In this document: positions 1 through 64,000 of the stretch, in pieces
How the letters are laid out: the number at the start of each line of letters is the position of its first letter
Position numbering within the stretch: position 1 is the first letter of the stretch
Assembly (NCBI GenBank): GCA_001603075.1
Contig: LVBB01000016.1
Coordinates: forward strand, 162,926 to 226,925
Direction: 5' to 3'
Length of the DNA: 64,000 bases
Origin: Phycisphaerales bacterium Planc_01
Lineage (GTDB): Bacteria; Planctomycetota; Phycisphaerae; Sedimentisphaerales; Anaerobacaceae
Program-made: the position numbers and the translations under genes
The notes under the pieces: generated by a model
Seen by the model: the letters and a program-made list of their open reading frames with translations, nothing else
Told to the model about the DNA's origin: nothing
Databases searched by the model: none

Positions 1-1
1 C

Positions 2-802
2 GCCAGCTATTACGATCAATCCGGCGCGCTGCGCGACATGTTCCAGAACCACATGCTCCAGATGATGGCGCTGGTGGCGATGGAGCCACCCAGTTTGTTT
101 GATGCCGACTGCATCCGCAACGAGAAGGCCAAGCTCCTTCGGTCGATCCGCCCATTTCAGTTGGACGCATGGAACAGCCCATTCGTGCGGGGCCGGTACG
201 GGCCGGGCGCGATAAATGGGCAGGAAGTGGCGCCCTATCGCGACGAGCCGGGCGTGGCCACAGACTCGACCACGGAGACCTTCGTCGCGGCCCGACTCTT
301 CGTGGACAACTGGCGGTGGAAGGACGTCCCGTTCTATCTGCGGACCGGCAAGCGGCTGGCCCGCAAGACCACGGAGATCGCCATCACGTTCAAACAGGTG
401 CCGCACTCCTTGTTCGGGTCGGTCGGCCTCGACGAGCTGCCCCCCAATATTCTCGTGTTCAGCATCCAGCCGGAAGAGGGGATGTCGCTTCATTTCCAGG
501 CCAAGCGGCCCGGCTCGAAGATCTGCATGGGAACGCTCAACATGAGCTTCGCCTACAAAGACGTCTTCCGTGCGGAGATGCCCGAGGCCTACGAGCGGCT
601 TCTGCTCGATTGCATGACGGGCGACCAGACACTCTTCACGCGATTCGATTCCGTGGACCTCGCCTGGCGGCTGCTGATGCCCGTCCTCGACGCCTGGCGC
701 GACGGCAAGCCCCCCCTGTCCGAATACCCTGCCGGCAGCGAGAGCTTCCCTCAGGCCGACGCCCTGCCCGCCGCCGACGGCCGCCGCTGGCGCCGCCTCT
801 GA
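2..802 (+). CDS. zwf: Glucose-6-phosphate 1-dehydrogenase, C-terminal part (5' truncated by window edge)
   Basis: The reading frame is open from base 2 and begins inside the protein with YYDQSGALRDMFQNHMLQ, a well-conserved G6PDH segment. This enzyme oxidises glucose 6-phosphate to 6-phosphogluconolactone with NAD(P)+, the entry step of the oxidative pentose phosphate and Entner-Doudoroff routes in the cytoplasm. Further family signatures are RGRYGPG, the ETFVAARLFVDNWRW stretch and YLRTGKRL. The NAD-binding N-terminal domain lies outside the window; about 266 residues of a roughly 490-residue protein are visible. The next gene is convergent, so this is the end of its transcript. No terminator was recognised. 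Confidence 0.95.
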   Translation, partial: ASYYDQSGALRDMFQNHMLQMMALVAMEPPSLFDADCIRNEKAKLLRSIRPFQLDAWNSPFVRGRYGPGAINGQEVAPYRDEPGVATDSTTETFVAARLFVDNWRWKDVPFYLRTGKRLARKTTEIAITFKQVPHSLFGSVGLDELPPNILVFSIQPEEGMSLHFQAKRPGSKICMGTLNMSFAYKDVFRAEMPEAYERLLLDCMTGDQTLFTRFDSVDLAWRLLMPVLDAWRDGKPPLSEYPAGSESFPQADALPAADGRRWRRL

Positions 803-835
803 GCTGGGCCATCGTGACACCGCACATCGTGATTC

Positions 836-1861
836 CTACCGGGCGGCGTCGAGGAGGGCCTGGATGTTCTCGGTGGGGACGTCGGGGGGCATTCCGCCGC
901 CGCAGGAGAGGATGATTCGCCGCCTGTCCATTAACGGGTCGAGAGCTGTCTTGACGCTGGCCTCCACATCGTCGGGCGTGCCCTGGGCCAGGACATCGCG
1001 GGGCGGGATGTTGCCCAGCAAGGTCACGCTGTCGCCGGCCCGCTGACGCATCTCGCCCAACGAATGCTCGAACGCGAAGTTGAATAGGTTCACGCCGATC
1101 TCGGCCAGGTACGGTGCACAGACCAGACCCTGCGCATCGTTGTGGAAGAACCGCACGGGCACATCGAGACAGCCGAAGACTTGCTTGAGATAGGGCAACG
1201 CCGATTCCTTGAAATCCGCATCGCCGAGGAAGCCGACGATGTCGTCGAGGATGAAGACGCCTTCGATGGACGGGAAGCACTCCTTCTGGAGTTTCAGCCA
1301 GTCGATCGAGAAATCTGTAATCAGCGTCAGCAGCTTCTGGATCGGTTCGGGGTCCGTGCGCATCGCCATGAGGAACTCGGTGGTCCCCATCAGGAAGGTC
1401 GCGATATTCAGCGGCCCGCGCGCGACCGCGAATCGGATTCGATGGCCCGCCTCCTCGATCTGCGGCTGCAGGAGCTTGAGCCGTCGAAGGACGAAGGGCA
1501 GCAGGCCATCAGTCCTGGGGTTTGGTTTCTCGATGTTCGTGATATCGTCGATGGAGTGGATGATCTTGTCTGCATAGGGCAGCGCGTTCTCTTCCCAGCG
1601 ACACTTCGTCCCGAACGCCGACGGCTCGGTGCACATGCCGTATTCCGACCAGAAACCGGGGAGGAACATAACGTCAGAGAAGGTCCGGATGGCCTTGAGA
1701 TTGGCGTCGAGCCACACCCGATCGCTGCTGTAATAGTCCAGGACGGTCTGTCCCGCCCAGCCGGGCAGCCACGGACTGTCGATAATGAAGCCGACCGGAA
1801 GCGGATCGACCACGTCACCGGCCAGGACCGCCAACAGTTTCTCCCACTGCTCGTTCGTCAT
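836..1861 (-). CDS. Uroporphyrinogen decarboxylase-like (URO-D/MtaA family) protein
   Basis: A 341-residue protein with the fold signature of the URO-D superfamily, including VRFFHNDAQG, a GVNLFNFAFEHS segment and a C-terminal ILSCGGGMPPDVPTEN stretch. Members act either as heme-pathway decarboxylases or as cobalamin-dependent methyltransferases of the MtaA/CmuA type. Anaerobic planctomycetes carry many copies whose substrates are unknown. This one is the last gene of a four-gene minus-strand operon with sugar oxidoreductases, 24 bases after the preceding gene, so a role in methyl-group or sugar catabolism is more likely than heme synthesis. That is inference. Confidence 0.75.
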   Translation of the reverse strand: MTNEQWEKLLAVLAGDVVDPLPVGFIIDSPWLPGWAGQTVLDYYSSDRVWLDANLKAIRTFSDVMFLPGFWSEYGMCTEPSAFGTKCRWEENALPYADKIIHSIDDITNIEKPNPRTDGLLPFVLRRLKLLQPQIEEAGHRIRFAVARGPLNIATFLMGTTEFLMAMRTDPEPIQKLLTLITDFSIDWLKLQKECFPSIEGVFILDDIVGFLGDADFKESALPYLKQVFGCLDVPVRFFHNDAQGLVCAPYLAEIGVNLFNFAFEHSLGEMRQRAGDSVTLLGNIPPRDVLAQGTPDDVEASVKTALDPLMDRRRIILSCGGGMPPDVPTENIQALLDAAR

Positions 1862-1885
1862 TGTCTCAGATGTCCCAAAGAAACC

Positions 1886-3061
1886 TCAGAACCGTCGCAC
1901 CTCGACCTCCACACCGGCCCGCTCGGCCGAGACGTAGGCGCTGTACGTCGTCGCAATGCAGTCGGCCGCCAGAGAACTGTCGCTCTCGACCGGCTCGCCA
2001 TAGGCGGCCGTGCGGTAGAACGCCTCGATCTCCTGCGGGTAGCCCGTAAACCAGTCCTCGTCGGGCGAGGGGTTCGACCAGCCCTGCTTGGTGCCGATCT
2101 TCTCGACGACATAGATGTCCTTGAAATTCGCCTCCACCGGGTTGTAGGTCTGCATCGCCGTATTCGGATTGATATTGCAGACCGCCCGGTGGTTGTTGGC
2201 GGCCACCTCCAGCCAGTTGTGGATGCCGCCCAGGATGATGTCCGACGCAAAGATCGTCGCGAGCGTATCGTCCTCGAAGACCACGTGCATCACCGAGAAA
2301 TCGTCGATGTCGAAGTAATCGCAGCGGATGTGTCCCTCGTCGCGGAAGTTCGGCAGGCGGGTCAGTGCGTGGGTGCGCGCGGTGACGGATTTGGGCCGAA
2401 TCGGCCTGCCGTCGCGCGCCTTGCCCTCAACACGCTTGAGATAGAGCGCCGCCGTCAAGGGATGACAGCCCTTGCCGATCATCACGCCGCCGCCGGAGTA
2501 CTTCCAGTACGCGTAGGTGCGGGCGTGCGAGCCGGAATGGGCCTCCTCGCCATGAATCCACAGGATCTGGGCGCCGGTCTTCTCGATGATCTCCCGCTCC
2601 TTCTGGATCGAGGGGGCATAGACCCAGTTCTCGGCGTACAAAATCCTGCCCTTGCTCCTGGCCTCGGCCTTGAGCATGCGTTCGACGCTGGCCAGCGCGC
2701 TTTCCCTCGCGGCCTCCTTGGAGAAGGTCTCGCCATTGAAGTCTTCTGAGCCATCGCCGAAGAAACCAGTCAGCGGTTTCTCCACGATCACGAACTTGTC
2801 GCGCTGGAGCGCTGCAATCGCAACGGGCTCGTGCGCCGAGGCCGTCGTACAGCAATGGACGACATCCACGTCGTCCAGGAGGGCTTCAAGACTCGTATAG
2901 GCGACGATGTCGCGCTGTTTGGCATAGGCTTCGCCGCCGTCCAGGGCGTAGACCCCCTTGACCTCGACGTTCGTGCCATAGACCTTCCGGATCGCTTCGA
3001 AGTGAAACGAGGCCGAGAACCCGGCGCCGACGATGCCGGCGCGAACGGTCTTCTTGTTCAT
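1886..3061 (-). CDS. Gfo/Idh/MocA family oxidoreductase
   Basis: A 391-residue cytoplasmic protein with an N-terminal Rossmann fold (VRAGIVGAGFSASFHFEAI) and the family EKP motif in KFVIVEKPLTG. Such proteins oxidise or reduce a sugar or sugar-derivative hydroxyl with NAD(P). The ATG at 3061 is chosen because AAGGAGAG lies six bases upstream; an upstream in-frame codon has no ribosome site. It sits between a DUF6807 gene (45 bases upstream) and the URO-D-like gene (24 bases downstream) in one operon. The substrate cannot be read from the sequence. Confidence 0.88.
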   Translation of the reverse strand: MNKKTVRAGIVGAGFSASFHFEAIRKVYGTNVEVKGVYALDGGEAYAKQRDIVAYTSLEALLDDVDVVHCCTTASAHEPVAIAALQRDKFVIVEKPLTGFFGDGSEDFNGETFSKEAARESALASVERMLKAEARSKGRILYAENWVYAPSIQKEREIIEKTGAQILWIHGEEAHSGSHARTYAYWKYSGGGVMIGKGCHPLTAALYLKRVEGKARDGRPIRPKSVTARTHALTRLPNFRDEGHIRCDYFDIDDFSVMHVVFEDDTLATIFASDIILGGIHNWLEVAANNHRAVCNINPNTAMQTYNPVEANFKDIYVVEKIGTKQGWSNPSPDEDWFTGYPQEIEAFYRTAAYGEPVESDSSLAADCIATTYSAYVSAERAGVEVEVRRF

Positions 3062-3106
3062 GCAACTCTCCTTTTCATGGGCGCCGTGTTCATTCGTGAC
3101 CAATCG

Positions 3107-4036
3107 TCAGCGGTTGGCAAGCGTCGCGTACTCGGCAAACAACGTCGCAATCCCGGCCGTCTCGACATCGCCATCATGCACAACGACACGAAAGCGCAGC
3201 GTCAAGGGCTGGCCCTTGGGAATCTCGGTATACTCGCCTTCGGGCCAATACATGGGCGTAGGCGAGAAGAATCCATAGTTTCGTGTGAACCACCTGGATG
3301 GATACCAGCGATTGGTGGGGTCCTGGAAGATGGCCAGGCCTTCGGTGATCCCTTCGCGAGTGCCACTGTAGTCGCACCAGGGCGAGGCGACGCCGAACGT
3401 GCCCTTTTCGCCCGAGTCGCCCTGGGCGTTGACCAGGGTCCCGCCGGAATCCACGCTCAGTTCCGGCACCATACGAGCGGCGAAGAGCGAGTGGTTTGTC
3501 CTGCCGATGCGAATGTCGGTCAGCGGATCGAGCGTGATCTCGAAATCGATGAACCGCACGTCCGGCCTCGATGCCGAAACCGTGATGGTGCGACGGTCGC
3601 GGATGATCGGGTCCTGGCCGGGCCGGCGCCAGAGGCATTCATCCACAAACGTTGCAGATGCCCCCTCGGCAGCGGTGATCTTCGGACCCTGCGAAACGAT
3701 CTGGCCGCGCTCGTTCGAGTCCTGCCAATAGTTGCCGCCATTGACGTGATCGCATCCGAAGAACAGCGAGTGATGGTGCGGCCAGGGCCACGACGTCTCG
3801 GTCGTTACCGATCTACCCGAGGTCGGGCCGTTGACCGGCCAGAAGTACGGGTACTTCTGGAGCGAGCCATACTTGTAGCATGTGAAGCGCTTACCGCCCA
3901 CTTCCACGACGACGCGCATGCGGTCCGCTTCGAGCCGAGCCGTAACCTGAGAAGCCTTCGCTCCGTCAGCGGCCAGAGGCGCCGCCAGGACGGCAAGCAA
4001 ACACGCCGCCACCAGGACTCCGCGCGATCGATTCAT
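3107..4036 (-). CDS. Secreted DUF6807 (PmoA-like) protein
   Basis: A 309-residue protein starting with a signal peptide (MNRSRGVLVAACLLAVLAAPLAA by position), so it should be periplasmic or membrane-associated. The body matches the DUF6807 family once labelled methane oxygenase PmoA: a WPVNGP segment, then WPWPHHHSLFFGCDHVNG and a YWPEGEY region near the end. The family occurs in planctomycetes and verrucomicrobia beside Gfo/Idh/MocA genes and has no proven reaction; it is not a true methane monooxygenase subunit. The start at 4036 has GGGAG upstream. It lies 41 bases after the preceding oxidoreductase gene in the same operon. Confidence 0.8.
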   Translation of the reverse strand: MNRSRGVLVAACLLAVLAAPLAADGAKASQVTARLEADRMRVVVEVGGKRFTCYKYGSLQKYPYFWPVNGPTSGRSVTTETSWPWPHHHSLFFGCDHVNGGNYWQDSNERGQIVSQGPKITAAEGASATFVDECLWRRPGQDPIIRDRRTITVSASRPDVRFIDFEITLDPLTDIRIGRTNHSLFAARMVPELSVDSGGTLVNAQGDSGEKGTFGVASPWCDYSGTREGITEGLAIFQDPTNRWYPSRWFTRNYGFFSPTPMYWPEGEYTEIPKGQPLTLRFRVVVHDGDVETAGIATLFAEYATLANR

Positions 4037-4077
4037 AGCATTCTCCCATCCCATTGAGCGACGATCCGATCGACTCA

Positions 4078-5424
4078 TCACAGGTGCCACGGACTGCGCT
4101 GCGTGCGAGCCATCATGCGGTTCGCCTCGTCATCATTCGCAAACCGCTCGGCAGCCGGGTCCCATCGCAGCTTGCGGCCGAGCCGCATCGCGATGTCCCC
4201 GAGCAGGCAAACCGCGCACGAGCGGTGCGCCACCTCGACCGGAGCAATCGTCTCGGCCCGCGATCTGACGCACTCGTAGAAATTGGCCTTGTGATGGTTG
4301 CTCACATAGAGCTTCGTCTCCTCCGGTCCGATCGTCTCGTCCAGCAGCGACTTCGGATGGGCGTCGATGAACCCCCTGGTAACGTGAACCCAGCCGTCAG
4401 CGCCCTCGAAGACGATGCCTGACTTGTTCTCCTGCTCGTCGGTGCAGATGACCTTGATCCCGTTGGCGTAGGTGTACTCGATGTGGAACCGCCCGTGCAC
4501 GTCCCACAGGCCGTTTGTGGGGAACGCGGCCCGTCCTTCGATCTCGACCGGCCCGGTGTGCTCGGTTCCCATGCCCCACTGGGCGATGTCGTTGTGGTGG
4601 CTGCCCCATCCGGTAATCATGCCGGCGCTGTAGTCGCTGATGCGCAGCCAACCCGGTCGGTCGGTGATCTTCTCGGGATGCACGCGCTTCTCCGTGTACG
4701 GCGCCCACGGGGCCGGCCCGAGCCACATGTCGTAATCGAGCCACTCGGGCACGGGCATCACCGGCTGCGGATCGCAACCGGGGTCAATTCCGAAACCGAC
4801 CTTGACGGTGTGCAGCTTGCCGACCCGGCCGTTGCGGACCAGCTCGCACGCCTTACGGAATCGGGTATCGGACCGTTGCTGACTTCCGATCTGGAAGATC
4901 CGCCCGCACCGCTGGACGGTATCGCTCACCACGCGCCCTTCCTCCAAGGTCAGGGACAGGGGCTTTTGCAGGAAGATGTCCTTGCCCGCCCGGGCCGCTT
5001 CGATCGTGGGGATGGCGTGCCAGTGGTCCGGCGTGGCGATCTGCACCGCGTCGATGTCATCGCGGGCCAGCAGCTCGCGAAAGTCTCCGTAGGCGGCACA
5101 GCCCTGCTGCTGGTATCGCGCCTCGACGAGTCTCCTGGCGTTCTCGACGCGGTGCGAATCCACGTCGCAGACCGCCACCACCTGCACCCCGGCGATCCCG
5201 AGGGCCTCCCGCATGTCGTCTGTGCCCATGCGTCCGACGCCGATGCAGCCGACCGTGATCCGCTCGCTTGGAGCGGAGACCCCGAAGACGCGGCGAGGGA
5301 CGATCGTCGGCAGTGCCAGGCCGGCGCCCAGAATGGCCGAACTCCTGAGGAAGCCTCGCCTCGACAGGCTCGGATGGCTGTGCGGGGCATGGTTTTGGGC
5401 GTGTTCGGGCATTCCATTCTTCAT
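4078..5424 (-). CDS. Tat-exported Gfo/Idh/MocA family oxidoreductase
   Basis: A 448-residue protein with a twin-arginine signal (SRRGFLRSSAILGAG, residues 21-35), followed by a Rossmann domain (ITVGCIGVGRMGTDDM). The usual EKP motif reads DIFLQKPLSL, with Gln in place of Glu. Export by Tat in a folded state with bound nucleotide would put the oxidation of a sugar or glycoside in the periplasm. It is the first gene of the 5424-to-836 operon, with GAGGAG seven bases before the ATG and a TTGACA/TAAGCT promoter 50-75 bases upstream. Confidence 0.88.
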   Translation of the reverse strand: MKNGMPEHAQNHAPHSHPSLSRRGFLRSSAILGAGLALPTIVPRRVFGVSAPSERITVGCIGVGRMGTDDMREALGIAGVQVVAVCDVDSHRVENARRLVEARYQQQGCAAYGDFRELLARDDIDAVQIATPDHWHAIPTIEAARAGKDIFLQKPLSLTLEEGRVVSDTVQRCGRIFQIGSQQRSDTRFRKACELVRNGRVGKLHTVKVGFGIDPGCDPQPVMPVPEWLDYDMWLGPAPWAPYTEKRVHPEKITDRPGWLRISDYSAGMITGWGSHHNDIAQWGMGTEHTGPVEIEGRAAFPTNGLWDVHGRFHIEYTYANGIKVICTDEQENKSGIVFEGADGWVHVTRGFIDAHPKSLLDETIGPEETKLYVSNHHKANFYECVRSRAETIAPVEVAHRSCAVCLLGDIAMRLGRKLRWDPAAERFANDDEANRMMARTQRSPWHL

Positions 5425-5472
5425 GATAAGCTCCTCGAAATGAGCCGGGCCGCATCGGTCAAAAGACGTTTG

Positions 5473-5501
5473 AGCTTACCATGAGACAGCCCTCCTGTCA
5501 A
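5473..5501 (-). promoter_or_regulatory. Predicted sigma-70-type promoter of the 5424-to-836 operon
   Basis: On the minus strand TTGACA (5496-5501) and TAAGCT (5473-5478) are separated by 17 bases. The -35 box is a perfect match and the -10 box keeps T1, A2 and T6. It points at the Tat-type oxidoreductase gene starting at 5424. The same pair of hexamers with the same spacing occurs again at 34763-34791. Confidence 0.55.
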
Positions 5502-5580
5502 CGCCACCTTGCAGGTCGTGCATCCTCGCACATCGTCCCACGGCAAGGGAGTTTTTCCCCTGAATCTCCGTCGCCGTTTG

Positions 5581-5589
5581 TGGTATGAT
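5581..5589 (+). promoter_or_regulatory. Predicted extended -10 promoter for the isomerase gene
   Basis: TGGTATGAT gives an extended -10 element (TG-N-TATGAT). There is no convincing -35 box, as is usual for this promoter class. Transcription would start near 5597, about 65 bases before the isomerase start at 5662, and would diverge from the 5473-5501 promoter. Confidence 0.4.
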
Positions 5590-5661
5590 ATCGGCGGTTC
5601 GGGCCTTGCTGTGTCCCGCGCCGGTCAGTGAAGACCTCGCCTTTTTTTGGAGAGTATGTCG

Positions 5662-6510
5662 ATGAAGTCCACGTGCAGCAGAAGAAGACTCCTTCAGATC
5701 GCATCGGTAGGAGCGACCGCCGCGCTGACGGGCGTCCCTGGTTTACAGGCCCGTACCGCCCAAGCCGGCACCAGCAAGAAGCCCAAGTTTCACCTGGGGA
5801 TGGCCTCGTATACCCTTCGCAAGTTCGACCTGGACCAGGCCCTGAAAATGACCAGGCGGGTCGGGCTGACGCACATCGCGCTGAAGGACTTCCATCTGGC
5901 GATGGACAGCAGCCCCGAACAGATCCGGGAAGCCGCCGCAAAGGTCAGGGACGCGGGCCTTACGCTCTACGGCTGCGGCGTGGTCTACATGCGGAACGAG
6001 GCCCAGGTCCACCAGGCGTTCGACTATGCGAAGACCGCCGGCATGAAGACCATCATCGGCGTACCCAACTACGACCTACTGCCGCTCGTGAATCAGAAGG
6101 TCAAGGAATACGACATCAAAGTCGCCATTCACAATCATGGCCCGGGCGACAAGGTGTATCCGCTGCCTTCGACCGCCTATGAGAGAGTCAAAGACCTCGA
6201 CGGGCGGATCGGCCTGTGCAACGACATCGGCCACACCATGCGCTCGGGCGTGGCCCCGTCGGAGTCGGCCCGCAAGTATGCGGACCGGCTGCTGGACGTT
6301 CACATCAAGGACGTCACCGCGGCCGAGGCCAAGGGAAGCACGTGCGAGATCGGTCGCGGCGTGATCGACATCCCGAAATTCATCCGGACGCTGGTCGAGA
6401 TCGACTACGCCGGGATCGTCTCTTTCGAATACGAGAAGGACGAAAACGATCCGATGCCGGGTCTGGCCGAATCGGTCGGTTACGTTCGCGGAGTCATGGC
6501 TTCGATCTGA
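5662..6510 (+). CDS. Tat-exported sugar phosphate isomerase/epimerase-like TIM-barrel protein
   Basis: A 282-residue protein of the AP-endonuclease-2/xylose-isomerase-like TIM-barrel family. The N-terminus SRRRLLQIASVGATAALTG is a Tat-type signal. The barrel motifs VAIHNHGPGDK, GLCNDIGHT and LLDVHIKDV supply the metal-binding His, Asp and Glu residues expected for keto-sugar isomerases. ATG 5662 is preferred over ATG 5656 because GGAG at 5649 is then correctly spaced. The domain family pairs with Gfo/Idh enzymes throughout this window. The substrate is unknown. Confidence 0.82.
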   Translation: MKSTCSRRRLLQIASVGATAALTGVPGLQARTAQAGTSKKPKFHLGMASYTLRKFDLDQALKMTRRVGLTHIALKDFHLAMDSSPEQIREAAAKVRDAGLTLYGCGVVYMRNEAQVHQAFDYAKTAGMKTIIGVPNYDLLPLVNQKVKEYDIKVAIHNHGPGDKVYPLPSTAYERVKDLDGRIGLCNDIGHTMRSGVAPSESARKYADRLLDVHIKDVTAAEAKGSTCEIGRGVIDIPKFIRTLVEIDYAGIVSFEYEKDENDPMPGLAESVGYVRGVMASI

Positions 6511-6577
6511 CAACGCTGGCAGTTCGATTCCACGGACACGACCTCGGACGCGACGGGATCACAGGAGGTGACCCTTC

Positions 6578-8038
6578 ATGCCGTACAACATTCGAATCGT
6601 GAGCACGTATCCGCCGCGTCGATGCGGGATCGGCACCTTTTCGCGCGATCTGGCGACGGCGCTGGCGCACTTCACAGCCGAGGTCGGCCACATCCGCATC
6701 GCCGCCATCGACAACGGACATGGGCCTTATGACATCCCCGTCGACCTGGTCATCGACCAGTACAACCCCAGGTCGTGGCACGATACGATCGTTCACATCT
6801 GCACGCGAGCGGCCGAGGCCCGCAACCCAACCGTGGTAATCCTGCAACATGAATTCGGACTCGACCCCGACGCCAAGGGAAACGATGCGCAGGGCGCCAA
6901 CTTCGTCGAGATGGCCAAGGCCTTTCGTGATCGGGGACTGGACACGCTGGTCTATCTTCACACCGTTCTCGACGAGCCGGACGCTCATCAGAGGCGGATC
7001 ATCCAGGACCTGGCCAGATACAGCGACGGCCTGATCGTCACCACCGAAAGCGCGATTCAGATCCTCGAATCCGAGACCTATGGAATCCCCCACATCAAGC
7101 TCAAACACATCGATCACGGCATTCGCATGCAGAACCCCTCCCAGTTCAATCGCCTGTCGATCAAGCAGGAATATGGACTGGAGGACCGCTTTCTGATCAC
7201 CACGCTGGGACTGCTCTCGCCCGACAAGGGCGTACAGTACGGAATCCGCGCCTTTGGTCGATTCCTCCAGGAATCCTGCACCGATGCGCAGCGCAGGCAA
7301 ATGGTCTACCTCATCGCGGGCCAGTCGCACCCCGAATTCGTCAAGGCCGAAGGTGGCCAGCCGCACCGCCGGTTCATGGCGACGATCGAGCAGGCCCTGG
7401 ACGAGGCGAAGGTCACGTGGTGCCGGACCAGAGAGCTGGGCGCCGCCGGTTTTGCGGATTATGACGTCGTCTTTCTCGACACCTTCCTCGACGAGAACAC
7501 GCTGCTGAGGCTCTACGGCGCGACAAACGCGATGCTGCTGCCCTACTTGAACATGCAGCAGATCTCCAGCGGCATCCTGGCCGACACGCTGGGCTCGGGC
7601 CGTATCGCGGTGACGACCAAGTTCCGCTACGCCAGGGAGCTGATCCACTCGAACCGAAAGTGCCCGGAGGGCCTGATCATCGGCCGCTATGCGCGAGGCA
7701 TTCTCGTCGATCCGGGCGAGCCTTCCGTCGAGCAGATCGCCCAGGCCCTCGACTACCTCGTTTTCAACGAGTTCAAGCGATTCATGATGGAACGCCAGGC
7801 CCACCAGAGAGGCTATCAGATGCGATGGAACAACAGCGCCTGGGCGCTGCTGCAGTATATCGATTTCATCAAGGACCAGAAAGAGATCGTCACGGGTCGA
7901 GGACTCAAGTTCACCCGCGAGAAACCGTCGAAGCTGGACGTGCACAAATACCGACGCATCCACGTGACGACCACCGTGGATGCGATTACGCAGGAACTCA
8001 AGACCGACAGCGCGACGGATGCCGTCAGCCCAGCTTGA
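6578..8038 (+). CDS. Glycosyltransferase, GT-B fold (GT4-like)
   Basis: A 486-residue cytoplasmic protein opening with YNIRIVSTYPPRRCGIGTF, the typical N-terminus of GT4-type glycosyltransferases (PPRxCGIGTFxxDL). The central ITTLGLLSPDKGVQYGIRA segment resembles the donor-binding Rossmann domain, and LYGATNAMLLPYLNMQQISSG fits the C-terminal E-x7-E region with changes. The ribosome site AGGAGGTGA is near perfect. It follows the isomerase by 67 bases, probably in one transcript, and overlaps the end of the convergent oxidoreductase gene by 14 bases. Acceptor and donor are unknown. Confidence 0.8.
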   Translation: MPYNIRIVSTYPPRRCGIGTFSRDLATALAHFTAEVGHIRIAAIDNGHGPYDIPVDLVIDQYNPRSWHDTIVHICTRAAEARNPTVVILQHEFGLDPDAKGNDAQGANFVEMAKAFRDRGLDTLVYLHTVLDEPDAHQRRIIQDLARYSDGLIVTTESAIQILESETYGIPHIKLKHIDHGIRMQNPSQFNRLSIKQEYGLEDRFLITTLGLLSPDKGVQYGIRAFGRFLQESCTDAQRRQMVYLIAGQSHPEFVKAEGGQPHRRFMATIEQALDEAKVTWCRTRELGAAGFADYDVVFLDTFLDENTLLRLYGATNAMLLPYLNMQQISSGILADTLGSGRIAVTTKFRYARELIHSNRKCPEGLIIGRYARGILVDPGEPSVEQIAQALDYLVFNEFKRFMMERQAHQRGYQMRWNNSAWALLQYIDFIKDQKEIVTGRGLKFTREKPSKLDVHKYRRIHVTTTVDAITQELKTDSATDAVSPA

Positions 8039-9062
8039 CGGGCTTTCCGGCGCGGGCGGATTCGTAGATCGCGAGAATCACCGCGACCGCCTTGCGGGCC
8101 TCGGGACCGTCGATCCAGAACTCCTCGCCGCTATCGAGCGAATCGAGAAACGCTTTGAAATTCCTCGTGTGGTTCTCGTAGCTGATCGCCGCCGGATCGG
8201 CGACCCCGCCGCCCCCCTCGATCTTCATGAACTGCTTGCGGACCTCGATATCGTCCGGGTGCTTGTCGGCGAACTCCCACAGTGTGATGCTGTTCTCGAC
8301 GTTGACCGCCGTGCCTCGGGTCCCGGTGATCTCGAAGCGACGGTACTGGCCCGGAAACGAAGACGTCGTCCCGTAGATGATGCCCAGCGCGCCCGTCGAG
8401 TAACGAAGGACCGCCGCCGCCGTGTCCTCCGCCTCCATCTTGTGGCCGAGCGTCGCAGTGTACGCCTGCACCGATTCGATGGGCGGCATCAGATCGCACA
8501 GCATGTCGATCATGTGGATCGACTGGTTCATCAGCGCCCCGCCCCCGTCGAGCTTCCAGGTCCCGTGCCATGAATCCTTGTAGTACTCGTCGGTCCGCCA
8601 CCAGGGGACGTAGACGCCCGCGTAGGTGACGGTCCCGAATCGGCCGGAGCGGATCGCGTCGCGCAGTGGGAGCATGAGATTGTTGAAGCGATAGGGGAAA
8701 ATCCCACCGAGGCGCGTCCCGGCCTTCTCGTGCGCCGCAATCATCGCATCGATCCGCTCCAGCGTGATCTCCAGCGGCTTCTCGCACAAGACGTGCTTGC
8801 CCGCCTCGGCCGCTGCGATCGTCGGCTCCATGTGCAGACCGCTCGGCGTCGCGATGGTGACGATGTCCACGTTCTCGCTCTTGACCATGTCTTCATAGTT
8901 GTCGAACGCCTTAGCGCCGTACTTGTCCGCCAGCGCCCTGGCCCGATCGAAGACCTTGTCGCAGCAGGCGGTGAACTTCGCATTCGGAATGTCGCCGATG
9001 GCCCTGGCATGAAAATCAGCGATCAGGCCCGATCCTACGATCCCAAAATTCCATGTCTTCAT
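8025..9062 (-). CDS. Gfo/Idh/MocA family oxidoreductase
   Basis: A 345-residue cytoplasmic dehydrogenase with Rossmann motif WNFGIVGSGLIADFHARAI and EKP in HVLCEKPLEI. The C-terminal substrate domain contains WHGTWKLDGGGALMNQSIH, which carries the conserved GGG and His region. It is the third gene of an operon with an enolase-superfamily gene and a TIM-barrel isomerase; the gap to the isomerase is 24 bases. Such triplets are typical of sugar-acid or cyclitol catabolism. The exact substrate is not visible. Confidence 0.88.
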   Translation of the reverse strand: MKTWNFGIVGSGLIADFHARAIGDIPNAKFTACCDKVFDRARALADKYGAKAFDNYEDMVKSENVDIVTIATPSGLHMEPTIAAAEAGKHVLCEKPLEITLERIDAMIAAHEKAGTRLGGIFPYRFNNLMLPLRDAIRSGRFGTVTYAGVYVPWWRTDEYYKDSWHGTWKLDGGGALMNQSIHMIDMLCDLMPPIESVQAYTATLGHKMEAEDTAAAVLRYSTGALGIIYGTTSSFPGQYRRFEITGTRGTAVNVENSITLWEFADKHPDDIEVRKQFMKIEGGGGVADPAAISYENHTRNFKAFLDSLDSGEEFWIDGPEARKAVAVILAIYESARAGKPVKLG

Positions 9063-9086
9063 CGAAATCTCCTCTGGTGCCGGGAA

Positions 9087-9923
9087 TCAGTCACACGCCA
9101 GACCCACCTCGTCGGCCAGCTTGCGGACGGCGGCGATGGCCTTGGAGAACAGCTCCGGCCCGGTCGAGCCACCGAACTGCCCGCCCGTCTTGAGATGAGG
9201 TTCCATCGTCATACAGCCGTCGTACTTCATCGCCGCCAGCTCGGCCAGCAATTCCTTGATCTGCCCGTCGCCCTGCCCCGGCAGACTGCCGACGTCGGGC
9301 GCGCCGAGCTTCCAGTCCTTGATGTGGATATGCACAACATAGGGTTTCATCACAGGCCAGCAGGCCTCGACGTTGTTGGTGATCTTCTCGCCCCAGACGA
9401 AATTGGCGGGGTCGTAGGCCAGCCGCAGTCGGTCGGAGCCGACTGCCTCGATTAGGTCGGCGCAGTTCTCGGCGGTATGCCCGTAGATGTGGGCCTCGTT
9501 CTCGTGCACCATCGTCACGTCGGTGCCTTCGACCACCTGCACCTTGGCCGCCATGCGTTCGATTACCTGATCGCGATAGTCGTCGATGTTCTTGCCCTGC
9601 GGCGCGTAGTAGCTGAACATCCGAATGAACGGCGTCTCGAAGAACTGCGCCAGATCGACCGCGTGCTTGAACTTGTCCAGGTGCGGCCCAAACGGTTCGT
9701 CCAGCTTGACCTTGCCGATCGGCGAGCCGATCGCGCTGACCTTCAGGCCGTGATCGCGAATCACCTTGCGGGCCTCGTCCAACTCCGACCGGTTCAGGTC
9801 CATGATGTTCTTGCGATTGATGAACCGCGGCTCGATATAGCCGACCCGCTCTTTCGCCAGGAACTCCACCTGAGAACGAAAATCCTCGGTTACTTCATCA
9901 GCAAAGGCACTCAGTTTGGCCAT
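9087..9923 (-). CDS. Sugar phosphate isomerase/epimerase (TIM barrel)
   Basis: A 278-residue cytoplasmic protein, with no signal peptide, of the xylose-isomerase-like TIM-barrel family. Recognisable strands are TDVTMVHENEAHIYG, LRLAYDPANFVWG and YVVHIHIKDWK, which carry the metal-binding Glu, Asp and His. It lies 36 bases after the enolase-superfamily gene and 24 bases before the Gfo/Idh gene, in one minus-strand operon. The function is probably interconversion of keto/aldo sugar derivatives made by its neighbours. Confidence 0.82.
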   Translation of the reverse strand: MAKLSAFADEVTEDFRSQVEFLAKERVGYIEPRFINRKNIMDLNRSELDEARKVIRDHGLKVSAIGSPIGKVKLDEPFGPHLDKFKHAVDLAQFFETPFIRMFSYYAPQGKNIDDYRDQVIERMAAKVQVVEGTDVTMVHENEAHIYGHTAENCADLIEAVGSDRLRLAYDPANFVWGEKITNNVEACWPVMKPYVVHIHIKDWKLGAPDVGSLPGQGDGQIKELLAELAAMKYDGCMTMEPHLKTGGQFGGSTGPELFSKAIAAVRKLADEVGLACD

Positions 9924-9959
9924 GTTCAGCTACTCCCACATTCGTTTCAGAGACTTCTG

Positions 9960-11363
9960 TCACTTCGAATAACTCGCGGCCTTCTCAGGTAGTTGGCGAT
10001 CGATCTCGTCGAGCCGGTAGCCAAATCCCGGTCCGCTCAGCGTAGACAGGTCCACCTGCCCATCGCGTCGGCGGTAGAGTCCCGGATGGACGGCTTCTTC
10101 CGGCGCGGAGGCGGCCGGGTAGAACTGCATCGCGTTGGTCTCGACGCCCATGATCGTGCCGGCGTGGGCGGCCAGCCGGCAATGCGGAATCTGGGCCAGC
10201 ATCGGGTTGGTCAGGTCCTGGACCATGAGCGTCATGCCGTGGGCCTTGGCCCAGCACAGGCTCAGCAACGCCCCGGTCTGGGTCTTGCACGTCTTGAGCG
10301 CCACGCCCGTCCAGCCCAACTCGCGTCCCAGACGGATCAATCGCCAGTCGTGGGCGCTTTCGTCCATGAACAGCGGCTTGCGTGCCGCGACGCTGTGCAC
10401 GTCGATCCGGTTCGCCTCCAGATCATACGGGAACGGCTGCTCGACATAGAGAATCATCTGATAGATGTGCGGCTGCTCGGACAGGAGCCTGTCCAGGATC
10501 GCGTTGACGTAGGCCGGGTCGGTCACGGTGCAATTGAAATCGCTCGTCAACCAGATGGCACCATTCTCAATGGCGATCTCCCCAACGCGGACCAGCCGGT
10601 CGAAGTCCCACTCGGCATCGTCGCCGCGCAGCTTCACTTTCAGACACGCCAACCCGTCGCGCCCGATCCAGTCGGCCAGCAGCACCGGATAGCCGTCGTC
10701 GGGCTCGGCACCGGTCAGCTCGGAGGCATCGAGCAAATCCTTTCCACCGACCAGATGCCAGGCGGGCAGCATCGAAGGCGCCGGAAAGACCAGGAAGTCC
10801 GCCGGGTATTGGCCGGCAAACGACACCTTGCTGCCTGCCGCCGGCTCCAGGAAATGGGACAGATCGACGTTCATGAATTCGGCATTGTAGGTCGTGTAGA
10901 TGTCACGCTCGAGGAGCCTGCCGTAAGCGTCGTGCAGCGCGATGTCAAAGGCGGAGCAGCAAACCAGGGCCGCCAGCCGGGGCATCGGCTCGGCGCCGGC
11001 CCCCCGCTCGGCGTTGAACCGCTCGAGCAGCCCGCCGAGAATGGACTCAATGAAGGTGTGGCCAAGTTCGAGGGGGTGCCCTTCGTCGGAGAAATGGGCC
11101 CAGGCCTCCGCCACGACCACACAGAACCGCTGCATGGCGTCACAACGCTCCTGGCAGCCCAGGCGGCTGGGCCAGACCCACTGCACGCTCAAGGGCGTCT
11201 CGCCCCAGCCTTCGGCCCGCCGGCCTTTCCGGTCCGTCACAGCCATGCAGACCCGCGCGCAGATCACCGAGGTCAGCGTCTCGGGCCCGAACTTCAGCGG
11301 CACCCGCGTCTGCACGGGGAGGAAATACAGGTCCGTAGAGACGGTGCGGATGTCGGTCTGCAT
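9960..11363 (-). CDS. Enolase-superfamily (mandelate racemase/muconate lactonizing type) protein
   Basis: A 467-residue protein with enolase-superfamily barrel motifs. These are a KxK-like LKVKLRGDD, metal ligands in LTSDFNCTV, YVEQPFPYD and LFMDESAHD, and a late lysine in VALKTCKTQTG. Members dehydrate sugar acids or racemise alpha-hydroxy acids with Mg2+. The ATG at 11363 has GAGGTGAT just upstream; a longer in-frame reading lacks a ribosome site and runs through the promoter region. It is the first gene of the operon with the isomerase and Gfo/Idh genes. It is longer than typical members (about 380-420 residues), and the substrate is not assignable. Confidence 0.72.
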   Translation of the reverse strand: MQTDIRTVSTDLYFLPVQTRVPLKFGPETLTSVICARVCMAVTDRKGRRAEGWGETPLSVQWVWPSRLGCQERCDAMQRFCVVVAEAWAHFSDEGHPLELGHTFIESILGGLLERFNAERGAGAEPMPRLAALVCCSAFDIALHDAYGRLLERDIYTTYNAEFMNVDLSHFLEPAAGSKVSFAGQYPADFLVFPAPSMLPAWHLVGGKDLLDASELTGAEPDDGYPVLLADWIGRDGLACLKVKLRGDDAEWDFDRLVRVGEIAIENGAIWLTSDFNCTVTDPAYVNAILDRLLSEQPHIYQMILYVEQPFPYDLEANRIDVHSVAARKPLFMDESAHDWRLIRLGRELGWTGVALKTCKTQTGALLSLCWAKAHGMTLMVQDLTNPMLAQIPHCRLAAHAGTIMGVETNAMQFYPAASAPEEAVHPGLYRRRDGQVDLSTLSGPGFGYRLDEIDRQLPEKAASYSK

Positions 11364-11423
11364 ATCACCTCTTTCACCTGACAGGACAGCCCCTGCGATC
11401 GCCCCGATGGCGTAAGAAAAGGT

Positions 11424-11450
11424 GTATAGGCCCAGCACGACCCTGTCAAC
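11424..11450 (-). promoter_or_regulatory. Possible promoter of the enolase/isomerase/Gfo operon
   Basis: The minus strand has a perfect -35 hexamer TTGACA (11445-11450) and TATACA (11424-11429), separated by a short 15-base spacer. The site is 60-87 bases before the ATG at 11363. The short spacing lowers confidence. Confidence 0.35.
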
Positions 11451-11515
11451 CCAAACTTGGCCTCCACCGCCGCGTGGCGGGCGGAAATCACGTCCGAGAC
11501 CGCCGGTTTTGGCGC

Positions 11516-11543
11516 TTGCGTCGCCTGCCGGAACCCCTATAAT
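11516..11543 (+). promoter_or_regulatory. Predicted promoter of the 11654-15279 block
   Basis: A perfect -10 hexamer TATAAT (11538-11543) follows TTGCGT (11516-11521) with a 16-base spacer. The predicted start, near 11550, is about 100 bases before the oxidoreductase ATG. The same TTGCGT -35 box is seen before mgtE. Confidence 0.5.
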
Positions 11544-11653
11544 CAACGGAGTTTTGTCTATGGGAGACACCATTTAGTGGGGTACATGAAGTTTGGCAGA
11601 CAGACTCGCCCAACACACTTCGTCCACAGCACAGTGAATTGAAAGGAGTAGGT

Positions 11654-12826
11654 ATGGCAATCAACCGCAAGTTGAGAATGGGTTTGGTTGGCGGAGGCCC
11701 AGGAGCATTCATCGGCGAGGTGCATCGCAAAGCCTCCCGTCTGGACGGGGAAATCGAGCTGGTGGCCGGAGCGTTCGACATCGACCCCAAGAAGTCCCAA
11801 CAAATGGGCAAGCAGCTCTATCTCGATCCCAAGCGCGTCTACAACACGTATCAGGACATGCTCAAGGCCGAGGCGGCCCTGCCGGAAGGCGACCGGATCG
11901 ATTTTGTTGCCGTGACGACGCCGAACAACTGGCACTTCCCCATCGCGCGCGATGCGCTCAAGGCCGGGTTCCATGTGATGTGCGAGAAGCCGATGACCCT
12001 GACCAGCAAGGAGGCCAAGGAGCTTCAAAAACTGGTCGAAAAGAAGGGCCTGGTCTTCGGACTGATGCACAACTACACGGGCTACCCCATGGTCAAGCTC
12101 GCACGTGACATGGTCAAGAAGAACGACGTGGGCAAGATCCGCAAGGTCGTGGTCCAGTACCCGCAGGGCTGGCTCGCTACGGCGCTGGAGAAGACCGGCC
12201 AGATGCAGGCGAGCTGGCGGACGGATCCGAAGCAGAGCGGCGCCGGCGGCTGCGTCGGTGATATCGGAACGCACGCGGCGAATCTGGCCGAGTACATCAC
12301 GGGCCTGAAGATCACGGACATCTGCGCCGAACTGACGACGTTCGTGCCGGGCCGGGCGCTCGACGACGACTGCAACTGCCTGCTCAAGCTCGAGGGCGGC
12401 GCCAAGGGCGTACTGCACGCCAGCCAGATCGCCCACGGCGAAGAGAACAACCTGGCCATCTGGGTCCACGGCGAGAAGGCCAGTCTCGAATGGCACCAGG
12501 AGGACCCGAACTACCTGTACGTGCGTCGTCCGAGCAAGCCGGAAGAGGTCTGGAAACGTGGCAACGACTACGTCGCCGGCTACAGCGCCGCGGCCGCCCG
12601 CAACAGTCGTATCCCCTCGGGCCACCCGGAAGCCTTCCTCGAAGCCTTCGCCAACAACTACACCAACTTCGCCGAGACCGTCAAGAGCGCCATCGAAGGC
12701 AAGAAGCCCGACCCGCTGGCCACAGACTTCCCCGGCGTCAATGAAGGCGTGCGCGGAATGCTCTTCATCGAGACCGTCGTCGCCAGCAGCAAGAGCAAAC
12801 AGAAGTGGACCCCCATGAAGAAGTAG
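11654..12826 (+). CDS. Gfo/Idh/MocA family oxidoreductase
   Basis: A 390-residue cytoplasmic protein with Rossmann motif LRMGLVGGGPGAFIGEVHR and EKP in HVMCEKPMTL. TPNNWHFPIARDALKAG is typical of the family. AAAGGAG six bases before ATG 11654 decides the start. The insertion of ten-odd residues after the first strand (IDPKKSQQMGKQLYLDPKRV) and the GGCVGDIGTHAANLAEY motif match a subgroup common in planctomycetes. It heads a plus-strand block with a Tat-exported isomerase and a second, Tat-exported Gfo/Idh protein. Confidence 0.9.
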   Translation: MAINRKLRMGLVGGGPGAFIGEVHRKASRLDGEIELVAGAFDIDPKKSQQMGKQLYLDPKRVYNTYQDMLKAEAALPEGDRIDFVAVTTPNNWHFPIARDALKAGFHVMCEKPMTLTSKEAKELQKLVEKKGLVFGLMHNYTGYPMVKLARDMVKKNDVGKIRKVVVQYPQGWLATALEKTGQMQASWRTDPKQSGAGGCVGDIGTHAANLAEYITGLKITDICAELTTFVPGRALDDDCNCLLKLEGGAKGVLHASQIAHGEENNLAIWVHGEKASLEWHQEDPNYLYVRRPSKPEEVWKRGNDYVAGYSAAAARNSRIPSGHPEAFLEAFANNYTNFAETVKSAIEGKKPDPLATDFPGVNEGVRGMLFIETVVASSKSKQKWTPMKK

Positions 12827-12846
12827 CACCTCAAGCCACGCGCCTT

Positions 12847-12903
12847 GAGCGACCGACATCGTTCGACGCGTCCGCGACCGGATGCGTCGAACGATGATCG
12901 CTC
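12847..12903. repeat. Long imperfect inverted repeat between two genes
   Basis: GAGCGA and CATCGTTCGACGC on the left pair with GCGTCGAACGATG and TCGCTC on the right. This gives a perfect 13-bp stem, extended by 6 bp beyond a small internal loop, around a 14-base loop. There is no T-run on either side, so it is not a classical terminator. It stands between the stop at 12826 and the ATG at 12988 and may act as an RNA-processing, stability or attenuation structure, or as a protein-binding palindrome. Confidence 0.6.
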
Positions 12904-12987
12904 ACCGGCCGAGCCATGCCGACCACGAGTCGCGTTCGACCTCGTGGAGGAGGGGTATGTTTCAGTCGCAAGAATAGGAGCTTCATC

Positions 12988-13941
12988 ATGAATCACTCAC
13001 AGCGCAACTTCCACCAAGACCAGCCCTCCGTGACGCGGCGCACCTTCCTCGGCACCGCGGCCGCCGCCGCCCTGGCCGCCTCGGCCATGCCCTCGAAGAC
13101 CCAGGCCGCCGGCGCGAGCGGTAAATTCAAACTCAAGTACGCCCCCAGCCTCGGACAGTTTGAGGGGCATGCCGGCAAGGACCCGATCGACCAGCTCAAG
13201 TTCATGGCCGACGAGGGCTTCAGCGCCATGTTCGACAACGGCCTGATGGGCCGGCCGCCGGAACTCCAGAAGAAGATCGCCCAGGAGATGGACCGGCTCG
13301 GGATGATGATGGGTCCGTACGTCATGTATGCCGAATTCGGCAAGGCCACGTTCGTCACACAGGACAAGGAGTTTCAGGACTACATCGTCGGCCGGACCAA
13401 GGAGGCCGTCGAGGTCGCCAAGCGAACCAATTCCAAGTGGACCCTGATCGCCCCCGGGTGCATCAGTCAACGGATGGAAATGGACTACCAGACGGCCAAT
13501 TTGATCGACAACGTGCGGCGCTGTGTCGAGATCGCCGAGCCGGCCGGGGTCGTGATCGTGCTCGAACCGCTCAACTGGTGGCGCGATCATCCGGGCCTGT
13601 TCCTCCAGAAGATCCCGCAAGCCTATCTGGTCTGCCGCGCGGTCAACAGCCCCTCGTGCAAGATCGTCGACGATCTGTATCATCAGCAGATCACCGAGGG
13701 CAACCTCATTCCCAACATCGACATGGCATGGAGCGAGATCGGGGCGTTTCATCTCGGCGACAATCCCGGACGGCGAGAGCCCGGCACCGGCGAGATCAAC
13801 TACAAGAACATCTTCCGGCATATCTACAGAAAAGGCTACCAAGGCGTTCTGTGCATGGAACATGGCAGGAGCAGAGGAGGCAAGGAAGGCGAACGTGCCG
13901 TGATCGACGCCTATCGAGCTTGTGACGATTTCGAGGTTTGA
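12988..13941 (+). CDS. Tat-exported sugar isomerase/epimerase (hydroxypyruvate isomerase-like TIM barrel)
   Basis: A 317-residue protein with a Tat signal (TRRTFLGTAAAAALAASAM) and a xylose-isomerase-like barrel. Metal-ligand stretches are VVIVLEPLNWW, CKIVDDLYHQQITEGN and GAFHLGDNPGRREPGTGEI, the last one typical of hydroxypyruvate isomerase-like proteins. TAGGAG seven bases before ATG 12988 decides the start. Its placement between two Gfo/Idh genes and its Tat signal suggest periplasmic processing of an oxidised sugar, which is inference. Confidence 0.83.
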   Translation: MNHSQRNFHQDQPSVTRRTFLGTAAAAALAASAMPSKTQAAGASGKFKLKYAPSLGQFEGHAGKDPIDQLKFMADEGFSAMFDNGLMGRPPELQKKIAQEMDRLGMMMGPYVMYAEFGKATFVTQDKEFQDYIVGRTKEAVEVAKRTNSKWTLIAPGCISQRMEMDYQTANLIDNVRRCVEIAEPAGVVIVLEPLNWWRDHPGLFLQKIPQAYLVCRAVNSPSCKIVDDLYHQQITEGNLIPNIDMAWSEIGAFHLGDNPGRREPGTGEINYKNIFRHIYRKGYQGVLCMEHGRSRGGKEGERAVIDAYRACDDFEV

Positions 13942-13995
13942 CCTCGATCGGATGTGGCAGATGCAGTAAGACCCGTAGTACGAAAGGAACATAGT

Positions 13996-15279
13996 ATGAA
14001 TCACGGTCCCACGGATCACACAGAAAGCCTCTCACGTCGGCACTTCATCAGGAATTCGGCCGCGGGGATGGCGGCGGTCATGGCCGGCAAGAGCGTGCTG
14101 TTCGCCGCACAGGCCAAGAGGAAGTTCCGCGTCGCGCTGATCGGCTGCGGCGGACGCGGCAACGGCGCCCTGGAAAACTGTTTTGAAGCGGCCGAGATCC
14201 TCGGCGTCGAGCTGGAGGTCGTCGCGACCGCCGACTGGTTCAAGGACCGGGCGTTGGCGACGGGCAAGAAGCACAACGTCCCGGAGTCGCGCTGCTTCGC
14301 CGGGGCCAACGGCTACAAGCAACTGCTCGACACCAACGCCGAGGTCGTTCTGATGGCCGCGTCGCCGAACTTCCGCCCGGTGCACTTCGATGCCGCCGTT
14401 CGCGCCGGCAAGCATGTGTTCATGGAAAAGCCGGTCGCCGTCGATCCGCCCGGTGGTCGTAAGGTGATCGCTGCCGGTGAGATCGCCAGGCAGAAGGGCC
14501 TGGCCGTGGTCGCCGGCACGCAGCGCCGGCATCAGGCGGGCTATCAACGGATCAAGTACGCGCTGGAGCGGGGCGCGATCGGCGACATCGCCGGCGGCGC
14601 GGTCTGGTGGTGCGGCGGCGCCCTCTGGTACAAGACCAAGGACCCCAACGAGAGCGACGCCGACTACATGGTCCGCAACTGGGTCAGCTTCACCGAGATG
14701 TCGGGCGACCACATCGTCGAGCAGCACGTGCACAATCTCGACGTCGCCAACTGGTACATCGGCCGCACGCCGACCTCGGCGCTGGGCTTCGGCGGCCGCG
14801 CCCGCCGCAAGACCGGCAATCAGTTCGACTTCTTCAGCATCGATCTCGACTACGGCGACGGCCTCCGCATCCACAGCATGTGCCGCCAGATCAACGGCAC
14901 CGACGGAGGCGTCCGCGAGTTCTTCCGCGGCACGCAGGGCGAAACCTGGGGCGGCGGCGGACTCAAGGCCGCCAAGGAAATCGAGGTCCCCGAGTTCCCC
15001 GACCGCAACCCATACGTCCAGGAGCATGTCAATCTGCTCCAGAGCATCATGGCCGGCAACCCCATCAACGAGGCGCACAACGTCGCCACCTCGACCCTGA
15101 CGGCGATCATGGGCCGCATCGCGGCGTATACCGGCAAGCTCGTCCGCTGGAAGGACGTCGTGGATAATGAGAGTTCGCCGTACTACAACCTCACCCTGAA
15201 GCCGACTGCCGAAGACTTCGAGAAGGGTGAGGTGGTCGCACCGCTGGACGATATCGCTGCCGTTCCGGGCAGGGACTGA
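13996..15279 (+). CDS. Tat-exported Gfo/Idh/MocA family oxidoreductase
   Basis: A 427-residue protein with a Tat signal (SRRHFIRNSAAGMAAVMAG), Rossmann motif FRVALIGCGGRGNGAL and EKP in HVFMEKPVAV. It belongs to the larger secreted subgroup with GVREFFRGTQGETWGGGG and a C-terminal NLLQSIMAGNPINEA segment. AAAGGA upstream supports ATG 13996. The gap from the isomerase is 54 bases, and it ends at a strong hairpin (15336-15366). Confidence 0.9.
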   Translation: MNHGPTDHTESLSRRHFIRNSAAGMAAVMAGKSVLFAAQAKRKFRVALIGCGGRGNGALENCFEAAEILGVELEVVATADWFKDRALATGKKHNVPESRCFAGANGYKQLLDTNAEVVLMAASPNFRPVHFDAAVRAGKHVFMEKPVAVDPPGGRKVIAAGEIARQKGLAVVAGTQRRHQAGYQRIKYALERGAIGDIAGGAVWWCGGALWYKTKDPNESDADYMVRNWVSFTEMSGDHIVEQHVHNLDVANWYIGRTPTSALGFGGRARRKTGNQFDFFSIDLDYGDGLRIHSMCRQINGTDGGVREFFRGTQGETWGGGGLKAAKEIEVPEFPDRNPYVQEHVNLLQSIMAGNPINEAHNVATSTLTAIMGRIAAYTGKLVRWKDVVDNESSPYYNLTLKPTAEDFEKGEVVAPLDDIAAVPGRD

Positions 15280-15335
15280 TCCCGGTCACCCTTCCTCAGG
15301 CGGCTCGCTCTGCCTGAGAACGCTCAAAAGAAGAA

Positions 15336-15366
15336 AAGTCGCGTCCTTTACACAAGGGCGCGACTT
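15336..15366. terminator. Bidirectional hairpin terminator between convergent genes
   Basis: AAGTCGCGTCCTT and AAGGGCGCGACTT form a 13-bp stem with one G-T pair around a five-base loop. On the minus strand it is followed by TTTTCTTCTTTT, a good terminator tail for the SH3-domain gene. On the plus strand only a weak T-run follows, for the oxidoreductase gene ending at 15279. Confidence 0.7.
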
Positions 15367-15427
15367 CTTCATTGTTGCCACAGGAATATGAATCCCGACT
15401 ACCCGGCGGGATCCACGTCGGTCTTAC

Positions 15428-16648
15428 TCAGTCGAGCGGGACGATTTCCGAGAACTCCACGAAGGCCCGGGCCGTCGCCTGATGAGGCTGGATTTCTCCG
15501 ACCAGGCCGACCTTGCGACCGACGAGACCGCTCAGGTCTTTGCCCGCCGCGGCGCCGGTCGGCGCCACATAGCAGATGGTTCGACCCGATTCGTCGAGCA
15601 CGCGATATCGCTGGCTCTGAGCGGCCGTGGGGGCATATACGCTCGTGGTCTCGAGCGTTCCGATGACGGCAAACCGGCCCAGGTCTCCGATCTGAGCCAG
15701 TCGCGCCTCTCGGGCCTCGCTGATCTTCTCGGTGACCTTCTCCAACTCCTTGCTCTGCATCGCCATTTCCTTGGCGACGGTGCCGGCCAGCTCGAATCGC
15801 TCAACCTGCTTGAGCGTGAAATCCGCATAGCGCGTCGCCCGCCCGCCGATGGGGTTCTCCGCCAACGCGCGGAGCTTCTCTTTCAACTCGGCGTAGTCCT
15901 GCTGGGCCATGGGCTTGTTGCGCTCCTCTTTGACCAGCTTGCTCACGGCATAGTAGGCGTCGAGCAGATCGGATTCGGTCTGCAATTGCTCGGCCGTCGG
16001 CGGCGTCTCGTCAGGCGTGTTTGGACCTGCGACCATCCCGACCAGCGGCGACTCCATCGGCGACCTCACCGGCTGAAGATACTGGCTGTGGACCCAGAGA
16101 TACGCTCCCTCGGGCGGTGCGATCTTGTAATAGTCGTCCTTCTCCTCGCTCAGGAGCTTGACCATCTGGCCCCGGTTGAGGACCACCTGTCGACTGGTGG
16201 AGTGCATGGGCTCGACGTAATCGGATCCGGCGTATACCCCTACCTTGTCGCCCGTGATGATGCCCTGCGTCGGGTTCTCCATATTGATGCCGACGTATTG
16301 TATCGCCACCCAGGAGAAACACCCCGGAGGCGGAACGATGCAGGACCAGCCCTGCTGCACTTTGACGACCTGAACGCGGTCGCCCTTGTAGAGCTTGCCG
16401 CAGTGATAGAAATTCGTTCCAGGACCCGAGCGGAGGTACACGTCGTTGCCGACCACCTCGGCAACGAACGACCCGCCGGCATCGAAAACCGTCCCCGTCG
16501 CCTCGGGAACCACCGGGAGATTCGTGTCCTGCTGGGCCTGTGCCGCCGCCGACAGGGTCAACAACGCAAACAGAAACAGAGCGAGCGGAAGACATCTCCC
16601 AAACGCTATGCGCACCGCACGTCTCGAAGATTTCATGCGAGCTTGCAT
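15428..16648 (-). CDS. Secreted SH3-domain (bacterial SH3) protein
   Basis: A 406-residue protein with a signal peptide (residues 1-38, hydrophobic core LPLALFLFALLTLSAAA). An SH3-like domain follows near residues 60-115 (VYLRSGPGTNFYHCGKLY) and a second SH3-like stretch at about 125-195 (GVYAGSDYVEP, LWVHSQYLQPV). A helical, probably coiled-coil part at 220-300 comes next, and then a beta-rich C-terminal domain (FAVIGTLETTS, YRVLDESGRTICYV). SH3 domains of this type bind cell-wall peptides, so a periplasmic envelope role is likely. AGGAGG lies eight bases before the ATG. Confidence 0.78.
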   Translation of the reverse strand: MQARMKSSRRAVRIAFGRCLPLALFLFALLTLSAAAQAQQDTNLPVVPEATGTVFDAGGSFVAEVVGNDVYLRSGPGTNFYHCGKLYKGDRVQVVKVQQGWSCIVPPPGCFSWVAIQYVGINMENPTQGIITGDKVGVYAGSDYVEPMHSTSRQVVLNRGQMVKLLSEEKDDYYKIAPPEGAYLWVHSQYLQPVRSPMESPLVGMVAGPNTPDETPPTAEQLQTESDLLDAYYAVSKLVKEERNKPMAQQDYAELKEKLRALAENPIGGRATRYADFTLKQVERFELAGTVAKEMAMQSKELEKVTEKISEAREARLAQIGDLGRFAVIGTLETTSVYAPTAAQSQRYRVLDESGRTICYVAPTGAAAGKDLSGLVGRKVGLVGEIQPHQATARAFVEFSEIVPLD

Positions 16649-16724
16649 CCTTTTTGCCTCCTATTCAGATGTTCCCATCGATGCATCAGAAACGGCCCGC
16701 TGGCAGGTCGATCCTTCGCATGTG

Positions 16725-16753
16725 AAACTACCGGCTCTGGGCAGCTTTGTCAA
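16725..16753 (-). promoter_or_regulatory. Predicted promoter of the SH3-domain gene
   Basis: On the minus strand TTGACA (16748-16753) and TAGTTT (16725-16730) are separated by 17 bases. The predicted start, near 16718, is about 70 bases before the ATG at 16648. Confidence 0.5.
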
Positions 16754-16798
16754 GGGCCAAGTCGCACCATCGCAGGGACCGCCGAAAAAGTCGGACCT

Positions 16799-17977
16799 TC
16801 AGCCTGCCAGCTTGGCCAACTCCTCCCGGCACATCCGGATCTGGGCCGGGTCCGAGAGCCTCTCGGCGGCACGATGCAGATGCTTGACGGCCTCGTTCGG
16901 CCGGTTCAGATAGCGGCTGTACAGCAGGCCCAACATCAGTTCCACCTGCTCGGCATGCTCGTAGGAGTCGTAATGGGCCAGGAACTGGCTGTAGGCCCAG
17001 GCCGCCTCGGAGGCCCGCTGGCTGCTGGCCAACTGGTTGGCGATATCGAGCAGATGCTGGCGGGGCAGGATCTGCTCGCTGTCGATGTGCATCAGTTGCA
17101 GGTAGAGGTCGGCTGCCGCCGCCAGGTTGTGTTCGTCGAATCGCCGGCTGATCGCACCGCGAAGCTCCAGCGCGTCGGCGTCCTTCTGTTTGTCTGCGAG
17201 AGTCTTCTCCACATCGCCACCCTCGGCCGGCCGTCCCCCGCCGGTGCCCGAGAACGGGTCGTAGCCGCCGGCCACAACATCCCGATATCGACGACGGCGG
17301 TTCCATCGCTTGATCATCGCCCAGAGATCGAGCTGATTCGTGGTGACCAGCCGCATCGCCAGCAGCAGCACAGTCACGCCAATGCCGAAGGCGTAGCCGC
17401 CCAGATGCGCGTCATACGCGATGCTGCCCTGGCCGCGGGCAAGGATGTTGTCCAGGAGGATCATCTTCAGCACGATGAAATACAGCGCGGGCACCTCGAT
17501 CGTGCCAATGAAAAAGAACCAGTAAACGATGGTCAGAAGCGACTGCGGAAACAGGACCAGATAAGCCCCCGTCACCGCCGCCACCGCGCCGCTGGCTCCC
17601 AGCGTAGGCACCGGCGTAGCGGAATGGAGCAGGGCGTGCCCCAACCCGCTGAAAACGGCGCCGCAGACATAAAAGACCGTGTACGCCAGATGGCCGAGCT
17701 TGTCGTTGACGTTCTTGCCGAAGAGATACAGGAAGAACATATTGAACAGGATATGCCAGAAATCGTGGTGCAGAAAGGCATAGGTGACAAACGTCCACCA
17801 GGGTGAGATCCGGGGCACCAGCAGGAAGTCGCCGACCCAGGGCCGGAAGACCAGTCGTCCGGTCCCAGGGTGAATCGTGAACTGCAGAAGGAAGATGGCG
17901 GCGTTCAACGCAATCAGCGCGTAGTTGGCATACGGCGTGCGCCGCGGCTGGATGTTCACCCGAATTGGCAGCAGCAT
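16799..17977 (-). CDS. Rhomboid-family intramembrane serine protease with C-terminal TPR-like region
   Basis: A 392-residue membrane protein. Residues 1-230 hold about six hydrophobic helices with the rhomboid catalytic pair: Ser in LGASGAVAAV and His in DAHLGGYAFG. The L1-loop-like WHILFNMFFLYLFG and WTFVTYAFLHHDF also fit. Rhomboids cleave membrane proteins inside or near the bilayer. Residues 255-392 are soluble and helical (ADLYLQLMHIDSEQ, AWAYSQFLAHYDS) and resemble TPR repeats that could recruit partners. No strong ribosome site precedes the ATG. A predicted small RNA or attenuated leader lies just upstream at 18063-18188. Confidence 0.85.
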   Translation of the reverse strand: MLLPIRVNIQPRRTPYANYALIALNAAIFLLQFTIHPGTGRLVFRPWVGDFLLVPRISPWWTFVTYAFLHHDFWHILFNMFFLYLFGKNVNDKLGHLAYTVFYVCGAVFSGLGHALLHSATPVPTLGASGAVAAVTGAYLVLFPQSLLTIVYWFFFIGTIEVPALYFIVLKMILLDNILARGQGSIAYDAHLGGYAFGIGVTVLLLAMRLVTTNQLDLWAMIKRWNRRRRYRDVVAGGYDPFSGTGGGRPAEGGDVEKTLADKQKDADALELRGAISRRFDEHNLAAAADLYLQLMHIDSEQILPRQHLLDIANQLASSQRASEAAWAYSQFLAHYDSYEHAEQVELMLGLLYSRYLNRPNEAVKHLHRAAERLSDPAQIRMCREELAKLAG

Positions 17978-18062
17978 AAGAGAAACAACTTCACAGAAGA
18001 TTAGGAAATCTTATCGAAACAGGCAGCCATTCTAATGGCTTTGGCCCGATCGGGCAAGGCAG

Positions 18063-18087
18063 AAAAAAAGGACGGCTTGTGCCGTCC
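18063..18087 (-). terminator. Intrinsic terminator, minus strand
   Basis: GGACGGC-loop-GCCGTCC (18070-18087) is followed on the minus strand by seven T (18063-18069). No minus-strand protein gene ends here, which points to a non-coding transcript or an attenuator. Confidence 0.75.
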
Positions 18088-18188
18088 TCCTCGTGGAAAT
18101 GAATCTTGAAGAAAAGTTTGTTCCCTCTCCCGGAAACCCTCGCAGCCCACTCGCCCCAGGCGCCCTCTTCCGCATACATCCCGCTTCT
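18063..18188 (-). ncRNA. Predicted small RNA or attenuated leader upstream of the rhomboid gene
   Basis: A sigma-70-type promoter (18195-18223) and an intrinsic terminator (18063-18087) on the minus strand frame an RNA of about 126 bases. It has no good start codon with a ribosome site. The RNA is purine-rich with short self-complementary parts. I see none of the core sequences of SRP RNA, tmRNA or RNase P RNA. The terminator lies 86 bases before the rhomboid start, so the RNA may be a free small RNA or a leader with a terminating regulator. Confidence 0.45.
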
Positions 18189-18194
18189 GACCAA

Positions 18195-18223
18195 AGTATA
18201 AGGATTGCCGCAGACCGGGCCAA
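18195..18223 (-). promoter_or_regulatory. Predicted promoter of the 18.1-kb small RNA
   Basis: TTGGCC (18218-18223) and TATACT (18195-18200) are separated by 17 bases on the minus strand. The -10 box matches five of six positions. Confidence 0.45.
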
Positions 18224-18336
18224 ATGGGGCGACGAAAAATCTTCCCTCCACGGCAGTTTCCTGATAGTTATGCCTTTCGGGCGGCCGACCGCCCACCCGC
18301 CAGGGTTGAAGGGTATGGAGAATCGCCGGAGAACCC

Positions 18337-19407
18337 ATGAAGATCGAACCGAATCGACAACGCGTAAAGGACATTCGCCGCCGCCTTCGCGAAGAAGGGA
18401 TCGACTGCCTGATCCTGACCAAAGCCGTGGATGTCACGTATGTGACCGCCTTCGGCGGCGAAGACAGTTGGGCGGCGATCACGTCGAATGCGCTGTACCT
18501 CGTCACGGACAGCCGCTATATCGAACAAGCCGCCAAGGAGTGCGTCCGAACGACGCTCGTGCAGCGCAAAGGCCCGATAACAGAGGCGGCCGCTCAACTG
18601 ATCGCGAAGCTCAAAGGCGTGCGGACCGTGGCCATCGATACATCCGTCTCCGTGGCGGCGTTTGAGGCCCTGAAGAAGGGCTTGACCGCCCGGCTCAAGA
18701 GCGTCAGCGGAATCACCGAAGGGCTCCGCTGCGTCAAGGACGCCACGGAACTCGCCAGGATCAAGAAGGCTGCGGCGCTGTCCGCCAAAGCGCTGGCGAA
18801 GGCGACGCCGTTCTTCAGACCGGGAATCTGCGAGAGCGAGCTGGCCGGCATCGTCGATCTGGAAATCCGCCGGCTGGGCTGCAAACCGGGATTCGAGACG
18901 ATCGTCGCCTTCGGGCCCAACGCGTCGCGGCCGCATCACCAGCCGGGCGCCAGAAAGCTGAGGAAGACGGACACCATCCTGATCGACTTCGGCGCCCGAT
19001 TCGACGGCTACACCGCCGACATCACGCGATGCTTCGTCGTCGGCGGACCCAGTGCCGCATACCGGCGCGCCTACGAGGTGACGGCCCGGTCCCAGGCCGC
19101 CGCCATCGCCGTCGCCAGGGCGGGAGCCAGGCTCCGCGATGTGGATGAGGCCGCCCGGAAGGTGATCCGCGATAGCGGTCTGCCCGTCTATGGCTACGGC
19201 ACGGGCCACGGCATCGGACTGGAAATCCACGAGGACCCGTTCCTGCGGCCCGAGTCTGAAGGGACCTTGCAGGCCGGGCAGATCCTCACCATCGAGCCGG
19301 GCGTCTATATCCCCGGCAAGCTCGGCGTCCGCATCGAAGACGACATCCTGATCACCGACAACGGCAGCAAGGTCCTCACCGGCGCCTGCCCGCACCTTCG
19401 CTTCTGA
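18337..19407 (+). CDS. M24-family aminopeptidase (Xaa-Pro aminopeptidase-like)
   Basis: A 356-residue cytoplasmic metallopeptidase with the creatinase N-terminal domain (residues 1-125) and the pita-bread catalytic domain. The five metal ligands are visible: two Asp in LIDFGARFDGYTADITR, His in GTGHGIGLEIHE, Glu in LTIEPGVYI and Glu in GVRIEDDILIT. It removes N-terminal residues next to proline from peptides. The C-terminus overlaps the convergent DUF4279 gene by 32 bases. Confidence 0.92.
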   Translation: MKIEPNRQRVKDIRRRLREEGIDCLILTKAVDVTYVTAFGGEDSWAAITSNALYLVTDSRYIEQAAKECVRTTLVQRKGPITEAAAQLIAKLKGVRTVAIDTSVSVAAFEALKKGLTARLKSVSGITEGLRCVKDATELARIKKAAALSAKALAKATPFFRPGICESELAGIVDLEIRRLGCKPGFETIVAFGPNASRPHHQPGARKLRKTDTILIDFGARFDGYTADITRCFVVGGPSAAYRRAYEVTARSQAAAIAVARAGARLRDVDEAARKVIRDSGLPVYGYGTGHGIGLEIHEDPFLRPESEGTLQAGQILTIEPGVYIPGKLGVRIEDDILITDNGSKVLTGACPHLRF

Positions 19408-19933
19408 CCGGCCTGCCGCCCTGCTTCGGCAGCTTCTTCGTCTGCACCGGCTTCTTGCCGTCCGCCTTGGACACGACGATACGATCCCAGGCACACGGGT
19501 CCCAGAAGGAAAACCAGATGTGTATGCCCATATCCACAAACTGGCTCAGTAGGTCCGCCGGGAACACGTGGTTCCAATTCACGACATCACGGTGCGGCTG
19601 AACAGATATGTGTAGCTCGGCACTTGCCTTCTTGAGAACACGTCTCAATGCCGCCTTTCGCCCAGAGACCTGATCCCAAACATCGCGTATATGGTTCTCC
19701 AAGGTGCAGTTGCGACGCAAACGAGAGGCGAGCGACCACGAACCCTCAGCGTATTCGCGCTTCGCGCCCGTCGGTGCGGTCCACGCACCTCGCCAATGCT
19801 GCCACGCCGGTTCGACCCCCAGGGCCTTCGTGACCTCTGCGGGGTCGAGGTCTCTCGCAGTGATCTTGAGAAGCACATACCGATACTGATCGCGGTGAAG
19901 TCCGCGCTTCTTTTTACCACTCGTCCGTCCCAT
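19376..19933 (-). CDS. DUF4279 domain-containing protein
   Basis: A 185-residue soluble protein matching DUF4279: YRYVLLKITARDLDPAEVTKALG is the typical opening, followed by the WxxxS pattern (GSWSLASRL) and the late FSFWDP segment. The family has no known function. The start at 19933 has GAGAGGAG upstream. The last 35 residues are Lys/Arg/Pro-rich, and DGKKPVQTKKLPK closely resembles the C-terminal tail of the next upstream gene, which ends DGQKPVQKKGLPK. Confidence 0.72.
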   Translation of the reverse strand: MGRTSGKKKRGLHRDQYRYVLLKITARDLDPAEVTKALGVEPAWQHWRGAWTAPTGAKREYAEGSWSLASRLRRNCTLENHIRDVWDQVSGRKAALRRVLKKASAELHISVQPHRDVVNWNHVFPADLLSQFVDMGIHIWFSFWDPCAWDRIVVSKADGKKPVQTKKLPKQGGRPVRSEGAGRRR

Positions 19934-19990
19934 GACTCCTCTCCAAGAAGGGCGCACTGATGTACCGAGCAAGCTATGGCCGGGCACCTG

Positions 19991-21358
19991 CTATTTCGGC
20001 AGGCCCTTCTTCTGGACGGGCTTTTGTCCATCGGGTTTGGGCGCGAACATGTCGTTGGCGGTCAGGCCGCAGCGACGCGCGATCATCAGACTGTACGCCA
20101 GCTCGCCCAGGTCGTCATTGCTACCGTTGTTGGTCCCGAACGAGAACTTGGCGCCCGCGGCCTTGGCCTTGCGGACGAATCGCTCGCTCGGCAGGCGGTA
20201 CCGCGCGTTGATCTCGATGGCCACGTCGTTCCTGACCGCCGCTGCAATCACCTTGTCCATCCGCTCGTCGGTCCACAGCGCATCGTACTCGTCGGCGATC
20301 TCCGCCGGCAGGAAGGTCGGATTGACGTAGATGTCAATCGGCTCGTTTGTCAGAATCCCCACCGTCCGCTCGACCAGCGTGTCCATGAAGGCCTGCTTGT
20401 CGCCGATCTCGACCTCGCTGGGAATCCACAGACGCATCCGCTTGCCCGCGTCGTTCGTCCACGTCATCGAGTCGGTGAAAACGTAGTCGAACTTCGCGAT
20501 CGTCTCGGGCGAGAACATCGTCACCCACTCGCGTCCCTCCGCCTGCATGGCCCGGTAGACCGGCCGGCCTTCGAGCTTCTGGAGGAATGGCTCCAGCGCC
20601 GCGTCGTTGGTCGTGGGGAAGCCGACGCCGCAGTTCTCGGCGATGCCGAACTTGACGCCCCGCCGCTGCGACATCGCGATCGCCTCGTCCAGCGTCAGGC
20701 CGCCCTTCAAGTGCACGTGATAGTCCACGATGGGGAAATCGAGCACGGGCAGCGGCTTGACGTAGATGTTCGTGTAGCGAACGACGCTGCCGGGGTCGTG
20801 GCCCTGCAGCGCGAACGTGCCGCCCCTGAGCGGCCGATCCGTCGCCGTCCAGTCCACCACCTTCCTGCCGTCGACGAAGACCGTGACATGGTTGCCCTGC
20901 ACGATGATGTGCTCGGTGAACCAAACCTTGTCCTTGGCCGAGTCGGCCCGCACGTCCTGGATGCCGTACAGGCTGCCGGTCTTCCGCGGGTCGGCGGCGA
21001 AGCTGTTGTTCACCTGGACCTCGAACCCCCGCCGGGGCCAGTCGGTGTCCTGGTACCGCGTGTGGAAGTAGATGCCGCCGTTGGAGCCCGGCTCGGTCAT
21101 CACGTCGACCTTCAACTCGAAGTCCTGGAACTGCGCATCTTCGACCGGCCCAGTGTAGAACAGATGGCTCCGCGCCCCGTGCGCCACGATCGCCCCATCC
21201 TGAACGGTGAAGGTCCCCGTATTCTCGCTGGCCTTCCAGCCGTCGAGCGTCTTGCCGTCGAACAGACACAGCCACGCCGCATCCCCCACCTGCCCCACCG
21301 CCGGCCCCGCCACAGCCGCCAGAACCATCATCCACGCCACCAAAGTTGTCTTACCCAT
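19991..21358 (-). CDS. Secreted DUF1080 (3-keto-glycoside hydrolase-like) domain fused to a PHP-like domain
   Basis: A 455-residue protein. It has a signal peptide (MGKTTLVAWMMVLAAVAG by position), then a concanavalin-like DUF1080 domain at about residues 28-210 (LFDGKTLDGWKA, GGIYFHTRYQDTDWPRRGFE, YTNIYVKPL). From about 215 a PHP/amidohydrolase-like part follows (FPIVDYHVHLKGGLTLDEAI, AIEINARYRLPSERF, FSFGTNNGSNDD). DUF1080 members hydrolyse 3-keto-disaccharides, which links this gene to the oxidoreductases in the window. The fusion with a PHP-type metal-dependent domain is uncommon. GGGAGG upstream of ATG 21358 decides the start; a longer in-frame reading is low complexity. Confidence 0.82.
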   Translation of the reverse strand: MGKTTLVAWMMVLAAVAGPAVGQVGDAAWLCLFDGKTLDGWKASENTGTFTVQDGAIVAHGARSHLFYTGPVEDAQFQDFELKVDVMTEPGSNGGIYFHTRYQDTDWPRRGFEVQVNNSFAADPRKTGSLYGIQDVRADSAKDKVWFTEHIIVQGNHVTVFVDGRKVVDWTATDRPLRGGTFALQGHDPGSVVRYTNIYVKPLPVLDFPIVDYHVHLKGGLTLDEAIAMSQRRGVKFGIAENCGVGFPTTNDAALEPFLQKLEGRPVYRAMQAEGREWVTMFSPETIAKFDYVFTDSMTWTNDAGKRMRLWIPSEVEIGDKQAFMDTLVERTVGILTNEPIDIYVNPTFLPAEIADEYDALWTDERMDKVIAAAVRNDVAIEINARYRLPSERFVRKAKAAGAKFSFGTNNGSNDDLGELAYSLMIARRCGLTANDMFAPKPDGQKPVQKKGLPK

Positions 21359-21794
21359 GAAGAACCTCCCGAAAACCCCTGTCGCCACTCTCGACAAACC
21401 ACCCCCACCCCGACGCCGCACCAAGCCTCCATCAAACCCGATCCCCCGTCCGAATGCAACACCACACCGCAACAGCATCCGTACAAGTTTCCGCCCGACG
21501 CCCCTTCCAATCACAGAGCGGTGATTCTGCCACGAATCCCGCCACATGTTCAGACTCGCCCCCATTCCTCGCGCCTTCGGCCCGGGCCAATCCCCTCGGC
21601 GTGATTCCTTGCCCTCCGTCCAATTCCTCACTATCATACGGTCCTTGGTTGCCCGAGACTGAGGTGCGTCGTGGGAACGGGCACGCGAACGCGGATCATC
21701 CAATCAGTGCCTTTGGATGCCTTAAGCCGCGAATACGTCGCAGATACTCGGCCACGGCGGTAACATAGTGCCCCATGTGCGAGATCGGGATGTT
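21359..21794. other. Intergenic region, no feature recognised
   Basis: This is a C-rich stretch on the plus strand followed by ordinary sequence between divergent genes. No reading frame here has a ribosome site, and no convincing promoter pair or hairpin was found. It marks a drop in GC toward the following HNH-type gene. Confidence 0.5.
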
Positions 21795-22898
21795 ATGTCA
21801 GACCTGTCGAAGTGCGTATACTGTGGAGCCGAGAATCCCTCTTGGGCAAAGGCTCATGTCATGCCTCGTCTTATGGGCACCTTCAAGAACCAACCAACGC
21901 TCTGCTGCCGTGTTTGTTCGGAGTGTGACCGCGCGATAGGAGAGTGTGAGGCGGTTCTGGCAAAGTCCAGCATTGAGGCGGTTCTGCTAAAACACATTGG
22001 AATAGTCGGGAGGCACAAGGGAAGATCGACATCTGCTTTCCGGAAGGCCCACTCGGGTCTCGTGCCAATCCGTATGACAACCAAAGTCCCAGGTTACGAA
22101 CACGAAGTGCGAACAGAGCCGATAGGAGACTCGTTGAACGTTGACATGCTTCCGCAGATGATCATTGTCGACAAGGAAGGAAACCGCGAGGAAATCGTGA
22201 TTGCGGACCCGGACTGCATAAGCTCCGGAGAATGGCGCCTCCTGCTTTCGAGGCTTCATCAGGGTCGGGTCAGAGACATTGACATGATTGGCTTGAGCGA
22301 GCAGCAATCTGCGATGGTGTGCTACGTATTGCAGAAGATTGGATGTACGTTCGACCTGCCTGGAGACACCACAATTAAGCCATTTCGGGGCACTGTTGTT
22401 GTCAAAGGCAGTGTCATATACGACGAACGCTATTTTCGGGCCGTGCCCAAAACAGCACTGCACTACTTTCTTCTGCACAGCAAGGTATTCGACGGATCGG
22501 AGCAGGAATTCGATGCGGTTCGCCAGTTCATACGTTATGGAAACGGAGAGGTGCCAAGTTTTGTTGTCAAAGGCAAGGGGCCGATTGCCACAGACCCATC
22601 CGGAGATGACCGACCTCCGTACTATGGCCATGTGTTGCGAACAGACGTTTCCTCTGCGGGCATCGCTGTGCGCATTCAACTCTTCATTGGCCACGACCAT
22701 AATCCTGATTGGTATGAGGTCAAACTCAGCCGGAAGGAACACCCGATCTTCTTGTCGTCGGAGGAGTTCGGCCACTACTACAGGTACTTGGCCCCGGAGG
22801 AGCGGTCGCAGTGCAACTATGATGGGGTTATCGATCAGATCTGTGTAGCGCAGATCATCGCCATACCAGGTATAGGTCGCGGCCGCCGAAGGTGTTAG
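21795..22898 (+). CDS. HNH-type zinc-binding endonuclease-like protein
   Basis: A 367-residue protein whose N-terminus carries an HNH-like zinc module: CVYCG at the start, AHVMPRLMG in the place of the usual EHIIPxxLGG, then CRVCSECDRAIGECEAVL. This is the pattern of HNH_5-type nucleases. The remaining 300 residues are not recognised. Base composition is clearly lower in GC than in the neighbours, with many codons ending in A or T, which suggests horizontal acquisition. The ribosome site is weak. The last residues (GIGRGRRRC) read into sequence that looks like the antisense of a broken secreted-protein gene, so the C-terminus may be chimeric. Confidence 0.6.
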   Translation: MSDLSKCVYCGAENPSWAKAHVMPRLMGTFKNQPTLCCRVCSECDRAIGECEAVLAKSSIEAVLLKHIGIVGRHKGRSTSAFRKAHSGLVPIRMTTKVPGYEHEVRTEPIGDSLNVDMLPQMIIVDKEGNREEIVIADPDCISSGEWRLLLSRLHQGRVRDIDMIGLSEQQSAMVCYVLQKIGCTFDLPGDTTIKPFRGTVVVKGSVIYDERYFRAVPKTALHYFLLHSKVFDGSEQEFDAVRQFIRYGNGEVPSFVVKGKGPIATDPSGDDRPPYYGHVLRTDVSSAGIAVRIQLFIGHDHNPDWYEVKLSRKEHPIFLSSEEFGHYYRYLAPEERSQCNYDGVIDQICVAQIIAIPGIGRGRRRC

Positions 22899-22952
22899 CA
22901 GCAGGCCGGCGAGGAGAAGACCCCGGCTTTGCGCGGCCTGGATGCCAGCGAG
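22827..22952 (-). pseudogene. Possible remnant of a secreted-protein N-terminus
   Basis: On the minus strand the frame reads RGLLLAGLLLTPSAAATYTW followed by YGDDLRYTDLIDN, which looks like a signal peptide with cleavage after AAA and a mature start. There is no start codon with a ribosome site in frame, and the frame then runs antisense through the HNH-type gene with no family resemblance. A promoter-like pair lies upstream. A gene truncated by arrival of the HNH gene is the simplest reading, but chance cannot be excluded. Confidence 0.25.
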
Positions 22953-23043
22953 GCGTCGCGGGCGACAGCCGGCGGCCTGGAGACAGTGGGCTTGATTGTG
23001 GGAGCCTCTGGGCACGTAGCTTCCCTTCGCACATTCAGGATAT

Positions 23044-23072
23044 ACCTTACAGAGACCCCTCGCCGGGGTCAA
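23044..23072 (-). promoter_or_regulatory. Predicted orphan promoter
   Basis: TTGACC (23067-23072) and TAAGGT (23044-23049) are separated by 17 bases on the minus strand. There is no intact minus-strand gene downstream, only the possible secreted-protein remnant. Confidence 0.35.
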
Positions 23073-23163
23073 GTGCCGCCGATATCATGGACATTCGGAT
23101 GGCCTGCGGCCGGGTGTATCTGATGGCGATTCTGGCCTGGTTCAGCTTTCATGGAGGCGACTT

Positions 23164-24396
23164 ATGTCCAAAAGGACAAGTGGACGGGTGGCCCTGACCG
23201 TGACCTTGTTATTGTGTCTCGTCGGGCCGCCGGTGGCGGGAGAGAAGATCTCGTTCTGGGACACGCAGCGCAAAGGGGCCAATTGCTTCAACGTCGAGCC
23301 CGGCGAGGCGTGGTTTGCTGCGGCGCACGCTCTCGGCGTGGATTGGGTCCGCCTGGCCTATGCCAAATGGAAGGGGCAGGGCCGCGACTTCCTCATGGGC
23401 GATGCGGACCACTTCCAGGGCGTGGTGCCGCAGGATCTGGCGAAGCTCGTCGAAGTTCTCGATTGGGCGCACAAATACGACATCAAGGTCGTGATCGCGC
23501 CGCTCGGGCTGCCCGGCAATCGCTGGATCCAGAACAATGACAACCGGCGCGACTTGCGTTTGTGGAACGACAAGGTCTACTGGCAGCAGTCCGCCGCCTT
23601 CTGGCGCGAGATGGCGGCGGGCCTGAAGGACCACCCCGCCGTCTGCGCCTACAACATCCTCAACGAGCCGACGCCGGAGATGGAGACGGGCCTCGTCGAG
23701 CATGGCGACGTCTCTCGCTACGAGGCATGGTATCGCAAGCATCGCGGGACCGCGCACGATCTGCCGGCCTTCTATGAGACCGTCATCGCCGCCATTCGCC
23801 AGGTCGATTCGCAGACGCCCATCATGCTGGACGCCGGCTGGTACGCGCAGCCGGGTGCCTTCGTCTATTGGCCCGCGATCCGCGACGACAAGGTGCTCTA
23901 CGCGTTCCACATGTACGAACCCTATGCGTTCACCAACCATCAGAACTTCCGCCGGGAAGAACCCTACGTCTATCCGGGCAGGATTCCGTACGCGGAGAAG
24001 GAGGTCAACTGGGACAAGCGGCAGATGGAACAGTATCTGTCGCCGTTCTTCGCATGGGCCGACTCGCGCGAGATTCCCATCAACCGCCTGGTCTGCGGCG
24101 AGTTCGGCTGCTATCGCCGCAATCCCGGCGCCGCCGCCTACCTCGCCGATGTGATAGGCGTCCTGAACGAACGTGGTCTTCACTGGGCGTTCTATTCGTT
24201 CCGCGAGGATGGCTGGGACGGGTACGACTACGAACTGGGCACGGAAGGCTTGGGCGCCGCCTACTGGCAGGCCAAAGAGGCCGGCCGGACTCCTCCACTG
24301 GTCCGTCGGGACAATCCTCTGTTCGACGTCATCAAGAGTCAGTTCTCACCGCGCGCGACGGCAGACCGGGTGACCCGACGCGACGGAGAACCCTGA
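23164..24396 (+). CDS. Secreted glycoside hydrolase family 5-type (cellulase-fold) enzyme
   Basis: A 410-residue protein with a signal peptide (residues 1-26) and a TIM-barrel glycosidase domain. The acid/base Glu is in AYNILNEPTPE and the nucleophile Glu in RLVCGEFGCYRRN, the standard GH5 arrangement. Other barrel markers are GVDWVRLAYAKW, YDIKVVIAPLGLPG and VLYAFHMYEPY. It would cut beta-linked glucans or mannans outside the cytoplasm. GGAGG lies seven bases before the ATG. It is transcribed alone. Confidence 0.85.
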   Translation: MSKRTSGRVALTVTLLLCLVGPPVAGEKISFWDTQRKGANCFNVEPGEAWFAAAHALGVDWVRLAYAKWKGQGRDFLMGDADHFQGVVPQDLAKLVEVLDWAHKYDIKVVIAPLGLPGNRWIQNNDNRRDLRLWNDKVYWQQSAAFWREMAAGLKDHPAVCAYNILNEPTPEMETGLVEHGDVSRYEAWYRKHRGTAHDLPAFYETVIAAIRQVDSQTPIMLDAGWYAQPGAFVYWPAIRDDKVLYAFHMYEPYAFTNHQNFRREEPYVYPGRIPYAEKEVNWDKRQMEQYLSPFFAWADSREIPINRLVCGEFGCYRRNPGAAAYLADVIGVLNERGLHWAFYSFREDGWDGYDYELGTEGLGAAYWQAKEAGRTPPLVRRDNPLFDVIKSQFSPRATADRVTRRDGEP

Positions 24397-24397
24397 G

Positions 24398-24544
24398 GTG
24401 CACCGGCTGGTGTACACGCTGTACGGCTGGACCGACGACGAAATCCAGATCGTCGAGGAGGCGGCACGTACGGCATGGCCGATGTCGGCCTGTTCCTGCT
24501 TAGGTAAATCGCTTGCGGATGCGAGGCTTACGCGGTATGCTTGA
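24398..24544 (+). pseudogene. Remnant of a DNA methyltransferase C-terminus
   Basis: Right after the GH5 stop, a 48-codon frame reads RLVYTLYGWTDDEIQIVEEA. It resembles the very end of Eco57I-type DNA methyltransferases (DxLVYxLYGLTxxEIxIVE). No start, ribosome site or catalytic domain is present, so this is a leftover fragment of a lost restriction-modification gene. A second short frame (24537-24635, 32 codons) follows and is not recognised. Confidence 0.5.
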
Positions 24545-24729
24545 GCAGAACATGGACAAAGAGATCGTGGCGAGGCTTCATTATGATCCGAAGGACCATT
24601 CTGCCGATATCAGCACAATGGTCGATCTCGGGTGAGGTGCCAAGCGGGAAATCGATGATATCGCGCTGAGCCGACGGGTGGCGGTGGCAAGCGACGCTTG
24701 GCGATGGGGGACGGGCGAAGTGAGCGCAG

Positions 24730-24782
24730 AAAAAAAGGAGACGAGGGCGACAAGGAGTGCAACTGGTTGTAGGCCCGTCTCC
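24730..24782 (-). terminator. Intrinsic terminator of the 24.8-kb small RNA
   Basis: GGAGACGGGC pairs with GCCCTCGTCTCC (one bulge) and is followed by seven T on the minus strand. It could also stop read-through from ribD. Confidence 0.75.
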
Positions 24783-24858
24783 TTGTTGCGATGTGCCACA
24801 TCGCACATACCGCGGTTCGTGCTTTCGAGACCAACTGATCTCCGTATGCACCCGCAAC
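24730..24858 (-). ncRNA. Predicted stand-alone small RNA
   Basis: A good promoter (24865-24893) and a strong intrinsic terminator (24730-24782) on the minus strand frame an RNA of about 129 bases. No protein gene lies between them, and there is no minus-strand gene downstream. The RNA is highly structured: GAGATC-AGTT-GGTCTC, GCGATG-TGGCA-CATCGC and the terminator stem. GTTGCG near the 5' end could also pair with CGCAAC further on, which competes with the second hairpin. No known RNA family was recognised. Confidence 0.55.
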
Positions 24859-24864
24859 ATCTAT

Positions 24865-24893
24865 AGTATACGACGAAGCGGCGGTCGGGTCAA
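24865..24893 (-). promoter_or_regulatory. Predicted promoter of the 24.8-kb small RNA
   Basis: TTGACC (24888-24893) and TATACT (24865-24870) are separated by 17 bases on the minus strand; each box matches five of six consensus positions. The predicted first base is about 24858. Confidence 0.6.
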
Positions 24894-24942
24894 ACAATTT
24901 TCTTCGCAGCGTGTCTTTTCAGCCGAGTGATGGAAAGACCTA

Positions 24943-26058
24943 TTACCCCGTCAGGCGTCCGGAGATTCGCACGTCTTCGGCGAAGGCCTTGATCTCGACG
25001 CCTGCAAGACCGATCTCGTCTGCGAGCGAGGCCATCGGTCCGGCGAGATCGACCGCGCCCTGCGGCCCGAGGATCTTCGGCGACACATACGCGCACACCT
25101 CATCGGCCAGGCCCTGCTTGAGGAACGACGCGAGGACCGTCGGTCCGCCTTCGACGAGCACCTGCTGAACGCCGCGGCGGCCGAGTTCATCGAGCAGCAG
25201 CGGCAGATTGCAGGCTTCGGACGAACCGTCGCAGGCGAGCAACTCGACGCCGCGCTTGGCGATGCGTTCGGCGTGTTTGGCGTTCGCGTCGAGGGCCGCC
25301 TGGCGCGTACAGATCAGAATGGGGCTCGCCTTGGGCGTGCGCAGCAGGCGCGACTTCAGCGGGATCTTCAGCGTGCTGTCGAGCACGATGCGCATGGGCT
25401 TCTTGCCCTTGCTCGGTCGCGGCGTCAACATGCAATCGTCGGCAAGGACCGTGTTGATGCCGACGAGGATCGCGCCGACGCGCCGCCGCAGCCTGTGGGC
25501 GTCCTTGCGGCTCAGCTCGTTCGAGATCCAGCGCCGCTCGGGGCCTTGCTGGGCGTACGCCAGCCGGCCGTCGAGGCTCTGGGCCCATTTCAGCACGACC
25601 CAGCACTTGCCGGTGGTGGTGTGCTTGAAGAACGGCGCGTTGAGCTGCCGGGCCTGTTCCTCGCAGAGGCCGACTTCCACCTCGATGCCCGCCTGACGCA
25701 GTCGTTCGACGCCTTTGCCGGAAGCGTGCGGGGAGGGATCGAGCGTTGCGACGACGACGCGGGCCAACCCGGCCGCGATGATCGCCTCGGTGCAGGGTCC
25801 GGTCTTGCCCTCATGGCAGCAAGGCTCGAGCGTCACGTACATCGTCGCCCCTTCGGGCTTGATGCTCAGATTGCGGCAGTCGTCGATCGCGTTGACCTCC
25901 GCGTGGGGGCCGCCGAACTTCTTGTGGTAGCCCTTGCCGACGAGCTGTCCGGCCTTGACAATGAAGCACCCGACCGCCGGATTGGGCTCGACCGAGCCGA
26001 TTCCCTTCTCTGCCAGCTTCAGCGCCGACATCATGAATTTCTCATCCTGTCCATTCAC
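24943..26058 (-). CDS. ribD: Bifunctional riboflavin biosynthesis deaminase/reductase
   Basis: A 371-residue cytoplasmic enzyme doing two steps of riboflavin synthesis. The N-terminal cytidine-deaminase-like domain (1-145) carries zinc ligands in GGPHAEVNAID and LEPCCHEGKTGPC. The C-terminal reductase domain (about 150-371) carries WISNELSRKDAHRLRRR, VLVEGGPTVLASFL and CAYVSPKILG. It starts one base after the ligA stop, with AGGAAGGG inside the end of ligA, so the two are co-transcribed and probably translationally coupled. Other riboflavin genes are not in the window. Confidence 0.94.
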   Translation of the reverse strand: MNGQDEKFMMSALKLAEKGIGSVEPNPAVGCFIVKAGQLVGKGYHKKFGGPHAEVNAIDDCRNLSIKPEGATMYVTLEPCCHEGKTGPCTEAIIAAGLARVVVATLDPSPHASGKGVERLRQAGIEVEVGLCEEQARQLNAPFFKHTTTGKCWVVLKWAQSLDGRLAYAQQGPERRWISNELSRKDAHRLRRRVGAILVGINTVLADDCMLTPRPSKGKKPMRIVLDSTLKIPLKSRLLRTPKASPILICTRQAALDANAKHAERIAKRGVELLACDGSSEACNLPLLLDELGRRGVQQVLVEGGPTVLASFLKQGLADEVCAYVSPKILGPQGAVDLAGPMASLADEIGLAGVEIKAFAEDVRISGRLTG

Positions 26059-26059
26059 G

Positions 26060-28134
<2,075 letters not shown>

Positions 28135-28160
28135 ATCCGAAGACAGGGGAGGTCGCCACG

Positions 28161-28421
28161 ATGAAATTGTCCCGGGCCCATGAGCCGATACCGGCGACAT
28201 GGGACCGGGAGGTTCGCGCAGCCCATGGGAAGAAAAACCACCCTCCTCCAGGGAATCAACCGGTTCGCGGGGGCGTCAACCGGATGTGGGCTGCCACGAA
28301 AGGCGGCAATACTGTATCTGTCCCTCGGGCGCTCCTCGGCCGACTCGCCGCCGGCCGATCGCACCCGTTCCTTGCTTATCGAGACGTCGCTCCGCCGAAC
28401 TGGCCGGTGGCCGGATCGTAG
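28161..28421 (+). CDS. Doubtful small ORF
   Basis: This 86-codon frame has an excellent ribosome site (GGGGAGG eight bases before ATG) and a TATAAT 25 bases upstream, but the protein (MKLSRAHEPIPATWDREV at the start) resembles nothing known. It has no predicted structure signals and its 3' end overlaps the convergent lipoprotein gene by 46 bases. It may be a real small gene or a chance combination. Confidence 0.25.
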   Translation: MKLSRAHEPIPATWDREVRAAHGKKNHPPPGNQPVRGGVNRMWAATKGGNTVSVPRALLGRLAAGRSHPFLAYRDVAPPNWPVAGS

Positions 28422-28843
28422 ATGAATGTGCCGCGCGAACGCGAGGTGATATACACATACCGGCCGTTAATGCGGAGAATTGCTTCGACCGTCTTCTTGT
28501 CCAGAACACGGGCGGCACCCGACCGTCGCAGCGCGCTGTACATCTCGCCTCCGAGTTCGAGGATCAGGTCATCGGGAAAACCGATCCGACGCATGATGCG
28601 CACGACGTCGTCCGAACTCAGATCGGCCACCTCCTGGTTGCTCTGTGGCACGATCTGGATCCCTCGAACCTGACGAGGCGATCGCGGCGTCTGGGAGGTC
28701 TGGCTCGCAGCACTGCGCCGGCCCCCGGAGCCAAGCTCCGACCATTCGACCGGTTCGGCCCGACACCCCGACACCTCCAGCACTACCGAGACCAGCAGCA
28801 CTGTGGTCACCGCACCTGCTATCGTCTGTCGTCTAATCCGCAC
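28376..28843 (-). CDS. Small lipoprotein next to the secretin
   Basis: A 155-residue protein with a lipoprotein signal peptide: hydrophobic AVTTVLLVSVVLEVSGC, with the lipobox Cys at residue 27. A disordered Ser/Thr/Arg stretch follows, then a compact C-terminal part (DDVVRIMRRIGFPDDLI, EAILRINGRYVYITSRSRG). It is 28 bases downstream of the secretin gene in the same operon. Secretins often need a small outer-membrane lipoprotein (pilotin) for assembly, so that role is an attractive inference without sequence proof. Confidence 0.6.
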   Translation of the reverse strand: MRIRRQTIAGAVTTVLLVSVVLEVSGCRAEPVEWSELGSGGRRSAASQTSQTPRSPRQVRGIQIVPQSNQEVADLSSDDVVRIMRRIGFPDDLILELGGEMYSALRRSGAARVLDKKTVEAILRINGRYVYITSRSRGTFIYDPATGQFGGATSR

Positions 28844-28871
28844 GGCTTCTGCGCTCCTTGGTTAACGCCTG

Positions 28872-31800
28872 TCATCTCGGCAAACGCACGAGGCTCTGTC
28901 GGAGGTCGTCGTCGAAGTTCCCGTTCGGCGCCGCGCTTGGCTCCCCTGCCCCCAGCGGCTGCATCTGCCGCGACGAGGCCCGTACGGTCGTGCCGTCGGG
29001 AACCAGATGCGCGGTCACGAACACCGCGATCTCCCGTGACGTCTGCGAGTTGTCCGTATTCTTGAACAGCCCGCCGACCAGCGGCAGGTTGCTCAGACCC
29101 GGAACGCGCTTGTCGGTCTTTCGCGAGCGGTTCTCCGTCAATCCGGCCAGCGCCACGGTACCGCCGTCCCGGACGGTCACGACGTTTCTGGCGGTCCGTC
29201 GGGTCACGACCGGAAGCTGGTTGCCGTCGCCGGTGGGAATGCTGTCACTGACTTCGGTCGCCATCTCCAGGGTGATGTCGTTGTTGTCGCCGATCCGCGG
29301 CAGGATGCTCAGCTTCGTGCCGGATTCGATCTTCACCATCTCTGCCTGCGTATAGAACAGGGTGTTGTTCTGAGTCTGCGGAATCAGCATGAAGTACTCT
29401 TCCGTCAGGACCCCGAGGTCAGACATCCGGCCGTCCTGCGCCAGGAGCTGCGGGTTCGAAACCACATCGGCCTGCCCGTTCTGCTGGAGCAGATTCAACG
29501 CCATCAGCAACGACTCCGTGAAGGTCTGATCGGGGGTATAGCCGATCTGGACGCCCCAGGGCCAACTGCCACCGGTACCGGTGTCGAACGATGTGCCGAA
29601 GGTGCCCATGCTGATCTGCGGCCAGCCCCACTCGACGCCGACGTTCAGCAGATCGTTGCGTTCCATCACGACCACCCTGGCATCGAGCAGCACGTGTCGC
29701 GGCTTGTGATCCAGCCGCTTGACCTCGTTGACGATCCGGGTCGCCAGATCGGGAGGCGCCGTCACTGATATGACACGACTGTTCGGGTCATCATTCACCC
29801 GGACGTAGTCGATGAACGCCGGCGAGAGAAGTTCCCGGACGCGCATCGGCACGCGGTAGTTGAGGAACACGTTGTGTGTCTCACTGATCTCGGGGAACGC
29901 ATCGCTCTTGACGCTGCGGTCCGCCACCAGGTAGTAGTCCGGCGTCTTATGGACAACGAACGGCGATCCGGCCAGAATGGTCCGAAGGGCCGTATCCAGA
30001 TCGACCGCGTTCAATTCCGCAAAGACTTCGCCGTACACGTTCGGATCCGGAACGATCGTCACACCCGTCATCAGGGCGATGTCCTGCAACGCGTTCCGCA
30101 GATCGGTCGCCGAGAAGGTGTTCGTGATCGGCAAGTAGACCAGGTACGTGTCACCGACGGCCTTGAACCTGTACGACGTCTGTTCCAGGATGCGCTGCAA
30201 CGCCAGGGGAACCTGAACGGGGGTCAGCATGCTGATGTCGAACCCGACGGAGACGGCAACCGGCTTGACCGTCGCATCGACCGCAATCTTCACGCCCGTC
30301 CGCTCGGAGATGCGCGTCAGAACGTCCAGCAGCGTGAATCCCGCCGAGCGCGACGTGTCCAGAGGGCCAAGCCTCGGGGGCGTCCGAGTCGGCAGTTGCG
30401 TCTGGTCTCCAGGCAGGATGTCGTCCAGCCCGGACGGAGAATCCGTCGTCTCGCCCAAACGCTTGAGCGCTTCATTCTCCTGCGACAACTGCTCGAGCCG
30501 CGCCAGCAGCGCCGCTCTTTCCGGGTCGGTCGCGCCCGCCGGTCCGCTGGGCGGCGAAGACGGCCGCTGGGTCGTCGGCGTCTGCTGCGGCGCGGTGCGA
30601 TCCGGAGGCATGGTCGTCTCGGTGGTTCGAGCCGGCGGCGCTGTGACTTGCGACGCCGTCATCGTCAGATCGATGTTGTCCGTCACATTGGTGTACGGCT
30701 TGCTGGGCGGATTGAAGTCAAACCCTTCCTTCGTGGGAATCAGGTCGCCGGTCCAGCCGTAGGGCACCTGGATCGTGTACTTGCCCTTGCCGTCCGTGAT
30801 CGCGGTCGTGCCGCCTGGCTCGGCCCTGATGGCCACACCTTGGATCGGCTCGGTCCCGAAAATGATGCTGTCCGTAATGGTCATCATCCTGACCTTGCCG
30901 GCGAAACCAACGCCGGGCACGTTCTGCGCCACGGTCTCCAGCGCCCGGTTGGCCGGGGTGAAGGTGTATCCATCTTTCGTCGGCGTGATCCGGCCCTTCC
31001 AGCCGTAGTCGACCAACAGTTGGTACTCACCGTTGCCATCGGTCGTGGTGGTCCCGCCGTTGTTGTCGGCAACGACGATCACGTCCGCCACCGGACCGAT
31101 CTCGGAGATCACCTTCCCGGCGATCGTCAACTGAATGACGTTCGCCTGGAAGTCCTGGCCCATCTGGGCGCTGAGCAGTTCCTCAAAGGGCCGGCTCGTC
31201 GGCTCGAACGTATAGCCCGGCCTCCTCGGAGTCACGGTGCCCTTCCACTTGTACGGCACTTCGTCGCTGTACGATCCGTCCGCTCCGGTCACGGGCCGAC
31301 TCGGCAGACCGTCCATCATGACGCCCGCCAGGCCCACGTTGCCCGAGATCGTGTACTTGATGGGGGTCGCTTTGAACCCCTGGTTGGTCTGATCGGCGAT
31401 GACGGAGCCGTAGATCTTGCTGGGGGGATCGAACGACCAGCCCTCTTTCGTCGGCGTGACCGAACCGCCCCAACCGTATTCGACCTTCGTCGTATAGAAC
31501 CCCGTGGCGTCGCTGACCGGGTTGCCGGGCAGACCCTCCATCGTGACCCCACCGGTTCCGACGCTGCCGGAGATCGTCAGTTGGATGATCTCGGACGTGT
31601 AGTTCTCGTTGTCGCGGTCGGCCACCACCTTGGTGTAGCTCTTGCTGTTCGGCTTGAACGTGTATCCCGCCCGCATCGGCGCGACCTTGCCCGTCCAGCC
31701 GTAGGGCACGGTAACTGCGTACGAACCGTCCATGTCCGTCATCGGATTGTCCGGCAGGCCTTCCAGCGTGACGCCCGGCAGGCCAACCGAGCCGCTGATG

Positions 31801-32594
31801 CGGAACGTGGAAACGTGCGCGGTGTAGTTCTCGTTGATCTGATCTTCCATCACGCTGCTGTATTCTTTGTTCGTCGGCGTAAAGGTGTGCCCTTCCTTCG
31901 TGGGAGTGACCGTGCCCGACCAGCTATAGGGGACGTTGACGCGGTAGACGCCACCGCCGCTGGTGATCGGGTTGCCGGGCAGGCCCTGCATCGTGACCCC
32001 GTCGGCGCCGACCGAACCGGAGATGCTGAAGGTCAGCTCCTGTGCCGTGTAGTTCTCGCTGCGCAGATCCTTCTGGACGGGACTGTACATCTTGGGACTG
32101 GGCTCGAATCGGTAGCCGGTCTTCTCGGGGATCACCATCCCGGTCCAGCCATACTCGACCGTGGCGCTGTAGCGTCCGGACGCGTCCGTGACCGGATCGC
32201 CCGGCAGGCCCTTCATCGTCACACCCGGCTGCCCCACCGAGCCGGCAATGGTAAAGGTCAACAGCTCGGCTCGGTAGTTCTCATTGGTCTGGTCCACCGT
32301 CACCTTCTGATAGATCTTCTGCTTCGGCTCGAACGTGTAGCCCGTCTTGACGGGCGTCACCGTCCCGCTCCAGTTGTAGTCCACCTCAGCCGTGTAAACG
32401 CCGTTTTCATCGGTCGTTGGCGCGTTGGGCAGCCCCTGCATCGTGACCCCCGGCAACCCAACGCTGCCCGAGATGGTGAACTTCTTCATCTTGGCCACGA
32501 ACCCTTGACTGTACGTCGCCGGCGTGAGCCACGACATCACGCAGAGGAACATCACCCCGCCCGATAAAACCTTACCGATATGTTGCCTTGCCAT
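28872..32594 (-). CDS. Secretin with eight N-terminal beta-sandwich repeats
   Basis: A 1240-residue exported protein. It has a signal peptide (about 1-29) and then eight tandem repeats of about 75 residues (39-646, consensus ISGSVG..GVTM.GLP). A Pro/Thr-rich linker leads to a short coiled coil near 690-715 (ALLARLEQLSQENEALKRL). An STN-like domain (770-845) and N-domains (FSATDLRNALQDIA) precede the secretin barrel at about 1010-1200, with VRDGGTVALAGLTENR and KVPxLSxLPLxGxLFK-like RVPGLSNLPLVGGLFKN. Secretins form gated outer-membrane channels for type II, type IV pilus or phage export. No ATPase or inner-membrane platform is adjacent. The gene lies between the chaperone-like gene and the lipoprotein gene. 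Confidence 0.88.
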   Translation of the reverse strand: MARQHIGKVLSGGVMFLCVMSWLTPATYSQGFVAKMKKFTISGSVGLPGVTMQGLPNAPTTDENGVYTAEVDYNWSGTVTPVKTGYTFEPKQKIYQKVTVDQTNENYRAELLTFTIAGSVGQPGVTMKGLPGDPVTDASGRYSATVEYGWTGMVIPEKTGYRFEPSPKMYSPVQKDLRSENYTAQELTFSISGSVGADGVTMQGLPGNPITSGGGVYRVNVPYSWSGTVTPTKEGHTFTPTNKEYSSVMEDQINENYTAHVSTFRISGSVGLPGVTLEGLPDNPMTDMDGSYAVTVPYGWTGKVAPMRAGYTFKPNSKSYTKVVADRDNENYTSEIIQLTISGSVGTGGVTMEGLPGNPVSDATGFYTTKVEYGWGGSVTPTKEGWSFDPPSKIYGSVIADQTNQGFKATPIKYTISGNVGLAGVMMDGLPSRPVTGADGSYSDEVPYKWKGTVTPRRPGYTFEPTSRPFEELLSAQMGQDFQANVIQLTIAGKVISEIGPVADVIVVADNNGGTTTTDGNGEYQLLVDYGWKGRITPTKDGYTFTPANRALETVAQNVPGVGFAGKVRMMTITDSIIFGTEPIQGVAIRAEPGGTTAITDGKGKYTIQVPYGWTGDLIPTKEGFDFNPPSKPYTNVTDNIDLTMTASQVTAPPARTTETTMPPDRTAPQQTPTTQRPSSPPSGPAGATDPERAALLARLEQLSQENEALKRLGETTDSPSGLDDILPGDQTQLPTRTPPRLGPLDTSRSAGFTLLDVLTRISERTGVKIAVDATVKPVAVSVGFDISMLTPVQVPLALQRILEQTSYRFKAVGDTYLVYLPITNTFSATDLRNALQDIALMTGVTIVPDPNVYGEVFAELNAVDLDTALRTILAGSPFVVHKTPDYYLVADRSVKSDAFPEISETHNVFLNYRVPMRVRELLSPAFIDYVRVNDDPNSRVISVTAPPDLATRIVNEVKRLDHKPRHVLLDARVVVMERNDLLNVGVEWGWPQISMGTFGTSFDTGTGGSWPWGVQIGYTPDQTFTESLLMALNLLQQNGQADVVSNPQLLAQDGRMSDLGVLTEEYFMLIPQTQNNTLFYTQAEMVKIESGTKLSILPRIGDNNDITLEMATEVSDSIPTGDGNQLPVVTRRTARNVVTVRDGGTVALAGLTENRSRKTDKRVPGLSNLPLVGGLFKNTDNSQTSREIAVFVTAHLVPDGTTVRASSRQMQPLGAGEPSAAPNGNFDDDLRQSLVRLPR
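30657..32480 (-). repeat. Eight tandem repeats in the secretin N-terminus
   Basis: Repeats 1-6 (residues 39-485) are 74-75 residues long and share ISGSVG, GVTM.GLP.NP.T, a Y..V.Y.W.G.V.P...GY.F.P core and an ENY-like end. Repeats 7 and 8 (82 and 79 residues) are more diverged. The pattern is that of a carboxypeptidase-regulatory-like or SdrD B-like beta sandwich. Confidence 0.9.
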
Positions 32595-32700
32595 AGGTCA
32601 ACGTCCCTTTCTTTAGCCGTCTATCCGCCATCCCACGGCTTTCCCACATCTATCGGCAATCCCGCGCCCTGGTTTCAGCAAGAACCGCCCCCGCGGCATG

Positions 32701-34506
32701 CTACAACTGGATCCGCGTCGGACCTCCCAGACTGTCCAACGAGACGCTTTCCATCGATTTTATCCCATCCTGGTCCGTAATACGGACACCTACCTGACTC
32801 TGCGCCGCGGCGCCTCCGGCGTATTGCAGCACGGCCGTGAGGTAATAATTTCCGGGCGGAACCGAAGCCACATCCAGGACCGCCGTGAACCGGCGCTCCT
32901 CCAAGGGCAGCATGTTGCCCCGCTGTTCGTAGGGGGCACCGCTCATCTCGACATCCCGCCAGGTCAGCCCCGCCGCGCCGGCCGCCACTTCGGTCAGCAG
33001 GACGCGACAACGCGGCAGGATGTGCGTATCGCCGATATTCGAGAACATCGCGGTCACGATGTATCGCGACGGCATGGATTCGGAGAATGTCAACGAACCT
33101 TCTTTGATGCGAGGCGTGCCTTTGAGGCCCTCGACTCGCGTCGTGTTCAGATAGATCAGACCGTCCGTGGTGCCTGCCACCTGGCCGCTTCCATACGTGG
33201 CGCGCAGCCGAACCGTCGAGTAATAGTGTGGCAGCGGGTTGGGCAGATTCGGCATCCGGGAGATGATCTTGAGGTTCTGCCGGCCATAGCCGCGCAACGT
33301 GAACTGCGTTGGTTCGATCGTCACCCAGTCCACGCATCCGAAGTCCTGCCCGCGAATGTTGTTGCCCTGCTCGTCCACGAAGGCGCGTACCGTCATGTGG
33401 TCCGGCAGCAGCAGCGCCGCATCCACCGTCACGGGGTCCTCCGACGCGTTGGCCACCTTCAGGATGGTCGTGCGCGTCGCCCCGGGAGAGACCTCGATCG
33501 GCACTTCTCTCGGGTCCAGATCGAGCGCCGCAGACACCACGAAGTCCTTGACGCGTCCGTCGCCGGTGAAGTCGATCTCCTTCAGAACCGTCCCGGCCCG
33601 ACGACTGTTGATGTAAAGCGCTGCATCGAGTCGATACTTGCCGGGCGGCAAAGCCTGCCCGACGTCCTGCTGAAGGTTGATATTCACGCCGGGAATAATG
33701 CCCGTGTCGGGGTATTCCATCTCCGTGATCCTCTGCCAGTGCCCGCCTCGTTCCCCGTGAACGCGCACGACGCCGACCACCCGCACGTAGGTCCCCCCCT
33801 CATTGTTGACCCGCAGATTGACCAGAGTGGCGGAGGGGTTGCGGCCATCGGCCTCCCGGAACGTCAGGTCGGCATCGATCAGCTTGATCTCATCCCGCAT
33901 GGCGCGGCCCTGCACGTTGATGATCACCGGGATCAAGAACTGAAGGACCACAGGTGTACGGATGCCCGTGTCGTCGTCCACCGTTACCCTGGTCTGGGCG
34001 ACGAGGGCGGCGCAATAATGGCCCAGGACACCGGCCGGGACCCGGACCCACAGGTTCATCACCTTGCGCTGAAGAGGCCGCAGGTTCACGGTGTCTTCTT
34101 CCAGAGTGAGCCAACTGAGGCAGCTTCGCATTCTCGATATGTCCACGCGAACGGGCTGGTCCTCCGTGCCGACGTTGACCCATCGGGCCCCGTTCGGGTC
34201 GGCAATGACCAGGGCGTCCGGCTCGACCGTCTGCCACATCCCCGTCAGATCCTGCGTCATGTCCAGCAGCCGAAGGTCGACGGACGTCTCGGAACTCGTG
34301 CTCTGGTTCTCAAGGGCAAACGTCGTCACTGTTCGCCTGTTGGGATACGTCGGCAGGTCGATCCTCATCGGCTGGACCATGAACTGGCCGAAGGCCGAAC
34401 CGCACACAACCAGGACCAGACAGAAGACTCCGATAAGTCGGCCGACCGAGAACCCGCCGGCACGACGCATCTTCGTCGTCTGCTGGTGCAAGAGGCACAA
34501 ATCCAT
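32701..34506 (-). CDS. Large secreted chaperone-like (PapD-like N-terminal) protein
   Basis: A 601-residue protein with a signal anchor/peptide (RLIGVFCLVLVVCGSAFG, about residues 22-40). The first mature segment, FMVQPMRIDLPTYPNRRTVTTFALENQST, matches the opening beta strands of periplasmic pilus chaperones and Fn3-like assembly factors. More beta-sandwich modules follow (VKDFVVSAALDLDPREV, YIVTAMFSNIGDTHILPRC), which makes it far longer than a normal 230-residue chaperone. It lies between small secreted subunit genes and the secretin gene. ATG 34506 has AGGGA upstream; ATG 34470 is an alternative start. The function is inferred from context. Confidence 0.6.
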   Translation of the reverse strand: MDLCLLHQQTTKMRRAGGFSVGRLIGVFCLVLVVCGSAFGQFMVQPMRIDLPTYPNRRTVTTFALENQSTSSETSVDLRLLDMTQDLTGMWQTVEPDALVIADPNGARWVNVGTEDQPVRVDISRMRSCLSWLTLEEDTVNLRPLQRKVMNLWVRVPAGVLGHYCAALVAQTRVTVDDDTGIRTPVVLQFLIPVIINVQGRAMRDEIKLIDADLTFREADGRNPSATLVNLRVNNEGGTYVRVVGVVRVHGERGGHWQRITEMEYPDTGIIPGVNINLQQDVGQALPPGKYRLDAALYINSRRAGTVLKEIDFTGDGRVKDFVVSAALDLDPREVPIEVSPGATRTTILKVANASEDPVTVDAALLLPDHMTVRAFVDEQGNNIRGQDFGCVDWVTIEPTQFTLRGYGRQNLKIISRMPNLPNPLPHYYSTVRLRATYGSGQVAGTTDGLIYLNTTRVEGLKGTPRIKEGSLTFSESMPSRYIVTAMFSNIGDTHILPRCRVLLTEVAAGAAGLTWRDVEMSGAPYEQRGNMLPLEERRFTAVLDVASVPPGNYYLTAVLQYAGGAAAQSQVGVRITDQDGIKSMESVSLDSLGGPTRIQL

Positions 34507-34762
34507 TTGCTTCGATCCCTTGTCGTGTGCATCCACCATACTGCATCTCTCAGAAGTAACCTCTCGTGTCGGTCCATAACGCATGGTCTGAACGGTGTTT
34601 TCAGACCATCTATGCGGTTTCCTACCTCTTCGGCATTCCAAACAAGGCACTTGCCCCGTTTCTTGCGATTTCCCCATGAACCACCCCCAAATCAACCATG
34701 CCGCCCCGCACTGGGAACCCTTCTTCCCGGCCCCCGAAATCGCCCTAAGTTACATATCGCCC

Positions 34763-34791
34763 AGCTTACCAAATGCCAAGTTTCTTGTCAA
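34763..34791 (-). promoter_or_regulatory. Predicted promoter of the chaperone-secretin-lipoprotein operon
   Basis: TTGACA (34786-34791) and TAAGCT (34763-34768) are separated by 17 bases on the minus strand, identical in both boxes and spacing to the promoter at 5473-5501. The predicted leader before ATG 34506 is about 250 bases. Between 34792 and 35003 nothing else was recognised. Confidence 0.5.
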
Positions 34792-35003
34792 TGCCTAAGT
34801 TGCCTATAGTCGCATTTTTGCTACAGTTACGGCGATCCGAGCGAGGCCCGACAGAGCAGAGAGAACCGAAGAGGTGGACGAATCAGCCGTGCAAGACCTG
34901 ATTGGGCCATCCTTATAGGAACCACCCATAACGGACGACATGCCCGGGCCGCCAGGCCAATCAAAAAAACAATTGCAGCACCCTGCCCCACCCCCATATG
35001 GAG

Positions 35004-35050
35004 ACAAAAAAGAAAGGGGAGAGATGGACGCATTCATCCAACCCTCCCCT
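35004..35050 (-). terminator. Intrinsic terminator after the 35158-35631 subunit gene
   Basis: AGGGGAG (35044-35050 on the minus strand) pairs with CTCCCCT, with an inner GATG/CATC pairing, and is followed by TTTCTTTTTT. It ends the subunit transcript 108 bases after its stop and separates it from the downstream chaperone/secretin genes. Confidence 0.65.
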
Positions 35051-35157
35051 CGTGATTCTCTCCTCGGCCACGCCACCGTCGGCGTCCGCCCAGGCTCTCG
35101 CCCGGAGCGTAACTCGCAACCGCGTGCGAGCCGAGTCCTGCCATCAAGTGGCTGACG

Positions 35158-35631
35158 TTACTGGGGGGCAACCTTGACCGTAACGGTTGCGACCTGCACG
35201 TCTTTCATGCCGGCGCTCAGACCGCTGGTGCCCAGGTTGGCATTGGTCAGCTTGGCATACACTTTGACGGTCCCGCCACCGGTCGAGACGGTGTCCGGGG
35301 TCACCCACGAGCTGAAGTCACCAGCGATCGCGCCATTGCCGGCGATCGAGGTGCTCAACTTCAGGTCGAAGTTGCAGTTGATCACGACATCGGTGTTGCC
35401 TTCGTAGGTGTGCTTGCCCGCGCCGGCCGCACTCGTCTGGACGAGCTTGATCTTCAGCTTGTCCTGATCGGCGATGTAGACCCAGTACCCGATGTCCATC
35501 ACGACCGGGATCTTCGTCAGCGTCGTCGCGACATACGTGGTCGGCCAGCTATTCAGCTTGATTTCACCGGCTGGGGCCATCGAGGCCAGCAGCGCAACCA
35601 GTGCAACCGCAAGAAGACTTTTCTTCAACAT
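35158..35631 (-). CDS. Small secreted beta-rich protein, candidate major fibre subunit
   Basis: A 157-residue protein with a clear signal peptide (MLKKSLLAVALVALLASMAPAG by position) and a mature part made of alternating beta-type segments (LKIKLVQTSAAGAG, TVKVYAKLTNANLG), ending in DVQVATVTVKVAPQ. The size, Gly/Ala/Thr/Val-rich composition and C-terminal beta strand resemble pilus or spore-coat-U-like subunits. No named family could be assigned. ATG 35631 has AAAGGAA at proper distance, unlike the GTG two codons upstream. It has its own terminator, as a highly expressed subunit would. Confidence 0.55.
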   Translation of the reverse strand: MLKKSLLAVALVALLASMAPAGEIKLNSWPTTYVATTLTKIPVVMDIGYWVYIADQDKLKIKLVQTSAAGAGKHTYEGNTDVVINCNFDLKLSTSIAGNGAIAGDFSSWVTPDTVSTGGGTVKVYAKLTNANLGTSGLSAGMKDVQVATVTVKVAPQ

Positions 35632-35724
35632 CTTCACTTCCTTTCTAACTTAACCCTCGCTCCGAATTGGCCGATACGACCCAGTGGAGCTAAACCCAGA
35701 AATCCGGCTAGGCACCACAAACAC

Positions 35725-35757
35725 CTAAGCCGCACTCAGCAGCAGGCAACGTTTCAT
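35725..35757 (-). CDS. Possible 10-residue leader peptide (uORF)
   Basis: GGAGGGG lies nine bases before an ATG that opens MKRCLLLSAA and then stops, about 95 bases before the subunit gene at 35631. Upstream reading frames with good ribosome sites can couple translation to control, but this one may also be a broken signal-peptide start. The rest of the 35632-36089 gap holds one more strong ribosome-site sequence (AAAGGAGG near 35940) leading only to a stop after a few codons. Confidence 0.25.
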   Translation of the reverse strand: MKRCLLLSAA

Positions 35758-36089
35758 TCACTGACCCCTCCGGATCTGCCCGCTCCATGTCCGAAAAGCC
35801 GTGGCCCAGAGTTCAAATTCGACCTGCGATTTTCATTCCCACTTGGCACTTGACATCATTGTACCGCCATAAGGGGGCCAACCTCTTTCGGCGGCTCGCA
35901 TGCGGCCACTCGCCTGCGAGATGTCATTGCGTCATCACCGTACCTCCTTTCTCCCCCATCCCAAGTAGAGGGGGCCTCTATTGGGGATAGCACCTTTCCA
36001 TAGGTCCTGGGCAATGTACTGTTTTGTTGATGAACACTTTCTGCCCGACGGAATTACTTACGCACTCCTGAGCCAAAACACACCGTTGG

Positions 36090-36551
36090 TCACGATCCAG
36101 GCATCACCGTGATGACCAGGGCGCCGCTGTAGCGACCCTGGGGATAGCGGTCCATGCCTCTGACCTTCACCAAGAGGTCCAGCGGAACATCCACCCCGCC
36201 AGACGAGGTCGGCGATGACGAGCGAGCCACTGGTACACGGCCCGTTTCGATGGGGACCTCCTGTCCGTTGACCATCACCGACATATCCTTGCCCGACACC
36301 ACTGCCTTGCCCCGCTCATGCCGAAGACTCTCAAAAGAAGCCGCAACATGATAGGGGCAGTTTGCCACAACCCGAGCCTTCAACTGAACCTGAACCGACC
36401 TCGGCCCAGGTCCCCACAGCGTGCCCAGATCGGCCGGCCCGCCCTGAAACGACACACTCACAAAGGGCGCCGGCATGTTCATCACGGCGGCAGCATCCGC
36501 GACGGTCACGCACGCCGTAATAATCAGAAAAGTCTTTGCCAGATTCATCAT
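36090..36551 (-). CDS. Small secreted protein resembling spore-coat-U/DUF4402-type pilus subunits
   Basis: A 153-residue protein with a signal peptide (residues 1-21). The mature part has VVANCPYHVAASFESL in the middle and ends YPQGRYSGALVITVMPGS. The GxYxxxLxITV ending and the cysteine strand are typical of SCPU/DUF4402-like fibre subunits. It is the first gene of the cluster that continues with the 35158-35631 subunit, the chaperone-like protein and the secretin. Two predicted promoters lie just upstream. No strong ribosome site precedes the paired ATG codons. Confidence 0.55.
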   Translation of the reverse strand: MMNLAKTFLIITACVTVADAAAVMNMPAPFVSVSFQGGPADLGTLWGPGPRSVQVQLKARVVANCPYHVAASFESLRHERGKAVVSGKDMSVMVNGQEVPIETGRVPVARSSSPTSSGGVDVPLDLLVKVRGMDRYPQGRYSGALVITVMPGS

Positions 36552-36723
36552 CTTGTTACCCCCCGATACCTAGCGCAAGCCACCTACCAAGCCTGCGCAT
36601 GTTCCCTGGCAACAGCACCTACCAAGAACTACCCGCTCAATTGTCTGAGAGCAACCTCCGCCTCATCCGGGCCTCCGCCTTCAGCAGAACACCCGACCCG
36701 TGCATATTCTTCCCATCTGCCCC

Positions 36724-36752
36724 AAAGTACTACTTTTACGGCCCGATGTCAA
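36724..36752 (-). promoter_or_regulatory. Predicted proximal promoter of the fibre cluster
   Basis: TTGACA (36747-36752) and TACTTT (36724-36729) are separated by 17 bases on the minus strand. An A/T-rich tract just upstream of the -35 box could act as an UP element. Confidence 0.45.
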
Positions 36753-36810
36753 GTATTATTTTCTCTTTTGCCCCAACTGTCCTATTCGATGCATACTTAT
36801 CAGTCCATTC

Positions 36811-36839
36811 AGTTTACCCAACCTCACCCTAAATGTCAA
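36811..36839 (-). promoter_or_regulatory. Predicted distal promoter of the fibre cluster
   Basis: TTGACA (36834-36839) and TAAACT (36811-36816) are separated by 17 bases on the minus strand. This is the best promoter match in the region and gives a leader of about 250 bases before ATG 36551. Between 36840 and 37214 nothing else was recognised. Confidence 0.6.
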
Positions 36840-37214
36840 CCAAATACCCCGTCATTTTACCAGACTCATGAAAACTTTCCGGCCGTCGTCCGATGCAGAG
36901 CGGAGCGTCCTGGATCGCGTCGAGGCCCGTTAATCCAGGCAGAACTGGTGCAGGCAAATTGGGATAACCCCTGCCGAAGAGAGCGGGCCGATCGCACCCG
37001 CCCTGAAGCTACCTGAGCAGGCCCGAGCCACCCATTCTTCTGGGACTTGTTACAGCGTGGTCGGAATCAACCCGAGAAAAACACCTTTATCTGACTGGGA
37101 ATTTCAGATGTCCTTCACACCGTGAGGACACATTCGCACAGCCGCACCGAGGACAGCCGGCGCGATCGTAGCAGCCCCGTGCCTGCCATAACTTCCGCCG
37201 GAGGAAGGTTCGGC

Positions 37215-37243
37215 TTGCGTCGCTGGATAGGAGAAGTTATACT
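37215..37243 (+). promoter_or_regulatory. Predicted mgtE promoter
   Basis: TTGCGT (37215-37220) and TATACT (37238-37243) are separated by 17 bases on the plus strand. Transcription would start near 37250, leaving a 5' leader of about 263 bases before the mgtE ATG. Confidence 0.5.
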
Positions 37244-37249
37244 TGCGGC

Positions 37250-37512
37250 GGTTGGATTCCGCCGTGGGATCGACCGGATTGGGGACAATTGAGGTGAAAT
37301 CAGCCATGTGTGAAACCGGCAGCAGCCTGACCGTCACGGAGCCATCGGGCGACGACCCTGGACCGTGTCGCAGCAAAGCGGCCGAACTGCGCGGAACGAG
37401 CCTGGCAGCGGGAGGTGCGATGGCATAGCCCCACCTGCCTGACCCCGGCTGCCTCCTGGGCCTGTCCATTCCGCCTTTGCGGCCCTGCCCCCGGACAGAA
37501 AGGAAGGCAGCC
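37250..37512 (+). promoter_or_regulatory. Long structured mgtE leader with ribosome-site-sequestering hairpin (possible Mg2+ sensor)
   Basis: GGCTGCCTCCT (37447-37457) pairs with AGG-A-AGGCAGCC (37501-37512), giving eleven pairs with one bulged A. This buries the mgtE ribosome site up to the start codon. Inside it CTGTCC/GGACAG (37462-37467 with 37493-37498) and CCGC/GCGG form further stems. Two upstream GGCAGC copies (37318 and 37404) could compete for the anti-ribosome-site strand. Parts of the leader (GAGGTGA at 37291, GCCATCGGGCGACGAC and GCAGCGGGAGG) loosely follow the order of M-box riboswitch core elements, but the match is too weak to name it. Confidence 0.45.
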
Positions 37513-38892
37513 ATGACCAACCCCATCCTCGCGCCCGAATTGCTGGAACTGATCGACAGCGGCGATTTCGTCAAGCTCCGCGAAGTGGTGGAGGCGGTCC
37601 ACCCGGCGGAGACGGCCGACTTCGTCGCCGCCCTTGACGACACCGACATCTGGCGATTCCTCGCCGCCGTCTCACAGCAACAGGCGGCGGAGGTCTTTTC
37701 CCACTTCGACCTGGACCGGCAGGTGGAACTGGCCGGCGGGGCAAACCGCCGGGCAATGGCCAGGATGCTGGAAGAGTTGCCGCACGATGACCGGGCGGAC
37801 CTTGTCCAACGGCTCGATCCGCAGGTCGCCGAGCAGATCCTGCCGCTGGTCGCCAAGGCCGAGCGCGAGGACATCCGCAAGCTCGTCGGCTACGCCGAGG
37901 GTACCGCCGGCGCCCTGATGAGCAGCGATTACGCCACCCTGAGGCCCGACATGTCCGTCGCCCAGGCCCTCGAGCAAGTCCGCCTCCAGGCCCCCAACAA
38001 GGAGACCATCTACTACATCTACGTGGTGGATCGGGACCACCGGCTCATCGGTCTGGTCTCCCTGAAAGACCTGATTCTCGCCAGGCCCGCCCAACAGATC
38101 AGCGACATTATGCACGAGGACGTCATCAGCGCCGACGTCAGCGACGACCAGGAGCCGGTAGCCCATAAGATCGAGAAGTACGATCTGCTGGCCATTCCGG
38201 TCATCAACGGGGACGGCAAGCTCGTCGGCATCATCACACACGACGACGTCATGGACGTGATTCGCCAGGAGCAGCAGGAGGACGTCGAGAAGCTCATGGC
38301 GATCAGCGGTCGCCACCAGGCGGGCGAATACCTGCGTACACCCGCCTGGACCCATTTCAGAAACCGCGTCACCTGGGTCGTCATCCTGGCCGTTCTCGGC
38401 CTGGTCTCCGGGCTGATTGTCCAGAGCTTCGAGGGTCTGCTGCTCCAGTTCGCCATTCTGGCCGCCTTCATGCCCATGCTGGCCGACACCGGCGGCAATA
38501 CCGGCAGCCAGTCGGCCACGCTGGTCGTTCGAGCCCTGGCGATGGAGGAGGTCAGGCCCAAGGACATGCTGCGCGTGATCCTGAAGGAGCTGAAGGTTTC
38601 GGTCCTTCTGGCTTGTGTCCTGGCGATGGTGGCATTCGGCCGGGTGCTGGCCTTCGGCGGCGGATCGACAATGCCACAGGGCGCCTCGCTCGCGTGGGTC
38701 GGCGTGGCGATCTCCATCGCCCTGGGCTTTCAGGTGATCTCGGCAACGTTGATCGGTGCAATCCTGCCGCTGGTGGCCGCAAGGATGAAGCTGGACCCGG
38801 CCGTGGTCGCCAGCCCGGCGCTGACCACGATCGTGGACATCACCGGCCTGCTGCTGTTCTTCGGCACCGCCAAGCTGCTGCTGGGCGTCTGA
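37513..38892 (+). CDS. mgtE: Magnesium transporter MgtE
   Basis: A 459-residue inner-membrane Mg2+ channel. The cytosolic MgtE N domain (about 20-125, LEELPHDDRADLVQRLDP) and a CBS pair (130-250, SSDYATLRPDMSVAQAL and DLLAIPVINGDGKLVGIITHDDV) precede five membrane helices (from about 290). The signature pore region MLADTGGNTGSQSATLVVRAL is intact. The cytosolic part gates the pore according to Mg2+. ATG 37513 has AAAGGAAGG upstream. The gene stands alone behind a long structured leader. Confidence 0.95.
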   Translation: MTNPILAPELLELIDSGDFVKLREVVEAVHPAETADFVAALDDTDIWRFLAAVSQQQAAEVFSHFDLDRQVELAGGANRRAMARMLEELPHDDRADLVQRLDPQVAEQILPLVAKAEREDIRKLVGYAEGTAGALMSSDYATLRPDMSVAQALEQVRLQAPNKETIYYIYVVDRDHRLIGLVSLKDLILARPAQQISDIMHEDVISADVSDDQEPVAHKIEKYDLLAIPVINGDGKLVGIITHDDVMDVIRQEQQEDVEKLMAISGRHQAGEYLRTPAWTHFRNRVTWVVILAVLGLVSGLIVQSFEGLLLQFAILAAFMPMLADTGGNTGSQSATLVVRALAMEEVRPKDMLRVILKELKVSVLLACVLAMVAFGRVLAFGGGSTMPQGASLAWVGVAISIALGFQVISATLIGAILPLVAARMKLDPAVVASPALTTIVDITGLLLFFGTAKLLLGV

Positions 38893-38965
38893 GCAATCAA
38901 TGTCCCACTCGTCGGCGACGACCCCCCTGCAGCCCGCGAGCCACAGAAAGGCGTATCCGCGATAC

Positions 38966-39127
38966 CTACGGTAGCGGGATCGGTGCGATGAAGATCTGGT
39001 TGACGGAGGTGCCGTCCCCCCGCTTCACTTTCCGATTGAAGGCGATCCAATGGCCGTTGGGCGCCACGCATGGAGCATCGGGCGAGCTACCCGGATACAG
39101 TGTCGGGTCGGCGATGGGTTCTTCCAT
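38966..39127 (-). CDS. Small ORF resembling a TolB-type beta-propeller blade
   Basis: A 53-residue frame with AAGGAG six bases before its ATG. The sequence contains APNGHWIAFNRKV and NQIFIAPIP, the pattern of a PD40/TolB propeller blade (SPDGxWIAFxxxxxGxxxIxxxP). It is probably the leftover end of a larger propeller protein or a very small gene. The rest of the 38893-39442 gap shows no supported gene on either strand. Confidence 0.35.
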   Translation of the reverse strand: MEEPIADPTLYPGSSPDAPCVAPNGHWIAFNRKVKRGDGTSVNQIFIAPIPLP

Positions 39128-39442
39128 TGCGGGCTCCTTGCGGATGCACCCACAACGGCCTTCGCCCGGCGACCGGCTCGCTGTCTGGCTGGGTTGGTCT
39201 TGCTCGTCCTTCTGTTACTTACCCGGCGCGAGTTCGAAATGGCGGTGGGGTCCGAGACGAACGGGTCTGTTAACTGGGCGAGGGCTGTTTACGAGAGAGT
39301 CCGAGAGTCCGGGCCGTTGCTCTCGCCGGGCGGGCGAGAACATGCAGGTTAACGGCCGCAACGTGGTGGAGGCGGTTTGAAACAGAGATCGCGGCCCGCG
39401 TGGGCGGGAACGCCGTAACCTTTTGCCGGCATAGAGATACGA

Positions 39443-39474
39443 AAACGCCCGGCCAGTTTCCTGGTCGGGCGTTT
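39443..39474. terminator. Strong terminator after the tRNA-Asn/GIY-YIG array
   Basis: AAACGCCCGGCCAG and CTGGTCGGGCGTTT form a 14-bp stem (one G-T) with a four-base loop. On the minus strand TTTTCG follows. It closes the transcript that starts upstream of tRNA-Asn and runs through both nuclease genes. Confidence 0.7.
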
Positions 39475-39518
39475 CCCTTAACTTGGACTGGCGAAGAAGT
39501 TCGCCAGGTTGATTTTGG

Positions 39519-39878
39519 CTCCCCGAGTAGGACTCGAACCTACGACCTGGCGGTTAATCCGCCTGCGGCGGACTCGCTCTACCGAAGGTCTCATCCAGCC
39601 ACGCCCGGCCTGCCCCTGACTTGAGCCAACTCTCCCTCTTCATCGCTGCCGACCGACAAGAGCACGCCTCGCTGTGAATGAGCTCCCAACGGCCAGGGTA
39701 CTTTCCGGTGAACCGATGCGCATTGCCGCTGGAGCCGTTGTGCTCAGACAACCTGCGCTGAAGATCCATCGTCTGGCCGGTATACCGCTTGCCGGCCTGA
39801 CGATTCAGCAGGACATACACCCAGTACATACGATCAGCCCCAGAAAAAGGCTTCGGCGCGGATCTTCGTCTCGAAAAC
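39519..39878 (-). repeat. Tandem unit A (360 bp): GIY-YIG gene plus tRNA-Asn 3' remnant
   Basis: This is the first of two directly adjacent 360-bp units differing at five positions. Each unit holds the 3' part of tRNA-Asn, the 15-base palindrome TCCGCCTGCGGCGGA, a short tRNA D-arm remnant and a GIY-YIG gene. The tRNA remnant of this unit (39519-39585) keeps the acceptor 3' strand, T arm and 3' anticodon strand. It lacks the GTT anticodon and the acceptor 5' half, so it cannot make a tRNA. Confidence 0.9.
39554..39829 (-). CDS. GIY-YIG nuclease superfamily protein, copy 1
   Basis: A 91-residue single-domain GIY-YIG protein. The first motif is VYVLL (residues 4-8), the second RYTGQT (15-20), then LQRRLSEHN with the conserved Arg, and a Glu in WELIHSEA that can be the metal ligand. 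Such domains nick or cut DNA in repair enzymes and homing endonucleases. The last residues (FGRASPPQAD) and the stop codon are encoded by tRNA-Asn-derived sequence and the palindrome. The protein is identical to copy 2. There is no good ribosome site, so expression probably depends on the tRNA transcript. Confidence 0.82.
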   Translation of the reverse strand: MYWVYVLLNRQAGKRYTGQTMDLQRRLSEHNGSSGNAHRFTGKYPGRWELIHSEACSCRSAAMKRESWLKSGAGRAWLDETFGRASPPQAD

Positions 39879-40238
39879 CTCCCCGAGTAGGACTCGAACC
39901 TACGACCTAGCGGTTAATCCGCCTGCGGCGGACTCGCTCTACCGAAGGTCTCATCCAGCCACGCCCGGCCTGCTCCTGACTTGAGCCAACTCTCCCTCTT
40001 CATCGCTGCCGACCGACAAGAGCACGCCTCGCTGTGAATGAGCTCCCAACGGCCAGGGTACTTTCCGGTGAACCGATGCGCATTGCCACTGGAGCCATTG
40101 TGCTCAGACAACCTGCGCTGAAGGTCCATCGTCTGGCCGGTATACCGCTTGCCGGCCTGACGATTCAGCAGGACATACACCCAGTACATACGATCAGCCC
40201 CAGAAAAAGGCTTCGGCGCGGATCTTCGTCTCGAAAAC
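39879..40238 (-). repeat. Tandem unit B (360 bp): GIY-YIG gene plus tRNA-Asn 3' remnant
   Basis: This unit is 355 of 360 bases identical to unit A. It abuts the intact tRNA-Asn on one side and unit A on the other, with its tRNA remnant at 39879-39945. The junctions match insertion of one unit into the tRNA gene followed by tandem duplication, or two successive insertions at the same tRNA target. Confidence 0.9.
39914..40189 (-). CDS. GIY-YIG nuclease superfamily protein, copy 2
   Basis: This is a 91-residue protein identical in sequence to copy 1, with the same GIY-YIG motifs and a tRNA-derived C-terminus. The four nucleotide differences from copy 1 inside the gene all fall on third codon positions and are silent. 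It begins 50 bases after the 3' end of intact tRNA-Asn and would be read from the same promoter. Confidence 0.82.
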   Translation of the reverse strand: MYWVYVLLNRQAGKRYTGQTMDLQRRLSEHNGSSGNAHRFTGKYPGRWELIHSEACSCRSAAMKRESWLKSGAGRAWLDETFGRASPPQAD

Positions 40239-40311
40239 CTCCCCGAGTAGGACTCGAACCTACGACCTAGCGGTTAACAGCCGCTCGCTCTACCGATTGA
40301 GCTATCGGGGA
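40239..40311 (-). tRNA. tRNA-Asn (anticodon GTT)
   Basis: The cloverleaf is complete on the minus strand: acceptor TCCCCGA/TCGGGGA, D arm GCTC/GAGC, anticodon stem AGCGG/CCGCT with loop CTGTTAA (anticodon GTT), T arm GTAGG/CCTAC with TTCGAGT loop, and discriminator G. CCA is not encoded. It is the target or parent of the two adjacent GIY-YIG units. Confidence 0.95.
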
Positions 40312-40315
40312 AAAA

Positions 40316-40345
40316 CACCCAGGCCGTGGACACCGCCCACGGCCT
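40316..40345 (-). terminator. Hairpin with T-run directly upstream of tRNA-Asn
   Basis: AGGCCGTGG and CCACGGCCT form a 9-bp stem; on the minus strand GGGTGTTTTT follows just before the tRNA 5' end. It lies between the predicted promoter and the tRNA, so it may insulate the tRNA from read-through, act as an attenuator or guide processing. Confidence 0.4.
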
Positions 40346-40365
40346 TGGGGACATTATCGTCGAAT

Positions 40366-40393
40366 AGGCTAACGATTTCAATATGTTTGTCAA
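40366..40393 (-). promoter_or_regulatory. Predicted promoter of tRNA-Asn and the GIY-YIG array
   Basis: TTGACA (40388-40393) and TAGCCT (40366-40371) are separated by 16 bases on the minus strand, about 55 bases before the tRNA. The rest of 40394-40640 holds nothing else that I recognise. Confidence 0.4.
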
Positions 40394-40640
40394 GATTTCT
40401 GTCGGGCGGCCGATAGGAAAACCAGGGCCGCGCTGGACAAGCGCCCTGCCATGGGGTAGTTTACCCCATTTGCGTATCTTTCGCCGGGCGGTTCGCTCCG
40501 TCGCGAATGCGTCGGGCGATCCCCCGGAGACCGGCGCCCGGTCGGACGGTGGAATCAGGGGAACATGAGGTATCAGTGGCGCATCATAAGCCTTTATTGG
40601 AACAATCTGGAATCATTCGTTTCATAGGTTAAGCAATCGC

Positions 40641-41516
40641 ATGGCCAGAGACCTACTCAGCGTGGGGGAGTTCACCATTATCCGACGGATCGGCAACGGG
40701 GCCCGCAGCACGATCTATCTGGCAACGGACGAGGAAGACGGCACCCTGGTCGCTCTGAAGCGCGTTATTATCGAACGGCCGGAAGACCACCGCGTGATCG
40801 AACAGACGGAGATGGAATACAAGGTCGCCCGCGAGATCGACCATCCCTACATCCGAAAATGCTACAAACTCCAGAAGATCCGAAGCATGTTCAAGGTCCG
40901 GGAACTGATCCTGAGCATGGAGCACTTCGAGGGCAAGACTCTGGAGGACACGACGACCCTGAGCCTGGGCGACGTGCTGCTGGTCTTTCGGATGGTGGCC
41001 ACGGGCCTGAACGCGATGCACCAGCGCGGGTTCGTGCACTGCGACATCAAGCCGAACAACATCCTGATCAACAAGAGCGGCTCGATCAAGATCATCGACC
41101 TGGGCCAGAGCTGCCGGATCGGGACGATCAAGTCGCGCATCCAGGGCACGCCGGACTATATCGCTCCGGAGCAGGTCAAACGCAAGTCGCTGACCCCCAA
41201 GACCGACATCTTCAACCTCGGCGCCACGATGTACTGGGCCCTGACGGGAAAGAACGTCCCCACACTGATCCCCAAAAAACAGAAGACCGTCGGCCTGTAC
41301 GAGCCCACCAAGTGCCTGGCGCCACACGAACTGAAGCCGCAACTGCCGGTCGGGCTGTCCATGCTCGTGATGGACTGCGTCAAGAACGACCCGGCCGAGC
41401 GCCCGTCAAATATGGTGGACATCATTTCCGGGCTGGACTCGATGATCCACAGCATTTTCGGCGGCAAGATCAAAGCGAACCGAAATGCCTCAAACAACAA
41501 TCGACCTGCTCAATAA
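40641..41516 (+). CDS. Cytoplasmic serine/threonine protein kinase
   Basis: A 291-residue soluble kinase without a membrane helix. It has a P-loop IGNGARSTIYLA (17-28), invariant Lys in VALKRV (residue 40), catalytic loop FVHCDIKPNNIL (HCD replacing HRD), metal motif IDLGQS (DLG replacing DFG) and GTPDYIAPEQ. All catalytic residues are present, so it should be active. Its 3' end overlaps the phosphatase gene by 32 bases. Confidence 0.9.
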   Translation: MARDLLSVGEFTIIRRIGNGARSTIYLATDEEDGTLVALKRVIIERPEDHRVIEQTEMEYKVAREIDHPYIRKCYKLQKIRSMFKVRELILSMEHFEGKTLEDTTTLSLGDVLLVFRMVATGLNAMHQRGFVHCDIKPNNILINKSGSIKIIDLGQSCRIGTIKSRIQGTPDYIAPEQVKRKSLTPKTDIFNLGATMYWALTGKNVPTLIPKKQKTVGLYEPTKCLAPHELKPQLPVGLSMLVMDCVKNDPAERPSNMVDIISGLDSMIHSIFGGKIKANRNASNNNRPAQ

Positions 41517-42333
41517 GGGGGTCGCGGCCAATCGGACCGACCGATTCCGACGGGGCAACCTCGTCCGCCTGCCGCGAGACGGCTCGGTGGTGATCGGCGG
41601 AGACATCCACGGGCACCGACGCAACTTCGAACGCCTCGTCGCCTACGCGGACCTGGACCACCATCCCGACCGGCACCTCGTGCTGCAGGAGATCATCCAC
41701 GGCGGCCCGGAAGACGACACCGGCGGCTGCCTCTCCTACCAATTGCTGTTCGACGTCGTTCGCTTCAAGCTGAGCTACCCCGATCGCGTGCACATCGTCA
41801 TGGGCAACCACGACACCGCGTGCATCAGCAGCAGCGAAGTCATGAAGAACGGCAAGGAGATGAACCGGGCGATGGGTTCGGCCCTGGACCGGGAGTTCCG
41901 TCATGCCAGTTGTGAGGTCAAGCAGGCGATCCGGCTGTTTCTGTTTTCCCAGCCTCTGGCGGTGCGATGTGAGAACCGCATGTGGATCTCGCACTCGCTC
42001 CCGGCGGATCGCTTCGTGGAAACGTTCGATGTGGGGGTATTCGATCGCGACTTGAGCGCCGCCGACTGCCAGAAGCCCGGCCCGGCCTACCTTCTGACCT
42101 GGGGTCGGCATCACAGCCAGGCGACGCTCGACCGGCTGGCCCAACGGCTCGATGCAGACGTGTTCGTTCTGGGCCATCAGGCCCAGACCCACGGCTGGTG
42201 CCAGGCGGGCGAGAACCTCATCATCCTCGCCTGCGACCACAATCACGGCTGCCTGGTCGAGGCCGATCTGGCCCGGTCCTGGACCGCCTCAGCTCTGGCC
42301 GATCACATCGTGCCCCTGGCCTCCATCCACTGA
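41485..42333 (+). CDS. Metallophosphoesterase, PPP-type protein phosphatase-like
   Basis: A 282-residue calcineurin-fold enzyme with GDIHGH (39-44), a second ligand region LQEIIHGGPEDD (the usual GDYVDRG motif is altered), VMGNHD (106-110) and late His residues in WISHSLP and VLGHQAQ. These give the two-metal site of PPP-family phosphatases. The overlap with the kinase gene suggests translational coupling and a matched kinase/phosphatase pair acting on the same targets. The altered second motif leaves room for a non-protein phosphoester substrate. Confidence 0.82.
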   Translation: MPQTTIDLLNKGVAANRTDRFRRGNLVRLPRDGSVVIGGDIHGHRRNFERLVAYADLDHHPDRHLVLQEIIHGGPEDDTGGCLSYQLLFDVVRFKLSYPDRVHIVMGNHDTACISSSEVMKNGKEMNRAMGSALDREFRHASCEVKQAIRLFLFSQPLAVRCENRMWISHSLPADRFVETFDVGVFDRDLSAADCQKPGPAYLLTWGRHHSQATLDRLAQRLDADVFVLGHQAQTHGWCQAGENLIILACDHNHGCLVEADLARSWTASALADHIVPLASIH

Positions 42334-42475
42334 CGCCGGATTCCCGTCTCTTGTCTGGGCCGCAGAAAAGTCTGGCGTCCGTCGGCCAATTGACCTATCG
42401 TAGCCGCGCGGCGACCGTTCACAACGGGCAACGGATCGCAGCCGCAATGCCTGAGGTTCGGAAAGCCGATTCGTC

Positions 42476-43687
42476 ATGGATTGGTACTACTATGTCGCCT
42501 GGCTCGTGGTCGGCGCTCAGTTGCTCTTTACGTACTACGCCGTACGAAACTATCGGTATGCGCTGGCCAAATTCGACCAGCGAACCGGAGCCGTCTACAG
42601 ACCACGCGTCGCCTTGATCGTACCCTGCAAAGGGCTCGATCCGCAATTCGCCGCCAACATCCGTTCCCTGCTGTGCCAGGAATACCGAGACTATCAAGTC
42701 CATTTCGTCGTGCAGGACCGGTCCGATCCGGCATACGCCGAACTGTGCCGGATACGGGATCAGTTGGTCGGTCGCTCCACCGCCCCGCGGGTGGAGATAC
42801 TCGTCGCCGGGCCATCTACCGCGTGCAGCCAGAAGATACACAATCTTCTCCACGCCATCGACCGCCTCGACGACGGCATCGAAGTCCTGGCCTTTGCCGA
42901 CTCCGACGTGTGCGTACGCGACGACTGGCTCGCCCGTCTGGTTCGGCCCTTGCGGAAACCGAAGCGGGGCGTCACCACAGGCTATCGACTGTTCGTTCCG
43001 ATCCGGAACAATCTGGCGACGCTGGGGCTCTCGGCGATCAACGCGGGCGTCGCCCAGATGCTGGGCAACAGCCGCTTCAATCACGCCTGGGGCGGCTCGA
43101 TGGCGGTCCGACTCGCGGACTTCCGTCGCCTTGGGCTGCCCGAGATCTGGAAGCACACGCTCAGCGACGACCTGTCTCTGAGTGTGGCCGTCAAAAGGGC
43201 CGGAATGATCGTCACGTTCGTGCCCGCCTGCCTGGTCGCCTCCTATGAATCGACGAACTGGCTGCGACTGTACGAATTCTGCCGCCGGCAGTTCCTGATC
43301 ACTCGGATATACGCCCCTCTGACCTGGGCCCTGGGGCTTCTCAGCAGCCTCGGGTCGGTTCTTGGCCTCTGGGGCACGGCGGCTGTCGCCGTCTACGCCG
43401 CTTCCGTCGATGCCGAGCACGCGGGGTTCTTCGCGATGATTCCCCTGGTCTTCCTGGCCGGCCAGCTTCTGCGGGTCATACTGCGCCAGTCGATGATGGC
43501 CCGTCTTCTGAAGGACCAGGCCCACAGCCTCAGAGCCGCCAGTTTGGCCGATGTGCTGGGCTTCTGGTTCTGGTCACTGCTGCTGCTGGCCTTCATCGTC
43601 TCTTCGGCCTTCGGGCGCACCATCCGATGGCGAGGCATCCGCTATCGGCTCATCAGCCCAACCGAAACTCAGGTCCTGCCCGCATGA
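42476..43687 (+). CDS. Family 2 glycosyltransferase, ceramide-glucosyltransferase/HpnI-like
   Basis: A 403-residue membrane protein. It has one N-terminal helix (YYYVAWLVVGAQLLFTYYAV), a GT-A catalytic domain (VALIVPCKGLDPQ, LAFADSDVCVRDDWL with the DxD-like motif, KHTLSDDLSLSVAV with the base Asp, and RRQFLITR in the place of QxxRW) and three to four C-terminal helices. The pattern is that of ceramide glucosyltransferases and of HpnI, which adds N-acetylglucosamine to bacteriohopanetetrol. The acceptor is probably a membrane lipid. It lies 142 bases after the phosphatase gene. Confidence 0.8.
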   Translation: MDWYYYVAWLVVGAQLLFTYYAVRNYRYALAKFDQRTGAVYRPRVALIVPCKGLDPQFAANIRSLLCQEYRDYQVHFVVQDRSDPAYAELCRIRDQLVGRSTAPRVEILVAGPSTACSQKIHNLLHAIDRLDDGIEVLAFADSDVCVRDDWLARLVRPLRKPKRGVTTGYRLFVPIRNNLATLGLSAINAGVAQMLGNSRFNHAWGGSMAVRLADFRRLGLPEIWKHTLSDDLSLSVAVKRAGMIVTFVPACLVASYESTNWLRLYEFCRRQFLITRIYAPLTWALGLLSSLGSVLGLWGTAAVAVYAASVDAEHAGFFAMIPLVFLAGQLLRVILRQSMMARLLKDQAHSLRAASLADVLGFWFWSLLLLAFIVSSAFGRTIRWRGIRYRLISPTETQVLPA

Positions 43688-43748
43688 TCCGACCGTCGGA
43701 GATCCCTTCACTGGGCCCTCTGCGTCGAATGGCCCCCGTTTGATCCAC

Positions 43749-43844
43749 TCAGTTGGCCAGCATCATCCCAAGGATGCAAACCGCCGCGGAGAACAACATC
43801 GGCAGCAAATTGTCCGTATTGGGGGTATCCATGCTGCACCCCAT
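43749..43844 (-). CDS. Possible 31-residue single-helix membrane peptide
   Basis: On the minus strand the frame reads MGCSMDTPNTDNLL and then PMLFSAAVCILGMMLAN, which is a short polar head followed by one hydrophobic helix. No clear ribosome site is present. The rest of the 43688-43936 gap is without recognised features, so this is weak evidence for a small protein. Confidence 0.2.
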   Translation of the reverse strand: MGCSMDTPNTDNLLPMLFSAAVCILGMMLAN

Positions 43845-43939
43845 TGCAAAGGTATTGTTTTGGGACCTTGTACGCAGGGCGCATGGCAGCAGTTCTTGTG
43901 AACCGTGGGCAGCGGCGGGCCGCAGGCCTGAATAGATGC

Positions 43940-43973
43940 AAAAAGGGACGCCGGTTATCCGATCCGACGTCCC
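43940..43973 (-). terminator. Intrinsic terminator of the giant exoprotein gene
   Basis: GGGACGTCGG and CCGGCGTCCC form a 10-bp stem (one T-G) with a nine-base loop, followed on the minus strand by TTTTT. It is about 60 bases beyond the stop at 44035. Confidence 0.75.
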
Positions 43974-44034
43974 TTGCGCTGTTGTCAACCGATCGCCGGC
44001 GCCGGCAGAGGCCGGTCGCCGCGATCGGGCGAGC

Positions 44035-47000
44035 TTACTTCTTCTCGTCTTTGGTCGGCCATTCGTCGAGGATGATCTCGCCGCTCGGGTCCGCCTCGGC
44101 CTGACCCGAATCGGTGAAGAGCATGAAGGACAGATCCTGTGTCGCGGCGGTCTGGTCGTACAGTTGGGTCCATTCCCAAACCTCGGTTGCCGCCGTCGGA
44201 CTCAACTGTCCGGCTACGGCGCCGGCGTTTCGCCCGGCGCCGACCATCGTCTGGACGTCCTCGGCACTGAGGGCGACGCCGAAGATGCGAATGTCGTCGA
44301 GCCGTCCGTTGAAGAACTCCGACGCCTCATCGCCGCGCACGCCGATGGTCAACGTCGCCTGCGTCGGCGTGGCGTAGCCGGTCGATTGGGTGGCCGACCC
44401 TGCGAGCACACCGTCGATATAGAGCTTCATCTGGCGCGTCGAGGCGTCGTACGTCGCCGTCAGCAGACACCACTGATTGGCGTTCAGGCTTCGTGTCGAT
44501 TGGGCGGTGCTCAGGCCGACGCGGAAGTGGAATCGGCCGCTCGTGTCGATCCACAGCCCGAATCGATTGCCAACGGCACTGCTGCGATCGTATTCCATGA
44601 TGGCCTGCCATCGGCCGCCCACCTCACGGGCATGGACCCAGGCCGAGACAGAGAACGACCCCGGCGCAAAGTCCAGACCTCTGGGTTTGCTGACGCGAAC
44701 GTAAGCGCCGCGACCATCGAGGTCGATGGCCCCGCCGATCTGGCCTTCCGCCGGCCGCCAGAGGGGATTGCCGACCAGCGTTCCATCGTTGCCGTTGCCC
44801 GCGCTGTCGGTGGCGACGGCGCCGGCGGACTCGTCCAGCTTCCAGTGGGCCAGGGATCGGACGCCGGAAAGGGTCCACGCCGCATGGGGATGGTTCGTCC
44901 AACCCCAGGCGTACTCGATCGATTGCAGGTCTTCATACACGGCGGCGATGCTCAGCCAGTAGATGTCGCGCGGGTTCCTCTGAACGAACCAGGCGTCACG
45001 CGGCAGTCGCAGCGTGTAACGATAGACCGGTTCGAAACCATATGCCCGGTCCTGGTCTGCCTCGGGGTGCTTGTCGAAACCGACCATCACCTCGTCGAAA
45101 TCCTTGGCGGTGTATTCCCAGATCTTCTCACCCGGATAACTGTACGTGGTCGGGTCCCCCGGCATCGGGTCGGGCGCATCGGACCAGATCGCCAGTTTGA
45201 AGTAGTCGGGCTGTCGCGGCGGCGGCATCTGGACGCAGTCGCACGGCTGATAGCTGTACCCGATGTACGAACCCCACCAGACGATCCCCGTTACAGCCGT
45301 GGCGCTGGTGCATTGCCAATCGTCGGCCACCAGCCGGCGATAGGTCAGGCCGGCGCCGGCCTGTTCGGTCTCGATCGCAAAGGCAAGATCAATCGTCTGA
45401 GACGTGAGTGAGTGGCCCTTCGGATAGGTGAGCTGCCGCCAGATACCGCTGTAGGGCTCCTGGGCCTGGACCCAGACCGCCGAGTCATTCCAGCGGTCGG
45501 CCGAGGCCTTCCATCCGAAACGTGTCGCGACGCTGCCGGCCTTCTGCACCACGTACGCCTGGGCGCAGAGCCAATAGACCGTTGGGCGGCTCTGCGAGCC
45601 GGTCTGCTCGAATGCCTCCCGCCGATCGATCGGGAAATCGTACCGGTAGATGGTCAGATGGCTGGCCGGCTCGTACGCCTGATTGCACGGACTGTAAAAG
45701 CCTTGCGCCCTGGCGTCGATCGACCGTACGGTGAACTGGCCGGCGGTGAACTGTTTGGCCCAGAGGACCTTGCCGGGCATGCTGTAACGGGTCGAGCTGG
45801 CGCTGGCGGGGATATCCTCGCGGATGGTCAACGTAAACGTGACGTTGCTGGGGCTGCCGCTGGGCAGAACGTCGTCGTACCATGCCCCCCACAGCGTAAT
45901 GCCGGTGATCGGGCCGGTCGTAGTGCACTCGAAATCGTCGGCAGCGATCTGCGCCGCCCACGTGATCGGCAGGTCCCTGGTGATATCGACATCCAATCCC
46001 GTGCCCGTCATGTCAGGTTGCTGCACCCATTTGTCGACCGCCATCGGCCCGCTGGTGGCCAGCGACTCTTCGTCGTCGTAGTGCTTCCAGTTGCGCAACC
46101 CCGTGAAGGGCTGTTCCCATTTGATGTAGTCGGGATCGGTGCCCAGCTCGAACGCCATGTCGTACGCATCGAGCCGCTCGCAGATGAGCGCATCGGTGAT
46201 CGGCTGCACGATGGCCGCATCGACGGTCATGCCCTGCCGCAGGTCGTCCGTGCGGAAGCTGAAGGTGACCGCCGCATCCATCCAGGACTCGCCACGGCTC
46301 TTCCAACCCCAGAGGTAATCGGGCTCGGGCGACCCGGTATAGACGGCGGTGATACTCACCCAGAAGATGCTGTCGTACGTGTTCTCCTCGGCGAAGTCGC
46401 CCTGCCAGAAGTACTCGCGGGCATCCAGATCGACCTGATATCGGAAACACGTGTCGGACGGTCGGTTGGGGAATTCGTCGATGCCGGCCAACTCCTCGAC
46501 CACGCGGTCGGCCTCGACGTCCACCAGCCAGAGCAGCCTGCCCGGCCGGCTGAACGCATACCGGCTGTCGGCCGGAACGTTGCTCCAGAAGCCGATGCGC
46601 CAGGACTGCGGCCTCGTGCGAGGCGCCTCGAGAGCCTCCCAGTTCTGATACGAGCCCCACCAATGAACCGAGGCCACCGGCATCTGGCCGAAGCAGCGGA
46701 AGTCGTCGGCGACGATCTTCCACGAACCCTGCGCGACGTTCAAGGGCTTGCTCGCATAGGAAAGCTCATCCCATCCACAGTAGACCGGCACGCCGGCCAG
46801 AGGGTCCCACTCCAGCGGAGGCTGCGACCATTTCAGATGGTCAGCCGGAGCCGGACTCGGGAAGATCGATTCCTCGATCCAGACCATGTAATCTTCCACC
46901 TCGCCGTCGGACGCCGGACCGGTGACGCGCAACCCGCGCATCGTGCTGAAACGAAACCGCGCAAACGTCGCGCCCGAGACTGCCTTGGCGGGCACATCGA

Positions 47001-47934
47001 GTGTGAGCGCGTTGACACCCGCCACGAGGGGCGTATCGACGAACACGTGCTCGCCGACATCGTCCCAGTCGCCGTCGGCGTTCCAGTCGATCCAGGCGTT
47101 CAATGCGCCGGCCACCGAGGCCGTCACCTCGACCGTCGCCGACTCTCCGACGATCAGATCGGAGAAGACGACGCCGTCATCGTCGTTCAGATCGCGAAGA
47201 TCGTCCCCGGTGGCGGTCGCGTCAGGCTGGCCGTCCGACTCGCCGTCGATGAGCTTGCCCAGATGGATGCCGCCAACAATCAGGTGGCGGGCGCCGTCGT
47301 TCTTCAGGAGCGTCGGATACGTCGGATCGGGCGCATCGCCGAAATCGTAGTCTTCGACGGGTTCGCCATCCGACATGCATTCGTGGCTGATGCGTCCCTC
47401 GACGCGCACGTTCTGCCCTCGGATGTCGATCGAAACCCAGCCCGGGCAGGACTCGGCGATCTCGGTGTTTGAGTTGATGGAGACGGAGTCGCGAATCTCC
47501 ATCCGCGAGACCATGATCCGGCGCTGGATCAGTTGCCCTTCATGGCTGAGGCTGCGAATGTCCTGAGGCAGAGGCGGTTCTTCGGCCTTCCAGGGCCACT
47601 CGGCCGTCGTCCAGTTCAGCGCCACCTCGATGTGGCTGCCGGTCGACGACGTCGGATCCAGGACGCTGACGCGTACGTCCACCGACACCGTCTTGTTGCC
47701 CTTGGGATCGTAGTCGCCATTGTAGAACCACTGGGCCCACCAATCGGTGTTGGGATAGTAGTACCACGTCCCGCGCGCATATCCGCTGCCTTGGCCGGCA
47801 ACGACTTGGCCGGATTGGTCGAGTTCGACCGTGAACTGATCGCTCGCCGCCCCCGCCAAAGAGACCCCGAAACCCAGCATCCAGATCGATGCGGCGATCG
47901 CAACCCTTGCGAACGTTGCTTTCAATCCGCTCAT
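44035..47934 (-). CDS. Giant exported protein with GEVED, repeated DUF7901-like and LamG domains
   Basis: A 1299-residue protein with a signal peptide (AIAASIWMLGFGVSLAGAA). An N-terminal beta domain is followed near residues 170-310 by a GEVED-type segment (YDFGDAPDPTYPTLLKNDG, DLNDDDGVVF, GEVEDYMVWIEES). Three modules of a planctomycete exoprotein type follow, each with an ADDFxCxxxxxVxxIxxWGxY core (KIVADDFRCFG, IAADDFECTTT, LVADDWQCTSA), probably DUF7901. A LamG/concanavalin domain closes it at about 1085-1250 (LAHWKLDESAGAVATDSAGNGN). It is likely a surface or secreted protein binding carbohydrate or matrix. GGGAGG decides ATG 47934. Confidence 0.8.
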   Translation of the reverse strand: MSGLKATFARVAIAASIWMLGFGVSLAGAASDQFTVELDQSGQVVAGQGSGYARGTWYYYPNTDWWAQWFYNGDYDPKGNKTVSVDVRVSVLDPTSSTGSHIEVALNWTTAEWPWKAEEPPLPQDIRSLSHEGQLIQRRIMVSRMEIRDSVSINSNTEIAESCPGWVSIDIRGQNVRVEGRISHECMSDGEPVEDYDFGDAPDPTYPTLLKNDGARHLIVGGIHLGKLIDGESDGQPDATATGDDLRDLNDDDGVVFSDLIVGESATVEVTASVAGALNAWIDWNADGDWDDVGEHVFVDTPLVAGVNALTLDVPAKAVSGATFARFRFSTMRGLRVTGPASDGEVEDYMVWIEESIFPSPAPADHLKWSQPPLEWDPLAGVPVYCGWDELSYASKPLNVAQGSWKIVADDFRCFGQMPVASVHWWGSYQNWEALEAPRTRPQSWRIGFWSNVPADSRYAFSRPGRLLWLVDVEADRVVEELAGIDEFPNRPSDTCFRYQVDLDAREYFWQGDFAEENTYDSIFWVSITAVYTGSPEPDYLWGWKSRGESWMDAAVTFSFRTDDLRQGMTVDAAIVQPITDALICERLDAYDMAFELGTDPDYIKWEQPFTGLRNWKHYDDEESLATSGPMAVDKWVQQPDMTGTGLDVDITRDLPITWAAQIAADDFECTTTGPITGITLWGAWYDDVLPSGSPSNVTFTLTIREDIPASASSTRYSMPGKVLWAKQFTAGQFTVRSIDARAQGFYSPCNQAYEPASHLTIYRYDFPIDRREAFEQTGSQSRPTVYWLCAQAYVVQKAGSVATRFGWKASADRWNDSAVWVQAQEPYSGIWRQLTYPKGHSLTSQTIDLAFAIETEQAGAGLTYRRLVADDWQCTSATAVTGIVWWGSYIGYSYQPCDCVQMPPPRQPDYFKLAIWSDAPDPMPGDPTTYSYPGEKIWEYTAKDFDEVMVGFDKHPEADQDRAYGFEPVYRYTLRLPRDAWFVQRNPRDIYWLSIAAVYEDLQSIEYAWGWTNHPHAAWTLSGVRSLAHWKLDESAGAVATDSAGNGNDGTLVGNPLWRPAEGQIGGAIDLDGRGAYVRVSKPRGLDFAPGSFSVSAWVHAREVGGRWQAIMEYDRSSAVGNRFGLWIDTSGRFHFRVGLSTAQSTRSLNANQWCLLTATYDASTRQMKLYIDGVLAGSATQSTGYATPTQATLTIGVRGDEASEFFNGRLDDIRIFGVALSAEDVQTMVGAGRNAGAVAGQLSPTAATEVWEWTQLYDQTAATQDLSFMLFTDSGQAEADPSGEIILDEWPTKDEKK

Positions 47935-48245
47935 GACGTGTTCCTCCCAAGAATAACTCCGCGCGGCACCCGCACAACCGCTCCTGATCCCCATCGGGGG
48001 ACGGGTTCGACTGCGCTTCGGCGGCGCACCTATAACCCTATAGTTCCACTTGTGCATCGACTCGTAACGGTCTTTCCTCAAGCAGAAAGTAGACGAGGGA
48101 AGCGAAAAAGCCTCGGGTCTTCGGTAGCGGCCTTTGCCCGGGTGGGTCCGAGGGTCCAAAACCGGCGTGGCATCACCTCAGGCAAAACGTTATGAGACCT
48201 GGACTTGGGCACGCCAAGGGTCACGGCAAAGCGGTCAGAACCGAA
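47935..48245. other. Intergenic region upstream of the exoprotein gene
   Basis: Apart from the ribosome site of the exoprotein, I see only TATAGG and TTATAG repeats near 48020-48040 that could form a -10 box. There is no matching -35 box and no supported gene. Confidence 0.4.
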
Positions 48246-48632
48246 TCATGCTGTGATCTCGATGGGGTTGCCGTCGGGGTCGGCTACGATGCTTTCGTAG
48301 TAGCCGTCGCCCGTGCGGCGGGGGTTCGAGAGGATCTCGCAACCGCCGGCCCGCAGGCGGTCGGTCAAACGATCGACCTCGGCCTCGGAGCCGACGGAGA
48401 CGGCCAGGTGGGCGTATCCCTGCGACGGCACGCCGATGTCTTGCCTGCGCGAAACCGACGGCATCTGCATGATCTCCAGGCGGGCACCCGACTCGAACGA
48501 AAGGAAATACGATTCGAATCGCCGGCCTGGATTGACATACCTGGGCCCGGCCTTCGCGCCGAAATGCCTCTCATAGAACTCCTTGAGCCTCTCGATGTCT
48601 TGCGTCCAGACGGCGATGTGCGAGATTCTCAC
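48246..48632 (-). CDS. VOC-family (glyoxalase/dioxygenase fold) protein
   Basis: A 128-residue two-module betaalphabetabetabeta protein: RISHIAVWTQDIERLKEFYE opens the first half, with the first His metal ligand, and YAHLAVSVGSEAEVDRL the second. YYESIVADPDGNPIEIT closes it with the last Glu. VOC enzymes include lactoylglutathione lyases, epimerases and resistance proteins; the substrate here is unknown. A GTG start at 48632 is chosen because the frame has no suitable ATG and GAGGAGAGAAGG lies upstream. It is the last gene of the operon from 51639. Confidence 0.82.
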   Translation of the reverse strand: MRISHIAVWTQDIERLKEFYERHFGAKAGPRYVNPGRRFESYFLSFESGARLEIMQMPSVSRRQDIGVPSQGYAHLAVSVGSEAEVDRLTDRLRAGGCEILSNPRRTGDGYYESIVADPDGNPIEITA

Positions 48633-48654
48633 TCTATCCTTCTCTCCTCGTATG

Positions 48655-49635
48655 TCAGTATGGCCCACGAATGTGGTCGCGGACTTCGGCGGTGTAGAAG
48701 TCCGAGAGTCTCCGATGCAGATCGGGCGAGAGGCGCGGCAGATCGGACGCACGGGCGTTGTCGATTGCCTGCTGGGGCGAGCTGGCGCCGGGGATGACGA
48801 CGGAGACCGCGTCATGGTCGAGGATCCAGCGCATGGCCATCTGCGCCATCGTCATGCCCGCAGGCACGAGCGGCTTAATCGCGTCGGCCAGTTCGACACC
48901 CCTGGCGAACGGCAGACCTGCGAAGGTCTCACCCACGTTGAAGCACTGTCCATCGCGGTTGTAATTGCGATGATCGGTCTCAACGAACTTCGTATCCCTC
49001 GTGAACTTGCCCGCCAGCAATCCGCTGGCCAGGGGCAGTCGCACGATGATCGCGACGTTCTTCTCCTTGGCCTTGGGCAGCAGCTCGACAATGGGTTTCT
49101 GCCGGAAGATGTTGAAGATGATCTGAAGCGAGGCGAGGTCGTTGTGCTCCAGGCAAACCATCGCCTCCTCAACGCTCTCGACACTGGCGCCGAAGTGCCG
49201 GATCTTGCCTGCCTGCTTGAGCTTGCGGAGCCAGTCGAAGATCGCACCATCGCGGAGCACCCATAGGGGCACACAGTGCAGTTGCGTCAGGTCAAGACAC
49301 TCGACGCCGAGCCGCTGGAGCGAATCCTCGGTCTTACGGCGAAGCGTCCCTTCGGTGTAGCCGTCGGGATAGACGTCCGCCTCGCGACCGAACTTCGTCG
49401 CCACGCGGATAGCGCGGCCGGTGTCGCGCACAAACCGCCCGATCAGCGTCTCGCTGCGTCCGCTGCCATAGACGTCGGCGGTGTCGAAGAACGTCGTGCC
49501 CTTCTCGACCGCCGCGACCATGATCTGCATCGCTGTCTGTTCGGCCATCGGCCCGAAATCCCCGCCGAACTGCCAGCAGCCCAGCCCGACCTCGCCGACC
49601 GCCCATCCAGTCTTGCCCAACGTTCTGTGCTGCAT
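48655..49635 (-). CDS. Aldo/keto reductase
   Basis: A 326-residue NADPH-dependent TIM-barrel oxidoreductase. The catalytic tetrad is visible: Asp and Tyr in FFDTADVYGSGRSE, Lys in VATKFG and His in LTQLHCVPL. The NADP site appears as SVVIPGASSPQQ. It starts at ATG 49635 after GGAGG. It is placed between GNAT and VOC genes in a mixed operon. The substrate is not assignable; the closest types are sugar or aldehyde reductases. Confidence 0.92.
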   Translation of the reverse strand: MQHRTLGKTGWAVGEVGLGCWQFGGDFGPMAEQTAMQIMVAAVEKGTTFFDTADVYGSGRSETLIGRFVRDTGRAIRVATKFGREADVYPDGYTEGTLRRKTEDSLQRLGVECLDLTQLHCVPLWVLRDGAIFDWLRKLKQAGKIRHFGASVESVEEAMVCLEHNDLASLQIIFNIFRQKPIVELLPKAKEKNVAIIVRLPLASGLLAGKFTRDTKFVETDHRNYNRDGQCFNVGETFAGLPFARGVELADAIKPLVPAGMTMAQMAMRWILDHDAVSVVIPGASSPQQAIDNARASDLPRLSPDLHRRLSDFYTAEVRDHIRGPY

Positions 49636-49654
49636 GGTACCTCCATTGTCCGCT

Positions 49655-50119
49655 CTATACCGAAGCCCGTCGCCGTTTTTCCAGGAACACGAGCCGGGGC
49701 CCCTGGGTGGGCTGCTCTTCCTTGAACAGCCGATATCCGAGTCCTTCGTAAAGCCGCAGATTGCCGTGGCTCTTATAACCTGTGAACAACTCGTAGCGAT
49801 CCACGTGGCCAAAGCACCGTTCGATCTCATGCATCAGGCGCGTGGCAATCCCTCGCCTGCGGCAGCCAGGATGGACGATCAATCGCCCGATAAAACACAC
49901 CCCATCATGGTCGCGAGCCCGCACCGAACCGAAGATTCCGTCGTCGCCGACCGCCTTGAGGAAGACCGACCGGCCGAATTCCGCCTGCAATGCCGTCAGC
50001 GTCTCCGTCAGAGGCGGAAGGTTGTAGTCGTCGTACAACTGGGCCTCACACTGATAGGCCAGCCTCTGCAAGGCCAGGATCGCCTCGGCATCGTCGATGG
50101 TGGCTCTGACAATCTCCAT
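49655..50119 (-). CDS. GNAT-family N-acetyltransferase
   Basis: A 154-residue protein with the GNAT fold: IVRATIDDAEAILALQRLAY at the N-terminus, VCFIGRLIVHPGCRRRGIATRLM containing the acetyl-CoA-binding R-x2-G-x-A type motif, and NLRLYEGLGYRLFKEE near the end. It transfers an acetyl group to an amine of unknown identity. ATG 50119 has AAGG upstream; an in-frame TTG eight codons earlier is less likely. Confidence 0.88.
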   Translation of the reverse strand: MEIVRATIDDAEAILALQRLAYQCEAQLYDDYNLPPLTETLTALQAEFGRSVFLKAVGDDGIFGSVRARDHDGVCFIGRLIVHPGCRRRGIATRLMHEIERCFGHVDRYELFTGYKSHGNLRLYEGLGYRLFKEEQPTQGPRLVFLEKRRRASV

Positions 50120-50139
50120 TACAGCCTTGGACTTTCTCC

Positions 50140-50616
50140 TCAATCGATGGCGACTTGAACGGGGATGATCTTGATGGCCCGAGTCATATCCTTGGGATCG
50201 ATGCGAACGAGCATGCCCCGGCGGCCTGCGTTGATATAAATCTGCGGCAGGTCGAGGATGCTCTGTTCGGCGTAGACCGGCATGGCCCGCCGTGTGCCAA
50301 AGGGGCTGGTCCCACCGACCATGTATCCACTGTGCCGGTCGGCCGTCTTCGGCTCACACGGAACCACCGATTTGACGCCCAAAACGCGTGCCAACTGCTT
50401 GGTGGACACCTCCCGGTCGCCGTGCATCAGCATGATCAGCGGCTCCTTCGCATCCGTCTCCATGACCAGCGTCTTGATCACCGCGTGCTCGTCAACGCCC
50501 AATTCGCGAGACGAGACCCGCGTACCGCCCCGTTCCTCGTAGGCATACGTGAAGACCTCAAAGGGGATGTCGTGCTGCAAAAGGCAGCGAATCGCATTAG
50601 TTTTGGGATAGTCCAT
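50140..50616 (-). CDS. ybaK: Cys-tRNA(Pro)/Cys-tRNA(Cys) deacylase, YbaK/EbsC type
   Basis: A 158-residue trans-editing factor that hydrolyses mischarged aminoacyl-tRNA. Family signatures are TNAIRCLLQHDIPFEVFTY, VIKTLVMETDAKEPL and GYMVGGTSPFGTRRAMPVY, the last a hallmark of YbaK proteins. It lies 20 bases upstream of the GNAT gene and 15 bases after GH43 in a tightly packed operon. Confidence 0.92.
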   Translation of the reverse strand: MDYPKTNAIRCLLQHDIPFEVFTYAYEERGGTRVSSRELGVDEHAVIKTLVMETDAKEPLIMLMHGDREVSTKQLARVLGVKSVVPCEPKTADRHSGYMVGGTSPFGTRRAMPVYAEQSILDLPQIYINAGRRGMLVRIDPKDMTRAIKIIPVQVAID

Positions 50617-50631
50617 AGCGCCTCGGTCGAA

Positions 50632-51639
50632 TCACTCGGACGGTGCTGGAATGGGCACGCCCTCGGAAACCGGATAGCCGAAACACGGGTTGCCCTCGAT
50701 GTCCCAGGTGAATCGCTGCATGCGGGTGTTACGGTCCCAGCCTGAGCCCCGGCGTTTCGCGGCGTGGTAGACAATCCAGTCCTCGGTGCCGTCGAGGCTG
50801 CGGACGAACGAGGCGTGGCCGGGACTGAAGACCGTGGCGGTCGAGCCGAACACGGGGGCGTTCTTCTTCTGCCACGAGGCGGGGTCCAGGGGATCGCCGC
50901 CGATCAGTTTCAGTTGCCCAAGGCAGTAATTATCGGTCCAACTACCGCTGGCCGAGTAAATGATGAAGACGTCGCCATCGCGTTCGAGCACTTGCGGCCC
51001 TTCATTGACCCACGGCTTGCCGACCCGTTCCCAGTCGTATTCGGGACTCGATATCAATGACCGGGGCCCCTCGATGGAGAGCGGATCCTTCATGGGGGCG
51101 ATGTACAGGTTCTGTGCGACGTTGGTGTCGCCCTCCCAGCCCGACCACACGAAGTAGAGGCGTCCGGCGTGCTGCAGCACCGTCCCATCGATCGCCCATT
51201 TGTCCGATGGATCGGCGATTTTGCCGCGGATCGTGTAGTCGCCGGCGAGATCATCGGTCTCGGCCTGGAGAACATACATCCGATGGTTCTCATTCTTCCC
51301 GTCGTCGGCGGCGACGTAGATGTACCACCGGCCTTCCAGGTGGTGCAACTCCGGCGCCCAGAGATCGCGGGAATAGGGCATTCCCGGCACCGGCCGCCAG
51401 ACTTGGCGGCCTTCGAACTGGACGGCCTCCTCGATTCTCGCAGCGCTGTTGACCCAGATGGCGCCTCGGTGGCTATAGCAGTAGTGATATATGCCCTCGG
51501 CCTGGACAACCCAGGGATCGTGCCCTTCGGACGCCACAGGATTGGTGATCGTACGTTGCGCGTCGGGGGAGGCCTTCCGTAACGGGCAGACCGTCACGAA
51601 GACCGCCAGAACAGTCATCAACAAACCGAGACGCCGCAT
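50632..51639 (-). CDS. Secreted glycoside hydrolase family 43
   Basis: A 335-residue five-bladed propeller glycosidase with a signal peptide (residues 1-22). The three acidic active-site residues are placed as expected: Asp in SEGHDPWVV, Asp in KWAIDGTVL and Glu in PWVNEGPQV. SRDLWAPELHHLEGRWYIYV is the common RDxWAPE motif. Members are mostly alpha-L-arabinofuranosidases and beta-xylosidases acting on plant or algal glycans. It is the first gene of the operon to 48246, with GGGGAGGAG upstream. Confidence 0.9.
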   Translation of the reverse strand: MRRLGLLMTVLAVFVTVCPLRKASPDAQRTITNPVASEGHDPWVVQAEGIYHYCYSHRGAIWVNSAARIEEAVQFEGRQVWRPVPGMPYSRDLWAPELHHLEGRWYIYVAADDGKNENHRMYVLQAETDDLAGDYTIRGKIADPSDKWAIDGTVLQHAGRLYFVWSGWEGDTNVAQNLYIAPMKDPLSIEGPRSLISSPEYDWERVGKPWVNEGPQVLERDGDVFIIYSASGSWTDNYCLGQLKLIGGDPLDPASWQKKNAPVFGSTATVFSPGHASFVRSLDGTEDWIVYHAAKRRGSGWDRNTRMQRFTWDIEGNPCFGYPVSEGVPIPAPSE

Positions 51640-51714
51640 GGTGTCGTTCTCCTCCCCTTGGATAAGAATGCCCGGCCATTTTACACACCGCCAGGACGGC
51701 CGGCAGAGACACCA

Positions 51715-52158
51715 TTACAGCATGATCCGGGCCTTTGAGGCAAATGGAATGTTCGCAGACCTCTGCCTTGCCAGCGACGGACTGAGATAGGTCTTCCCTT
51801 CGGCGGCGGCCTCGACCGCCTCAATCAGATCGGGAAGCATCTCGTCTTTGAGGACATAGGCACAAGCTCCGGCCGCAAGCATCGCGTTGACGCACACATC
51901 GGAGTTGTGGGTAGACAGACCGATGATTCGCATGTCGGGGTGTTCGGCCACGATTTGGCGGGTCGCGCCGATCCCGTCGAGCCGGGGCATCTCCACGTCC
52001 ATGACCACGACATCGGGCTTTAATTCCCTCGCCAGTTGAACCGCCGCAAAGCCATCGGCCGCCTCCGCGATCACCTGCATCTCGGAGGTCTCCCGGAACG
52101 TGCGAACCAGACTCTGCCGCATGCCGATATGATCGTCCACAATCAGAATCCGCATCAT
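51715..52158 (-). CDS. Receiver-only response regulator (NarL/FixJ type)
   Basis: A 147-residue protein that is almost entirely a receiver domain: ILIVDDH (acidic pair), phospho-Asp in DVVVMDVEMPRLDG, Thr in GLSTHNSD and Lys in YVLKDEML. The sequence after the receiver (EGKTYLSPSLARQ) is where NarL-type regulators continue into the HTH domain, but the protein stops about 15 residues later, so no DNA-binding domain is present. It may be a truncated regulator or act by protein contact. No histidine kinase is adjacent. The 212-base gap upstream shows no supported gene. Confidence 0.85.
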   Translation of the reverse strand: MMRILIVDDHIGMRQSLVRTFRETSEMQVIAEAADGFAAVQLARELKPDVVVMDVEMPRLDGIGATRQIVAEHPDMRIIGLSTHNSDVCVNAMLAAGACAYVLKDEMLPDLIEAVEAAAEGKTYLSPSLARQRSANIPFASKARIML

Positions 52159-52370
52159 GAGGTCCCCTATCCCTGCGCCGGCGTGCGGCTGTCGTCGCCA
52201 AGCCGAAGATCGTTGGGCACATCCTGCGGCCCCATTGAAGGGAAGTTCTCCGCAATGCCGTTAAGACATGCTCTTGTATCGGCAGGACCGGCCGACGGCT
52301 GCATCAGGAATTCCCTCACAGAGACATAGCGGATACCCTGATAGAACCCCACTGGAACGGCCTGAGACGA

Positions 52371-52529
52371 TCAATCGGATGCGCGACGCTGTTGCTCTCT
52401 GGCTTTGGAGAGGTCTTTGAACAGCGAACGGATATCGAAGAAGCCTCCGATTGTCACGATCACGGCCAAGGCCGTGAAGATGCTTAGACTCAGGAAGAAG
52501 AAGAACGTCCAGATTCTTTCCCAATCCAT
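52371..52529 (-). CDS. Small single-helix membrane protein following a symporter gene
   Basis: A 52-residue protein: MDWERIW, one hydrophobic helix of about 25 residues (TFFFFLSLSIFTALAVIVTI), then a basic helical tail (DIRSLFKDLSKAREQQRR). GAGGAG at the end of the symporter gene and a one-base gap point to translational coupling. The pattern fits small accessory subunits that accompany some sodium:solute symporters. No family name is assigned. Confidence 0.65.
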   Translation of the reverse strand: MDWERIWTFFFFLSLSIFTALAVIVTIGGFFDIRSLFKDLSKAREQQRRASD

Positions 52530-52530
52530 G

Positions 52531-54120
52531 CTACGACTCCTCACGCTCGGCGTGGTAACGGTTCAGCTTCTGATCCGGCAGCAGCAGCGAGCCGACGACC
52601 ATCAGCACAATCGCCAGGCCCAGGACGAGCAGGCCGATCACGGCGCTGGAGATGTCGCCCTCGATGCCAAATCGCGTCTTGATCGGCGCCAGCATCGGCG
52701 CGCACAGTTCCTGGACCTTCGAGAGCCCCAGCAGGGCCAGGAAGCCGGTGAGAAGCGCCAGATAGGCCCCCGCCCGGCTGGCTCGTTTCCAGTACAGCCC
52801 GAACGCCAGCAGTGTGAAGCCGCCGATGGAATAGATGGCCCCGGAGATCGCCATGTAGTCCCACAGGTCCTGCTTGAGCGGATACCAGAGCCCCCAGACC
52901 AGGATGAAGATGCCGATGGCCACGATGAAGACCCGCGTCAGAAGAAGCCGGGCCTTCGACGAGAGGTCTTTCCGGAACCAGGGGGCGACCACGTCCTGGG
53001 TGAGCACCGAGCTCCAACACAGAAGGTAGCTGTCGTGCGTGGACATGAATGCAGCCAGCATCCCCGCCGTAACGATGCCGATGATCCCCGTTGGCAGGAT
53101 CTGGCTCAGATAGAACGGCATCGCCCGCAGCGACAGGTCGGAATCGGCCTTGCCCTCAGCCGAGAGGAACACGTCTCGCAACGACGGAGTGTTGGCGACA
53201 AACACCAGGGCGCAGATCCCGAAGAAATACGGAATCAGGAAGCGAATCAGAAAGCCCACCGACGACAAGGTGTACATCCTGCGAACGGTCGCGGTGTCCT
53301 TGGCCGAGCAGGCGCGAATCACGGCCGTCTGCCAGACGGCGCAACTGACCAGCCCCATGAAGAACATCCACAAGACATAGGACCAGCCGAAGCCGGCCTC
53401 ATCGAAGGGATTGAAGCCGCTCTCGCCCATCTCCATCGTCACCGTATCGACGATGTTGGTCCAGCCGAGACTCTTGATGGAAAGGACGCTGGCAAATACC
53501 AGCCCGAACGCCAGCACCACGAACTGGACGTAGTCGAGGATGACCACCGAAACCATGCCGCCCAGCGTCGTATACAGCAGAACCAGGCACAGCAGCACGG
53601 TCATGACGATCTTCAAATGGACCTCCGAGGCCAGCCCGGTGATTCCCATGACGAACAGCGAGCCGGCCTTGAGGAACAGGCCCATGTTCAGAATGCCCGA
53701 GAACGCCAGGATGATCCCGCCGAGGATGCGGACGTCCCTGCCGAAACGCCTCTCATAGAACTCGGGGATCGTCATCACGTTCAGACGGCGCAACGGCACC
53801 ACGATGAAGCCGGACAGGCCCACGAAGAGCGTAACGATAGCCGCGGCGAAGGCGATGTGAAAGGCGGCGAACCCGCCCGTGAAGCCCTTCTGCGACGAGT
53901 ACATGACCGTCACCAGGCCCAGCTCCGTCCCGATCATTGTGGCGATGGCCAGGAAGGTCTTGAGTCCGCGACCGGCGACCATGAAATCGGTGGCGCTGGC
54001 GACGTACTTGCGGATATAGACGCCGATGCTGACGACGGCGATCAGATACCCTATGACGATGCACCAGTCAAGAATCGTGAAACTCGTGCTGAAACCGAGC
54101 CTGGCGAAGTCCGTTCCCAT
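52531..54120 (-). CDS. Sodium:solute symporter (SSS/SLC5 family)
   Basis: A 529-residue transporter with about 13 membrane helices. The family features are the opening LDWCIVIGYLIAVVSIGVYI, DFMVAGRGLKTFLAIATMIG and the helix with AAFMSTHDSYLLCWSSVLTQD, which holds the Na2-site Ser/Thr pattern. It would use the Na+ gradient to import a sugar or organic acid. It lies 70 bases after the second symporter gene and one base before the small membrane-protein gene. Confidence 0.92.
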   Translation of the reverse strand: MGTDFARLGFSTSFTILDWCIVIGYLIAVVSIGVYIRKYVASATDFMVAGRGLKTFLAIATMIGTELGLVTVMYSSQKGFTGGFAAFHIAFAAAIVTLFVGLSGFIVVPLRRLNVMTIPEFYERRFGRDVRILGGIILAFSGILNMGLFLKAGSLFVMGITGLASEVHLKIVMTVLLCLVLLYTTLGGMVSVVILDYVQFVVLAFGLVFASVLSIKSLGWTNIVDTVTMEMGESGFNPFDEAGFGWSYVLWMFFMGLVSCAVWQTAVIRACSAKDTATVRRMYTLSSVGFLIRFLIPYFFGICALVFVANTPSLRDVFLSAEGKADSDLSLRAMPFYLSQILPTGIIGIVTAGMLAAFMSTHDSYLLCWSSVLTQDVVAPWFRKDLSSKARLLLTRVFIVAIGIFILVWGLWYPLKQDLWDYMAISGAIYSIGGFTLLAFGLYWKRASRAGAYLALLTGFLALLGLSKVQELCAPMLAPIKTRFGIEGDISSAVIGLLVLGLAIVLMVVGSLLLPDQKLNRYHAEREES

Positions 54121-54190
54121 CGCGTCTCCCGTTCATCGTCATTCAACGAGATGTCCCTTCCCCACAAGGGGGATTTCCGGCCGGGCAGGC

Positions 54191-55996
54191 CTATTCCATT
54201 CGCAGGCGGCTCCAGACCTTGATCAGCAGGGCGGCGGCGACAATGGCGCTGACCGTCAGAATGACCGCCGGGGCGTAGTTGGCGTAGATCCAGGAGCCAA
54301 TGGCAAACAGCGAGGCATACACAACGATACAGCCGAGAACCATGCAGAGTATCCCTCGCGGCACGTCCCAGGCCAACGGATCGGACTCGGCCGCATCCGC
54401 CCGAAAGGCGGCGTCGCGTACGACGGCGGCCCACCCAGGCCCGCCGGGCCGCACCAACCGATAGAAATCCACCAGCGTGCGACGCTCGGTGGGCCGGGTC
54501 AGAAACGTCACCAGCAGCCAGGCGGCTGTCGTGATCGCCACCCCGAGCACGAGCGTCTGCCAGCTCTCCAGCGCAGGCAAACCGACGCGATCATGGACGA
54601 ACTGGAACCAGCAGGCCACAAGGAAGGAAACAACCATCGCGGTGATCTCGCTCCAGGCGTTGATCCGCCACCAGAACCAGCGAAGGATGAAGATCAGGCC
54701 CGTTCCGGCACCGATCTGGAGCAGAATCTGGAATGCCTGCACCGCGTTCTCCAGTGCCAACGCCAGAACGGCAGCGGCCACCATCATCAGGACGGTCGAA
54801 ATCCGACCGACGCGAACCTGCGCCTTTTCGGAAGCCTGCGGATTGACGAACCGCTTGTAGAAGTCGTTGACTACATAGGACGAACCCCAGTTCAGATGCG
54901 TCGAGATGGTGGACATGTAGGCCGCGATCAGTGAGGCCAGCACCAGGCCGAGCAGGCCGGGCGGCAGGAAGGTCAGCATCGCCGGGTAGGCCAGATCGTG
55001 CCTGACGATACTGGGATCGACGTTGGGAAATGCCTGACGCAGCGACTCGAGGGTCGGAAAGACCACCAGCGAAGCCAGCGCCACGATGATCCAGGGCCAC
55101 GGCCGCAGGGCATAGTGCGCGACATTGAAGAAGAACGTCGCGCCGACCGCGTGCTTCTCGTTCTTGGCCGCCAACATGCGCTGGGCGATGTAGCCCCCTC
55201 CGCCCGGCTCGGCGCCGGGATACCAGACGCTCCACCACTGCACCGCCAGCGGGATCATGAACACCGACACGAGCAGATTTGTGCTTTCCTTCGTGCTGAA
55301 GTCGAATGGCGGAAGGATGGAGAGCTTGCCCTGCACACCCGGATGATCGAGCAGGTTGGCCAATCCGCCGACCGCCTCATGGCGCACCGCGATGACGGCA
55401 GCGGCGACGGCGCCGGCCATCGCGATGATGAACAGCAGGAAATCCGTCAGCAATACGCCTCGTAGACCGCCCATCGCGCTGAAGACCACCGTCACCACCG
55501 CCGCAATCGCAATGGTCTGGATCGGCGAGAGGTTCAGCATAACGCCGCCGATCTTGATGGCCGCCAGCGAGACCATCGCCATCACCATGATATTGAAAAA
55601 GACCCCGAGGTAGAGCGACCGAAAGCCGCGCAGGAAGGCGGCGCTGCGCCCGCTGTAGCGGATCTCATAAAACTCGATGTCGGTCAGGACCTTCGAGCGG
55701 CGCCAGAGCTTGGCATAAACGAAGACCGTCAACATGCCCGTCAGCAGGAAGGCCCACCAGGCCCAGTTGCCGGCGACGCCGTTCTGACGGACAAGGTCCG
55801 TCACGAGATTGGGCGTGTCGGTGGAGAATGTGGTGGCGACCATGCTCATTCCGAGCAGCCACCACGGCATGTCGCGGCCGGAGAGGAAGAACTCGGAGGA
55901 ACTCTTGCCGGCCTGCCGGGCCACCGCCAGACCGACGATCAAAGACACAGCAAAGAACGCGAAGATACAGGCCCAGTCGATTGGCGCCAGGAGCAT
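54191..55996 (-). CDS. Sodium:solute symporter (SSS/SLC5 family), longer paralogue
   Basis: A 601-residue transporter with about 14-15 helices. Family motifs are SSSEFFLSGRDMPWWLLGMSM, TFSTDTPNLVTDLVRQ and ASLIAAYMSTISTHLNWGSSYVVND (sodium-site Ser/Thr in the last). The long C-terminal extension (from about 500) adds a loop and helices. It is only distantly similar to the adjacent symporter, so the two probably carry different substrates of the same catabolic route. It starts 29 bases after a Gfo/Idh gene. Confidence 0.92.
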   Translation of the reverse strand: MLLAPIDWACIFAFFAVSLIVGLAVARQAGKSSSEFFLSGRDMPWWLLGMSMVATTFSTDTPNLVTDLVRQNGVAGNWAWWAFLLTGMLTVFVYAKLWRRSKVLTDIEFYEIRYSGRSAAFLRGFRSLYLGVFFNIMVMAMVSLAAIKIGGVMLNLSPIQTIAIAAVVTVVFSAMGGLRGVLLTDFLLFIIAMAGAVAAAVIAVRHEAVGGLANLLDHPGVQGKLSILPPFDFSTKESTNLLVSVFMIPLAVQWWSVWYPGAEPGGGGYIAQRMLAAKNEKHAVGATFFFNVAHYALRPWPWIIVALASLVVFPTLESLRQAFPNVDPSIVRHDLAYPAMLTFLPPGLLGLVLASLIAAYMSTISTHLNWGSSYVVNDFYKRFVNPQASEKAQVRVGRISTVLMMVAAAVLALALENAVQAFQILLQIGAGTGLIFILRWFWWRINAWSEITAMVVSFLVACWFQFVHDRVGLPALESWQTLVLGVAITTAAWLLVTFLTRPTERRTLVDFYRLVRPGGPGWAAVVRDAAFRADAAESDPLAWDVPRGILCMVLGCIVVYASLFAIGSWIYANYAPAVILTVSAIVAAALLIKVWSRLRME

Positions 55997-56025
55997 GCGA
56001 TGTCCCCTACTTTGCAGGATTGCGT

Positions 56026-57042
56026 TTAGATCGCGACGCTGCGGCCCGTCGCGGCCGACTCCTTTTCCGCCAGCACGAGCCGAAGAGAATCGACCGACTG
56101 GGCCGGGGTGATGATCTCGGGGACGCTCTCGCCCCGCACGGCCTTGACGAAATGCTCGATCTCGTTGGAGTAGCCGTCGCCGGGAGCGATCTCGGGCGTG
56201 AAGGCCTCCCCGCCGGCCGGGGCCACTTTGAAGGCCGGCTGGCGCGTGCAGTCGTAGCTGATCGTGGCCTTCTCGAGCACAACGTTGAAGCTCATCTCGA
56301 ACCCGAAGCCGCCCGCCATAGCCCAGCCGCCTTCAGCCGTCACGACGCAATCGTTGTCATAAACGTACTGGGTCACGATATGATCGAACTGGCCCGCCGG
56401 CCCGCTCGCAGACCGGCTGAAAACCGCCTTCGGCATCCCGAAGACGTACTGCACGTAATCGGAGTCGTGGATGTGCAGGTCCAGCGCCGCTGAGCCGCTC
56501 TTGGCCGGGTCCATCAGCCAGTTGTCCCACGACCACGTCGGCGTCAGGCTCAGCCGCTGGAACGTTGCCGCCAGCACCCTGCCGTATTCGCCCGAGTCGA
56601 TGATCTGTTTGGTCTTGGCGTACTCGGGCCAGAAGCGAATGCAGTGGCCGACCTGGAGACGCTTGCCACTCTTCTTGGCGGCCGCGACGATCTGCTCGCC
56701 GTCGGCGACGGTCATCGCCAGGGGCTTTTCGCACAGGACGTTGACGCCGGCGTTGAGGGCCTTGACGGCATGTTCGGTGTGCAGATAGGTCGGCAGCGTC
56801 ACGGAAAGGATGTCGAGGTTCGCCTCGGCCAGCATCCTGTTGAAGTTGTCATACAGGCCGACCCCCGTGAAATCCAGAGGCGCTTCGGCGCCCTGGATGT
56901 TCCCGGCGGTGCCGCCGGTATCGCGAAACTTGGCCTTGTCGGTATCGCAAATTGCCGCGACCTGCACGCCGGCCAGCGCCCGGTAGCAGCGAAAGTGCAT
57001 CTTGCCCATGAAGCCCAAACCGATGATGCCCACTCTGGTCAT
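56026..57042 (-). CDS. Gfo/Idh/MocA family oxidoreductase
   Basis: A 338-residue cytoplasmic dehydrogenase with VGIIGLGFMGKMHFRCYRAL and EKP in NVLCEKPLAM. The substrate domain carries SGSAALDLHIHDSDYVQYVFG, including the GxxxDxxxH pattern of the inositol dehydrogenase branch. It lies between an isomerase gene (27 bases upstream) and a symporter gene (29 bases downstream), so it likely oxidises the imported sugar or cyclitol. Confidence 0.9.
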   Translation of the reverse strand: MTRVGIIGLGFMGKMHFRCYRALAGVQVAAICDTDKAKFRDTGGTAGNIQGAEAPLDFTGVGLYDNFNRMLAEANLDILSVTLPTYLHTEHAVKALNAGVNVLCEKPLAMTVADGEQIVAAAKKSGKRLQVGHCIRFWPEYAKTKQIIDSGEYGRVLAATFQRLSLTPTWSWDNWLMDPAKSGSAALDLHIHDSDYVQYVFGMPKAVFSRSASGPAGQFDHIVTQYVYDNDCVVTAEGGWAMAGGFGFEMSFNVVLEKATISYDCTRQPAFKVAPAGGEAFTPEIAPGDGYSNEIEHFVKAVRGESVPEIITPAQSVDSLRLVLAEKESAATGRSVAI

Positions 57043-57069
57043 CGCGCTGTCCCCTTCGATTGGAATGGT

Positions 57070-57906
57070 CTACTTGAAGATCTTCTTCATCGCGGCGGCC
57101 GTCTTCTCCGGACGCCCCGGCTGGTACGGGAGCATCTCGGCGGTAACGTAGCCGTCGTAGCCGATCTCGCCCAGCGCCGCCTTGACCGCCTCGAAATCCA
57201 CGTCGCCGGCCAGCAGATCGACGAAGCCCTCGGCCGTGCCGACCGATTTCTTGAAGTCCTTGACATGGACGCGGGCAATGCGCTTGCCCAGGATCCGGAT
57301 CCACTGGTCGGGATAGCCGGTCAGCAGGACGTTGCCCACGTCGAAGTAAGCCCCTACCGCTTTCGATCGGAAGCTGTCGATGAAATCGCGCATCTCCAGC
57401 GGGCTGAGCAGGAACTTGTTCCAGACGTTCTCGATGGCGAGCGTGACACCGAGCTTCTGGGCGGTCGGAGCCAATTGGGAAACCGCGTCTTTGGCACGTT
57501 CGTAGCAGACGTCGTACGGCACGACGGGGCTGTTCTCGAGGAAGAAGACATCTACCGCGCCCGGCACGAACAGATAGGCGTCGGTCCCGAGCCACTGGGC
57601 CACCTGGAGCGCCTTCTTCGTGAAGTCGATAATCCGCGCCCGGACGGCCGGATCGTCGTCCGAAGGGGAACTGCCCCAGCTCTCGCCGCTGGCGACGCCG
57701 GCGATCTCGATCCCCAGCTCTTCGGCCTTGGCTACGATCTGCCCGCACTGGGCCTGCGTCGTTTCGTGCGTGAGCGCCCCCTGGCTGCCAATACACAACT
57801 CGATCGCATCGAAGCCCAACGTCTTGGCCTGGGCCATCGCATCGGCCACGGGCAGCGTCGCCTCCAGGCCCCCTTCGAACATCCAGTAGCTTGCACTGAT
57901 CTTCAT
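57070..57906 (-). CDS. Sugar phosphate isomerase/epimerase (TIM barrel)
   Basis: A 278-residue cytoplasmic xylose-isomerase-like barrel. Metal-binding strands are LAIENVWNKFLLSP, GAYFDVGNVLLTGYP and IARVHVKDFKKS, the standard Glu/Asp/His set, closed by GYVTAEMLPY with the last Glu. ATG 57906 has AAAGGTG upstream; a GTG two codons earlier is possible. Its gene pairs with the Gfo/Idh genes on both sides in the 59310-to-52371 operon. Confidence 0.87.
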   Translation of the reverse strand: MKISASYWMFEGGLEATLPVADAMAQAKTLGFDAIELCIGSQGALTHETTQAQCGQIVAKAEELGIEIAGVASGESWGSSPSDDDPAVRARIIDFTKKALQVAQWLGTDAYLFVPGAVDVFFLENSPVVPYDVCYERAKDAVSQLAPTAQKLGVTLAIENVWNKFLLSPLEMRDFIDSFRSKAVGAYFDVGNVLLTGYPDQWIRILGKRIARVHVKDFKKSVGTAEGFVDLLAGDVDFEAVKAALGEIGYDGYVTAEMLPYQPGRPEKTAAAMKKIFK

Positions 57907-57948
57907 CGGCACACCTTTCGTCCATCCGTCATGGTTCGAGATCGCTCG

Positions 57949-59310
57949 TTATCCCTTGAACTCCATGACGTGAAGCTGGCGAGGGTTCTTCCATTGGCCA
58001 CGCGTAAAATCGGGGAAATCGACCGGCCGACCATTCCTGGCGACGGACTGCTGCGACAGGCCCACTACAGCCGACCATGCCGCAGCGTCGTACACGTCCA
58101 TGTCCGTCGGCCGACCCATCCGAAGGGCCTCGATCAGACGGTAGTCCTCAATGAAGTCCATGCCGCCATGACCGGCGCCGGCGGCCCGCTCCTGCATCGC
58201 CTTCCAAAGCGGATGGTCGTAGTCCTGGTATTTGTTCAGCTCCTCCCAGGCGTGGCCGGGGCTCTTACCCTCGATGTGGATCTTCTCTTCCGGGTACTTG
58301 CGGACGAGCCCCTTGGTGCCCTGCACGAGAATGTCGCGACTGTAGGGCCGGGGCAGGTTGGTGTCGTGCTTGACGATAATCGTCTTGCCCAGCTTGGTGC
58401 GGATCACGCTGGTATTCACGTCGCCGAGCTTGTACGTCTCCTGTCGTTTGGGGTCGTCGGCCGGATAATGAGCGGCAGCGTATTCATAGAGGCCGCGCGA
58501 GTTGCTGCTGACCGATACAAGATAGTCGAACGCATCGCCCCGATTGACGTCCATGCACTGGGCGATCGGTCCCAGGCCGTGCGTCGGATACAGATTGCAG
58601 TCGTGCGTCATTGCCCAGTTGCGTCGCCAGAGTCCTTCGCCCCCATCGGAGAACTTGACTCCACGCAAGTCGTGCAGATAGCCGCACTCGCCATGCAGCA
58701 GCTCGCCGAACAGGCCCTGCTTGACCATATTGAGGATTTGCATCTCGGCACGGTCGTAGCAGCAGTTTTCCATCATGACGCAGTGTCGCTGGGTCTTCTC
58801 GGCGGTCTCGACCAACTGCCAGCATTCCTCGATGGAGAATGCCGCGTTGACCTCGGTCGCCGCGTGCTTGCCGTTCTTCATGGCCGCCACGCACACCGGC
58901 GTATGCCACTCCCAGGGCGTCGCGGTGTAGACCAGATCGAGGTCTTCGGTCTCGCAAAGCCGCTGGAAGTCCCAGTCGCCCCGCGTGTATCCGGTCGGCT
59001 TGGGGAACCCGGCGTCCTGGACCCATTTCTGGACGCGTTCGACCCTCTGGGGCACGATGTCACAGACAGCGGTAATCTGGCACCCTTCGATCTTCAGCAG
59101 GTTCTGCACGTGCGCCGAGCCCATGCCGCCGACGCCGACGTAGGCCACCCTGACGTTTTCAATGGGCGGGACTTTGAACTCGACCAGGCTGGCCCGGCCG
59201 CCCCGAGAAAGGCCCGTGCTGGCACACGAAGAGACCCATGTCGCAAGAGAGGCCCCGATTCCCGCTGCCCCGGCCGTTCTGATGAAATCTCTGCGGTTCA
59301 AATCGCTCAT
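57949..59310 (-). CDS. Tat-exported Gfo/Idh-fold protein of the GH109 type
   Basis: A 453-residue protein with a Tat signal (NRRDFIRTAGAAGIGASLA) and a Rossmann domain (VRVAYVGVGGMGSAHVQNLL). Instead of EKP it has AATEVNAAFS, followed by EECWQLVETAEKTQRHCVMM, GLFGELLHGECGYLHDLR and NLYPTHGLGPIAQCMD. These match glycoside hydrolase family 109, which cleaves alpha-N-acetylgalactosaminides by an NAD-dependent redox mechanism. It would act in the periplasm and is the first gene of the catabolic operon. GGGAGG decides ATG 59310. GalNAc specificity is not proven here. Confidence 0.85.
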   Translation of the reverse strand: MSDLNRRDFIRTAGAAGIGASLATWVSSCASTGLSRGGRASLVEFKVPPIENVRVAYVGVGGMGSAHVQNLLKIEGCQITAVCDIVPQRVERVQKWVQDAGFPKPTGYTRGDWDFQRLCETEDLDLVYTATPWEWHTPVCVAAMKNGKHAATEVNAAFSIEECWQLVETAEKTQRHCVMMENCCYDRAEMQILNMVKQGLFGELLHGECGYLHDLRGVKFSDGGEGLWRRNWAMTHDCNLYPTHGLGPIAQCMDVNRGDAFDYLVSVSSNSRGLYEYAAAHYPADDPKRQETYKLGDVNTSVIRTKLGKTIIVKHDTNLPRPYSRDILVQGTKGLVRKYPEEKIHIEGKSPGHAWEELNKYQDYDHPLWKAMQERAAGAGHGGMDFIEDYRLIEALRMGRPTDMDVYDAAAWSAVVGLSQQSVARNGRPVDFPDFTRGQWKNPRQLHVMEFKG

Positions 59311-59467
59311 GTCGAAACCTCCCAAAGAGACCTTTCGATAACCGAGTTGCGAAATACAAGCGGCGATTCTACCGCTGGGGCGTCCCGGATGCCAGAACCG
59401 CGACGAACATAATGACAGAAACTTCCGCTCAACTGCGATCGGCGCCGGACCGGCACGAGTTGCGGCT

Positions 59468-59496
59468 TGTGGACGGGCTCGGCAAACGGTATAATC
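59468..59496 (+). promoter_or_regulatory. Predicted promoter of the kinase-fusion/sigma operon
   Basis: A perfect TATAAT (59491-59496) follows TTGTGG (59468-59473) with a 17-base spacer. The predicted start is about 35 bases before the GTG at 59539. Confidence 0.5.
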
Positions 59497-59538
59497 GTCT
59501 TATGGTGATTGCAGCGGGTATCGGGAGGTGTGAGAAAC

Positions 59539-62500
59539 GTGACGGACTGCCTGTCAGAGCGCGATATGGCGCTGTTTCTCGAAGGGTCGGCGTCGCCCGA
59601 GCAGTTGACGTGCTGGCGACGTCATCTTCGACTGTGCGATGCGTGCGCCGTGACGGTGGCCCGGCGTCGGGCCGGGACATCACCGCTGCCGGTCCGGCCC
59701 GATCACACCGGCTCTGAAGGACGTCGAGACCACGACCCCGATCCGCCGGGTCCGACGAGCATTGCGATCGGCCTGGAACCGAACCTGCGGCTGGGCGACT
59801 TCCACATCGAACGCCGGCTCGGCTGTGGCGGCATGGGCGTCGTCTACCAGGCGCTTCAGGTCTCCCTGAATCGCCGCGTCGCCCTGAAGGTGCTCCCCTC
59901 CGCCCTGGTCGGCAACGCGGCCGCTGTCGAGCGGTTCCATCGCGAGGCGCGCGCCGCCGCCAGGCTGCGGCATCCCAACATCGTCACGATTCACGCCGAG
60001 GGAATCGAACAGGGTGTCTGTTACTTCGCCATGGAGATGATCGACGGCCCGAGCCTCGACGAGATCACCGGCGAGCTGCGTAGCGCAAGGCATACGGACG
60101 GCAATCCGAAGGGAGAAAAGGACGTCGGGTCCGTTCGCAACGCGCCATGCGTGCTGCGGGACTGCCGCACATCCCGGGAGTATTTCCACAACGTGGCGCG
60201 GCTGATCGCCGAGGTCGCCGATGCCCTGGCCTACGCACACCAGGAGGGCATCATCCATCGCGACGTCAAGCCATCCAATCTTATCCTGGCCCCCGACGGA
60301 CGACTCGTGCTTCTGGATTTCGGGATCGCCCGCATCTGCCAGGAGCAGGAGATGACTGCTGTCGGGTCGTTCATAGGGACACCTCGCTATATGAGCCCCG
60401 AGCAGATCCGCGGCGACACGCCCGGCCCCGACCAGCGGTCCGACATCTATGCCCTCGGTGCGACAGTCTACGAACTGCTGACGCTGCGACCGCTGTTCGA
60501 CGGGCAGAACCGCGAGGAGGTGATCGCGCAAATCCTCAGCGTCGAGCCGGTCCGGCCCAGACAGATCGATCGGCAAATCCCCGTCGATCTCGAGACGATC
60601 TGCGGCAAGGCAATCGAGAAGGAGCCCAGGAGGCGATACGATACCGCTGCCGAGATGGCCGATGACCTGCGTCGGTATCTGCACGGCCACGTCATCCGGG
60701 CCCGGCGGCCGGGGACGACGGATCGGCTCGTCAAGCTCGTGCGAAGGCGAAAAATCGCCGCCGTCCTGGCTTTGGGCCTGCTCGCCGCCAGCGCCTTCGC
60801 CACAACGATCGCCTGGAAGCATTATAGCACCCGCTGGGCCCAGCAGGACGCCATGGCCGAGATCGACCGCCTGATTCAGGAGGACGCCCACTTTGCCGCC
60901 TTCGTCATCGCGGAGAAGGCGGCGCGCTACATCCCCGACGATCCACTGCTGGCCAACCGCTGGCCCTTGATGTCTCGCGAGCATTCGGTCTCCACGCAGC
61001 CGGCCGGCGCGAAGGTGTACATCAGAGATTACTTCGCCGCTCGCGGCGCCTGGCGATATATCGGGACCACCCCGTTGAAGCACGCGAGAATCCCGTTTGG
61101 AGCGAACTGCTGGAAGATCGAGAAGAGCGGGTTCGTTCCGGTCGAGAGCGTGCAGTCCAACGACCGACCCGCGCTCTATGCGGAGCCGACGGACCTGGAG
61201 CCGATCCATGTGAGTTTCATTCTGCAGGAGGTGCGCCGGCACCCGGCCCACATGGTCTGCATCAGCACCAACGACATCGAGGTCCGACCGCTCTACCCCG
61301 GCCAGAGAAGGGTCCCTTCACTCCCGCCGTATCTGATCGACAAGTACGAGGTCACCAACCGTCAGTTCCGAGAGTTCGTCGATCGAGGTGGATACGAGGA
61401 CCCGGAACTGTGGGAGCATGCGTTCATCAAGAACGGCCAGGTCGTTGCCTGGTCGCAAGCCATCGAGCAGTTCCGCGACCAGACCGGTCGGCCCGGTCCG
61501 GCCACGTGGCGCAACGGAACGTATCCCGCCAGAGAAGCCGACTTCCCCGTCGGCGGCGTGAGCTGGTACGAGGCGGCCGCCTACGCGCGATTCCGCGACA
61601 AGCATCTGCCGACGGTCTTCCACTGGACTCTGGCGGCGCACGCTGACGACAACCCATGGCGGATCGCCCGCCTGGGCAACTTCAGCGACGTCCCGGCCCC
61701 CGTCGGACGCCACAAGGGGATGGGGCGATTCGGACTCTACGACGCGGCCGGCAACGTACGGGAATGGTGTTTCAACGCCATAGCCGGTGATGAAGAGCTT
61801 CGCTGCAACCTCGGCGGCGCAATGGGCGAGTACGACCACATGTTCTTCAAGGGGACCACGCGATCGGCATGGGATCGCGACTCCGCCAATGGGTTCCGAT
61901 GCGTCAAATACCTCGGCGACAACGACGCGCCGCTCGAAATGGCTTTCGCCCCCGTGGAACGCAGGTGTCCCGATCCATCGCGGCTTGTCCCGGTGTCCGA
62001 CGAGGTGTTCCGGTCGTATATCGGGACGTGGTACGACTACGACCGGATCGAATTGCACGCGAGGGTCGAATCGGCCGACGATCCCGAGGGGCTTCGCGAG
62101 CGATATGGCCGACGTGAGAAGATCACGTTCGACGCCGCATACCCGAACGAGCGCGTGACCGCCTATCTGCATTTTCCCGAGACGGCGAAGGTCCCCTGCC
62201 AGGCGGTGGTATGGTATCCGGGGGACGGGGCCCGGTTCGCCCCGTGGGACGAAACCGCCTACACCCACGAGCTGACCTGCCTGCTCCAGAGCGGGCGGGC
62301 CGTGGTGGTGCCCTTCTACAAAGGGACCTATGAGCGACGTCTCGAAAGGGACGCATACCCGCCGGACGGAATACAGAGCAGGACGCTGTACGTCCAGAGG
62401 GCCCAGGACCTGAGGCGAACGATCGACTACCTCGAAACGCGCGAAGACATCGACAAGGATCGAATCGCCTACGTCGGCCTGGGCTGGGGAGCACAGGTCG

Positions 62501-62829
62501 GCCCGGTGATGATCGCTACCGAGCCCCGCATCAAGACCGGCATTTTGCTGCTCGGCGGAATCGGCCCAAGCAGAAGACATCCGGCGTGCGATCCGATCAA
62601 TTTCGCGCCGCGCGTGACGGTGCCCATGCTCATGCTCAACACCCGTGACGACTCGATCTTTCCCTACGAAACCGCCCAGAGACCTCTGTTCGCCCTGCTG
62701 GGCACGCCGGCGGCGGACAAGAGGCATGTGCTCTTTCCCGGCGGGCACAGCGTCCCGCAGGAGTATCGAAGACAGTACCATCGAGAGATCGTCGAGTGGC
62801 TCGACAGAACCTTGGGACCGGCGCAGTGA
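59539..62829 (+). CDS. Transmembrane Ser/Thr kinase fused to FGE-sulfatase and alpha/beta-hydrolase domains
   Basis: A 1096-residue protein. It has an N-terminal zinc-finger-like HLRLCDAC (H-x3-C-x2-C, residues 30-37) and a kinase domain (86-375) with GCGGMGVVY, ALKVLP, IIHRDVKPSN, LLDFGIA and GTPRYMSPEQ. A 45-residue insert lies between N- and C-lobes. A membrane helix (404-424), a PEGA-like stretch, a formylglycine-generating-enzyme-type domain (about 570-800, LIDKYEVTNRQFREFV, GFRCVKYL) and a C-terminal alpha/beta hydrolase (about 840-1090, AYVGLGWGAQVGPVM, HVLFPGGHSVP) follow. Kinase inside, sensor and hydrolase parts outside is the expected topology. The GTG start is set by GGGAGG. The sigma gene follows by one base. 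Confidence 0.85.
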   Translation: MTDCLSERDMALFLEGSASPEQLTCWRRHLRLCDACAVTVARRRAGTSPLPVRPDHTGSEGRRDHDPDPPGPTSIAIGLEPNLRLGDFHIERRLGCGGMGVVYQALQVSLNRRVALKVLPSALVGNAAAVERFHREARAAARLRHPNIVTIHAEGIEQGVCYFAMEMIDGPSLDEITGELRSARHTDGNPKGEKDVGSVRNAPCVLRDCRTSREYFHNVARLIAEVADALAYAHQEGIIHRDVKPSNLILAPDGRLVLLDFGIARICQEQEMTAVGSFIGTPRYMSPEQIRGDTPGPDQRSDIYALGATVYELLTLRPLFDGQNREEVIAQILSVEPVRPRQIDRQIPVDLETICGKAIEKEPRRRYDTAAEMADDLRRYLHGHVIRARRPGTTDRLVKLVRRRKIAAVLALGLLAASAFATTIAWKHYSTRWAQQDAMAEIDRLIQEDAHFAAFVIAEKAARYIPDDPLLANRWPLMSREHSVSTQPAGAKVYIRDYFAARGAWRYIGTTPLKHARIPFGANCWKIEKSGFVPVESVQSNDRPALYAEPTDLEPIHVSFILQEVRRHPAHMVCISTNDIEVRPLYPGQRRVPSLPPYLIDKYEVTNRQFREFVDRGGYEDPELWEHAFIKNGQVVAWSQAIEQFRDQTGRPGPATWRNGTYPAREADFPVGGVSWYEAAAYARFRDKHLPTVFHWTLAAHADDNPWRIARLGNFSDVPAPVGRHKGMGRFGLYDAAGNVREWCFNAIAGDEELRCNLGGAMGEYDHMFFKGTTRSAWDRDSANGFRCVKYLGDNDAPLEMAFAPVERRCPDPSRLVPVSDEVFRSYIGTWYDYDRIELHARVESADDPEGLRERYGRREKITFDAAYPNERVTAYLHFPETAKVPCQAVVWYPGDGARFAPWDETAYTHELTCLLQSGRAVVVPFYKGTYERRLERDAYPPDGIQSRTLYVQRAQDLRRTIDYLETREDIDKDRIAYVGLGWGAQVGPVMIATEPRIKTGILLLGGIGPSRRHPACDPINFAPRVTVPMLMLNTRDDSIFPYETAQRPLFALLGTPAADKRHVLFPGGHSVPQEYRRQYHREIVEWLDRTLGPAQ

Positions 62830-62830
62830 T

Positions 62831-63736
62831 ATGAGCGATCCCAATCAGACAGATCAATGCATGCTGGAAGCCATCCGACGCGGTGATGGTCAGGCATGGG
62901 CCCGGCTCATCGACGAGTACCAGGGCCGTCTGCTTCGCTTCGCTCTGACGCGCGTCTCGCAGCAGGCCGACGCCGAGGATGTCGTCCAGGATACCTTCAC
63001 CTCCTTTGTCCGCGCTATCGACAAGCTCCAGTTGAAGGTGAGCATCGAAACCTATCTGTTCGGCATCCTGCGCAATGAAATCGTCAATCGCTTTCGCACC
63101 CAGGCGGCCGGAACGATCTGCCTGATTCAGGACATCTATCATACACGCGCCGAACCCAATGCGGACAACCCGCTCGAACAGGTGGCCGCCGGAGATCCGG
63201 GCGTCAGTTGGTGCCTTCGGCACAGCGAACAGGAGCAGTTGCAGCGAGAAGTCCTCGAGCAGGCCCTGCGACAGTTCGTGGCGGATTGCAGGGAGACGAG
63301 CAAGCTCCGCGACCTGAAGATCGCCGAACTGCTGTTCTACTGCAAAGTGCCCAACCAGGACGTCGCCAATCTGCTCGCCCTCGACGACGGCCTCGTCAGG
63401 GTAATCAAACACCGCTGCCTCAAGCGAATTCGTGACTACTGTCTGAAGCTCTGCCCGCCGGGCGACGGGTCCGTCTGCTGCTCGCAGGATCTCCTGACCG
63501 AAACGTGGGAATCGCATCGACTCAGTTGCCCCAAACGCAGCACGCTCGGCGCGTTTCTCCTCGAAACGCTGGCGCCGGAATGGTTCGATTACGTCGATTT
63601 CCACCTGACCACCGTCGGTTGTCGCTTCTGCCGCGCCAGCTTCCGGGATCTCAAGGAGGAACAAGACGGCCGTCAGCAGGACGATTTCGGCCGGCGCATC
63701 ATGGCCAGCACCGTAGGCTTTCTTTCTCAGACGTGA
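62831..63736 (+). CDS. ECF-like RNA polymerase sigma factor with C-terminal zinc-binding extension
   Basis: A 301-residue protein. Sigma region 2 is clear (WARLIDEYQGRLLRFALTRV, QADAEDVVQDTFTSFVRAI, YLFGILRNEIVNRFR), and region 4 is diverged (VPNQDVANLLALDDGLVRVIKHRCLKRI). About 100 residues follow, with LSCPK and DFHLTTVGCRFCRASF, an H-x6-C-x2-C zinc-finger like those of anti-sigma domains. The gene starts one base after the kinase stop, so kinase and sigma are co-expressed. In planctomycetes, ECF factors beside Ser/Thr kinases are thought to be controlled by phosphorylation; that is inferred here. Confidence 0.85.
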   Translation: MSDPNQTDQCMLEAIRRGDGQAWARLIDEYQGRLLRFALTRVSQQADAEDVVQDTFTSFVRAIDKLQLKVSIETYLFGILRNEIVNRFRTQAAGTICLIQDIYHTRAEPNADNPLEQVAAGDPGVSWCLRHSEQEQLQREVLEQALRQFVADCRETSKLRDLKIAELLFYCKVPNQDVANLLALDDGLVRVIKHRCLKRIRDYCLKLCPPGDGSVCCSQDLLTETWESHRLSCPKRSTLGAFLLETLAPEWFDYVDFHLTTVGCRFCRASFRDLKEEQDGRQQDDFGRRIMASTVGFLSQT

Positions 63737-63784
63737 ACGGCAATTCGGGCTGACGGGAAAGGTCCCGATTCGGAGCTGTCGGGC

Positions 63785-64000
63785 TCAGGGCTGGTCTTCG
63801 GCCGCCGGCACGGCACGTTGTGGCGGATCGGGCAGGGTCGGCGGAGCCGTGCGGTTCTCGCCCGGCGCGCCATAGCTGAAATTGAACCTCGTCGGAATGG
63901 CGCCGGCGCTGCCCTCGGCGCCCAGGAGCCTGGCGTATTCGGCCTGCAATGCGGCGAGGTCCCCCGCTTCGATGGCCCTTCGGATCGTCGTCTGCGGCGC
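63785..64000 (-). CDS. C-terminal end of an unidentified protein (cut by window edge)
   Basis: An open frame of 71 residues runs in from the window edge on the minus strand (TIRRAIEAGDLAALQAEYAR near its start) and ends in a Pro-rich tail (NRTAPPTLPDPPQRAVPAA). The codon pattern, rich in G/C at third positions, supports a real gene. No family can be named from this part. It is convergent with the sigma gene. Confidence 0.5.
   Translation of the reverse strand, partial: APQTTIRRAIEAGDLAALQAEYARLLGAEGSAGAIPTRFNFSYGAPGENRTAPPTLPDPPQRAVPAAEDQP

Follow-up and report, generated by a model that had tools for sequence, protein, structure and literature searches.

A one-gene GIY-YIG element that probably inserts into bacterial tRNA genes and preserves them through duplication of the half it displaces

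In the window (the whole stretch of DNA that was analysed, 64,000 nucleotides in length), a search for direct repeats, which found them at a spacing of 360, revealed that two 360-bp units lie head-to-tail on the minus strand, 3′ of an intact tRNA-Asn(GTT) gene. The features of the locus, read along the minus strand, are as follows.

40353..40381, minus strand: promoter-like site TTGAAA-17-GATAAT, 5′ of tRNA-Asn (10/12 consensus matches)
40238..40312, minus strand: intact tRNA-Asn(GTT) (ARAGORN; the sole tRNA called in the window)
39879..40238, minus strand: unit 1, 360 bp, made up of a spacer, the GIY-YIG gene, a D-arm piece, a palindrome and the tRNA 3′ part
39914..40189, minus strand: GIY-YIG nuclease gene copy 1, 91 aa (ORF and PF01541 match)
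39933..39945, minus strand: D-arm piece of tRNA-Asn in unit 1, doubling as coding sequence for part of the nuclease end (repeat family D3)
39918..39932, no strand assigned: palindrome TCCGCCTGCGGCGGA replacing part of the anticodon arm in unit 1
39879..39917, minus strand: tRNA-Asn 3′ part of unit 1, from TTAACC to the 3′ end (39/39 identical to the intact gene)
39519..39878, minus strand: unit 2, 360 bp, same order as unit 1 (98% identity over 300 bases reported)
39554..39829, minus strand: GIY-YIG nuclease gene copy 2, 91 aa, protein identical to copy 1 (ORF and PF01541 match)
39573..39585, minus strand: D-arm piece of tRNA-Asn in unit 2 (repeat family D3)
39558..39572, no strand assigned: palindrome TCCGCCTGCGGCGGA replacing part of the anticodon arm in unit 2
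39519..39557, minus strand: tRNA-Asn 3′ part of unit 2 (38/39 identical to the intact gene)
39443..39474, minus strand: inverted repeat 3′ of the array, terminator-like by eye (pair I8; absent from the terminator scan output)

The first-pass annotation had described the tRNA and the two units with their nuclease genes, palindromes and tRNA pieces, and the sequence, ORF, repeat and Pfam analyses agree with that description. The sequence of the D-arm piece is also present inside the intact tRNA-Asn gene, as found by the repeat search, and the counterpart of the remnant 3′ parts lies at 40239-40277 of that gene. The window remnant spans tRNA-Asn from the D loop through its 3′ end, and the palindrome TCCGCCGCAGGCGGA stands where the gene has CGGCTG. 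Another claim, that the last ten residues and the stop codon of the nuclease are tRNA-derived, holds in part: on reading the sequence, the D-arm piece codes for ..GRAS and the TAA stop sits in the anticodon-loop sequence TTAACC, but about PPQAD is encoded by the palindrome. There is no room for an integrase or recombinase in a 360-bp unit that holds a 276-bp GIY-YIG gene, in contrast to a tRNA-targeting integrative island, which carries such a gene. The tRNA-Asn gene of the window is the only full-length one among three matches at E 1e-5 in its own 5.65-Mb assembly; the other two are the remnants. A promoter scan of 39350-40480 returned one site, with 0.3 expected in shuffles. This TTGAAA-17-GATAAT site is a candidate promoter for the tRNA and the nuclease genes, and their co-expression is plausible.

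Both nuclease copies in the window matched PF01541 (GIY-YIG, E 1.2e-13), which is the sole Pfam domain of the protein and was matched in all 15 proteins checked. Y5, Y16, G18, R26, H30, and E66, which I take to be the active site, are invariant across 15 aligned sequences. The structure model of the 91-aa protein shows a compact GIY-YIG fold (mean pLDDT 88), and its confidence drops in the last residues, which are encoded by the tRNA and palindrome sequence. The closest solved folds are UPF0213 BH0048 and Slx1, followed by I-TevI, with a best E of 1.9e-3 (all E > 0.001). Thus, membership in the GIY-YIG nuclease superfamily is supported by the domain, the conserved residues, and the modelled fold. 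I-TevI-like enzymes have a separate DNA-binding domain beside the catalytic domain; the 91-aa protein, unlike them, is the catalytic domain alone, with no further region for DNA binding. The coding copies 1 and 2 differ at four bases, of which four are synonymous and none nonsynonymous. With about 65 synonymous versus 208 other sites, such a four-of-four outcome has roughly P = 0.003 under neutrality, by my own arithmetic. In the four of nine pairs of relatives for which dS was estimable, dN/dS was 0.23-0.46; the G001 gene compared with the window gene has two synonymous and one nonsynonymous difference in 40 codons, too few to tell. The four synonymous differences and the dN/dS values are signs of purifying selection on the nuclease protein.

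Is this common in related bacteria? At E 1e-5, 66 of 148 related genomes (that of the window included) have a GIY-YIG match. From the order and the class of this planctomycete, 110 loci were gathered by nuclease similarity, with one GIY-YIG gene scored per locus; 30 places of the class-level search became loci, and 23 of them were counted. Partial genes (L033 and L041) and loci representing the same places (L115, L199, L200, L213, L216, L217, L218, and L220) had been dropped beforehand, and the 15 weakest nuclease matches, G027:C19:81567, and G017, G027:C294, and G035 lie outside the 110. A tRNA or tmRNA was called within 250 bp on the same strand at 49/110 loci, and on the opposite strand at one; three of the 110 have a tRNA or tmRNA 500-750 bp away on either strand. 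No such gene was called at the other 61 loci, among which the window locus (L001) and L032 fall only because their scored copy sits further out in a stack; the scored copy of the window is 409 bp from the tRNA and hence outside the 49. The targets among the 49 are tRNA-Pro (21), tRNA-Asn (16), tmRNA (4), tRNA-Glu (3), and tRNA-Ser, -Gln, -Val, and -Leu (one each), together with one miscalled tRNA-Asn remnant (L039, where the intact tRNA-Asn has unread bases). The first-pass annotation had proposed looking in related genomes for other junctions of GIY-YIG and tRNA genes, and many were thus found. The exact tRNA-Asn/palindrome pattern is narrow: of 392 genomes sampled from the phylum, three have it, and all three belong to one order, that of the window. 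Other variants occur in the class. A scan of genome contigs gave three loci, and beyond the phylum the analysis covered L054 and the viral-collection contigs L191 and L192. No relatives were found in phage or plasmid collections at E 1e-5, and a second viral scan using a Pro-type protein found nothing. A viral contig with a 67% match (L190) was rejected as a viral relative; by eye against L025, it looks like the G110 locus truncated where a provirus edge is predicted.

At 34 of these 49 loci, a piece of the adjacent tRNA recurs across the nuclease gene from it, with a score no lower than the 99% level of a control made of different-isotype tRNAs, one tRNA of unknown type being excluded; the other 15 fall below that level. 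Where the tRNA is upstream of the nuclease gene, the remnant is usually the 3′ part. For tRNA-Asn, 4 of 15 remnant rows (L001 unit 1, L025, L031, and L036) are 39/39 identical over the 3′ part to the tRNA of their own host, and they match the differing tRNAs of the other hosts compared at best at 38/39. The remaining 11 rows match at 16-38 of 39 (one against a tRNA with unread bases). The L030 remnant is also identical over the 3′ part by eye, and two remnants in L028 match the tRNA of another host slightly better than their own. The first-pass annotation had the element bring part of the tRNA along. That a tRNA half is duplicated was borne out; since the four remnants fit fully only the tRNA of their own host, the duplicated half may have been copied from the target rather than carried along. 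The diverged remnants leave the carried or copied origin of the tRNA half undecided.

Most of the tRNA-Pro cases are mirror images of this design, with a 5′ remnant bearing a palindrome, then the nuclease gene, and then the intact tRNA. Where the tRNA-Pro is downstream of the nuclease, the remnant is the 5′ part, starting from base 1 or 2. By eye, six of the eight tRNA-Pro loci inspected have a similar coding sequence, presumably PriA-like, 5′ of the remnant. This shared neighbourhood suggests that the tRNA-Pro remnant marks the ancestral site and that the element would have brought the working copy. Among 12 Pro-type genomes, 11 have their best tRNA-Pro(CGG) match in the copy next to the nuclease gene (89-100%); full-length tRNA-Pro(CGG) matches elsewhere in those 11 genomes reach 79-88%. 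In G066, which has its element at tRNA-Pro(TGG), the adjoining copy matches at 83% and one elsewhere at 84%.

The palindrome is a regular trait of the altered copies. Its general form, TCCGCCNNNGGCGGA, occurs twice in the window versus a mean of 0.01 in shuffles. Among the distinct tRNA-Asn-like copies matched across the anticodon arm, 41 have a normal arm and 19 have a full or imperfect palindrome, counted with an arm pattern that fixes bases on both sides and so leaves the altered copies in L026, L029, and L030 outside. Seventeen of the 19 have at least four perfect outer pairs and one has three (TCCCGATGACTTCAGGA); in the remaining one (L087), the first base is mismatched and the sequence within it is palindromic. 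Most of these 19 arm-altered copies are remnants, and some, for instance the upstream copy in L028, are full-length tRNA-like sequences with a palindrome. A second scan, its pattern likewise fixed on both sides of the arm, gave 45 normal-arm copies, every one a complete gene (43 by script and two by eye). For tRNA-Pro, there are 14 normal arms and 12 others, all 12 of which are palindromic (TCCCTNRGGGA). Some diverged remnants carry a second palindrome in the T loop. In the four remnants named above, the arm was not lost by general decay, because their 3′ part is identical to the host tRNA. The palindrome may render the remnant uncuttable or may act as an end signal.

Sites of the form TCCGCCNNNGGCGGA are also dispersed in the genome of the window (91 versus three for the reversed control). 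Their number elsewhere is 178 in G096, 59 in G001, 47 in G110, and zero in G003. As a simple marker of the element, the palindrome was rejected: no GIY-YIG gene was detected at tRNA-Asn in G002 and G005, which have 59 and 19 sites, and G041 has the element yet two sites.

The arrangement does not appear to be fixed among close relatives, so that the refuting condition set in the first-pass annotation (a fixed arrangement with neither empty sites nor further GIY-YIG/tRNA junctions) does not hold. In three genomes of the same genus (G002, G004, and G005), the tRNA-Asn locus is present, and no GIY-YIG gene was detected beside the tRNA. The G005 locus has 92% identity to the window up to the tRNA end and 91% identity again further downstream. 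From the tRNA to where conservation resumes there are 404 bases in G005 and 1337 in the window, and these two stretches do not align beyond the tRNA pieces; G005 thus offers a good empty-site comparison, though not a clean one. G001 carries the element, with contigs broken within it (L033/L053 and L055), and G003 has a different GIY-YIG gene, split over two frames, at the same place. In a search from the tRNA side, 30 tRNA-Asn loci of the relatives were covered, that of the window among them, and at six a same-strand GIY-YIG gene lies no more than 220 bp downstream; three of the 30 loci (L058, L073, and L074) had fewer than 100 bases downstream. Bases 1-74 of tRNA-Asn are identical in G000 (occupied) and G005 (empty). 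Sequence immunity was therefore rejected: the restored tRNA equals the empty-site tRNA and lacks the protection expected of a classical homing site, which counts against a plain homing model.

These results support what the first-pass annotation had proposed, a minimal element at tRNA genes that leaves the tRNA intact and is found in repeated copies. Probably, the element is a minimal mobile endonuclease gene whose insertion into a tRNA gene is made good by a duplicate of the half that it displaces. I infer cleavage, movement, the position of the cut, the route of repair, and expression as follows. Each unit would be one GIY-YIG endonuclease gene that has entered the tRNA-Asn gene. Duplication of the half lying downstream of the break would let the native 5′ part join one 3′ copy, with the nuclease gene following. 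The displaced 3′ part would be left as the remnant, with the palindrome in place of the anticodon arm; it is the position of the remnant that suggests it to be the native half. The nuclease, probably co-transcribed with the tRNA, would cut within or close to the anticodon arm of the intact gene, and repair would copy the element in. Targeting of the anticodon region fits the junctions, though the restored tRNA has the empty-site sequence. The restored tRNA would still be a target and the remnant would not; new elements would insert there, and older ones would be pushed downstream. Tandem stacks at the tRNA, such as that in the window, would be explained by this lack of immunity, with the palindrome-bearing remnants spared.

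GIY-YIG genes of this kind are also associated with other structured RNA genes. A 23S rRNA gene is interrupted by a GIY-YIG gene in L109, L116, and L129; the place of insertion, which by eye and going by the E. coli sequence would be the tip of helix 68, is flanked by an inverted repeat that, by eye, extends the helix. In L052, the 3′ end of tmRNA is followed by a GIY-YIG gene and then by what reads as a remnant with a palindrome. Four further GIY-YIG loci lie 93-140 bp behind tmRNA, with no detectable remnant. Seventeen of 86 GIY-YIG genes, mostly away from tRNAs and including those in 23S rRNA, are enclosed by inverted repeats that reach or exceed the 99% level of a swapped-flank control. 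Terminal inverted repeats were not found on the tRNA-type elements: no locus whose tRNA is within 300 bp scores above 9, and the 95% level of the control is 10. In the viral-collection contig L192, two pieces behind the GIY-YIG gene look by eye like tRNA-Ala remnants with palindromes, and an apparent intact tRNA-Ala adjoins on the opposite strand.

It is possible, albeit not likely, that the nuclease is directed to hairpins instead, recognising stem-loops in single-stranded or extruded DNA and inserting at their tips, with the palindrome as an end signal. Such an element would be the GIY-YIG counterpart of REP sequences and their transposase. The targets in question (tRNA, tmRNA, and 23S rRNA genes) all encode stem-loops, and the 17 genes between inverted repeats point the same way, although the swapped-flank control reached a score of 20 once in 400, above most of those 17. 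All 19 non-normal Asn arms and all 12 Pro ones are full or imperfect palindromes. Across the class, the palindromes vary in sequence and remain palindromic, as seen by eye in TCAGCCGCAGGCTGA of L215 and GCCCCTGGGGC of L210. The best fold matches include the branched-DNA nuclease Slx1, and the palindrome type is dispersed in the genome. On the other hand, the number of palindromes does not track the element (59 sites without it in G002, two with it in G041), and no GIY-YIG enzyme is known to transpose this way by itself. The hairpin-directed reading accounts better than the homing-like model for the palindromes and the rRNA cases. Speculatively, there could be a superfamily of one-gene bacterial GIY-YIG elements of about 300 bases that home to stem-loops in tRNA, tmRNA, and 23S rRNA genes and in dispersed palindromes. 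Each lineage would be tuned to one structured RNA gene, kept working by half-duplication or helix extension; the anticodon arm of the left-behind copy would become a palindrome, and the dispersed palindromes would be footprints or passengers. If this were true, GIY-YIG enzymes would be an unrecognised engine of bacterial palindromic repeats.

The target class largely follows the nuclease lineage. On a nuclease tree of 91 sequences, the target class needs 13 changes versus a mean of 47 in shuffles, none of 200 being as low; the tree is built on 79 columns with many weak forks, excludes L110 and the near-copies, and labels the tmRNA loci other than L052 as 'other'. Target specificity is not strict, with four changes for Asn and two for Pro. 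The window gene groups with the genes of G096 (f4) and G110 (f7), with an SH-aLRT of 99, apart from other f1 genes, which suggests horizontal movement of the nuclease gene. Clear second GIY-YIG traces occur at 4 of 23 Asn loci (L001, L024, L030, and L032), weaker second traces at E 0.0008-0.01 being left uncounted.

The stacks might also come from local amplification, in which a nuclease of the SegB kind cuts near the tRNA and recombination between short shared sequences gives rise to tandem duplication of the tRNA together with the nuclease, with no inserting element. The two nearly identical 360-bp units would suit this scenario, and the T6 SegB is reported to amplify a tRNA-Tyr/segB segment (PMC13096335). 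However, L032 stacks two different GIY-YIG subfamilies at one tRNA-Asn, which argues for the repeated insertion that the first-pass annotation had suggested and against amplification alone. Nineteen of the 23 Asn loci have no clear second copy, and the same design recurs at other tRNAs. Near-empty sites exist, and the comparison of G005 with G000, not a clean pair, suggests the gain of a first copy. Taken together, I regard local amplification as improbable.

A role at the RNA level, with tRNA-Asn or its precursor as the substrate of the nuclease and the remnant serving as a decoy or antitoxin-like RNA, is very improbable. The window remnant is predicted to fold alone (-23.1 kcal/mol), and the 3′ identity of 4 of the 15 remnant rows to the tRNA would be in keeping with a decoy, but no GIY-YIG ribonuclease is known, some remnants are short 3′ ends without the arm (L070 and L126), and related genes lie in 23S rRNA and beside tmRNA. 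An ordinary gene beside a tRNA with decayed tRNA duplicates and no element is hardly credible: tRNA fragments are common beside integration hot spots and several remnants are diverged, but the tRNA enrichment is specific in strand and distance, at several loci the remnant, its palindrome aside, is identical to the tRNA, and the design is mirrored at tRNA-Pro.

If the preferred reading, insertion into tRNA genes with duplication of the displaced half, is right, essential tRNA genes in many members of the class are repeatedly parasitised by one-gene elements that duplicate half of the gene. They would be a source of tRNA pseudogenes and of tRNA hot spots without an integrase, and would provide a compact natural set of nucleases with defined tRNA targets. 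The question is raised of why palindromes replace anticodon arms. Among the matches listed from the open-licence literature (titles and the starts of abstracts), there was no report of bacterial GIY-YIG genes with partial tRNA copies.

Several known systems resemble parts of this arrangement. Group I introns in tRNA genes likewise interrupt the anticodon loop and are present in tRNA-Asn of G010 and G035; they splice, whereas the tRNA here is made whole by duplication. A group I intron at the window locus was rejected, with no RF00028 match in L001 at the gathering threshold; L086 and L087 do match. In CPR bacteria, GIY-YIG ORFs are reported in rRNA insertions that resemble neither intron class, and rRNA insertions in general lie mostly at the top or base of stem-loops (PMC11270868). 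The 23S insertions described here look like them, while the main text of that paper, as available, contains no word beginning with tRNA. REP sequences with REP-associated transposases are short palindromes dispersed in genomes (PMC2817692), and the likeness lies in dispersed palindromes possibly tied to a small nuclease gene. That transposase is an HUH tyrosine transposase, whereas the protein here has PF01541 only, with a putative link between palindrome and GIY-YIG gene. A paper on palindromic GC clusters in yeast mitochondria cites a proposal that an endonuclease aids their mobility, but favours an RNA route (PMC4478555).

SegB is similar in that a GIY-YIG gene lies beside tRNA genes and a tRNA/nuclease segment is amplified in tandem, which in T6, according to the authors, likely uses microhomology shared by the 5′ region of the tRNA and the 3′ region of segB (PMC13096335). 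It sits in phage tRNA regions, and tRNA-half remnants with a replaced anticodon arm are not mentioned in the available part of that paper. A free-standing homing endonuclease of the SegB type alters its own site, whereas the restored tRNA here equals the empty-site tRNA.

The mobile endonuclease ORFs (mORFs) of fungal mitochondria, described for atp6 of Allomyces and for atp6, atp9, cox2, and nad3 of Glomus, come close in design: an endonuclease ORF brings a duplicate of the gene end, which becomes continuous with the host gene, and the native end is left downstream (PMC3630166). Their endonucleases are of the LAGLIDADG family or, in Glomus atp9, GIY-YIG (PMC3630166). Here too, a duplicated gene end restores the host gene, and what by its position is probably the native end is left behind. 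In the mORFs, as far as the available text of that paper goes, the inserted end differs in sequence from the native one, whereas the two are identical in several loci here, and a remnant with a palindrome replacing the anticodon arm is a feature of the tRNA elements, unlike the fungal mORFs (PMC3630166). The host is a mitochondrial protein gene in the one case and a bacterial tRNA or tmRNA gene in the other (PMC3630166). Thus, the duplication of a gene half, known for fungal mitochondrial protein genes, would here act on bacterial tRNA and tmRNA genes.

It was found that a GIY-YIG gene interrupts the 23S rRNA at three loci (L109, L116 and L129), and that inverted repeats flank the GIY-YIG gene at each of them. 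The 23S assignment covers these three loci; L110, a second site in the related genome G091, has the same flanking repeat.

GIY-YIG genes accompanied by repeats were also observed at other loci. Inverted repeats of 13-17 bases enclose the genes at L044, L045, L114, L117, L131, L140 and L160, where the sites look intergenic by eye. Inverted TGTCATTGCGAG- or TGTCATTCCCGCG-type repeats surround those at L124, L144, L155, L161 and L159. On a Clostridiales contig (L054, around 1898-1966), a GIY-YIG gene comes after a short 5′ piece which, by eye, looks similar to the beginning of a phosphofructokinase gene, as if the target had been a protein gene. A viral-collection contig (L190, IMGVR_UViG_2713897301_000001) stops at a GIY-YIG gene that, on inspection, appears to belong to the tRNA-Asn locus of the related genome G110, with an ORF that by eye is serine recombinase-like at a distance of about 1.2 kb.

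In the genome of the window, the TCCGCCNNNGGCGGA palindrome is densely clustered at G000:C16:286230-293005, where 17 of the 91 genome sites lie within 6.8 kb.

A sequence scan within the window revealed a further feature:

40345-40321, minus strand: terminator-like hairpin with a T run

It sits downstream of the promoter-like site and upstream of tRNA-Asn, and the same-genus genome G005 seems, by eye, to have comparable sequence at this position.

Group I introns were found in the tRNA-Asn of two related genomes:

L086 1210-1476, plus strand: group I intron in tRNA-Asn of G010 (RF00028 match)
L087 1448-1722, minus strand: group I intron in tRNA-Asn of G035 (RF00028 match)

No intact copy of the interrupted tRNA-Asn was present among the tRNA-Asn matches in either genome. 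Both introns are inserted in the anticodon loop, and the ORF within them looks HNH nuclease-like by eye.
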